Positions 1-37,571 of a stretch of 37,571 nt of DNA are shown here, one piece after another. Source of the stretch: Acidobacteriota bacterium (GTDB taxonomy: Bacteria; Acidobacteriota; Terriglobia; Terriglobales; Acidobacteriaceae). The notes below the pieces were generated by a model. The model had not been told where the DNA came from. It made no database searches and saw only the letters and a program-made list of their open reading frames with translations. Numbering within the stretch: position 1 is the stretch's first letter; the number at the start of each line of letters is the position of its first letter. The DNA lies in contig JABCYV010000016.1 of assembly GCA_013290025.1 (NCBI GenBank), positions 1 through 37,571 on the forward strand, given 5' to 3'. The position numbers were made by a program, and so were the translations under genes.

Positions 1-2
1 TG

Positions 3-803
3 GAGAATGAGTTGGCAATCGCTCAGGAAGTGCAGGCGCAACTCTTCCCGCAGCATATCTCGCAACTGGCGTCGCTGGAAGTATACGGATTCTGCCGACC
101 CGCCCGCACGGTGAGCGGCGACTATTACGACTTCCTGACCGTAGACTCCGACAAGCTGCTGCTGGCGGTGGGAGACATCAGCGGGAAGGGAATTTCCGCC
201 GCACTGTTGATGGCGACCATCCACTCCGCAGTCCGAGCTTACAGCCTGGAGGGAACTCCTATTCTGCGAGAACCGATCGCTGTAGGCGCCGGTGGAGGCT
301 CGGGCAAAAGGCTGGTCTCCGGCTCGCACGGTAGTGAAGTGTCTCCTGCCACTCTGCTTTCGCTGCTCAACCATCAGCTCTACCAAAGTACACCGCCCGA
401 AAAATATGCGACATTGTTTCTGTGCACTTACGACGAAGAGGATCGCAAGCTGACTTACAGTAACGGCGGACATCTTCCGCCGATCATCCTGAGTGAAGAT
501 GGGGCACTGCGAAGGCTGGAGCATGGCGGCACAGTGGTGGGTCTGTTTGAGAGGGTGAGCTATGAAGAGGCTTCGATCCACTTACGCCGCGGCGAGATTT
601 TTCTGGCTTATAGCGACGGCGTCACCGAACCCGAGAACGACTTCGGCGAATTCGGCGAACAGCGCTTGATCGAACTGGTACAAGAGAATCGCCATCTGCC
701 GCTGACTCGAATCACCGAGATCGTGACCGCCGCGGTGGACGACTGGATCGGCGACCAGGAACAGCCAGACGATGTGACGCTGGTGCTGGCCAGGGCACGC
801 TAG
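3..803 (+). CDS. PP2C-type serine phosphatase, SpoIIE/RsbU family (5' partial)
   Basis: This is the C-terminal phosphatase domain of a SpoIIE/RsbU-type PPM phosphatase. Such enzymes dephosphorylate anti-sigma-factor antagonists (STAS proteins) in partner-switching signalling. The open frame runs off the left edge and begins ENELAIAQEVQAQLFPQ, the helix that normally links an upstream sensor or receiver domain to the phosphatase, so a TTG at 12 is probably not the true start. The metal-binding motifs are present in order: SGDYYDF, GDISGKGISAALLM, YSNGGHLPP, GTVVGLF, LAYSDGVTEPEN and a terminal DDVTLVL. A Gly/Ser-rich insertion (around GAGGGSGKRL) sits between the second and third motifs. The sensor domain and any partner lie outside the window. 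Family assignment is firm; substrate is unknown. Confidence 0.9.
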   Translation, partial: ENELAIAQEVQAQLFPQHISQLASLEVYGFCRPARTVSGDYYDFLTVDSDKLLLAVGDISGKGISAALLMATIHSAVRAYSLEGTPILREPIAVGAGGGSGKRLVSGSHGSEVSPATLLSLLNHQLYQSTPPEKYATLFLCTYDEEDRKLTYSNGGHLPPIILSEDGALRRLEHGGTVVGLFERVSYEEASIHLRRGEIFLAYSDGVTEPENDFGEFGEQRLIELVQENRHLPLTRITEIVTAAVDDWIGDQEQPDDVTLVLARAR

Positions 804-916
804 TGCGCAAAGATGAAGCGACTGGAGCGGGAGGGACGGGTTCGAGCCGCCGTCACCGGCCCAGAAATCCGGCACATTGTCGAAGTTGTACCCCCTGCCG
901 CGTGAGCCACTCCCCG

Positions 917-3058
917 CTAGATCTTAGCCTCCAGCGCGACTCCCTGTAGCATCTCATCTAGCGTCTTCTGCGCCTGTCCGCGCTTGTGCTGCAGTTCCGA
1001 GATCTGCCGGCGCAAGGATTCCATCTGATCCTCTTGCTGGTTGAGTTGATGTGCGTAACGCTCCACGAGAGCCTTTTCCTCGGCGCTGCCCTTCAGCGCC
1101 TTCATGTTCTCCCGTACCCGCTGCTGATCCTCGGAAATGCTCTTGATCTGCCCCTTGCGCGAATTGATTTCCGCGTCCAGGCCTGCGACCTCGTTCTTCT
1201 GTGCCAGCACCTTCCGTAGCGCTTCTTCCACTTCCGAGTTGATCATCTTCTGGCTAAGAAAAAAGCTGATCTGGTCATCGTCGAGGTTAGTGAGTTCGTA
1301 GCGCGTGAACAGCGGATGGTACTCTTTGATCGCGAGAGTCGCCGTCTTTCCCGGTTCGACCGCCAGCCGAAAGCGACGGCAGGAAGCCGTGCTTTCTAGC
1401 GGTTCGATGCTGTCCGCCAGTTTCCAGCCTTCGCGGACAGGATGCTCGATTATTACGGTGCGCGGCGAAGTATCACGATTGCGGACGGTATAGATCCGCT
1501 CCTGCCGTTCTTCGCTGCTGTGGGTCATGATGCCGCGTCGGATGGCTACCCTGGTGACCTGCTGTCTTTCTTCTTTCTGTTTAGCGTCGACCAGCAGACC
1601 TAGATCGGCGGCGTAGGAAAGAAGGCGCTTTTCACCCGGCTTGATGGCATCCACCAGCCCCTCACCAGCAAAGGCATCGTCTTCGAGGACGTTGAAGCTG
1701 CCTCCGTCGAGCGTGACGCCGCTGGTGTTGTTGACCCACAGAGCGCGCAGAACGTAGGTTTCGGCCGGGTTCCAAACGGAGACTTTCTCCGCATCGATTC
1801 GTGCCTGCAGGATTGGAACCAGCGCCGATTGATTCTTGCGGATGGTCACGCGGTCTTTAAGTTGATATTCGAACAGATCACCTAATTCGCGGCTCTCGGC
1901 CACAGTCGGAGTCGTGCTTTGAAGAGCAGCCAAGTTCTGGAGTTGACTAACAGCACGCGCTTTTATCGAATAAGTGCCACCGCCGGTTCCGCCGCCGTGC
2001 CCGGGACCCACGCCGGGCCCGGAAGCAGAGGCGATTCCACCGATCACACCGCCCTCGCTGGCGACTCCGCCGGGTACACCACCGACCACGCCGGCTGGAG
2101 CTGAGGCTGGAGGCGGGATCTTCGTCGGCATTACTAGTTGGCCGTTCACGACATCCGTTTCCAGTGTCGCCTCATGGGTCTGCGGCGTTATCATGGCATT
2201 TTCGGGCAGAGGAACGACTGGCCGGCGTGTGTAGTACGGCTGCGAGAGTTGCTGAACAAACGACTGCGGCGCTCCCGCTACCAGTGATAACTCGACATTG
2301 TTCCAGTCCTCGCCGACTGTGTTATCGACGATGGCCCAGCCCTGCAGCAAGGGCTTACCCTCTTTGGGCACGACGATGCGGTAGGTACTTTTCCAGATGG
2401 GCACCTCGCTGATGTAGCTCACAAGCAGGTCGCGCTGACCACTCCCGGCGGTGGAGATGGTCAAGCGCCGCACGTCCTGATCGCGAGTGGAAGCCATCAG
2501 GTGCATGTATCGGCCGACCTCTTCGTTCAGATCCTTTTCGGCAATGCGAACGCTGGTAGCCGGCGTCAGATCAAATGTTCGCACCTCGCCCGTGTCGCTA
2601 ATCAGCGATACCTGCTCCACCGTGATTTTCTGGTCGCCCTTCATGGGCAACTCCCGCTGTTCCACGCTCAACAAGCGGCCCGTCGCAGACGCCGAGCCGT
2701 CGCGCACGTCAATCCGCGCGCCCCGCATCGCCTGCAGGAACTGGGCTGTGGTCGTATTCTCACTGACCGGCAGACGCAGGGCGCCCAGCCGCTTGTTCAG
2801 CGGATCAATCGAGTTGTAAGTCACTCCAGTGATCCGTCCCTTGCCGAGGTCAAGCACTGTGAGTGACTTGAGCACGTCATTCAATTGAGCGGTCGTGAAA
2901 TCGATATTGACGTCTTCGCCGCCGTCCACGCGTCCGGCATGCTCAAAGTACCCAACCCCGTTCTTGTAGAGGATCACCCGCTTCACTGGAAGCCTTGTTG
3001 GGCTTGCCGAGGGGGGCGCTGAAGATTGAGCGAAGACGATCGGTGTAACTACTAACAA
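917..3058 (-). CDS. exported DUF4139-like protein with Gly-rich linker and C-terminal coiled coil
   Basis: Predicted exported protein of 713 residues or slightly more. The N-terminal part (YKNGVGYFEHAG, then a beta-rich region with WKSTYRIVVP and NTVGEDWNNVELSLVAG) matches the DUF4139 family as I know it. Residues about 315-370 form a low-complexity Gly/Val/Pro/Ser linker. Residues about 615-705 are heptad-rich and probably a coiled coil. The TTG at 3058 gives a truncated signal sequence. The frame stays open upstream and encodes LRPWIRLLLLLVVTPIVFAQ, a proper signal peptide, and AAGGAGG (3090-3096) lies four bases before an in-frame CTG at 3085. The real start is therefore probably CTG 3085. 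The Kelch gene lies upstream on the same strand, 187 bp away. Function is unknown; a cell-envelope role is a guess. Confidence 0.85.
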   Translation of the reverse strand: MLVVTPIVFAQSSAPPSASPTRLPVKRVILYKNGVGYFEHAGRVDGGEDVNIDFTTAQLNDVLKSLTVLDLGKGRITGVTYNSIDPLNKRLGALRLPVSENTTTAQFLQAMRGARIDVRDGSASATGRLLSVEQRELPMKGDQKITVEQVSLISDTGEVRTFDLTPATSVRIAEKDLNEEVGRYMHLMASTRDQDVRRLTISTAGSGQRDLLVSYISEVPIWKSTYRIVVPKEGKPLLQGWAIVDNTVGEDWNNVELSLVAGAPQSFVQQLSQPYYTRRPVVPLPENAMITPQTHEATLETDVVNGQLVMPTKIPPPASAPAGVVGGVPGGVASEGGVIGGIASASGPGVGPGHGGGTGGGTYSIKARAVSQLQNLAALQSTTPTVAESRELGDLFEYQLKDRVTIRKNQSALVPILQARIDAEKVSVWNPAETYVLRALWVNNTSGVTLDGGSFNVLEDDAFAGEGLVDAIKPGEKRLLSYAADLGLLVDAKQKEERQQVTRVAIRRGIMTHSSEERQERIYTVRNRDTSPRTVIIEHPVREGWKLADSIEPLESTASCRRFRLAVEPGKTATLAIKEYHPLFTRYELTNLDDDQISFFLSQKMINSEVEEALRKVLAQKNEVAGLDAEINSRKGQIKSISEDQQRVRENMKALKGSAEEKALVERYAHQLNQQEDQMESLRRQISELQHKRGQAQKTLDEMLQGVALEAKI

Positions 3059-3245
3059 CAGCAGAAGTCGTATCCACGGGCGCAGAAATCCTCCTTGACG
3101 GCAACCGAGCTACACGGAACTATGCATAGAACGCTGAAGCCGGCACAGCTTGCACTTTGCCTTACGAAGGTTAGACACCGTGGCGAGGCACGAATGGTTG
3201 TACCGTCACAAATCTTTAGGTAGCGTGACCGCCTGAGCTCTCCGT

Positions 3246-4298
3246 CTATTTCGCTCTCGATTGCTTCGGCAGAAGGGTGACCCTTGGCGTAACTTGCTGT
3301 CCTTTTTCCATGCCGCCAATGATCGCCAAACCTTGAGGCGTCACCACCAATCCGCGATGATCCATGCTGGGATTGGGAGTATTTTCATTGACGACCTCCC
3401 ACTTGCTACTGCGCAGGTTGAAGGCAAATGTCACGGGCGAAGGTTCGGAGGGCTGCCCGTTGTAGCCGATGCCGTTGAAACTATGTGGATTATCGGTTCC
3501 GCCGGAGAAGTAGATCATCTGATCTTTCTCGGACCCGCCGGCGGCGATGCGGAAACGCGCGGTCCCGGGATGGTTGGGTAACTTGGTCCACTGAATTTTT
3601 GTGGGGTCACGATGGTCAATCTTGCCCATCCAGCATTCATCTGAAGCAACGTACTTGGGTTGATCGCCGGAGGGATTCTTGTTAGCGCCGTCAACGTAGA
3701 TGATGGTGTCTCCCACCAGCGCCCCGGCGTGGCCGAAGACCGGCGTTCCGGGAATCGGCGTGGCGTGGGACCACTTGTTCTTCTCGGTGTCGTACAGTTG
3801 AACGTCACTCACGGCGTCGATCTTCGACCAGCCGCTGACCAGATAGATGAACCGGTCGCGATACACCCCGACGACCGAGTCGTCCACGGGCACGAGCATA
3901 TCGGCAGCGCGGAACCAGCGTTCGTTTAGGGGCTCATAAACATTGACATCGGCTACAGTGATCTCTCCGCCCTGGCCATCCACGACATACCCGCCGAATA
4001 GAAAGACCTGTCCACGAGCACCCGCCGCCGCAGCGGCGATGCGGCCCGCTGTCCCCGGCACGGGATGTAATTCGGTCCACTTTCCTTCGCCGGCATCGAC
4101 TGCGTACGCCGCATTTGTGATCGCGTCCCATGTCTTCTTTGGGCCTATTCCCATGAAGCTGAAAATCAGAAGCTGTCGATGTACGTTGAGGCTGGCCACC
4201 GCATTGTTCGAAAGCGGCGACGGCAGCGGCTCAATTTTCGTCTGCCCCAGAGCGCCGCACAGCACCACCAAGGAGAAAAGCGCGATTAACTTTTTCAT
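3246..4298 (-). CDS. exported Kelch-repeat beta-propeller protein
   Basis: A 350-residue protein with a clear signal peptide (MKKLIALFSLVVLCGALGQ). It has successive Kelch-like blades marked by small-residue pairs after hydrophobic strands: FLFGGYVVDG, YLVSGWSK, IYVDGANKN, IYFSGGTDN and AIIGGMEKG, each followed by a W about 20 residues later (KWTELHPVPG, RWFRAADM, KWSHATPIPG, KWEVVNENT). This arrangement resembles the NanM/N-acetylneuraminate epimerase group of six-bladed propellers, but I cannot confirm catalytic residues, so sugar epimerase activity is only a possibility. ATG 4298 is the only start that retains the signal peptide; the Shine-Dalgarno sequence is weak. No sialic-acid genes are nearby. 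Confidence 0.85.
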   Translation of the reverse strand: MKKLIALFSLVVLCGALGQTKIEPLPSPLSNNAVASLNVHRQLLIFSFMGIGPKKTWDAITNAAYAVDAGEGKWTELHPVPGTAGRIAAAAAGARGQVFLFGGYVVDGQGGEITVADVNVYEPLNERWFRAADMLVPVDDSVVGVYRDRFIYLVSGWSKIDAVSDVQLYDTEKNKWSHATPIPGTPVFGHAGALVGDTIIYVDGANKNPSGDQPKYVASDECWMGKIDHRDPTKIQWTKLPNHPGTARFRIAAGGSEKDQMIYFSGGTDNPHSFNGIGYNGQPSEPSPVTFAFNLRSSKWEVVNENTPNPSMDHRGLVVTPQGLAIIGGMEKGQQVTPRVTLLPKQSRAK

Positions 4299-4346
4299 CG
4301 AACCAGGATTCTACTAGCTATCGCGTGAATATTGAGGAAGAGTCCG

Positions 4347-4775
4347 CTAGAACCAGGTCTTTTTTCTGTATTCCTGATAGGCGTTTCCAAACTTATCCTG
4401 CAGAACCTTGGCTTCTCTATGGGCGCGTAAAAGCTGGACAGCGATCAATATGGGGACAAATACAAGTGCGCGAGGAATTTGAAGGGCCAGCAATAGGCCG
4501 ATCACGAACAACGTACTGAAAACATAAATTGGATTTCGAATTTTGGAGTAAATGCCGTGAGTCACCAGTTCGCGGGCCTGCGGTGTAACTGAAAAGGACT
4601 TCCCCAATTGATATCGCACCACGAAAAGGGGGATCGCGGCGAGAATCGCAATGATCAAACCGGCCCAACGCGCCGTGTTCCATACTCCAGGACGAAAACT
4701 GGCAAGAGCCAAAACCAGCAGGGCCACGCAAAATTGAAGAACAAGAAAAGGTGTGACTCTGGACGTTGGCATCAT
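4347..4775 (-). CDS. isoprenylcysteine carboxyl methyltransferase-like membrane protein
   Basis: A 142-residue integral membrane protein with four hydrophobic segments. The C-terminal half carries the ICMT/PEMT signature: LVTHGIYSKIRNPIYV (the usual form is GxYxxxRHPxY, with N replacing H here), then a hydrophobic hairpin and the tail REAKVLQDKFGNAYQEYRKKTWF. In this family (SAM-dependent methyltransferases of small or lipid substrates) those two segments build the SAM site. The protein is shorter than typical ICMT. It is read in the same direction as the DinB gene just upstream, with an 8-bp gap, so the two are probably co-transcribed. The substrate cannot be told from sequence. Confidence 0.85.
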   Translation of the reverse strand: MMPTSRVTPFLVLQFCVALLVLALASFRPGVWNTARWAGLIIAILAAIPLFVVRYQLGKSFSVTPQARELVTHGIYSKIRNPIYVFSTLFVIGLLLALQIPRALVFVPILIAVQLLRAHREAKVLQDKFGNAYQEYRKKTWF

Positions 4776-4783
4776 TCGACCGA

Positions 4784-5254
4784 CTATTCCACCAGTCGTT
4801 GCCGAAGGGCGTGAATAAAGTCCGTGTAGGCAGGCGTAAATCCCGCGGCCCGCATGTCAGTCGCGATCTGACCGCGATGATAGGCTGAGTGCATGATGAT
4901 GTGCTCCACGATGTCATCCTCTAGGCTCCTCCAGTTTTCTCCTTTGCTGTTCTTGTAGTTGACCACACGCGCCAGATCGGCGTCATTTCTCTTGTCGAGG
5001 TATTCCTTCCAGCGGACGGACATTTCGGCAACTTCAGCTTCGCACTGTGGCAGTGTGAAATCGGGCCAGACCGGCAGCGTCTGCTTTTGCTGCTCTATGC
5101 GCTCCCACCAAAGTTTCTCCGCGGAGAGAATGTGCGCCAGAAGCTTCAGCGAGCGCGCCGGCACAGGTTGTGCCGCCCGCAGGGACGCTAGCACTTCGCG
5201 ATTGGCCCACTCGTCGTAAGCGAAGAGGCGACGCAGGTGTTCGATTCTATTCAT
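4784..5254 (-). CDS. DinB-family metal-binding protein
   Basis: A 156-residue four-helix DinB/YfiT-like protein. The N-terminus MNRIEHLRRLFAYDEWANREVL and the late motif IMHSAYHRGQIATDMRAAG (the HxxxHRGQ type, giving two of the three metal-binding histidines) are typical. The third His is likely LLAHILSAEKLWWERI. Known members include mycothiol- or bacillithiol-dependent transferases and hydrolases, but most have unknown reactions. I chose ATG 5254 because the family begins with this helix; the frame is open for 23 more codons upstream to 5323. The start lies about 100 bp from the start of the divergent sulfatase-TPR gene, so their promoters share this interval. A second DinB gene lies at 7347-7868. 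Confidence 0.88.
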   Translation of the reverse strand: MNRIEHLRRLFAYDEWANREVLASLRAAQPVPARSLKLLAHILSAEKLWWERIEQQKQTLPVWPDFTLPQCEAEVAEMSVRWKEYLDKRNDADLARVVNYKNSKGENWRSLEDDIVEHIIMHSAYHRGQIATDMRAAGFTPAYTDFIHALRQRLVE

Positions 5255-5356
5255 GACGGCGTTCCCGGAGAAGTGCACTCGAGCGGAACCGACTACTTTA
5301 AACGGAACTTCACTGAACGGCAAAGCCCGCGATTACTTATGCTAGTCTCGAATTCC

Positions 5357-7321
5357 ATGAAGGTGGTTCGGGTCGCAATCGTCTGCTGCATTTTCTCCGC
5401 GGCCGTTTGTCCAGAGGGACCGGTACAGAAGACGGCATCTCAACCCAACGTTTTCCTGATTACCATTGATACTCTTCGCGCTGACCACGTTCACTGCTAC
5501 GGGTATGACCAGATCCAGACACCCACACTCGACAGCCTGGCAAAAGACGGTATTCGCTTCGCACAGGCCTTTACGCCCAGCCCTATCACCAACACTTCGC
5601 ATACGACGATTCTGACAGGGCTTCTACCGAGCACGCATGGAGTCACCGATTTCGCGGTGCCGTTGGCAGCTACTCATCCCACGTGGGCGGAGTTGTTAAA
5701 AAAGAAGGGATACCACACCGCCGCGTTCATCGGCGCGGTCATCCTCGACAGCAAGACGCTCGCTCCTGGATTGGACCGCGGATTCGATTTCTATGACAAC
5801 TTCCCGGAGCATCCCCGGACGAAATCGCGTTGGGGGCGAGTGGAACGCCGCGGCATGGACGTGGTCCAACATACTGAAAACTGGCTGACCGCTCATCCAA
5901 TGGGCCCGCATTTTGTCTGGGTGCATCTCTATGACCCGCACGATCCCTACGAGCCGCCGCCTCCCTACTCGGTGAAATACAAAGACCGCCTGTACGATGG
6001 GGAAATTGCCTACGCGGATTCGGCGTTAGGGAATTTCGTCGCTTATCTAAAAAAACTCGGATGGTATGAAAATAGTCTCATCGTCATAGTCGGAGACCAC
6101 GGCGAGGGGCTGGGAGAACATCACGAAGATACCCATGGCATATTTCTCTACGACTCGACCACGCATGTCCCGTTGATTGTGAAATTCCGGGGCGATGGCA
6201 GTGCTGGCCGCGTGGTGGACGCCCAAGTGCGCACCACCGATATCTTGCCGACTATGATCGATCTTCTAGACCTGCCTGCGCCCGCACGCTTGGACGGGGA
6301 ATCGTTGCGGCCGTACTTCGGCGGCGAGCAGCCGGCCTCGCGAATCGCTTTCGGGGAAACAGATTATCCTCTGCGCTTCGGCTGGGCCCCCCTGCGCTCG
6401 GTGCGTGCGGAGGGATTCAAGTTCATCGAAGCGCCTCGGCCGGAACTTTACGACCTGCATTCAGATCCCAAGGAGCTGAAGAACAACTACCAACCGTGGG
6501 ATACATCCGTGCAGAAGTTTCGCGTGATGTTGGCGGACCTGCGGGCCAAAATGCCTCCTCCTGTGCCTTCCGCGGGATCGGTCGGACAGGGCACGGTCGA
6601 CGAACTAAAAGCCTTGGGTTACTTGGGTCGCGCCGATGTCGGCAGTTCCACTAATGTCCCCGAGCCGTCGCTATTGCCCGATCCCAAGGACAAGATTGAA
6701 GAACAGAATCTGCTGCACACCGCGATGATCGCTTCGGAGGACAATCGCTCCAGCGAAGCGCGTGCCGCGCTGGAAAGAGCGCTCCAGCTTGATCCCAAGT
6801 CTCCGACGGCACTGCGGCAATTAGGAGAGCTGGAATTGCAGGCGGGCGATTATGCAAAGGCAGCCGAGCATCTTAAGCGCGCTCGTGAGATTCGGCCGGA
6901 GGATGTTGCCGCTGCATTCCAAGAGGGTCAGGCTTTGGAGAAAACCGGCGATCTGGCCGGCGCTCGCGACGCGCTGGAAGCAAGCCTGAAGTTTACTCCA
7001 GGACAATTTCCAGCCCGCTTCCTACTAGGCCAGGTTTATCTGGGCCTGAAGGACCAAAAAGCGGCGGAAGACCAGTTTGAGGCCGCGCTTCTGCTAGAGC
7101 CGACAAGTGTAGAGGCACAGATCGGCCTAGCGAAGGCGCACATCGGCGAGGGCGCGTTCGCAGATGCGATTAAGCAACTCGATCCACTGGCGAAGTCGCA
7201 GCCGAGTAATGCAGAAGTATTTGAGCTCCTGGGGCAGGCTTACGCGGGGATGGGCAACAAACAAGAGGCACAGCGCGCCCAGGATCGAGCTAATCTTTTG
7301 CGAAAGAAGAAGCCGCAGTAG
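5357..7321 (+). CDS. exported sulfatase/phosphotransferase-fold protein with C-terminal TPRs
   Basis: About 654 residues. A short hydrophobic N-terminus (VVRVAIVCCIFSAAVC) suggests export. Residues about 30-400 form an alkaline-phosphatase-superfamily sulfatase domain: ITIDTLRADH (metal Asp about 38), ILTGLLPSTHGV, VHLYDPHDPYEPP and VGDHGEGLGEH. At the position of the sulfatase CxPSR motif the sequence reads TNTSHTTILTG, so the formylglycine Cys/Ser is replaced by Thr (about residue 78) and the Arg by His. That resembles the Thr nucleophile of LtaS and phosphoethanolamine transferases, so arylsulfatase activity is doubtful. Residues about 460-650 carry five or six TPRs. ATG 5357 keeps the signal-like segment; ATG 5339 and an in-frame start at 5237 are alternatives. 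The substrate is unknown. Confidence 0.9.
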   Translation: MKVVRVAIVCCIFSAAVCPEGPVQKTASQPNVFLITIDTLRADHVHCYGYDQIQTPTLDSLAKDGIRFAQAFTPSPITNTSHTTILTGLLPSTHGVTDFAVPLAATHPTWAELLKKKGYHTAAFIGAVILDSKTLAPGLDRGFDFYDNFPEHPRTKSRWGRVERRGMDVVQHTENWLTAHPMGPHFVWVHLYDPHDPYEPPPPYSVKYKDRLYDGEIAYADSALGNFVAYLKKLGWYENSLIVIVGDHGEGLGEHHEDTHGIFLYDSTTHVPLIVKFRGDGSAGRVVDAQVRTTDILPTMIDLLDLPAPARLDGESLRPYFGGEQPASRIAFGETDYPLRFGWAPLRSVRAEGFKFIEAPRPELYDLHSDPKELKNNYQPWDTSVQKFRVMLADLRAKMPPPVPSAGSVGQGTVDELKALGYLGRADVGSSTNVPEPSLLPDPKDKIEEQNLLHTAMIASEDNRSSEARAALERALQLDPKSPTALRQLGELELQAGDYAKAAEHLKRAREIRPEDVAAAFQEGQALEKTGDLAGARDALEASLKFTPGQFPARFLLGQVYLGLKDQKAAEDQFEAALLLEPTSVEAQIGLAKAHIGEGAFADAIKQLDPLAKSQPSNAEVFELLGQAYAGMGNKQEAQRAQDRANLLRKKKPQ

Positions 7322-7346
7322 CAATTTTGGACTGGCGACCGGGGAC

Positions 7347-7868
7347 CTACCGACAGCTCTTACGACTCTGCTTCGCAATGTTCTCTACCTGCTGCAGGTG
7401 ATTCAAATCGTGACCAGCGATCATGCGCACAATGTGATCCACGGTCTCCTGCCCACGTTCCTGGTGCATACCGTAGTTCTGCCATGAACTCCTTGGAACG
7501 GACTTCAAGGTTCTGAGGTTGTTTTCCCGCAGCACACGAAAAGTCTCGAGCGAGGTCTTGGGATCGCGCCGGGCATATTTGAAAGTTTCCGCCCAGACAT
7601 CCTGATCGAAAGCCTGGATAGGCGTGCCGTTGGCGCCAAGGATGAGCCGCATGCGCCAACCTATAACCAGCTCCGCATCCGCCAGATGAGCCAGAATCTC
7701 CGCGATCGACCATTTTCCAGGCGCTGGCCGGCGAGTGAGATGCTCTTTGCTGAGCCGCTTCGTCAGGGCCGCGAGTTTCTTCGGAGCCGCTTGTTGCAAG
7801 CGCACAGGGTCCTTGCCGGCACTGTGGCTGAGCATGCGTTGGGTGTACTGTTGCGGTGTTTCCTGCAT
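7347..7868 (-). CDS. DinB-family protein
   Basis: A 173-residue DinB-superfamily protein. Diagnostic segments are RPAPGKWSIAEILAHLADAE (first metal His in the helix), the central WAETFKYARRDPKTSLETF and the C-terminal ETVDHIVRMIAGHDLNHLQQ (HDxxH pair). This is the subgroup with the PGKWS-type motif; most members are unassigned enzymes. ATG 7868 is supported by AGGAGA six bases upstream; the frame continues ten codons to 7898 without a better site. It ends 25 bp from the end of the convergent sulfatase-TPR gene. It is only distantly similar to the DinB protein at 4784-5254, so the two are not a recent duplication. Confidence 0.88.
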   Translation of the reverse strand: MQETPQQYTQRMLSHSAGKDPVRLQQAAPKKLAALTKRLSKEHLTRRPAPGKWSIAEILAHLADAELVIGWRMRLILGANGTPIQAFDQDVWAETFKYARRDPKTSLETFRVLRENNLRTLKSVPRSSWQNYGMHQERGQETVDHIVRMIAGHDLNHLQQVENIAKQSRKSCR

Positions 7869-7934
7869 GGTTTTCTCCTGAACCGATGTCCTAAGCACTC
7901 CAAGAACGCCTAATCATGAGGTACGAAACGAGCC

Positions 7935-7988
7935 AGCGGCTAAAGCCGCTTCCTTCTTGATCATAACGGCACGGCTGAAAGCCGTGCC
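7935..7988. repeat. pair of perfect hairpins (REP-like palindromes)
   Basis: Two perfect inverted repeats lie side by side. The first is AGCGGCTAAAGCCGCT at 7935-7950 (7-bp stem, 2-nt loop). The second has arms GGCACGGCT at 7968-7976 and AGCCGTGCC at 7980-7988 (9-bp stem, 3-nt loop). Both contain the core CGGCT(a/g)aAGCCG, so they look like two copies of one unit. They sit between two minus-strand genes (end of the phosphatase-like gene at 8049, start of DinB at 7868). I recall similar CGGCTAAAGCCG units as dispersed repeats in Acidobacteria. They may act as a processing or partial termination site. No T-tract follows either hairpin. Confidence 0.75.
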
Positions 7989-8048
7989 CTTCCACGACGA
8001 GCGCGGCCGCATTTATGAAACGTACTCCGGTGGCGGATTTACTCTGGC

Positions 8049-9275
8049 TTACTTCTGTGCCACTTTGCTGCCCGGGTTCTCGAAAATCTCGGTTAGCACG
8101 TGGCCGCGCATCTGTTTCGGCTGCTCTATTCCATAGATGTGCAGGATGGTGGGCGCGAGATCATACACCGAAGCTTCGAACCCCATCAGGCGCAGGTCGT
8201 GCTTGATCCCGGGCCCCATGGCGAAGAACGAGCCCGGTACGTCGTCGCCATCAGCGAAGTCGTGCTTGGCAATCACCGGTGTCGTTTTCTCATGGTCCAT
8301 GTGGGCGTGCGGATCGGTCTCTTCGAACTCGCGCAGCGGCTTGATGCCATGATCCGAAATGATGAATACGTATGTGTTGTCGTCCACATGCTTCAGGATC
8401 GTGCCCAGTACTTTGTCGAAGGCGATGTACTGGTCGGGAAACGCATCGGTGCGAACGGCATTGATCTTAGGGTTGTAGCCGACGTTGTAAGGAGCGATGG
8501 GATACAGCCAATGCCCAGTGCGATCTTCGCAGGATTGTGCCAGCCAGGTGAATTCCGTGGGATGTGTGTTCAGCACGTAATCGAAAAGCTGGGTTTGCTG
8601 ATCGCGTATCAACTGAACCTTCTTCAGCCAGGCATCAATGACCGCAGTCTCGTTCCCTCTCAACTGCTCAGCCGAAGGCATGCGTTCACAATCGATGTAG
8701 AAGTCGCCCACATTCCTCAGCAACTCCGCCTTCATGGCCGCGGGATAAACCGCATCTCCGCCCTCCACTTCGGAGAGCTTGGGAGCGCAAAGCACACCGT
8801 CTTCACAGTTCTTGCCCCGGGTCAGCATGCCGCTAATCATGTAGCCGTTGACCGGCATCACCGGAAATGTCGCGGGAACATTGGCCATACCAACAGTTAC
8901 GCCGCTTTTGGAGAGAATCGACCAGATGGGCTCTTCCTTCAGCATATTGGTATTCGCCGTGATTCCGCCCACGATGAAGCCGCTGACGCCGTGTTCTTCG
9001 GGCTTGGTGCTGGTGAAGAGAGTGCTATAGACCCGCGGGCAATTCGGGGCAGAAACGGTGCGCAACTTGCCGTAAGCACCGCTCTTAATGACCCGCGCCA
9101 AGTTCGGCATTTCGCCCTTTAACAGCAGAGGACGAATCACGTCCAACTCCATCCCGTTTACACCCACCACTACTACGCGAGGCCTGGGTTTCGGGGTGCT
9201 CTGGGCCTGTCCGAATAGGGGAAGGGTGAGCAAGCAGAACAGAAGGAAGTTTTGGGGGCGCTTCAAGAAAATCAT
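8049..9275 (-). CDS. exported alkaline-phosphatase-superfamily (type I phosphodiesterase/NPP-like) protein
   Basis: About 408 residues with a signal peptide (NFLLFCLLTLPLFGQAQS). The fold is that of nucleotide pyrophosphatase/phosphodiesterases: a first strand VVVVGVNGMELD, then GEMPNLARVIKSGAYG, FTSTKPEEHGVSGF, and a late metal motif FIISDHGIKPL followed by HAHMDHEKTTPVI. Two catalytic positions are unusual. The first metal-ligand Asp (normally xDG) is Asn in GVNGM, encoded by AAC. The nucleophile region reads NCPRVYSTLFTS rather than a canonical Thr/Ser motif. ATG 9275 is preferred over GTG 9287 because GGTGAGG lies just upstream of it. The enzyme may be altered or non-catalytic. It is transcribed divergently from the OB-fold lipoprotein across 237 bp in which I recognise nothing further. 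Confidence 0.85.
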   Translation of the reverse strand: MIFLKRPQNFLLFCLLTLPLFGQAQSTPKPRPRVVVVGVNGMELDVIRPLLLKGEMPNLARVIKSGAYGKLRTVSAPNCPRVYSTLFTSTKPEEHGVSGFIVGGITANTNMLKEEPIWSILSKSGVTVGMANVPATFPVMPVNGYMISGMLTRGKNCEDGVLCAPKLSEVEGGDAVYPAAMKAELLRNVGDFYIDCERMPSAEQLRGNETAVIDAWLKKVQLIRDQQTQLFDYVLNTHPTEFTWLAQSCEDRTGHWLYPIAPYNVGYNPKINAVRTDAFPDQYIAFDKVLGTILKHVDDNTYVFIISDHGIKPLREFEETDPHAHMDHEKTTPVIAKHDFADGDDVPGSFFAMGPGIKHDLRLMGFEASVYDLAPTILHIYGIEQPKQMRGHVLTEIFENPGSKVAQK

Positions 9276-9512
9276 GGAAAACCTCACCAGCTGCTAAAGT
9301 CAGCGTTTCTAAGGTTGTGCAATTATACTCCCGCAAAGCGGGGCCACCGGCACAGTTCAGGGCTGCATCCAACCTGAAGGATTGGTGTTATTGTCGATTT
9401 CGGGTGAATTTCTAGCTTGCATGAGTAAGGGACTACGTGTCCGCCGGGTTCATGTTTCACCCCTAGAATCTTTGCTTGATTTTACGCCTTACGATCCTGG
9501 GAGGATTATGTC

Positions 9513-9857
9513 GTGAAATGGACGAACAGGATTTCTAGCGTCGTGGCAATCGCGGTCTGCAGTCTGATTCTAGCGGCTTGTCCAACCCGGACGAGCATCG
9601 CGAAAATAAATCTCGATCCGGGGCGCTTTGCCAATCGGGAGGTCACCATAGCCGGCCAGGTAACGAATTCTTTTGGCGCCATGGGCTCGGGCGTTTTTCA
9701 GGTCGATGACGGCTCTGGGACAATGTGGGTTTTCAGCCAGAGTTATGGCGTCCCCGGCAATGGCGCAAAAGTGGCTGTGACGGGCGTGATCTCTCAAGGG
9801 TTCAGCTTCGGGGGCCGCAACTTCGCAACCATCATGAAGCAGACCAAGAGTCGGTAG
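9513..9857 (+). CDS. small OB-fold lipoprotein
   Basis: A 114-residue lipoprotein. The signal segment VVAIAVCSLILAAC ends in the lipobox LAAC, giving a mature protein of about 90 residues anchored to a membrane. The mature part looks like a small OB-fold nucleic-acid- or ligand-binding barrel (tRNA-anti/BOF type): DPGRFANREVTIAGQVTNSF, VFQVDDGSGTMWVFS, and GAKVAVTGVISQGF. The start is GTG 9513, supported by GGGAGGA at 9499-9505; an ATG at 9508 is out of frame and stops immediately. The role is unknown. It converges with the hypothetical gene at 9871. Confidence 0.85.
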   Translation: MKWTNRISSVVAIAVCSLILAACPTRTSIAKINLDPGRFANREVTIAGQVTNSFGAMGSGVFQVDDGSGTMWVFSQSYGVPGNGAKVAVTGVISQGFSFGGRNFATIMKQTKSR

Positions 9858-9870
9858 GAATAGATGCAGT

Positions 9871-10263
9871 TCAGCTATGGCGAGAAGGATTGGGGTTGGG
9901 GATCTGATCCGGCTGGGCTTGGGATTCGCGAACCTCAAGCCGCGTCTGGCGGAGATTGGTGGCTTCTTGCGGATCCATTCCGGGCTTGAGGTCAGTTGGC
10001 TCCAGAAAATAGCGCCAACCTGCGTGACGATCCTCGGAACTCTGGCCACTTTCGAATTGCAGCACGCGGGTCTTGGCACTCTCTCGACCCTTGACCACTA
10101 GCACGACCCCTCCGGACTCATAAGTCCGGATATTGTGGCGGATGATTGCGAAAGAAAGTTTGGACTCGTCCTGCTTCAGATGCACCCCGCTCAGAGTGTG
10201 GTATCGGGGGATACGTGGATAGTTTGGGCGGCGTGTCCGCGCGTTGGTTGTCGCTGCGGACAC
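9871..10263 (-). CDS. conserved-looking hypothetical protein
   Basis: A 130-codon open frame. I do not recognise a named family. It encodes a charged soluble protein with a compact central part (LKQDESKLSFAIIRHNIRTY, SGGVVLVVKGRESAKTRVLQF, GWRYFLEPTDLKPGMDPQEA) and a polar, probably flexible C-terminus. No signal peptide or membrane segment is present. Support for a real gene is third-position G/C use like the neighbours, well-structured alternation of residues, and no competing frame in 430 bp. The GTG at 10263 lacks a clear ribosome-binding site, and the first 25 residues are Arg/Pro-rich, so the true start may be internal, for example the GTG of GVHLKQ. It might be a partner of the adjacent cold-shock gene, but this is speculation. 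Confidence 0.55.
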   Translation of the reverse strand: MSAATTNARTRRPNYPRIPRYHTLSGVHLKQDESKLSFAIIRHNIRTYESGGVVLVVKGRESAKTRVLQFESGQSSEDRHAGWRYFLEPTDLKPGMDPQEATNLRQTRLEVRESQAQPDQIPNPNPSRHS

Positions 10264-10288
10264 GCGTTCCTATTGAGATGCTGCCGCT

Positions 10289-10492
10289 TTACAGCGGACG
10301 AACGTTCTCAGCCTGCCAGCCCTTCGGCCCTTTGGTGACATCGAACTCCACACTCTGCCCCTCCTGCAAGCTGCGGAAACCGCCTGCCTGGATAGCCGAG
10401 AAGTGCACAAAAACATCTTCGCCACTCTGCCGGCTGATAAAGCCGTAGCCCTTGGCGTCGTTAAACCACTTTACTGTTCCTTGTTCTGCCAT
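10289..10492 (-). CDS. csp: cold-shock domain protein (CspA family)
   Basis: A 67-residue single cold-shock domain, an OB-fold RNA/DNA chaperone. It begins [19 protein letters not shown], which includes RNP1 (KGYGFI), followed by VFVHFSAI (RNP2) and the usual [15 protein letters not shown] ending. Length and motifs match the family. ATG 10492 is fixed by the family N-terminus; the frame is open upstream to 10606 but that extension is not protein-like. Downstream of the receiver gene there are 145 bp of AT-richer leader containing AAGGA about 13 bases before the ATG. A long leader fits the post-transcriptional control known for csp genes. Confidence 0.97.
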
Positions 10493-10641
10493 TTTGTTGC
10501 TTTGTATCCTTTTCGATTTATTTACGCTGAAAACAGTCGGAGGTACTAAGGGCAGGACTAGCTGGTTTGCAAGAAGCTGCTCACAACCGATTCTGATCAA
10601 ACGCACTTATAGTCTAGCAGAACCCGCGACTTAAGTGTTAG

Positions 10642-11096
10642 CTAAATCTGGTGGGTCTTCGCCAGGGCTTGCCCCACCTGACGTAGCAGAGATTCCGCCG
10701 AGAATGGTTTGGGGAGGTAGAAGACCCTGTTTGTTTGAGCCCTTTGCGGGTGACCGAGTTTTCAGGATAGCCGGAAATAAAGATTGTTCTCAGCCCGAGG
10801 CTCATGGCTTTGAGATCGTGGGCGAGGTTGAAGCCGTTTTGGCCGGGCATGACAACATCGGTGAGCAGAAGCTGCACTTCGTCGCGGTACTGGCGAAATG
10901 TGCGCATGGCATCGGCTGCGTTTCGAGCTTTCAGGACGCGATAACCTGCCGACTGCAGAATTTCGCCAGTTACGTCGCGGACAAAATTCTCATCCTCAAC
11001 TAGAAGAACGGTTTCCCGGGCCCACGCCCTTTCCGTACCCATCCCAATGGCAGGCGCTGTCCGATCCGTCTCTGACTTACGTTCTATCCATTGCAC
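10642..11096 (-). pseudogene. stand-alone response-regulator receiver, frameshifted near the C-terminus
   Basis: A CheY-like receiver: acidic pair (VLLVEDENFVRDV, residues about 35-36), phospho-acceptor Asp about 80 (LLLTDVVMPGQNG) and the switch residue in TIFISGYPENSVT. After GLKQTG the annotated frame reads an unlikely Ser/Arg/Trp-rich tail ending at 10638. The neighbouring frame reads VFYLPKPFSAESLLRQVGQALAK and stops at 10642, which is the expected end including the conserved Lys of LPKPF. One base has been lost, most simply a G from a GGGG run (plus-strand CCC at 10725-10727). Start GTG 11096 follows a strong GGAGGTGA. It is either a recent pseudogene, a sequencing error, or a frameshifted product lacking the Lys. 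No DNA-binding output domain or adjacent histidine kinase is visible. Confidence 0.85.
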
Positions 11097-11316
11097 GCTT
11101 CACCTCCAGCCTTGCGTCATTACTTTGCACTCCCGCTTCCATCCGGCGCCTGGCTTAATAAGTGTGGCTCACGAGTGCATCAGCAACGGGTTAGAACGCA
11201 GAGAGCCAACGCAGATCACTGTTGGGGAATGGGAAAGGAGAGAGATAGATGTCCTTTCGGGAAGGGCGCGGCGACGTTTCGGGAAATCTAGCCTGAAGTG
11301 GCGCTAAGCTCGACCG

Positions 11317-13953
11317 CTATCGAACTCGCACCAACAGAGTCTGATTAGGATCTAGTACGACCTTTTGGGTGCCTGCGGGGGCAGCCAGGTGGAACTGCGT
11401 CTCGGCTCCGTCTGCGAACACGCGTCCCAGCAATACCGTCTTCCTGGAGACTACCGCATAGACCGGAACCGACGTCACCAAGTCGTCCGAAGCGAACTTC
11501 TGCAGAATTGTGCCACTGACTACGGTCGAGTCACCCTTATCGCTGTACCTGGCTCCTTCCAATTCGAGCCGCGGAACCGCCGTACCATTCACCCATCCAC
11601 GGTAAAACCAGTCCAGCGATTTTCGTCCCTCATACCAGAGGGAGGGTGGCAACTCCTCTTCAAATACCTGCAGTAGTTCGCGGGTGCTGATCGATTTCCG
11701 CTGATAACGTTCCCTGACCTTTCGCAGTGCGCGCACGAAAGGCTCATCCGCCGCATCTGATCCCGCGACACCGGCGGTGTGCACTGCGCTTTTTCGCTCA
11801 GCATCACGCATCATGTAGCGCAACATGTGGAAAAGCCAAGTCCCGCGACCGTAACTGATGGCATCATAACCATTCGGAAAATGCGAGCAGGAAAGCCGCG
11901 CCCCGAAGGTCACTGGACCGGCCTCCATCAACGGGACACCGTCTAGATTTTTCTGCAGCAGCTCTTCCCTATATTTTTCCATAGCCGCGCGGAATTGAGC
12001 GGGATCTCGCGACTCCAGCAGCATCATCGAACTATAGTTCGCCAAAGCTTCCATCATCCATTGGTCGCTGTAGCCGCTCCACACCACTGTGTCACCCCAC
12101 CACTGGTGGGCAGTCTCGTGGGCGATTACCGCATTGCTCAAAGTTCTTTGCACTGGACTCATGTGGAGGTCGGATTTTTGAGCCGGGGTGAGAAACGAGA
12201 AACTGGAAAGGAAGATTAACCCCGGCCAGCCCTGGCTTAGGGCGCCCGGCATTTGCGTCAGGGCCAATTGACTGTATGGATATGGGCCGAAGCGCTGGGC
12301 GAAGAACTCGACGGCGCGTGCCGAAGTTTCCGCCACAGCTTGGGCGTTTCGGGCCGGAGAAGGTTCAGGTGCCGCGGCCACCACGGTTCGCCGGTGTCGG
12401 CGTAAGCCCGGAATCATTAGTTCCGGCTCAACTTCCTCCTCTACGCTTTTCGGAAATTCGCGCTCCATCCTCAAAGCAGCATAGGTCTCTACTAATACAC
12501 TGCCTGCGTATGCGGCCGCACGAGAATATTTGCCCAGGTTGAACCCCGCCAGCGGGATCGGACCGTCGGAGACCCAGCGGGTTTCTTGCTCTCTGGATGG
12601 CGATTCCGTGGATGCGCCCCCATTATCGCTGGCGACCGTCAGACGCGTATCTTGCCGCTTTCCTGTCGCAACTAACGTCCAGCCCGTTGGATAGCGAAAC
12701 TGGAGATCGAAGTTCGACATCGCCATTCCACGATTCGGATACCAGGTTCCACGGGCCCCCACATACAGCAATCCTCCTCCTGCCTCGGAAAGGACATCCC
12801 CGGCGTAGCGGAAGCGCAAAAGAATCTTCTGTCCGGTTTCCAGCGGTCTGGGAAATATCACAGCAACTAGATCGTTGCCACGGCGCTCCAGCTGCGTGCC
12901 CTCCAGCGCCTGGTTGTGGATAAACTCCAAAGTATGCCCGGCGGTCTCCACTGCTTTAATCTGGAGGAACCTCGACAACTCGAACAAAACCGCGCGCTGC
13001 CCTCCCTGGCGCACTTCCATTTCCAATGTTGCGTCGACGCTAAGTTCGGTTGGCGGTTTTACTTCTGTCTTGATCTTGTAGTCCGAAATATTGATCTTGT
13101 CTGGTTTACCTTCTTCCCCAAGAATACTATTCAGGTTGTCCTGGCGTGTTGCCGATGAAGCCGGCGAAAACAAAGTCCACACGTCGTAATAGCTGTCGCC
13201 TTTCACCGTTTTAAATTGTCCCGCCCAGATCTGCTCCGTCGCCGCAGAATCGAAATAAAGGTCGAAGTTGCCCAACTTCACTCCCTGCACGCGCGCGTGA
13301 AGCATGCGGTCGCCTTTTTGTTCGTCGCTTGCCGCTGATGGCGGCTTGGGTCCTTGGCCCGCGAAAGGGAGAAGCCGACTGAAGCTCATCAGCAATCGCA
13401 GTCCGTCACTTTCCGCCAGGTTGTGGGCAGTCTCATTCCATTGGGAAACGAATTCCGCGCCATTTTCTGCGGGCCGCAGCGAAGGTTGCAGTTCAGCGAA
13501 AGTATCATCATTAAAGCGAAAGTAAGCTGTACCAAATCGTTCTTCCAAAATGGCCGCGCCCGTAAACAGAGCCATGGACGCGCGTTCGACTCGGTTGGGA
13601 GGAATCAGCAGAATCTCGCCTTCTCCCTGAAAAAACGCGCCGGTCACGCGGCCCGCCACGTCTTCGGTGAACGCAATAGTTCCATCCTCCAGGGTGATGT
13701 GGAAGGCGGCGCGATCAAATGATGTCTCGCGGACCTGATAAACCCGTGACTTGTCCAGACCAACGCTGCACAATTGCCGGTAAAGAGTTTCAGCCGGATG
13801 ATCTGGCAACGCTGTCGCTCTCTGGAATGCGCTTTGACCGGGCACTCCGGATGGCCGGACGGCTTCTTGCGTCCAGCTCAGCGTCACTGCCGCCAGCGAC
13901 AAATACGCCATCGACAGTGTTGCTCCGCGAATATTCCTCGTTACCTTTGTCAC
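11317..13953 (-). CDS. exported M1-family (gluzincin) metallopeptidase-like protein
   Basis: An 878-residue protein with a signal-like N-terminus (MAYLSLAAVTLSWTQ). The zinc site is intact: HETAHQWWG, then 18 residues, then the Glu of QWMMEALANY, giving the M1 pattern HExxH-(18)-E. The downstream YGRGTWLFHMLRYMM matches the helix that carries the catalytic Tyr region. The exopeptidase motif GxMEN is absent: its place is taken by PGALSQGWPGLIF, so the Glu that binds a free N-terminus is missing and true aminopeptidase activity is uncertain. The first 300 residues are a long extra N-terminal region I do not recognise. It starts at GTG 13953 or ATG 13911 and is divergent from the TPR/gluzincin gene with about 40 bp between them. 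Confidence 0.9.
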   Translation of the reverse strand: MTKVTRNIRGATLSMAYLSLAAVTLSWTQEAVRPSGVPGQSAFQRATALPDHPAETLYRQLCSVGLDKSRVYQVRETSFDRAAFHITLEDGTIAFTEDVAGRVTGAFFQGEGEILLIPPNRVERASMALFTGAAILEERFGTAYFRFNDDTFAELQPSLRPAENGAEFVSQWNETAHNLAESDGLRLLMSFSRLLPFAGQGPKPPSAASDEQKGDRMLHARVQGVKLGNFDLYFDSAATEQIWAGQFKTVKGDSYYDVWTLFSPASSATRQDNLNSILGEEGKPDKINISDYKIKTEVKPPTELSVDATLEMEVRQGGQRAVLFELSRFLQIKAVETAGHTLEFIHNQALEGTQLERRGNDLVAVIFPRPLETGQKILLRFRYAGDVLSEAGGGLLYVGARGTWYPNRGMAMSNFDLQFRYPTGWTLVATGKRQDTRLTVASDNGGASTESPSREQETRWVSDGPIPLAGFNLGKYSRAAAYAGSVLVETYAALRMEREFPKSVEEEVEPELMIPGLRRHRRTVVAAAPEPSPARNAQAVAETSARAVEFFAQRFGPYPYSQLALTQMPGALSQGWPGLIFLSSFSFLTPAQKSDLHMSPVQRTLSNAVIAHETAHQWWGDTVVWSGYSDQWMMEALANYSSMMLLESRDPAQFRAAMEKYREELLQKNLDGVPLMEAGPVTFGARLSCSHFPNGYDAISYGRGTWLFHMLRYMMRDAERKSAVHTAGVAGSDAADEPFVRALRKVRERYQRKSISTRELLQVFEEELPPSLWYEGRKSLDWFYRGWVNGTAVPRLELEGARYSDKGDSTVVSGTILQKFASDDLVTSVPVYAVVSRKTVLLGRVFADGAETQFHLAAPAGTQKVVLDPNQTLLVRVR

Positions 13954-13992
13954 CTACGCCACGGTTCCTCTCCGTTGCTAGAATGCGCCCTA

Positions 13993-15438
13993 GTGCACTC
14001 ACCTGTCACCTCCTTCTTATTGTCGGGACTCTTATGGCTACTGCCGGCCACAGTCTGTGCGCCAGCGGATGTCATCCACCTCAAGAATGGCCGCACCATA
14101 TGGGCGGATCGCGTCCATGAGAACGGGGCTCATCTTGAATACGATATCGGCGACGACTCTTACGCTATTCCCAGGTCAGTCGTAGAGCGCGTTGAAGCCG
14201 GGGGTATTCCTCCTGAGCGTACTGCTTCAGGAGAAAGCAGCAATAACAAGGATCCCCATGTTGTCCCGGCCTTTGCGCCTGTCGAACACCTCGCGAATGA
14301 GTCGGCGCTCACGGAGAAGATTGTCCACGAGGGCCGCGTGGATGCAGATGCGCTGATGGCCCTTGAGCACGAAGGTGATACTAGAAAGACGGCGGCTGGG
14401 TACTTCATCGCCGGGAAATTCGAGTTCGAGCATGGAAATTTCAGCAAAGCGCGTTCTTACTTCGAAATTGGCCTGCGATTCGATTCTCAGAACCCGACGA
14501 TCCTGAACTACTACGCGGCATTGCTAGTGCGGACAGGCAACGCTGGCGAAGCATTGCCCTATGCTGAGCGGGCGGTCCGCATCGCGCCCAATTCGCCTGA
14601 TGCCCTGGACGTCCTCGGGTATGCGCAGTTCGCCGCCGATCACAATCGCGATGCTATTCAAAGCTGGAAGCGTTCCCTGCAGCTCCGTCCGAGCGGCACC
14701 GTGCAGCAACTTCTGGCCAAAGCGGAGCGGGAGGCCAGCGCAGAAAACGACTACTCACAACGCGAAAGCAGTCACTTCACTCTGCGGTACGAGGGTAAAC
14801 AAACTCCGGAATCTCTGCGCAGCGAGTTGGTCGCTACACTGGAGTCGGAATACGATGACCTGGTACGTGAGTTGGGCATCGCTCCGCGCAGCAGCATCGC
14901 AGTTGTGCTCTACACCGGTCAAGCCTTTTTTGATGTTACCCAATCGCCCTCATGGGTCGGTGCGGTCAACGATGGCAAACTGCGCATTCCGGTGGAGGGG
15001 CTCACCACAGTCACTCCGGAGCTGGCGCGCGTACTGAAGCACGAGTTGGCACACTCCTTTATCAATCAGCTTTCTGGAGGACGTTGTCCGCAGTGGCTAA
15101 ACGAAGGCCTGGCCCAGGTAGTGGAACCGAAATCGGTGTCTTCTCGTGGTCGCCGGCTGGCACAACTCTTTCAGAGCCAGCACGAGATTCCGTTCAACGC
15201 ATTGGAGGGCGGATTCATGCGTTTTTCAGGAGTCGAAGCGCTGCTGGCCTACGACGAATCCCTTGCCGCTGTCGAATACATCCGGGACACCTACGGCATG
15301 AGCGACTTGCAGCGCATCCTGGAAAGACTTGGCCAGGGCAACTCGAGCGAGGCCGCGCTCCGCGCTACCATCCATTCGGGATACGGGCAACTCGAAAGCG
15401 AAGTCGCTAAATATCTCGTGAACAAGTACGGAGATTAG
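13993..15438 (+). CDS. exported TPR protein with gluzincin (peptidase MA-like) domain
   Basis: About 481 residues. It begins with a signal peptide (VTSFLLSGLLWLLPATVCAPA), then a short beta segment (DVIHLKNGRTIWADRV), TPR repeats (about 130-270: GKFEFEHGNFSKARSYFEIG, YAALLVRTGNAGEALPYAER, LGYAQFAADHNRDAIQSW) and a C-terminal peptidase MA-like domain. The latter has HELAHSFINQL and the third zinc ligand in WLNEGLAQ, an HExxH...E gluzincin arrangement. I chose GTG 13993 because it places the signal peptide at the N-terminus; TTG 13975 is equally possible and neither has a good ribosome-binding site. An in-frame stretch back to 13774 overlaps the divergent M1 gene and is unlikely to be translated. 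It probably shares a bidirectional promoter region with that peptidase. Confidence 0.88.
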   Translation: MHSPVTSFLLSGLLWLLPATVCAPADVIHLKNGRTIWADRVHENGAHLEYDIGDDSYAIPRSVVERVEAGGIPPERTASGESSNNKDPHVVPAFAPVEHLANESALTEKIVHEGRVDADALMALEHEGDTRKTAAGYFIAGKFEFEHGNFSKARSYFEIGLRFDSQNPTILNYYAALLVRTGNAGEALPYAERAVRIAPNSPDALDVLGYAQFAADHNRDAIQSWKRSLQLRPSGTVQQLLAKAEREASAENDYSQRESSHFTLRYEGKQTPESLRSELVATLESEYDDLVRELGIAPRSSIAVVLYTGQAFFDVTQSPSWVGAVNDGKLRIPVEGLTTVTPELARVLKHELAHSFINQLSGGRCPQWLNEGLAQVVEPKSVSSRGRRLAQLFQSQHEIPFNALEGGFMRFSGVEALLAYDESLAAVEYIRDTYGMSDLQRILERLGQGNSSEAALRATIHSGYGQLESEVAKYLVNKYGD

Positions 15439-15469
15439 AAGACGAACTCCCGAGCTTCGAGCACTGAAC

Positions 15470-15483
15470 GGGCGAGGGCGCCC
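15470..15483. terminator. weak hairpin between convergent genes
   Basis: GGGCG (15470-15474), AGGG loop, CGCCC (15479-15483), followed on the plus strand by ATTCTTCC. It lies between the end of the TPR/gluzincin gene and the end of the radical SAM gene, which converge. The stem is only 5 bp and the T-run is poor, so this is a tentative call. Confidence 0.3.
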
Positions 15484-15497
15484 ATTCTTCCACGGGA

Positions 15498-16520
15498 TCA
15501 GTCGATGTGCACCAGACTATTCGCTCCAGAGACTGCAGCGGGTGCCGGACGCTGCGGAGCCCGCCACGAATCAAAAATTGACACCTGGTGGACGCAGGAG
15601 ACCGTGCAGTGAGGAGCGCACGATTTTTCGGTTACATACTCGCGGCGGATGTCCGCCACGGTGTACTTCTCTAGCGGAATTCCTGGATAACCGCGTTGCT
15701 GCGAGCAGTAATGCACCAGCCCGTCTTCGCAAATGTAGAGATAGCGCGAGCCGGCACGGCAGCGCCACTGGTTGGGGCGGCCCTGAGCGATGTTATCCTG
15801 GAAGGCGTTCACCCGGGTGAAGGTGCGCTTCTCCAACGCTTTCATCTCATGGTAGATGCGGCGCTCTTCATCGCCCAAAGGCTGCAGTTGTCCGCTGCCA
15901 TCGTGGATGATCCCAATAGTTGAACTGAAACCCAACTCAAGCGCTCGTTTGCCAATGGTCAGCGCATCCTGTGGATTGCGCACCCCCCCGCCCACCACGG
16001 AATTAATATTCACGTGGAAATCAGCGTGCCGCGCCAGAAGCTCAAGCTTCTTGTCCAAAACTTTCAGGCTTTTTTTGGAAACGTCATCTGGCGTAACGTT
16101 ATCGATGGAAATCTGCAGCCATTCGAGACCGGCTTTGTTCAGCCGCTCGATGCGGTCGGCAACCAGCAGATAGCCGTTCGTGATAAGGCCGGCAATCATG
16201 CTGTGCTTGCGAATGCGGTGGATGATCTCATCCAGTTCAGGATGCAGTAGCGGTTCACCGCCACTGATGGTAATGATCGAAGTGCCGAGCTCGGCGAGCT
16301 TGTCCACCCTCTGAAACATGATTTCGGTCGTTACTGGCTGAGAAAAATCGTCGTACTCGTTGCAGTACTCGCAGGCCAGATTGCAGCGGCGGATCGGAAT
16401 GAGGTGGGCGAGCACTGGATGCTCGGTGGACATGAAGGCACGAGCGACCATTCGCGCGCCCCGGAGATTCCGACCGAGCGATCTTAGACGGCGGCGCAGA
16501 TTTATAGGGTTAGAAGCCAT
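15498..16520 (-). CDS. radical SAM protein with C-terminal cysteine cluster (SPASM/Twitch-like)
   Basis: A 340-residue radical SAM enzyme. The [4Fe-4S] motif CNLACEYC uses Cys 46, 50 and 53; the SAM-binding [12 protein letters not shown] follows, then ITNGYLL and LQISIDN, all classic for the MoaA/PqqE/NirJ group. The C-terminal third has many further Cys ([36 protein letters not shown]), suggesting an auxiliary cluster like SPASM or Twitch. ATG 16520 is preferred because the product then starts close to the fold; a longer frame reaches 16823 but would overlap the racemase gene end. No clear precursor peptide gene is adjacent, so the substrate is unknown. The upstream racemase gene ends about 170 bp away. 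Confidence 0.88.
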
Positions 16521-16690
16521 TGAATGAAGGTTTCTGATATTAGAGCATAGCTGAGCCACCGAGGGCATCGGTTTGAACAGTGTTCGGCGACATTTTGAGG
16601 TTGAACGGGGAAGGAAAGCGTTATCGCGGCGCACGCCTGAAACGGCCATCCCGAGCGAAGTCGCCCCAAACGTATCTGCCTTACAGCGGA

Positions 16691-17386
16691 CTATTCGGTT
16701 CCTACCGCTTTTCTCAGCGCCGCCCGGGCCAGCAAGCGCGTCGAATCCAGTGTGGGCAGCGGCGACGAATCCGCTGAGACTAGCAGCGGGATCTCGGTGC
16801 AGCCCAGTACGACAGCATCGCATCCTTCGTCCGCTAGGGCTCGAATTACTTCGGTGAAGTAAGCCTGGGAACGGGGTATGAACTGTGCATTCACCAGTTC
16901 ATCGAATATGATCTGGTTAATCTTCTCCCGCTCTTTGAGGCCAGGAATTCGATGTTCGAGTCCGACGGCTTTTAGCTTCGCAGGATACACCGGACCTTCC
17001 ATGAGATACTGCGTACCCAACACGCCTAAGCGCCTGTAATGGCAATGCTGGGCTTCTCTTGCCACCTCTTCCGCAATGTGCAGCCAGGGGCGCGGGGAGC
17101 GGTGCGCCACCAGATCGAAGGACTGGTGGATAGTATTGTCCGGACAGATCAGGAAATCCGCGCCGGCTTTTGCCAGCTTCTCCGCCGATGACAGCATCAG
17201 TTCCGCCACGCCCGCCCAATCATCCGCGTAAACGCACGCCATGTAGCGGGCCAGCGGGTGGGTGTGCATCGAGACCTCGGGATGATCGTGCCGCCCAAGC
17301 AGTTCCGTACCTTCCAGGCAAATTGTGCGATAGCAAAGCGCCGCTCCCTCCGCGCTGCAAGCCACGATTCCGATATGTTGAGGCAT
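16691..17386 (-). CDS. aspartate/glutamate racemase family protein
   Basis: A 231-residue cofactor-independent racemase of the Asp/Glu/hydantoin superfamily. Both catalytic cysteines are visible: Cys 81 in ICPDNTIH and Cys 196 in [10 protein letters not shown]. The N-terminus [18 protein letters not shown] is the first Rossmann-like strand. The ready candidates are aspartate racemase or the broad-specificity amino-acid racemase group; MurI is less likely because the motif around Cys 81 is CPDNT rather than CNT. ATG 17386 lies 11 bp after the stop of the amidohydrolase gene, so the two are almost certainly co-transcribed. D-aspartate or D-glutamate recycling from peptidoglycan or environmental peptides is a plausible role. 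Confidence 0.9.
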
Positions 17387-17397
17387 GGCTTTCCGTG

Positions 17398-18837
17398 CTA
17401 TTGCTTTGCCGCCGCTTGCCCTACTTGGTCGAGCATCTCATCCAGGATTCGGCGGGAGTAATATTTTCCTCCCACCACTACGGCAAAAATCCTGCGAGTG
17501 TTGCGGATGTCCTCGACCGGATTTGCATCCAGCAACACCAGATCGGCTACGTGACCAGGCTCGACTACTCCGTACTGGTCCGACTTGAGCAGAAATACCG
17601 CTGGGTTGATTGTAGCTGCCTGCAACGCTTGCAAAGGCGTAAACCCGCTCTTTACCAGCCACCCCAATTCGTCATGCAGGCTGAATCCGGGAAATACATA
17701 AGGGTCAGGCCCATCAGTCCCGGCCAGGAACTGTACTCCCGTCTCGTGCATGGCGTTAACCAGCTCGAGGTCACGAGCCGCTTCCGTCCTCGAAGCGGCC
17801 AATTGCTGCGGTGGCGTCTGTTTGAGCAGCTTCTCAGGTGCCCACTGCTCCTTCACCGAAGCGGGGACATACTTCAGTTTGGGATCTGCTCCCAGATTTG
17901 GGGCGTCGATGCTCGCGCTGGTCTCGGTCGAGACCAGTGTCGGCACCTGCCAGGTGTTGTTCTTAGCCAGCTCGAAGAACAGGTGGTGGGCTTTGTCGGG
18001 GTCGTAGGTCGCCATCAATTGCTTTGAAATCCCCGAAAATGCGGCGTAATCATGATTCGCTCGTGCTTTCAACCTCTCCTCACGGAGTTCGCTTTCATGG
18101 TACGAACAGGCCAGCAAGACCCCGGTCAGATGTTCGATACTCTTCTGTCCCGCTGACGAAGCTTCAGCCACACTGATGGAATCGGGTACGTGACCTACAA
18201 AAGGAATCTTCTCTTTCTCGGTTTCCTGCGCAATCGCGAAGTAGGACTCGCGGGAGAGGTCGGACAGAATCTTCACAAAGTCAACCCCTCGCGTCTTCAA
18301 AGTGTCCACCGCCTTGCGAGCGTCTTCAGGCGTGGTCACTTTGATCGTCTGGCGATCAGGTTTCGCGTCTACTAGAAACGGCCCCGCGATGATCATGCGT
18401 GGACCGACCAATTCTCCACGTGCGATGCGGGCGCGTCTTTGCTCCAGCAGATCGAGATCTCCACCCATATCACGTATGCCCGTCACTCCGTTGGCGATGT
18501 AGAGCGGATAGATGATCCTTTCATCCCAAGTACCGGGGACAAATGCGCTGTGAACGTGCATGTCCCACAAGCCTGGAATCAGGTATTTTCCGTGGGCATT
18601 GATCACGCGAATGTGATGTCCTTGGCCAATCAGCCCTACTCTCGCAACCGCCGTGATCCGACCGCCTTTTATCACTACGGTCATGTTGTGGTTTACTTCG
18701 CCCTGGCGCGTGTCCACAACATTGATATTCGTAAGGATGAGAGCTTCCGGGGATGAGGCCGGCCGGGGCGCGGCCCAAAGGAATGTAGTCGAGCACAAAG
18801 TAGTGAGGCAGAAACAAGCAACCCGGGATACTCTCAT
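17398..18837 (-). CDS. exported amidohydrolase family protein
   Basis: About 479 residues with a signal peptide (RVSRVACFCLTTLCSTTFLWAAP). It belongs to the imidazolonepropionase/Xaa-Pro-dipeptidase-like branch of metal-dependent amidohydrolases. It has the composite beta domain (LILTNINVVDTRQGEVN), the metal motif GLWDMHVHSAF, VGHVPDSISVAEA with KSIEHLTG, the late metal Asp in FLAGTDGPDPYV, and the C-terminal VVEPGHVADLVLLDANPVEDI. Relatives hydrolyse dipeptides, cyclic amides or nucleobases. ATG 18837 is supported by GGAG six bases upstream. The gene is read 37 bp after adenosine deaminase and 11 bp before the racemase, so a common transcript is likely. Confidence 0.92.
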   Translation of the reverse strand: MRVSRVACFCLTTLCSTTFLWAAPRPASSPEALILTNINVVDTRQGEVNHNMTVVIKGGRITAVARVGLIGQGHHIRVINAHGKYLIPGLWDMHVHSAFVPGTWDERIIYPLYIANGVTGIRDMGGDLDLLEQRRARIARGELVGPRMIIAGPFLVDAKPDRQTIKVTTPEDARKAVDTLKTRGVDFVKILSDLSRESYFAIAQETEKEKIPFVGHVPDSISVAEASSAGQKSIEHLTGVLLACSYHESELREERLKARANHDYAAFSGISKQLMATYDPDKAHHLFFELAKNNTWQVPTLVSTETSASIDAPNLGADPKLKYVPASVKEQWAPEKLLKQTPPQQLAASRTEAARDLELVNAMHETGVQFLAGTDGPDPYVFPGFSLHDELGWLVKSGFTPLQALQAATINPAVFLLKSDQYGVVEPGHVADLVLLDANPVEDIRNTRRIFAVVVGGKYYSRRILDEMLDQVGQAAAKQ

Positions 18838-18874
18838 GCCAGACTCCACGTACGAGGTAGCGATCCAAAAAAGG

Positions 18875-19882
18875 TTACGGTCGCACCACTGTGGCGTCAA
18901 ACAAATTCAGAAAATTCAGTTTCTTTTCCGCGGGAAGGAAGGATGCTTCGAAGGAGTTGCGTGCTAACTCGCGCAGATGCTCATCAGTGAAGCCGAATGA
19001 CTCTCGGGCCAGTTGATATTCCTGAGCTAGGGATGTACGAAACATCGCTGGGTCGTCAGTGTTAAGCGTAACCATCAAGCCCTGATCAAAATATCTTCGA
19101 ACCGGATGATCCGCCAGCTCGCGGCAGCAACCGGTCCGCAGATTACTGCTGATGCAAATCTCCATCGGAATCTGCCTGGTAGTCAGCTCTTCCACCAGTT
19201 CGGGATCCTGCCAAGCCGTAAGTCCGTGCCCGATGCGCTCGGCGCGGAGGTTCAAGGCGCCCCAAATGGACTCCGGACCGGCAGTCTCCCCGGCGTGAGC
19301 CGTCAGGCGTAACCCTTGATCGGCCGCATACGCGTAGGCGTCGCGGAACAGTTCCGCAGGGCCTTTCTGCTCGTCGCCGCCAATGCCGATTCCCACAACA
19401 TGACGATCACGATAGCGCGCCGCGAGTTCAAACACGCTTTGAGCCGCTTCGGCGCCAAACTGGCGTACTGCGTCAAAAATCCACAGTAACGATACGCCGA
19501 AATCGCGTTCACCGCGCTCTCGCCCGCGTTCCAGTCCTTCAAAGATTCGATCGAAGTCCTGCTTGCGCCACAGACATACGCCGACGGATACGTACACTTC
19601 CGCGTGCAATACGCTTTCCGCCTTGAGCTTTTCCATCAGACGGTAGGTGACGAGTTCGTAATCTTCGGCAGTCCGCAAGTCTTCCGTCACGGCTTTGAAT
19701 GCCATGAGGAAGCCGTTAAAGTCGGCATAGCGATAAAGTTGCTCGACCTCGGCGAGCGTGCCTTCCTTGCCATGTTTTTGCCATAGTTCGAGCAGAGTCG
19801 CGGGATCGATTGCACCTTCCAGGTGCAAATGCAACTCAGCCTTGGGCAGGGAAAGAATAAACGGACTGGACCGCGAGCTCAC
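18875..19882 (-). CDS. add: adenosine deaminase family protein
   Basis: A 335-residue cytosolic adenosine deaminase-type enzyme (adenosine to inosine). The zinc ligands are HLHLEGA (His 18 and 20), a later TAHAGE (His plus catalytic Glu), RIGHGL, and the Asp pair in TLNTDDPAMF. The lid region and length fit Add or the related adenosine-deaminase-like group; adenine deaminase or a methylthioadenosine deaminase cannot be excluded. The start is a GTG that coincides with the edge of a perfect palindrome (19881-19895) and has no evident Shine-Dalgarno sequence. Upstream is the amino-acid permease gene, downstream the amidohydrolase, both on the same strand. Confidence 0.93.
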   Translation of the reverse strand: MSSRSSPFILSLPKAELHLHLEGAIDPATLLELWQKHGKEGTLAEVEQLYRYADFNGFLMAFKAVTEDLRTAEDYELVTYRLMEKLKAESVLHAEVYVSVGVCLWRKQDFDRIFEGLERGRERGERDFGVSLLWIFDAVRQFGAEAAQSVFELAARYRDRHVVGIGIGGDEQKGPAELFRDAYAYAADQGLRLTAHAGETAGPESIWGALNLRAERIGHGLTAWQDPELVEELTTRQIPMEICISSNLRTGCCRELADHPVRRYFDQGLMVTLNTDDPAMFRTSLAQEYQLARESFGFTDEHLRELARNSFEASFLPAEKKLNFLNLFDATVVRP

Positions 19883-19967
19883 AATCTAAGATTGTAGATT
19901 CTAGATTGCAGATTTCCTACTTCTTAGATCCTACGATTTCCATTGTTCAGTCTGAAGTCTGCAATCT
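19881..19967. repeat. palindromic and tandem AGATT-type repeats
   Basis: The 96-bp gap between the permease and adenosine deaminase is repetitive. ACAATCTAAGATTGT (19881-19895) is a perfect palindrome. It is followed by spaced copies of AGATT at roughly 9-bp intervals. AGATTGCAGATTTC (19903-19916) has an inverted partner GAAGTCTGCAATCT (19954-19967), with 13 of 14 bases matching. It could be a degenerate interspersed repeat, or an operator at the start of the deaminase gene. The right edge of the palindrome touches the deaminase GTG codon. Confidence 0.6.
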
Positions 19968-19978
19968 GAGATCAGAGA

Positions 19979-21562
19979 TTAGCTCTTGGCCTTGGCAAAC
20001 TCGCTGTGGCGGCGGCTGTAGAAAATGTAAATACACAGTCCGATGGTGAGCCACACCACAAAGCGGATCCAGGTGATGACCGTCAAGCCCGTCATCAGGC
20101 CGCCACACAGGATGATTGAGATCAGGGGGAACCACGGAACGAAGGGAACGCGGAAAGCGCGCCGACGGTCGGGTTGCTTGCGGCGTAATAAGATTACGCC
20201 GAGAGAAACGAGTACAAAGGCAAACAGCGTGCCGATGTTAGAAAGGTCGGCAGCGTCGCCGATGTCCACGAGGCCGGCCGGAATTCCAACCGCAAAGCAG
20301 GCAATCCAGGTGGACCAATGCGGTGTCTTGAACTTGGGATGGACGGCGGAGAACAGTTTGGGCAACAAGCCATCCCGAGACATGGCGTACCAGATCCGCG
20401 CCTGTCCATATTGAAAGACGAGCAGTGACGAAATCATGCCCGTCAAAGCCCCTACTATGATCACCGAACGGAAAAACGGACGCGCGCCTAACTGCTGCAG
20501 CGCATACGCGACCGGCGCCTCGGCGGCTTTTCCGGAAACGAAGGTGGTGTACTTCATCATGCCCAGCAACACGATCGCTACGCCCACATAGAGTATGGTG
20601 CAGATAATCAAGGACGCGATGATGCCGAAGGGCAGATCACGTTGTGGGTTGCGACACTCCTCCGCCGCCGTCGATACTGAGTCGAAACCAATGTAGGTGA
20701 AGAATACGATGGCTCCGCCAGTAACGATCCCAGCAAATCCGGACGGAGCAAACGGTTTCCAGTTGGCGGGATTGACTAGCATGCCGCCGATTACCAGGAA
20801 CGTAAGAATGGCGCCGATTTTGATGGTGACCATTACGTTGTTGGCTTCCGCCGACTCGCGCACGCCCCGTACCAACAGTAAGGTCAGGATGAAAACAATG
20901 AGGAAGCCGGGAAGGTTAAAATAGGCGCCCGTCCAGTGTCCACCGGCCCGCACTGGACTGGCCCACTTGTCCGATAGGATCAAGCCGAATGCCGCCAGTT
21001 GGGCCTTGATGTAGCCGCTGAAACCTACAGCAACCGCAACATTGCTGACCACATATTCCAGAATCAAGTCCCAGCCGATAATCCACGCAAAAATCTCGCC
21101 CAGCGTAGCGTAGGAATAGGTATAGGCGCTGCCCGCGATCGGGATCATCGACGCCAGTTCCGCGTAACACAGTCCAGCAAAGCTGCACGCGAACGCCACC
21201 AAGACGAAGGAGATGGCGATGGACGGCCCTGCCGGCGGACGCCCGTGCATTAATGCACCCGCCGTACTTCCGTGTCTTACAAGGTTGACGACTAGGTCCA
21301 TGAGCTGAGTGCGCAATATGGAGGGCGCCTCAAAATACTCGCCGGCTGCCGCCGTTCCAGTGAGGACGAATATGCCCGAACCTATGATTGCGCCGATGCC
21401 TAGGGCAGTCAGCGACCATGGGCCGAGGGTCTTCTTCAGTCTATGACCGGGTTCATCGGCCTCAGCGATCAGCTTGTCGATGGATTTGCAACAGAGGAGT
21501 TGGTTGTCCGATGTTCGGATGACCTCTTTGGTCGGGTTGGTGGTTATCGGTGGTTGTGCCAA
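19979..21562 (-). CDS. APC-superfamily amino-acid permease
   Basis: A 527-residue secondary transporter of the amino acid-polyamine-organocation superfamily, closest in style to cationic amino-acid transporters. The first helix LGIGAIIGSGIFVLTGTAAAG has the GSGIF substrate-binding break. About 12 hydrophobic segments follow, with FAGLCYAELASMIPIAGSAYTY and FFTYIGFDSVSTAAEECRNP as further landmarks. A segment of about 35 residues (starting EYFEAP) is inserted between TM1 and TM2; I have seen similar loops in Acidobacterial members of this family. A cytoplasmic N-terminal stretch of about 45 residues contains two adjacent Cys. It is the first gene of the minus-strand cluster, followed by adenosine deaminase. 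Confidence 0.95.
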   Translation of the reverse strand: MAQPPITTNPTKEVIRTSDNQLLCCKSIDKLIAEADEPGHRLKKTLGPWSLTALGIGAIIGSGIFVLTGTAAAGEYFEAPSILRTQLMDLVVNLVRHGSTAGALMHGRPPAGPSIAISFVLVAFACSFAGLCYAELASMIPIAGSAYTYSYATLGEIFAWIIGWDLILEYVVSNVAVAVGFSGYIKAQLAAFGLILSDKWASPVRAGGHWTGAYFNLPGFLIVFILTLLLVRGVRESAEANNVMVTIKIGAILTFLVIGGMLVNPANWKPFAPSGFAGIVTGGAIVFFTYIGFDSVSTAAEECRNPQRDLPFGIIASLIICTILYVGVAIVLLGMMKYTTFVSGKAAEAPVAYALQQLGARPFFRSVIIVGALTGMISSLLVFQYGQARIWYAMSRDGLLPKLFSAVHPKFKTPHWSTWIACFAVGIPAGLVDIGDAADLSNIGTLFAFVLVSLGVILLRRKQPDRRRAFRVPFVPWFPLISIILCGGLMTGLTVITWIRFVVWLTIGLCIYIFYSRRHSEFAKAKS

Positions 21563-21601
21563 AGGGCGGCTTCTCCTGAATCCCGCTCAACGCAGCGCGG
21601 C

Positions 21602-21618
21602 GCGGGCGAGTTGCCCGC
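21602..21618 (-). terminator. hairpin downstream of the small basic gene
   Basis: Arms GCGGGC (21602-21607) and GCCCGC (21613-21618) with a five-base loop, extended by G-T and G-C pairs on both sides to a 9-bp stem. It lies 12 bases past the stop of the small minus-strand gene at 21630 and before the permease start. No T-tract follows, so it may be a Rho-dependent or processing hairpin rather than a classical terminator. Confidence 0.45.
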
Positions 21619-21629
21619 ACCGCTCAGCA

Positions 21630-21791
21630 CTATCTCTTCGCCGTGCCGCGTGCCATCTTCTTTACTTTGCGTTTCTTGGCGCCTCGCGCGTAGTCGCGCT
21701 GCGCCAGCGGCTTTTCCGTCTTGTGCTTCTTGCGCGCTGCCCGCTTTTTCTTCTTACGTTCTTCCCTGCTCAAGCCCTTGCTATTAGCCAT
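21630..21791 (-). CDS. very small, highly basic protein (53 residues)
   Basis: A short open frame beginning MANSKGLSREERKKKKRAAR and ending KKMARGTAKR. Almost half its residues are Lys or Arg. A short central part (KTEKPLAQRDYARGAKKRK) contains the few others. GAGAGGA lies just upstream of ATG 21791. It follows the uvrD stop by 25 bp on the same strand, so it is probably the last gene of that transcript. The composition suggests RNA or DNA binding, as in small ribosome-associated proteins, but I do not recognise a named family. The helicase neighbour would fit a nucleic-acid role. The clean start signal, position and an uninterrupted basic-helix pattern make it likely to be real. Confidence 0.75.
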   Translation of the reverse strand: MANSKGLSREERKKKKRAARKKHKTEKPLAQRDYARGAKKRKVKKMARGTAKR

Positions 21792-21816
21792 TAGTCCTCT
21801 CGTTAAAAACTTAAGA

Positions 21817-24516
21817 TCAAGCCTGCTCCAACTGAGCGTACTTCTCCACCAACTTCTTCAGACCGAAGCGAGGGAATTGTACCGTAATCTTGGCTTCTTC
21901 ACCGTCTCCTTCGCGCTGATAGACGGTGCCCTCGCCATATTTGGGATGTCGTACTTTCTGCCCTGGCCGGAATCCTTTCTTGCCCTTTGGCTCTTCTATC
22001 GGCAGCTTCGGAAGGCTGAACTTCTTGCCGCGCGAGGCAAAGAATTCTGCGATGTTTTCAATCGAGTTGTACGCCTTCCCTGAATATGTCGCAGCCGGAG
22101 TGCGCCGCTTCTGGCGTCCCGCCCAACTTACCGACTGATCTTCGTCTTCGTAGGCATAGTGTCCGTCATGTGGCGCGGACCTGCCCTGAGCGCCAGTGGA
22201 AGGGGCCCCCGCCCGCGATAGAGCTGCATGTCTGCGAGGTGTTCCCAGTTGTTCCACTAGCTGTGAGGGGATTTCTTCCAGAAAGCGTGAGGGTACACTG
22301 GCCTCAGGCAGATCGGTTCCGTAGCGGCGGCGATACACCGCCCGGCTCAGGACAAGGATGTCCATGGCCCGGGTCATGCCCACGTAACACAGTCTCCGCT
22401 CCTCCTCGATATCGTCAGGATGCAGGAACGTACGAGAGTGCGGAAACAATCCCTCTTCCAACCCACACAGGAATACCAACGGAAACTCTAGCCCCTTGGC
22501 CGCGTGCAATGTCATTAAGGTGATTTGGGCACGCTCGTCATAGGCGTCGGCGTCGCTTACCAATGCCGCGTGATCCAGGAACTGGTCGAGCGTTTCACCG
22601 CGATCGCGTGAATCCATGGCTGCGTTGACTAGTTCACGGAGGTTTTCAATCCGAGAGTACGCTTCCGGCGTGTCTTCTTCCTCGAGCAGCTTGATATAAC
22701 CAGTGCGGTCGATGAGGAACTTCAAAATGTCGGCTGTGTTAGCCGCACTCCCTGGAGTACGGAACCCAGAGTCGTCATCGGTTCGTGTGCTGCGCAAGCC
22801 CTCGCCCGCTTTCGCGGTTGGTTCATCAACGGTCGCATCCAGAGTGTGATCATCAGCCGTCCCGAAGTCGAATGAGATGTTGTCGTCTTCAGTTGGATCG
22901 AAAGCAATGTCTTCTTCCGAGCGCCACGCTTCGGACTGCGGGGCCTCGACCTGCGGGACAGCTTGTCTTTCCTCCGACGCGGGCGAGGGCCCCTTCGACT
23001 CTCGCTCAGGGCGGGTCCGCGCTGCACTCTGTTCCAGCCGTTCCACGTAGGTCCCAGCCAACATGGCGCGCCCATCTTCGATCAGGTCCCGGAAGCTCCG
23101 GAGCGCGGCCAACGCTCTTTGCGGAAGCAGTTGCCGTTTGATTGCCTCCTCGATTGCGTCCCACAACGAGACGCCAGTTTCCAGCGCGACTCGCTCCAGC
23201 GTCTCCATAGACGTTTTGCCGATTCCGCGCACCGGCGTATTGATCACCCGGAGCAGCGAGATTGAATCATCTGGATTGTGAATTACTTTTAAGTACGAAA
23301 TCATGTCCTTGATTTCGGCCCGCTCGTAGAACGAAAAGCCGCCGACCACGTGATATTTCAACTGATAACGGCGCATGGCCTCTTCAAACAGCCGCGATTG
23401 CGAGTTAGTCCGATAGAGCACCGCGGCGCGAGCGTTCTCGCCCTGGTCGACCGCTTCGCGAAGATATTTTGCAACATAGTCGGCGGCGAACAAGGCCTCG
23501 TTCTCGCCGTCCGGCGCTTCGTAACAGCCGATCTTCGTTCCGCCCTGGCGTGATGTCCAAAGGTTCTTGCCCTTACGCTTGAGATTATTCGCAACCACGG
23601 CCGACGCGCCCTGCAAAATGTTCTGGGTCGAGCGGTAGTTCTGCTCTAGCCGGATAATCTTTGCTTCTGGGAAGTCCTGCTCAAACTCGAGAATGTTGCG
23701 GATATCAGCTCCCCGCCACGAATAAATGGATTGGTCTTCGTCACCAACCGCGCAAACATTGTGCCGGTCCCCGGCCAGCAAGCGCATCAGTTCGTATTGC
23801 GGGCGGTTCGTGTCCTGGTACTCGTCAATCATGACGTACTGAAAACGCCGGTTGTAGTATTCACGGACCGCTGGCGCGGCCTTCAGCAGACGCACGGCTT
23901 CAAGCAGAAGGTCGTCGAAATCGAGCGCATTGGCTTTGGCCAGTTCTTTCTTATACTCAGCGTAAATCTGGGCCACGCGCTCAGTATTGGGGTCGGCCGA
24001 CTGCAGGTAGACCTCCTGAGGATCGAGCATATGATTCTTGGCCCAGGAAATATGCGCCAGCACGGAGCGTGGCGTATTCTGCTTGTCGTCAATCCCCAGC
24101 CTCCGCATAACTGACTTGACTACCTGCTGCTGATCGGTCTCGTCGTAAATGACAAAGCTCTTGGTGTGTCCGATCGGCGGTACACCGGGCACGGCGGCGG
24201 GAATGCGAAGCGCTTCGATGTCCCGTCGCAGCATCCGGACACAGAATGAGTGGAAAGTAGCGATGACCGGCTTGGCGATGGAGAATCCGCCCACCAACTT
24301 GTTCACGCGCTCGACCATTTCTGCTGCGGCTTTGTTGGTAAAGGTCATCGCCAGGATAGATTCGGGCATGACACTCAGATTCTCGATCAGATGGGCGATG
24401 CGATAGGTGATAACACGCGTCTTCCCGCTGCCCGCCCCCGCCAGAATGAGCACCGGGCCTTCCGTGGTTTCGACGGCTTCACGCTGCTGCGGATTGAGTT
24501 GATCGAGAAACGACAA
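21817..24516 (-). CDS. uvrD: UvrD/PcrA-family superfamily 1 DNA helicase
   Basis: An 899-residue 3'-5' DNA helicase for repair and removal of replication blocks. Its motifs are complete: Q-motif LNPQQREAV, Walker A GAGSGKT (27-33), TNKAAAEM, DEYQDTN (231-237), GDEDQSIYSWRGAD, EQNYRST and LMTLHAAKGLEF. The C-terminus has the Tudor-like RNAP-contact fold of PcrA (RHPKYGEGTVYQREGDGEE). It is much longer than the usual 720-750 residues because an Asp/Glu/Ser/Pro-rich segment (about residues 495-595) interrupts the 2B region. The start is TTG 24516 with GGAG nine bases upstream. The small basic gene follows on the same strand. Confidence 0.97.
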   Translation of the reverse strand: MSFLDQLNPQQREAVETTEGPVLILAGAGSGKTRVITYRIAHLIENLSVMPESILAMTFTNKAAAEMVERVNKLVGGFSIAKPVIATFHSFCVRMLRRDIEALRIPAAVPGVPPIGHTKSFVIYDETDQQQVVKSVMRRLGIDDKQNTPRSVLAHISWAKNHMLDPQEVYLQSADPNTERVAQIYAEYKKELAKANALDFDDLLLEAVRLLKAAPAVREYYNRRFQYVMIDEYQDTNRPQYELMRLLAGDRHNVCAVGDEDQSIYSWRGADIRNILEFEQDFPEAKIIRLEQNYRSTQNILQGASAVVANNLKRKGKNLWTSRQGGTKIGCYEAPDGENEALFAADYVAKYLREAVDQGENARAAVLYRTNSQSRLFEEAMRRYQLKYHVVGGFSFYERAEIKDMISYLKVIHNPDDSISLLRVINTPVRGIGKTSMETLERVALETGVSLWDAIEEAIKRQLLPQRALAALRSFRDLIEDGRAMLAGTYVERLEQSAARTRPERESKGPSPASEERQAVPQVEAPQSEAWRSEEDIAFDPTEDDNISFDFGTADDHTLDATVDEPTAKAGEGLRSTRTDDDSGFRTPGSAANTADILKFLIDRTGYIKLLEEEDTPEAYSRIENLRELVNAAMDSRDRGETLDQFLDHAALVSDADAYDERAQITLMTLHAAKGLEFPLVFLCGLEEGLFPHSRTFLHPDDIEEERRLCYVGMTRAMDILVLSRAVYRRRYGTDLPEASVPSRFLEEIPSQLVEQLGTPRRHAALSRAGAPSTGAQGRSAPHDGHYAYEDEDQSVSWAGRQKRRTPAATYSGKAYNSIENIAEFFASRGKKFSLPKLPIEEPKGKKGFRPGQKVRHPKYGEGTVYQREGDGEEAKITVQFPRFGLKKLVEKYAQLEQA

Positions 24517-24658
24517 CTAGAAAGGCTCCGAGATCGCTGAATAGATTTTACAGGGGATTGGTAATTCATGATTGCGAAGAGCGCTCGGCCAAGGCAAGGC
24601 TTTGTTTTCCAGCGACCCTTCTGTAGCCTTGGCAGGTTTTTGAAGACTTTATTACATT

Positions 24659-24692
24659 GTCATTCCGAGGGCACCGAGGGATCTGCAGTTCG
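24659..24692 (+). repeat. partial copy of the TGTCATTCCGAG interspersed repeat
   Basis: TGTCATTCCGAG (24659-24670) matches the end of the element at 25157-25301, read on the opposite strand, followed by a diverged CGAGGGATCTGCAG stretch. It lies in the 243-bp gap between uvrD and the DUF971 gene. Apart from this I see nothing recognisable in that gap. Confidence 0.55.
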
Positions 24693-24759
24693 CGTCTTCT
24701 ATTGGATTAGCTAGCACGCGAAAACCCAGACGGAAGCAGCTGAGGGAAATTTTGTGGTG

Positions 24760-25137
24760 TTATCTCATCCTGGCGGCTGACTGGAGAGCTTTGCACTCTT
24801 CGCAGGGGCATACATCGCGTAGAAATTGCCAGGAATAAATCCCTAACTCGTGTCCATCATTGAAATGAAACTTGATGGCGTACTTGCCCACGCCTTCCGC
24901 CGAGGTCGCCTTGACGGCCGGCTTGAACATGGGCAGCGCGCCCGGCGCCGTTTTAGGAGGGTCTCCGGGCTTCCGGCCACTCCTTGCACGCTCATCATCA
25001 CAGAGAGCGCAGGGACAGGCATCGCGCAGAAATATGAACGAGTAGTGCGAACGATGGCCGTCCTTCCACTCAATCTCTACGCCCGATCCGGTCGTCAGGC
25101 CGACCTTGACCGACTTAGGATCCGCCGATGGCTCCAT
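24760..25137 (-). CDS. DUF971 family protein
   Basis: A 125-residue soluble protein of the DUF971 (gamma-butyrobetaine hydroxylase N-terminal-like) family. Two Cys clusters are visible, FLRDACPCALCDDERARSG and FLRDVCPCEECKALQ, each a CPCxxC, likely metal or Fe-S binding. The beta core (VEIEWKDGHRSHYSF and IKFHFNDGHELGIYSWQFL) is an imperfect internal duplication, which explains the two clusters. Members are often linked to Fe-S assembly or to ApbC/Mrp; no such gene is nearby. ATG 25137 has no clear Shine-Dalgarno sequence. It is flanked on both sides by copies of the same repeat family in opposite orientations. Confidence 0.9.
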   Translation of the reverse strand: MEPSADPKSVKVGLTTGSGVEIEWKDGHRSHYSFIFLRDACPCALCDDERARSGRKPGDPPKTAPGALPMFKPAVKATSAEGVGKYAIKFHFNDGHELGIYSWQFLRDVCPCEECKALQSAARMR

Positions 25138-25156
25138 GATTTCAGTATCGCACAGG

Positions 25157-25301
25157 CACTGTCATGCTGAGCGAATCTGACCTCTCGCTTGCGAGAGGCC
25201 AGAGAAGTCGAAAGCCTGCCCTGAGCGCAGTCGAAGGGCATCCCTACCCCCTTTCTTCACTTCCTGAGCAGGGGTTCCTCGCTTCGCTCGGAATGACAGT
25301 G
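25157..25301. repeat. MITE-like interspersed repeat with terminal inverted repeats
   Basis: A 145-bp element. The left end CACTGTCATGCTGAGCGAA (25157-25175) and right end TTCGCTCGGAATGACAGTG (25283-25301) are inverted repeats matching at 17 of 19 positions. Inside are two further palindromes: CCTCTCGC/GCGAGAGG (25181-25188 with 25191-25198) and TGCCCT/AGGGCA (25217-25222 with 25235-25240). No open reading frame or transposase is present and no target duplication is evident. It occupies the middle of the 341-bp gap between the DUF971 and rpmB genes. I recall related TGTCATTCCGAGCGAAGC sequences as frequent interspersed repeats in Acidobacteria. Confidence 0.75.
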
Positions 25302-25407
25302 ATGACGAAAATGCTCGACCTCTAAAGTTGTCCCTCGCCCCGCTGGTGAGAGCGCGGGGCCTCGGGATCACACCAGTGTGGAACGATCCGCCACCCAACC
25401 GGAAGAA

Positions 25408-25437
25408 TTGGCTAAACGCGCTAAAATCCGGTAAAAT
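25408..25437 (+). promoter_or_regulatory. putative sigma-70 promoter of rpmB
   Basis: TTGGCT (25408-25413) and TAAAAT (25432-25437) with an 18-bp spacer fit a housekeeping promoter, placed about 40 bp upstream of the rpmB start. A Shine-Dalgarno GGAG follows at about 25470. No other strong promoter is seen in the gap. Confidence 0.5.
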
Positions 25438-25478
25438 CTATGCTTTACACTTCAATTTTGAACTGATCTGGAGCAGTC

Positions 25479-25667
25479 ATGGCACAAGTTTGTGACGTCT
25501 GCGGCAAAGGGCCGCAATTTGGAAACGCCATCAGCCACGCGCACAACGTGAGCAAGCGGCGTTGGAATGTAAATCTTCGCCCGGTGCGGGCCAAGGTCAA
25601 GGGTGCTACCAAGCGGATGCGCGTCTGCACTTCCTGCCTGCGCAGCGGCAAAGTAGTCAAGGCCTAA
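25479..25667 (+). CDS. rpmB: large ribosomal subunit protein bL28
   Basis: A 62-residue bL28. The sequence shows [23 protein letters not shown], then [11 protein letters not shown] and [18 protein letters not shown]. Two CxxC pairs (CDVC and CTSC) make it a zinc-binding (C+) form. ATG 25479 follows GGAG at a normal distance. The gene is monocistronic here and ends against the inverted repeat at 25677-25752. Confidence 0.98.
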
Positions 25668-25676
25668 GAGCAAGAA

Positions 25677-25752
25677 AACCACAAAGGACACTAAAGCCCA
25701 CGAAGGAAATCTTTCGTTCTTCGCTTCGTGCGACTTAGTGCCCTTCGTGGTT
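25677..25752. terminator. long inverted repeat between convergent genes, probable bidirectional terminator
   Basis: The 29-base arms AACCAC...ACGAAG (25677-25705) and CTTCGTG...GTGGTT (25724-25752) are inverted and match at about 24 positions, enough for a long stem with an 18-base loop. It fills the 91-bp gap between rpmB (+) and the FKBP gene (-), whose ends it separates. AA and TT tracts border it on both sides. The AACCACAAAGGACACTAA style recalls common dispersed repeats in other bacteria. Confidence 0.65.
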
Positions 25753-25758
25753 AAAATC

Positions 25759-26220
25759 CTACTGCACGCCCATCAGTTCCACATCGAAGATTAGTGCTGC
25801 GCTCGGCGGTATGGCGCCGGGATAGCCGCGTTCTCCATAGGCGAGATCGGGAGGGATTTTCAGTTGCCGTTTGCCTCCCACCTTCATTCCGCCCACTCCT
25901 TCGTCCCAACCCTTGATCACTTCATGGGCGCCCAGAGTGAATTCAAAGGGCTTGCCGCCTATTGAGCTGTCAAATTTCTTACCATTGGTCAGCCAGCCGG
26001 TGTAATGAACCTGAACCGTCTGGCCCGCCGCCGGGCTTGGACCCGTTCCGACCTTGATCTCCCAGTATTCCAGCCCTGAAGGCGTCTTTGTGGGCTCGCC
26101 CGTCACCTTCGTGGGTCCGCTAGCAGGTGGAGCAGTCTTTTTCTTAACTGTGCTGCTCTGCGCAAAAGCAGTGGTAGCCGCAAGCACAAGGATGGCAATC
26201 AAAAGCATTTTGCTAAGCAT
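25759..26220 (-). CDS. exported FKBP-type peptidyl-prolyl cis-trans isomerase
   Basis: A 153-residue protein with a signal peptide ([17 protein letters not shown]) and then one FKBP domain. Landmarks are [45 protein letters not shown] and [24 protein letters not shown], which include the active-site aromatic and acidic residues (Tyr, Phe, Asp, Trp). Export places it in the periplasm as a folding catalyst. ATG 26220 has GGAGGG about seven bases upstream. RidA lies upstream on the same strand, 102 bp away. Confidence 0.97.
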
Positions 26221-26322
26221 TCATGCCCTCCAGATCCTTGGGTGCCAATTCCGCGTTGCATTGGGAACCGGCAAGCGACCTTGGATTCTACCCCACTAAC
26301 CCGAATCCCAAACTGCAAAATC

Positions 26323-26700
26323 CTACGCCAGTGCGATCACGTCAATTTCCACCAGCACATCCTTAGGCAAACGGGCAACTTCCACGGTCGATCTGGCCGG
26401 CGGCGCGGATGAGAAGTATTTGCCATAGACTTCATTCATCGCCGCGAAGTCACCTATGTTCTTCAGAAACACGGTGGAGCGGACAACCTTCTCCAGTCCG
26501 CTTCCCGCTGCTTTCAGAATTCCGGCAAGGTTTTTCATCACGCGCTCAGTCTGCGCCGCTACATCGCCGCTGATGACCTGCTGACTAGTCGGATCAATCG
26601 CTACCTGTCCCGAGACAAACACAAATCCATTCGCCTTGATAGCCTGGGAGTAGGGGCCGATGGCCTGGGGCCCGTCTTTGGTGGAAATAACTTCGCGCAT
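26323..26700 (-). CDS. ridA: RidA family enamine/imine deaminase
   Basis: A 125-residue RidA/YjgF/UK114 protein, which hydrolyses reactive 2-aminoacrylate and related imines produced by PLP enzymes. It shows GPYSQAIKANGFVFVSGQ, the RTVFLKN-type helix as RSTVFLKNIGDFAAMNEVYG, and the catalytic Arg segment PPARSTVEVARLPKDVLVEIDVIAL. Full length and motifs match the active RidA subgroup. ATG 26700 has GGAG eight bases upstream. Confidence 0.97.
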   Translation of the reverse strand: MREVISTKDGPQAIGPYSQAIKANGFVFVSGQVAIDPTSQQVISGDVAAQTERVMKNLAGILKAAGSGLEKVVRSTVFLKNIGDFAAMNEVYGKYFSSAPPARSTVEVARLPKDVLVEIDVIALA

Positions 26701-26771
26701 GAGAGATTCTCCGCCGCTAATTAACGATGTTCACGATGTTACCCCAAGTTACACCTTCGTAATCATCGCGC

Positions 26772-27563
26772 TTGCTCAGGATTCTCCTAAACTCCAATTA
26801 CCGTGCCCACCACCACACCTACACCGACGACCTTCGCATCATCGGCAGAAACTGCGTCACATACCATGACCGCAGGTGCGCTTGGGCAGAGCCTCCTCAG
26901 CGGTTGCAGCACCTTGGACTAGTCCTGTGGGTGGGCCTTTCGATGCCAGTTGCTGGTTCTGTTTACTTCCTGCTTGGCGGTACTGCGCCAAGTGCACCAA
27001 TGCAACAACAGTTTCGACTCATAGGAGCCTTGATAACGCAAGCAACCTCACTGACGGTGCTCTGGTACGTAATGTCTATGCAAGGCAAAACGTGGAAGGA
27101 CATCGGATGGAAGCTTGAGTTCGCTGATGTCCCAAGGGCGCTGGGGCTTCTCGAGGTAGCCTATGTAGCCACCTACCTCTTCTTGGTTCCCCTCCAATAC
27201 TGTTATAGGGCATACGCAGGACACTTTTTCGTGCCAAAGCCACTAAACTCAATGTTCGGATTTGGACTCTCTTCTCTGTCGATTGCGTTCATTTGTTTGA
27301 ACCCATTCTTCGAGGAGTTGATCGTTCGCGCCTACACTATGTCGGAGGTCATGAATTTCGGCGGAAGCCGCGGACTAGCAGTCATCGTCAGCGTTGTTGC
27401 CCAGATGAGCTATCACCTATACCAAGGGCCAGCAAACGGGCTGGCACTGACATTTTTCTTCACGGTGTTTTCAATCTACTATGTACGAACCCGAAGAATC
27501 ATCCCGGCGATTCTGGCTCACCTGTGTGTAGATATGTTGGGCCTCATCCGAGGGGCGTTCTAA
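26772..27563 (+). CDS. CPBP-family intramembrane metalloprotease
   Basis: Up to 263 residues with several transmembrane segments. The CPBP (Abi/CAAX protease-like) core is clear: the glutamate pair and Arg in FFEELIVRAYTMSEV, the His in SYHLYQGPANG and the third region ILAHLCVDMLGLI. These build a membrane-embedded metal site; bacterial members process or modify peptides, and some act in bacteriocin immunity. The start is uncertain: TTG 26772 is the longest possibility but its first 40 residues are His/Arg-rich and unlike the family, so TTG 26904 or a later start may be right. Its codon and base composition look a little less GC-rich than the neighbours, hinting at separate origin. It is divergent from ridA and converges with the rel gene. 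Confidence 0.82.
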   Translation: MLRILLNSNYRAHHHTYTDDLRIIGRNCVTYHDRRCAWAEPPQRLQHLGLVLWVGLSMPVAGSVYFLLGGTAPSAPMQQQFRLIGALITQATSLTVLWYVMSMQGKTWKDIGWKLEFADVPRALGLLEVAYVATYLFLVPLQYCYRAYAGHFFVPKPLNSMFGFGLSSLSIAFICLNPFFEELIVRAYTMSEVMNFGGSRGLAVIVSVVAQMSYHLYQGPANGLALTFFFTVFSIYYVRTRRIIPAILAHLCVDMLGLIRGAF

Positions 27564-27680
27564 TCGCGTTGAGAAGCACTGGGCTCTGTCGCCTCGTACT
27601 GATTCGAGGATCGTTGACGCAACGGGCCACTTTCCATACTTTCAACGGAACACAGCGTGGCCTTCAGCCGCCATTACCTC

Positions 27681-29891
27681 TCACACTCTCTGCAGCCGCT
27701 GCACATCGTGCACGCCAGGAATCTTGCGCACGCCGTTGATGATGTTCTCCAGGTGCTTGAGGTCAGCGATATCGAGGATCACATCGACATTGGCTTGGCC
27801 GTTGGAGGTGCGGGCTTCGACGTTGCGGATGTTGGTCTGGGTGTCGCTGATGACCGCAGTGATCTGCTTCAACATGCCGAATCGGTCGTCGCAGTAGACG
27901 GTCAGCTTCACGGGGTAAGAGGTTGGTGTTTCATCATCACGAGACCATTCCACGTCGATCCGCCGCTCCGGTTCGTACATCAGATTCATCACATTGGGAC
28001 AGTTGAGAGCGTGCACAGCCACGCCTTTGCCTCGCGTTACATAACCGACGACCGACTCGCCACGGATAGGATTACAACATCGGGCACGGTAAACGAGGAG
28101 GTCGCCATGTCCCTTGACCCGGATGGCGTTGTTGTTATGGTCTCCGCCGAAAACGCGCCGCACTACGCTGGCAATTCCGCCGGATTTCTCCCCCTCGCCT
28201 TCAGTGGCCGGCTCACTGGCCGCCGGAGCGAGCCGCGCCAACACTTGTCGCGCCGAGAATTTGCCATAACCAATGCCAGCCATCAAGTCATCAGGACGGC
28301 CTACGCCATAATCGGAAGCAATCTTTAGCAGCTCTTCGTCTTTGATTTCCTTGAGAGCGACCCTATACTTGCGCGCCTCCTTCTCAATCAGCTTGCGGCC
28401 GATTTCAATGGCGCGCTCGCGCTGGTGCAGGTTGAGCCAATGCTTGATCTTATTGCGGGCGCGCGATGATTTGGCAATTCCCAACCAATCCCGGCTCGGC
28501 TTGTGCCCCGGCTGGGTGAGGATCTCCACGATGTCGCCGCTATGCAACTTGAAGCGCAGCGGTACCATGCGCCCATTCACCTTCGCGCCGACGCAACTGT
28601 GGCCTACTTCGGTGTGAATCGAATAGGCAAAATCAATGGGCGAGGCGTCCCGGGGCAATACCACGACTTTGCCCTTGGGCGTAAAGGTGTAGACCTCCTC
28701 CGGGTACAGATCGATTTTCAGGGTTGAGAGGAACTCGCCGGGATCGGATACGTCGCGCTGCCATTCCACTACCTGCCGCAGCCACGCCAACCGCTGCTCA
28801 TCCTGGGCTGAAACCGGACCGTCCTTGTATTTCCAGTGGGCGGCGATTCCCTCTTCTGCCATCTTGTGCATTTCTTCGGTGCGAATCTGCACCTCAAATG
28901 GCGTGCCTTCCTCCGAAATGACCGAAGTATGCAGCGACTGGTAAAAATTCGGCCGAGGCATGGCGATAAAGTCCTTGATTCGACCGGGCACAGGTCGCCA
29001 CAGGTTGTGAATGATTCCCAGCACCGCGTAGCAGTCCTGCACAGACTCAGTGATTACCCGCATTGCATAAAGGTCGTATACCTGTTCCACGGCGATATGT
29101 TGCCGCTGCAGCTTCTTGTGGATGCTGTACAGGCGCTTGATCCGGCTCTCGACCTTCGCGGTAATTCCAGCCTCGTTCAGTTTGTCGTGGAATATCTGTT
29201 CCACGCGCCCCAGGAAAGCTTCTCCCGCCTTGCGTCGCGCTTCTACAGCTTCTTCCACTTGCTGGTAGGAAATCGGGTCAACGTAACGGAAGCCGAGGTC
29301 CTCCAGTTCGCCACGAATCTTGCCCATGCCCAACCGGTGGGCGATGGGGGCATAAATATCCAGTGTCTCCCTGGCGATCTTCTGCTGCCGCTCGGGCTGC
29401 AGATGTTCCAGCGTGCGCATATTGTGCAGGCGATCGGCCAGCTTTATCAGCACCACCCGGATGTCGTCCACCATCGCCAGCATCATCTTGCGCAGGTTCT
29501 CGGCCTGCTGCTCCTCGCGGGTAACGAAGTCAAGGGCACTAATCTTGGTGACGCCCTCCACGATGTGGGCCACCTGCTCACCAAACTCTTTACGGATATC
29601 TACCACCGTAACCGAAGTGTCCTCGACCGAGTCGTGCAGCAATCCGGCCGCGATGGCGACCGGGTCCATCTTCATTTCGGCCAAAACCAAAGCCACTTCC
29701 AGGGGATGCACCAGGTAAGGTTGTCCAGAGGCGCGGGTCTGGCCGGCGTGATGCTTCTGGGAGAATTCGTAAGCTTTGCGAATGAGTTCCAGATCGTCGT
29801 TGGGACGATTTTCCCGCATGCGCCGCATCAGTTCACGGTACTTGGTGACATGAAGCGCAGTGGTCGCGATCTGTTCGCGCAGAGTCGCCAT
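27681..29891 (-). CDS. rel: bifunctional (p)ppGpp synthetase/hydrolase, RelA/SpoT family
   Basis: A 736-residue stringent-response enzyme with the usual order. The HD hydrolase domain (residues about 45-160) contains HHAGQTRASGQPYLVHP and LLHDSVEDT, so the HD motif is intact. The synthetase domain contains RIKRLYSIHKKLQRQ, YDLYAMRVI and EVQIRTEEMHKMAEEGIAAHW. A TGS domain (VYTFTPKGKVVVLPRDASPI) and a C-terminal ACT domain (VKLTVYCDDRFGMLKQITAV) follow. Intact hydrolase and synthetase motifs fit the Rel/SpoT bifunctional type. ATG 29891 precedes the HD domain correctly. It is divergent from the epimerase gene. Confidence 0.97.
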   Translation of the reverse strand: MATLREQIATTALHVTKYRELMRRMRENRPNDDLELIRKAYEFSQKHHAGQTRASGQPYLVHPLEVALVLAEMKMDPVAIAAGLLHDSVEDTSVTVVDIRKEFGEQVAHIVEGVTKISALDFVTREEQQAENLRKMMLAMVDDIRVVLIKLADRLHNMRTLEHLQPERQQKIARETLDIYAPIAHRLGMGKIRGELEDLGFRYVDPISYQQVEEAVEARRKAGEAFLGRVEQIFHDKLNEAGITAKVESRIKRLYSIHKKLQRQHIAVEQVYDLYAMRVITESVQDCYAVLGIIHNLWRPVPGRIKDFIAMPRPNFYQSLHTSVISEEGTPFEVQIRTEEMHKMAEEGIAAHWKYKDGPVSAQDEQRLAWLRQVVEWQRDVSDPGEFLSTLKIDLYPEEVYTFTPKGKVVVLPRDASPIDFAYSIHTEVGHSCVGAKVNGRMVPLRFKLHSGDIVEILTQPGHKPSRDWLGIAKSSRARNKIKHWLNLHQRERAIEIGRKLIEKEARKYRVALKEIKDEELLKIASDYGVGRPDDLMAGIGYGKFSARQVLARLAPAASEPATEGEGEKSGGIASVVRRVFGGDHNNNAIRVKGHGDLLVYRARCCNPIRGESVVGYVTRGKGVAVHALNCPNVMNLMYEPERRIDVEWSRDDETPTSYPVKLTVYCDDRFGMLKQITAVISDTQTNIRNVEARTSNGQANVDVILDIADLKHLENIINGVRKIPGVHDVQRLQRV

Positions 29892-29986
29892 GCTCGATTA
29901 TATCCCCCAGCAAGAAGCCTCCGGGAAGGGTCACGCCTCCCGTAGGAGCGGGAAATCGGCCTTCTAATTCCATCTGGTACATTTGC

Positions 29987-30901
29987 TTGGTGGCCACGTT
30001 GGCGAGTTCGTCTCGAATTCTGGTTAGCGGAGTCTCGGGACCCATTGGCGCAGCCCTTCTGCCCTCACTGGCATCACGCGGATTCAACGTAACGCGCCTG
30101 GTTCGTGGCGCCGCATCTGGCAGTGGACAGGTCTCCTGGGAGCCAGCCCACCGACTGCCGCCAGAATCGGTCTCGGGCTTCGCGGCGGTCATCCACCTTG
30201 CCGGGGAATCGATCGTGGGCCGTTGGACTGAGGCAAAGAAGCAGCGCATTCTGGACAGCCGCCGGCTGGGAACCCGTCATTTAGCAGAGGCCTTGGCCAA
30301 GGCTTCGCGGCCGCCAGAGGTGCTGATTTCCGGATCCGCCATCGGGTACTATGGCAATCGGGGCGAGGATATTCTGGGCGAGGACAGCCCCTCCGGGAAT
30401 GACTTTCTTGCCGAAGTGTGTCGCGAGTGGGAAGCTGCCACACAGCCGGCAGCGGCGGCAGGAATTCGCACCGCACAAATACGGCTCGGCGTGGTGCTGA
30501 GCGCAGATGGCGGCGCTTTGCAGAAGATGCTCTTGCCCTTCCGCCTCGGTCTGGGCGGCAAAATGGCTGACGGACGCCAGTGGTGGAGTTGGGTTCACGT
30601 CCGTGACGTGGTGGGAGCCATTCACCACGCACTAAAGAGCGACTTGCTGCAAGGGCCAGTCAACGTTGTTTCGCCCAGGCCGGCGACCAACGCTGAATTC
30701 AGCAAGACCCTAGCGTCGGTCCTGTCGCGTCCAGCCATTTTCCCAATGCCTGCATTTGCCGCGCGTCTGGCTTTCGGCGAGATGGCCGACGAACTCCTGC
30801 TCGCCAGTCAGCGCGTGGAGCCTGCCAAGCTGATCGCCAGTGGGTATCCCTTCCAATTTTCCGATCTGAAGAGGGCTCTGCAGGAGATCTTAAAGCGGTA
30901 G
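29987..30901 (+). CDS. TIGR01777-type NAD(P)-dependent epimerase (SDR39U1-like)
   Basis: A 304-residue extended short-chain dehydrogenase of the TIGR01777 group. The nucleotide loop is ILVSGVSGPIGAALLPSL (GxxGPIG instead of the common GATGFIG). The family hallmarks ESIVGRWTEAKKQRILDSR, SGSAIGYYGNRGED and AQIRLGVVLSADGGAL follow, with KMADGRQWWSWVHVRDVVG near the C-terminus. The reaction of this family is not established. The N-terminus is uncertain: TTG 29987, GTG 29990 and TTG 29999 are all in frame and no clear Shine-Dalgarno sequence is seen. It ends 35 bp before the end of gltX, which converges. Confidence 0.9.
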   Translation: MVATLASSSRILVSGVSGPIGAALLPSLASRGFNVTRLVRGAASGSGQVSWEPAHRLPPESVSGFAAVIHLAGESIVGRWTEAKKQRILDSRRLGTRHLAEALAKASRPPEVLISGSAIGYYGNRGEDILGEDSPSGNDFLAEVCREWEAATQPAAAAGIRTAQIRLGVVLSADGGALQKMLLPFRLGLGGKMADGRQWWSWVHVRDVVGAIHHALKSDLLQGPVNVVSPRPATNAEFSKTLASVLSRPAIFPMPAFAARLAFGEMADELLLASQRVEPAKLIASGYPFQFSDLKRALQEILKR

Positions 30902-30936
30902 AAACCAAGGACCCGATCTAGATCCGTAGATACATT

Positions 30937-32496
30937 TTATCCCAGCCGGGCCTTGCTGAACGCTTCCACCCGCTCCCGCACGCTGAGCACATGCTTCGGC
31001 AGATTCAGACGGCTGCCTTCTTCGAGGACTGGAATGAGCTTGTCAAACGCTGGGCCAGAGTGCGAACCCATCACAACGATTCGTATGGGATGAAAAAGTT
31101 CTTTACCTTTCACATCGGTTTCGGCTTTCACCTCGCTAACGATTTTGTTGAACTCCTCGGCGGAAAGTTTGCCCACCTGGGCAGATTCATTCTCCAGTAC
31201 CTTAACCGCGAACCTGTCCAGCACTGCTTTAGTCTGTGGCCATGCAAGAACTTCGGCGTTCTCGGGCGCGGCGAGGGCGGCCCTCGCGTCATAGCTAAAA
31301 ATCGGAGAAGCTCGTTCCGGGAGCTGATCGAGGCGATCCACATAAGGTGCAAACAGTTCCGTGACTCTGGAGAACCAATCCAATAGGCTTTTCTCAACGA
31401 ACACAGTCCGATCGGAGTTTGGCGGAGAAGTCGGATTCCTGTCCAGAACGCCTGACTTCGCAAAAAACTCCAACCCCAGGAAAGTCAGCCGTTGCAACTC
31501 GCATTGCTTGATGTAGTGCCGGTTCAGCCAGTACAGCTTCTCCATATCGAACACCGCCGGGGACGGCGTCACCCGTTCCAGGGAAAATTCCTTCACCAGC
31601 TCTTCCAGGCTGAAGATTTCGCGCGTGCCACCAGTCGGCGCCCAACCTAGCAGCGCTAGATAGTTCATCAGCGCCTCTGGCAGCACGCCCATGTCGCGGA
31701 AGTTGGCAATCGACGTCGCTCCGTGGCGCTTGGACAGCCGCTCGCGGTCACTGCCAAGAATCGTTGAAAGATGAGCGAATTCCGGGACCGGCCAGCCCAA
31801 AGCTTCGTACAGCGCAACTTGTTTTGGGGTATTGGAAAGATGATCGTCGCCGCGAATCACATGCGTGATCTTCATCAGCGCGTCGTCAATCACCACGACG
31901 TAGTTGTAGACGGGCATGCCGTTCGAGCGCAGAATGATGGGATCGCTCACCACTTCGTTCGAAAACTCCACATCCCCGTGCACAATGTCGTGAAACCGGA
32001 TGGGATGCTCGGGAATTCTTAGCCGGATCGCTGCAGACTCGCCACCCGCCCTCCGCCGCTTGGCTTCGTCAGGATCAATCATCCGGCACTTGCCCGAGTA
32101 GATTTGTTGGCGGCTTTCTGCTTGGGCCCGATCACGCTCTTGCTGCAGTTCGTCTTCTGTGCAGAAACACAAGTACGCCTTGCCTTCGTCGAGCAGTCGC
32201 TCCCCGTATTCACGATAAACATCCAAACGGTCTGACTGGCGGTACGGCGCGTAGGGCCCGCCAACATCCGGCCCTTCGTCCCAGTCCAGTCCTAGCCACT
32301 TCAGGTCGTCGATCAGCTGATCTTCGAAGCGCGCCTCACTGCGCTCGACATCGGTATCCTCGATACGCAGCACCACGGCGCCGCGTTTTTGACGGGCAAA
32401 AAGCCAGTTAAAGAGAGCTGTGCGCGCGTTGCCAACGTGCAAATGGCCAGTCGGCGAAGGGGCAAAGCGCATTCTTATAGGAGAATTTGCAGTCAC
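30937..32496 (-). CDS. gltX: glutamyl-tRNA synthetase
   Basis: A 519-residue class I aminoacyl-tRNA synthetase charging tRNA-Glu. The HIGH-type signature is [20 protein letters not shown], the KMSKS-type loop [18 protein letters not shown], and an intervening Glu-binding [11 protein letters not shown]. The N-terminal catalytic part and C-terminal anticodon-binding helical part are both present, with normal length. The start is GTG 32496; the internal ATG 32472 would also keep the catalytic site. It follows the long-tailed permease on the same strand by 35 bp, so read-through is likely. Confidence 0.98.
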
Positions 32497-32531
32497 CAGG
32501 TGATGTTAGCAGGAGAGGTCGACGTGATTCA

Positions 32532-34790
32532 TCAGGGACACGGTGGAGTGCTGCTTCCGTCCTTGTGCAACTCTTCGTTCAATTTTGCCAGCAACGCCGT
32601 CCGCTGCTCCGTACTCAATTCGCGCTGCAGCTCCTCAAGTGCCAAGGCGACAATGTGGTAGTGATGAGCGCCGCAGTACTTCGGATCCGATGTCACATCC
32701 AGCCACACCTTGTGCATGAGTTCCAGATCCTGGGGACGCATGCGTGGCGTGTGCGGCCCCAGTGGATATTCGCGGATGGTGCCGTCGGGCAAATGGACTT
32801 CCAGCGTGATCCGTGGCCGCGGTTCCGGTAGCTTCTCCCATGCGTCTCCAGTCCGTTTAGCCTGCTCATCCGCGGTAAGTTTATTGGAGAGGCCGCACAC
32901 AATCCGGCTTGAATCCAGCCGCTGTGCGGTCAAAACGATCGCATCAAACACATCGCTCCCAGGGACCACGAGCAATGAGACTGGCCTGCCTTCCTTTTCG
33001 GCCGCGGCGACGGCAGCGGTAAACAGTTCCTGCTCGTAGTGGTCGAAAATTTCGCCGGCGTCGAGTTCGGCGCTACCAGTGAAGGAGTGTTCCCGATGGT
33101 AGAGCCGCACCGTCATCACCACCACGTCCTGTCGGGTGGTGTCGGTGCGCCGCAGGACCTCGCGGAGGTAATAAAGATTCTTCGGATCGCGAACTGCAAC
33201 CAGAATACTCCCCGGCCGCGCTCCTAGAGCGCCGCTGCCCAGTTCCTGGTTCCCGTAGACGCGGAATTGGTCCAAGTTCTCCGGTTTGCCGTGCCGCGCT
33301 TTGGTCACCCGATGTTCAGAGTAGGAAAAAAGACCAAAGAAAATCAGGCTGAATGTAACTCCGGCAATAGTCGCCTCCGACTTTGTGAGCAAGTTCACCA
33401 AGGCGGTCGTCAACAGTACAGCGGAGATCAGGATCAGTCCAATCGGTACTTCGCGTCCTCCCACGTGAAAATTGCCTGGTACCTTCCATTGGCGATTTCC
33501 GGGCTCGGTATAGCGCAGGACCAATACCGCTAAGGACTTCAGGGCGAAACTCCAGATCACGCCGAACGCATAGAGACCCGCTAGGACGAACACATTGCCG
33601 CGGCTGGCAATGATGGTCAACAACTGCATGCCGACAATTAGGTTGATGATGCGGTAGCTGGTGCCGTAGCGCGGGTGCGGCTTCTGAAAAGCGTCAGTCA
33701 GAACGCCGTCCTCCGCCACCCGGTTCAGCACCCCGTTAGCGCCTACGATGGAGGTGTTCTGAGCGCCTGCCAGAATCAGGACCCCCACCAGTACGACGAA
33801 ACCGTGGAATGCCACCTTGGCCCAGGTTGGACCCGCAAGGTACAAAGTGATGCCGCCAATTAAATTGGCAAAGTATTCCGGCCTCACCTTGTCCGGAATC
33901 ATCATGACCGCAAAGAAGGAAACCAGCGAAGTAAACAGCAGGCTGTAAATGAAGATCACCAAGCCCGTCTTTTCCAGATTCTTCAGCTTGGGATGTTCGA
34001 TCTCACGATTGACCTGGGCCAGCGTTTCTTCCCCGCTCATGGCTAGGACTGAATGGCCAAAACCCACGAACAGGATGATCAACGTCAGATGACTGATCCA
34101 AGTCCCATTTAGCCAGCCCAAAGATTCCTTGTTGAGAAGAACCACTCCTGGGTGCAGGGGATTCGGGGGTAGCTGGATCGTCGGGCCGCGGAAAATTGTG
34201 AACACACACCACAGAATTAGCAACACCACCATCACGGTGGTAATCACCATGATCTGTACGGCCTTCTCGCTGGATTCGTGGATGCCCTGCACGTTTTTTC
34301 GCCAGAAATAAAGCACGACTAGCACCCCGAACACTGCCGCAAAGCTGTTCTCGGGAAAATTCGGAAAAGGGTGGTGGAGATAGCGACCGATGTCCTCGAT
34401 AAATCCCGCCAGGTACTGGCCCGCCGAAACCGCACTGATGGGCCCGGTCAGTACATAATCAAAGAGCAGGGCTGAGACTGAAAACTTGGCCAGCGTACCG
34501 CCCATGGCCTCCTTGACCACGCGGTACACGCCGCCGCGTACGAACATGCTGCTGGACTCGATATAGAGCGCGCGGACGGCGTAGCTGAACAGCATCACCG
34601 CCAGGATGAACCAGGGTGCGCTCTTGCCAATGACCTTTTCGGCATCGCCGCCTGCGTAGTAAGCGGACGACGCCAGATCTGACAGCACGATCGCCGCCGC
34701 CCGCCAGAAAGATATGAACGTCAGCATCACCGTGGTGGCGACGAAGACTTTGACGGCCGGGCGCTTGACGTTCTGAATGGATGAAGACAT
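32532..34790 (-). CDS. APC-superfamily permease with long soluble C-terminal domain
   Basis: A 752-residue protein. Residues about 10-490 contain roughly 12 hydrophobic segments of an APC-type transporter (SDLASSAYYAGGDAEKVIG, ESSSMFVRGGVYRVVKEAMG, FGHSVLAMSGEETLAQVNRE). Residues about 520-752 are soluble. They begin with a strand-helix pattern (GSILVAVRDPKNLYYLREVL) resembling the universal-stress-protein fold and end in a charged, helical tail. The substrate is unknown; amino acids are the usual family substrates. ATG 34790 sits in the middle of three same-strand genes (RDD protein, this gene, gltX) with gaps of 73 and 35 bp. Confidence 0.92.
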   Translation of the reverse strand: MSSSIQNVKRPAVKVFVATTVMLTFISFWRAAAIVLSDLASSAYYAGGDAEKVIGKSAPWFILAVMLFSYAVRALYIESSSMFVRGGVYRVVKEAMGGTLAKFSVSALLFDYVLTGPISAVSAGQYLAGFIEDIGRYLHHPFPNFPENSFAAVFGVLVVLYFWRKNVQGIHESSEKAVQIMVITTVMVVLLILWCVFTIFRGPTIQLPPNPLHPGVVLLNKESLGWLNGTWISHLTLIILFVGFGHSVLAMSGEETLAQVNREIEHPKLKNLEKTGLVIFIYSLLFTSLVSFFAVMMIPDKVRPEYFANLIGGITLYLAGPTWAKVAFHGFVVLVGVLILAGAQNTSIVGANGVLNRVAEDGVLTDAFQKPHPRYGTSYRIINLIVGMQLLTIIASRGNVFVLAGLYAFGVIWSFALKSLAVLVLRYTEPGNRQWKVPGNFHVGGREVPIGLILISAVLLTTALVNLLTKSEATIAGVTFSLIFFGLFSYSEHRVTKARHGKPENLDQFRVYGNQELGSGALGARPGSILVAVRDPKNLYYLREVLRRTDTTRQDVVVMTVRLYHREHSFTGSAELDAGEIFDHYEQELFTAAVAAAEKEGRPVSLLVVPGSDVFDAIVLTAQRLDSSRIVCGLSNKLTADEQAKRTGDAWEKLPEPRPRITLEVHLPDGTIREYPLGPHTPRMRPQDLELMHKVWLDVTSDPKYCGAHHYHIVALALEELQRELSTEQRTALLAKLNEELHKDGSSTPPCP

Positions 34791-34863
34791 GATTTGCGCT
34801 AGAAGGGCGCAAACTTAAAAATTTAACATATCGGTGGAGAGAAAGCTTGCAGAGTGGCGTCCA

Positions 34864-36087
34864 TCACTCTTTCGGCGCCATGTAGGTATGGGTGATACGG
34901 TCGTGCCAACAGAGCCGATCTTCGTCGAGGAAGCACCAGGCGTAGCCCAATCCCAACGAAACTCCAGAGAGGACCGAGGCGAGCACTCGCCAACGGCGGA
35001 GTCGACGGGGAGCAGTCGTACCGTCGAACCGGCGGAGCTGCAGGCCGGCCAACTTCAACCCAGGACTTATTCCGCTATACACCAAGAGCAGGTATTGGTA
35101 GGCGACCCAAAAGAGTCCTATGAGTACCAGCGCCGTGCCTACCGCTGGTTGTAATGCCGGTACTTGCCTGGTGAGCCTCAGGAAAATGTAGACGAATACT
35201 GCGACAGCGCAAGCTACAAGCACACCATCGATCGCAACCGCCGCGAGGCGCCGCGACATAGAAGCTGACTGCAGCGGCATCTCAAATCCAGGTCGCTTTT
35301 CGCACGGTGGTTGTTCGGCCGGTTCAATCAGAATACCCCCCAACGCGGGTGGCGTAGGGACGACCTCCGGCGCCTCCAGAATGCGTGGATGATCGAGCAT
35401 AGGCTCGGCCAGCTCGTCGAAACGGCTCGGAGCCGCGGATGAGCGTGGAAATTCAATGATCTTCGCAGGCGTCTCCGCGCCTACGGCCGATTTGAAGGCA
35501 GGACGGGTGCGGTGAGCACTCTGAACTGCAACCGGTGGCTCGACTAGGCTGGATGGGGTGACTCCCACCTCCTGATCCTCTTCGAATTTCAAGCGCAGCG
35601 AGGGATAGCGCGGTGCCCGTGGTCGGCGCCGGGCACGGTAGTTGTTCAACCGGGCGGCCACTTCCTGTCGCCAGCGCTCGGGGTTTCCTTCTTCTTGGAG
35701 GCCCCCTTGCGCAGGGGGCGCTGTTGACTTTTTTGCAGGCTCCGCTGATTTGTCAGCCTGCGCTGTCGTGATGAGATCTTGGGTATCAAGCTCGGCCGAC
35801 GGTACCCCGTTCTGGGATTCGACACTGTATTGAATCGAGGCATCCCCTTTCCGCCCCGTTATTGTTGTCGCATCAGTTTCGGTTTCTCCTTCTACCACAA
35901 ACCGAGGCTGTGGGCCCTGTTCCAGGCTGGCACTGAATTGCTGTTCGCTGGCATCGTATGCTTCTGGGTCGATCAGCGTGGAAGGACGCGTGCTGACACC
36001 CGCTACAACATCGGGTTCAAACCTGGATCTCATGGTGGGACGAGTTGGCGCGCGATCTTGCGAATTCCCGATGACGGGCCCGCACAC
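34864..36087 (-). CDS. RDD-family membrane protein with long disordered N-terminus
   Basis: Up to 407 residues. The C-terminal 140 residues form an RDD domain: the opening SMSRRLAAVAIDGVLVACAVAVF with the Arg and Asp hallmarks, a second hydrophobic pair (GTALVLIGLFWVAYQYLLLV), then GISPGLKLAGLQLRRFDG, and the final Asp-containing DRLCWHDRITHTY. The first 270 residues are rich in Pro, Ala, Glu, Ser and Thr and have no predictable fold. A basic stretch (RARRRPRAPRYPSLRLKFEED) lies in the middle. The start is uncertain: GTG 36087 and ATG 36033 are in frame, and neither has a good ribosome site. The RDD family is linked to transport or membrane stress, but most members have unknown roles. Confidence 0.88.
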   Translation of the reverse strand: MCGPVIGNSQDRAPTRPTMRSRFEPDVVAGVSTRPSTLIDPEAYDASEQQFSASLEQGPQPRFVVEGETETDATTITGRKGDASIQYSVESQNGVPSAELDTQDLITTAQADKSAEPAKKSTAPPAQGGLQEEGNPERWRQEVAARLNNYRARRRPRAPRYPSLRLKFEEDQEVGVTPSSLVEPPVAVQSAHRTRPAFKSAVGAETPAKIIEFPRSSAAPSRFDELAEPMLDHPRILEAPEVVPTPPALGGILIEPAEQPPCEKRPGFEMPLQSASMSRRLAAVAIDGVLVACAVAVFVYIFLRLTRQVPALQPAVGTALVLIGLFWVAYQYLLLVYSGISPGLKLAGLQLRRFDGTTAPRRLRRWRVLASVLSGVSLGLGYAWCFLDEDRLCWHDRITHTYMAPKE

Positions 36088-36239
36088 GATTCCTTATCAC
36101 GGCGGCCTTGGTTTGTCATCTGCTACTGGCGCCTTCATTAGTTACCAGCCGGTTGCCTTTCTCCCAACTACTATTGATCTCGCGCAAATCGGTAAGGCGA
36201 TGCCCGCAACGCGCAAACCCACTGTATTAGAATGAACTT

Positions 36240-37094
36240 GTGTCCGTGCCCGAACATCTCGCCTCAAAGCAGGCTACGCTGGACGCGCGGCTTCGAGCCA
36301 TGGGTCGCACTCTCATCGCTTACTCCGGAGGAGTGGACTCCGGATTCCTGGCGTGGGTTGCCCACCAGTCGCTGGGGACCGGCATGCTGGCAGTGATCGC
36401 TGATTCGCCCAGCCTAGCCCGCACCCATTTGGCTGACGCAATTGCCTTTGCTCACGAACATGAGATTCCGCTGGAGGTCATTAGCACCGCCGAACTCGAC
36501 CGTCCGGAATACACCCGTAACGATGCTTTCCGTTGCTTCCATTGCAAAGATGAGCTATTCAATGTGATGGAGGAGGTTCGCCGCGGACGCAGTTTCGATC
36601 TCATCGCCTACGGCGTCAACCTGGATGATCAGGGCGACTTCCGCCCCGGTCAACTTGCCGCTGAACAGCACCGGGTCGCGGCGCCTCTACGAGACGCCGG
36701 TTTGACCAAGGCCGACGTTCGAGAACTCGCGCGCGCGGCCGGCTTACGCATCTGGGACAAAGCCGCTTCGGCATGCTTATCGTCACGCGTTGAGTACGGA
36801 CGTCCCGTCACTCGCGAGATTCTAGGGATCGTCGAGCAGGGAGAAGATGCTCTTCGGGGTCTTGGGTTCCGTCAGTTCCGGGTCCGTCACCATGGCGACA
36901 TCGTACGGATCGAGATCGCGCGCGATGAGCTGCCCCTTGCGTTAACTCCGCAAAAGGCCACTGAGTTTACTCAGATCTTCAAGGCCCTGGGCTTTAAGTT
37001 TGTGACCCTCGACCTCGAAGGTTTCCGCTCCGGCTCCATGAACACCCTGCTGCCACCCGCCCTGCTTACGCGCAGCCGCAAGTCTGGCAGCTGA
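36240..37094 (+). CDS. larE: LarE-like ATP-dependent sulfur transferase (PP-loop)
   Basis: A 284-residue LarE family protein. LarE activates pyridinium dicarboxylate mononucleotide with ATP and donates sulfur during synthesis of the nickel-pincer cofactor of lactate racemase. The PP-loop SGGVDS is at residues 29-34. FRCFHCKDELF follows, and Cys 179 in ASACLSSRV sits where the sacrificial Cys of LarE is expected. Length matches. GTG 36240 is used, as no ATG precedes the PP-loop at the right distance. The partner genes larA, larB and larC are not in this window, so the enzyme either acts in a dispersed pathway or has another substrate. Confidence 0.9.
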   Translation: MSVPEHLASKQATLDARLRAMGRTLIAYSGGVDSGFLAWVAHQSLGTGMLAVIADSPSLARTHLADAIAFAHEHEIPLEVISTAELDRPEYTRNDAFRCFHCKDELFNVMEEVRRGRSFDLIAYGVNLDDQGDFRPGQLAAEQHRVAAPLRDAGLTKADVRELARAAGLRIWDKAASACLSSRVEYGRPVTREILGIVEQGEDALRGLGFRQFRVRHHGDIVRIEIARDELPLALTPQKATEFTQIFKALGFKFVTLDLEGFRSGSMNTLLPPALLTRSRKSGS

Positions 37095-37180
37095 AATTGA
37101 TCGCGCGGAATGCGGTCACAACCCGCATGGTCAGGCCCTTCGTCGCGCTCGCTATGAGATAATCTTGTTTTGCCACACAA

Positions 37181-37571
37181 ATGTATAGGCGGTTTATAGT
37201 GACGCTTTTGCGACGTTCCGCTGTTGTGATCCTGCTCATTTGCCTGGGTTGTTCAGCTGAATCGGCGCCACCGGACGTTACCAAACGGATCGAACGACAT
37301 GTGCGTGCCTATTACAACGTTCCGCCCAACGTCAATGTCACGATCAGCCCTCTAAAAGCCAGCGACTTCCCGAATTACGACACTCTGACCATCACCTTCG
37401 ACAGCGGGACCAAGAAGCAGAATTACGATTTCCTGCTTTCCAAAGACGGTCAGACACTGATTCGCATGACTAAACTCGACCTCACCAAAGATCCTTACGC
37501 CGAAGTCATGAAGAAAATTGATGTAAGTGGGCGACCGACTCGCGGCAACAAGGATGCCAAGGTGGTCGCGG
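37181..37571 (+). CDS. thioredoxin/DsbA-like lipoprotein, N-terminal part (3' partial)
   Basis: An open frame that runs off the right edge and gives 130 codons in the window. It starts MYRRFIVTLLRRSAVVILLI and has a lipobox CLGC, so the mature protein begins SAESAPPD and is membrane-anchored. The rest (RIERHVRAYYNVPPNVNVTI, LTITFDSGTKKQNYDFLLSK, KIDVSGRPTRGNKDAKVV) resembles the linker and strand just before the CxxC of a DsbA-like thioredoxin domain in Acidobacteria, as I recall it. The catalytic part is not visible, so this function is an inference. Start ATG 37181 or GTG 37199. Confidence 0.75.
   Translation, partial: MYRRFIVTLLRRSAVVILLICLGCSAESAPPDVTKRIERHVRAYYNVPPNVNVTISPLKASDFPNYDTLTITFDSGTKKQNYDFLLSKDGQTLIRMTKLDLTKDPYAEVMKKIDVSGRPTRGNKDAKVVA

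Follow-up and report, generated by a model that had tools for sequence, protein, structure and literature searches.

The single-domain response regulators (CheY-like, PF00072) are the family closest to the gene described here. The gene shares their fold family, acid pocket and acceptor Asp, and in many relatives it has cheB, mot or flg genes as neighbours, whereas the copy in question lacks β5, the conserved Lys and α5 through a frameshift. A second class for comparison is that of young bacterial pseudogenes formed by one-base deletion, which carry one lesion, have intact orthologues and retain an alternative frame that is still conserved. The present gene likewise has one lesion, a conserved neighbouring frame and intact orthologues in the relatives examined; however, it adjoins a rearrangement junction and is known from the assembly alone. 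A third comparison is offered by Osp of Rhodobacter sphaeroides, a single-domain receiver without the Lys, which is reported to inhibit CckA, also lacks the Mg-binding acid residues and is an adapted regulator (PMC9430884). The β5 Lys is missing from both proteins, whereas the Lys loss reported here is seen in one assembly only and is accompanied by an unrelated tail. Among the best 25 of 59 NCBIfam matches of the receiver (CckA-type hybrid kinase REC domains, a histidine-kinase subfamily, CpdR), all lie far below cut-off and thus no named subfamily fits.

The window, i.e., the whole stretch of 37,571 nucleotides that was analysed, is C16:1–37571 and probably the entire contig, as its length lies between those of C15 and C17; it belongs to an Acidobacteriota genome (hereafter G000) whose assembly comprises 4.9 Mb in 327 contigs and is 82% complete; the number of contigs and the longest one seen (65 kb) suggest that it was assembled from short reads. 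The ORF list, its translation and Pfam place a receiver (Response_reg), read in one frame as 152 aa and probably a pseudogene, on the minus strand at 10638–11096, with GTG as the start codon. Directly 5′ of this GTG lies GGAGGTGAAGC (11097–11107, minus strand), the putative ribosome-binding region, which is the same in the sister genome G001, the only other genome of the same genus among the relatives searched; GGAGG precedes the start in both. The ORF matches PF00072 with 57.4 bits (cut-off 30.2), only over profile positions 1–90 of 111, and the sister orthologue (162 residues in one unbroken frame) covers positions 1–110. By the residue roles known from the receiver literature, the ORF keeps the acid pocket and the phospho-acceptor Asp as well as an SG(Y) motif, and has lost β5, the Lys and α5. 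The window has no Rfam match at gathering thresholds.

The first-pass annotation of this DNA had claimed a one-base frameshift in the receiver gene, and this was borne out by comparison with the sister. In tblastn, the single-frame sister orthologue splits over two frames of the window, residues 1–129 matching in one and residues 126–148 in the other (83% identity, E 2e-6 for the second piece). The break point of the reading is a GGG run on the minus strand (plus-strand CCC, 10725–10727), and the pairwise DNA alignment from the GTG start to the end of similarity contains a sole gap, of one base, at this run, where the window has one base fewer than the sister; the alignment places the lost base to a short stretch at the G run, not to an exact position. 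Relative to the orthologues examined, this is where the frame is broken. After GLKQTG, the first frame continues as SSTSPNHSRRNLCYVRWGKPWRRPTRFS, from which the conserved Lys after β5 is missing. The neighbouring frame (10642–10725, minus strand) reads VFYLPKPFSAESLLRQVGQALAKTHQI, ends at a stop codon at 10644–10642, and is the only one of the two in which the Lys is found. Against a profile of 16 syntenic orthologues, the neighbouring-frame ending scores 29.9 bits vs. −3.3 bits for the first-frame tail, and its match to a receiver ending is more than chance. The true 3′ end of the receiver, with the conserved Lys and the stop at 10642, thus lies where the first-pass annotation had put it. That annotation had also described a Ser/Arg/Trp-rich tail of 30 residues after GLKQTG; the tail is indeed out of place, but it has 28 residues.

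To find orthologues, 300 genomes belonging to the family were searched, with at most 12 candidates scored in each; receivers at E ≤ 1e-22 turned up in at least 108 genomes, the window's own included. Thirty receiver loci, the window being one of them, were examined, and an orthologue was called syntenic if an M1-peptidase gene lies directly upstream on the same strand. This holds for 16 of the 29 non-window loci; the other 13, beside which no M1 gene was found, were left out of the count. In the window, the corresponding neighbour is an M1-family peptidase gene (PF01433) at 11317–13953 on the minus strand. An alignment of orthologues had been proposed as a check on the frameshift, and in it all 16 syntenic orthologues run in one frame to the receiver end with the Lys present (one, L182, with unreadable bases inside the gene) and none shares the Ser/Arg/Trp tail. 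As in a pseudogene, then, orthologues are intact and the lesion is confined to the G000 lineage. In the 13 left-out loci, most of which are parts of larger proteins, the receiver sequence likewise ends with the Lys. As an observation in its own right, the order M1 peptidase followed by a stand-alone receiver on the same strand recurs in 16 genomes of the family, the sister among them, and some of these have no rod-protein match (loci L163, L165–L172, L174, L176–L179, L182 and L188, with 11317–13953 and 10638–11096 as the window pair).

Recent inactivation, an assembly error and a programmed slip had all been offered as explanations of the break. Programmed frameshifting or transcriptional slippage would yield the receiver in two forms, one short and one full, and it would account for a neighbouring frame that is intact and conserved; moreover, an upstream stop in that frame confines any slip to about 12 codons. 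However, the codons at the site (CTC AAA CAA ACA GGG TCT) contain no canonical heptamer of the X XXY YYZ type, and usual slippage needs a run longer than three bases. The shift is found in none of the 16 orthologues, i.e., there is no conserved shift site. Nor is the out-of-frame tail kept: the sister frame that matches it reads PFIYLNRFRPNLCCAR and meets a stop after 16 residues. We regard slippage as very unlikely, and this part of the earlier proposal is unsupported.

Another reading takes the truncated protein itself as functional, namely as a pseudo-receiver that binds a kinase without phosphorylation. Atypical single-domain receivers without the β5 Lys do exist, e.g., Osp (PMC9430884). 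However, the new tail fails to match the orthologue profile, and the window protein keeps the acid pocket and the phospho-acceptor, so that it does not look like a receiver that adapted long ago to working without phosphorylation; we consider this reading extremely unlikely. AlphaFold2 models, for which the alignment comprised two sequences, were of too low quality for use, with a mean pLDDT of 43.9 for the window ORF and 50.3 for the sister orthologue.

The surroundings of the gene are altered as well. The receiver adjoins a cold-shock protein gene (PF00313; 10289–10606, minus strand), which in the sister lies on another contig. By BLAST, similarity to the sister's receiver contig stops at 10675 (a looser alignment extends it to about 10658), and similarity to the sister's cold-shock-gene contig starts at 10647; BLAST and alignment against these two contigs place a rearrangement junction at the receiver 3′ end (10642–10675). 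The cheB gene of G000 is found on contig C46, beside a stretch that in the sister sits upstream of the cold-shock gene. Compared with the sister, two junctions are therefore exchanged, one in the window at about 10642–10675 (receiver/cold-shock) and one at about 10414–10604 of locus L197 on C46 (cheB/response-regulator-like gene), a pattern that fits an inversion or exchange. Because the breakpoint lies at the receiver 3′ end, the last residues of the receiver (THQI) differ from those of the sister. A misassembled receiver/cold-shock join was considered as the whole story and rejected, both exchanged junctions being found in G000 (C16 and C46); a chimeric assembly at this join is formally conceivable.

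A convergent cheB comes next after the receiver in the sister, where it is broken, and in seven relatives, where it is full-length (G066, G070, G074, G106, G129, G166 and G276). Because the receiver–cheB order is common to the sister and these seven relatives, the gene order of G000 is probably derived, a polarity judged from the receiver–cheB side. Some other relatives have only cheB remnants or motB in the place after the receiver. G022 has a receiver of this type that adjoins motA- and motB-like ORFs, and the stretch examined there shows no M1 gene next to it. Rod-protein genes lie within about 25 kb of the receiver on the same contig in G022, G074, G101, G129 and G166. Placement among flagellar and chemotaxis genes, as for CheY, is accordingly found in relatives and not in the window.

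Decay is seen in the former neighbours. The G000 cheB is in three frames through two one-base losses, and the sister cheB is broken once, into two frames, at a different place from the G000 breaks; therefore, the breaks in the two genomes are independent. In the seven relatives, cheB aligns in a single frame over 356–362 residues. Beside the G000 cheB lies an ORF of 316 aa in which a rod-protein N-terminus (Flg_bb_rod) is joined to an OmpA/MotB C-terminus. We read this fusion as the probable scar of a flagellar deletion, and the stretch L197:8401–10434 on C46, with the fusion followed by cheB in three frames, as what appears to be a collapsed flagellar locus. Rod-protein matches number one in G000 (the fusion itself), none in G001 and five in G022; among the 16 genomes with a syntenic receiver, eight have 2–10 each. 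FliG_C was found in neither of the two genomes of the genus (G000 and G001) and in seven of the 16 other genomes searched. With assemblies that are 82% and 85% complete, the absence of FliG and rod proteins from G000 and G001 is weak evidence alone, and the fusion scar is direct; judged from their sequences, both genus genomes examined seem to have lost the flagellar/chemotaxis locus.

Loss of the flagellum alone does not doom the receiver, since half of the 16 syntenic orthologues stand intact in genomes that gave no match to rod proteins. Of these eight genomes, G081, G093, G106 and G276 are at least 90% complete; the remaining four are incomplete, and G062 among them still has motB. A purely flagellar role is weakened by these intact receivers, and a strictly flagellar function of the receiver in motor control, as for CheY, appears doubtful.

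The age of the break can be judged from substitutions relative to the sister. The 95 codons before the break carry 30 synonymous and 20 replacement differences, and the 23 codons after it carry 13 and 4, respectively. When the 20 pre-break differences (in 97 columns) are polarized, 4 are window-derived, 9 are sister-derived and 7 are unclear; the pre-break part is evolving no faster in the window than in the sister. In the orthologue alignment, none of the 23 post-break positions has a residue unique to the window, i.e., constraint has not been relaxed after the lesion. At fourfold sites, the two genomes differ by 51% (61 gene pairs, 8,212 sites), and about 20 post-break replacement changes would be expected if this part had been unconstrained over the whole branch; no window-unique change was seen. 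As a rough estimate, which assumes equal branches and a simple correction, the break dates from about the final 15% of the branch, unless it is not real. Since there is no decay after the break, a real lesion would have to be very recent.

The same lack of decay bears on the remaining explanation, an assembly or consensus error. Here the organism's receiver would be intact, a G having been dropped from the consensus of this apparent metagenome-assembled genome, or a minority-strain deletion having entered it. A still conserved post-break reading and a pre-break part without relaxation are what such an error would leave, in an assembly that is 82% complete and in 327 contigs, and other genomes that lack a rod-protein match still have unbroken receivers. 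In addition, each of the three cheB breaks, of which G000 has two and the sister one, is the loss of a single base in or next to a short G run. However, the G run in the receiver has only three bases, and the broken cheB in the separately assembled sister together with the flagellar scar indicates a biological decay of the gene set.

The frequency of frame breaks in the assembly also argues against a general error. A frame scan, which detects only breaks that leave two matching pieces, covered a sample of 1.27 Mb of G000 and 0.47 Mb of G001: 132 G000 genes were compared with sister DNA (37,340 aa aligned), and 162 G001 genes were compared with G000 DNA (45,834 aa, some counted twice through overlapping loci). 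G000-side breaks were confirmed in the receiver and cheB only, and a weak pair (L259/L161; 24 residues at 54% ahead of a strong match) is a further candidate. An earlier raw scan had given 8 and 6 frame-changing pairs in the two directions, and three of the 8 were the receiver itself, seen via overlapping loci. Several other raw pairs were set aside as antisense to a better-supported gene, as judged from coordinates only, and a DNA-level check identified L044/L138 as a stretch before a gene start. At L042:15450/L145:1876, the same kind of check showed a one-base length difference near a gene 3′ end, apparently on the sister side. There is no general frameshift excess in the compared part of G000, and a single isolated error is possible; we hold an assembly error to be a serious alternative that is, on balance, rather unlikely. 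As a separate observation, about 45 bases at L040:5100–5250 match many dispersed sites of the sister genome and perhaps belong to an interspersed repeat family.

Thus, we favour as the likely explanation, though with clear room for doubt, a genuine and very recent pseudogene of a CheY-like single-domain receiver, in a lineage that is losing chemotaxis and the flagellum. Among the explanations first offered, recent inactivation is best supported because the ancestral cheB and flagellar neighbours are also broken, deleted or moved in G000, although such neighbour decay is circumstantial as evidence for loss of the receiver. On the assembly, we see the frame break, the intact orthologues, the altered gene order, a cheB in pieces and the flagellar remnant, and FliG gave no match; we infer that the organism truly lacks the base, that its product has no activity and that selection was relaxed once the partners were lost. 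The ancestral order would have been M1 peptidase, receiver, convergent cheB and mot/flg genes, with the receiver at the edge of the flagellar/chemotaxis locus. Flagellar genes would have been deleted in the G000 lineage, and a rearrangement would have moved receiver and cheB apart and given the receiver different final codons. Two one-base deletions would have arisen in cheB and one in the receiver. The latter would remove β5, the conserved Lys and α5, and with these gone the product should not act as a phospho-switch. By itself this means little, being one young (or apparent) pseudogene of an ordinary kind; its use is as an example of how what looks like an isolated homopolymer error becomes meaningful when the ancestral gene order around it is rebuilt from relatives.

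The receiver may also serve a second function, possibly in connection with the neighbouring M1 peptidase, which we note as a lead. A search of one limited literature collection returned nothing on the flagellar-loss and peptidase–receiver ideas. More specifically, the M1 peptidase and the receiver could form a pair that is conserved in the family and persists after the flagellar locus is gone, with a non-flagellar task of the receiver tied to the peptidase, a proposal that we consider speculative and improbable. If it were true, G000 would be a natural knock-out of the receiver half only of the M1–receiver pair.
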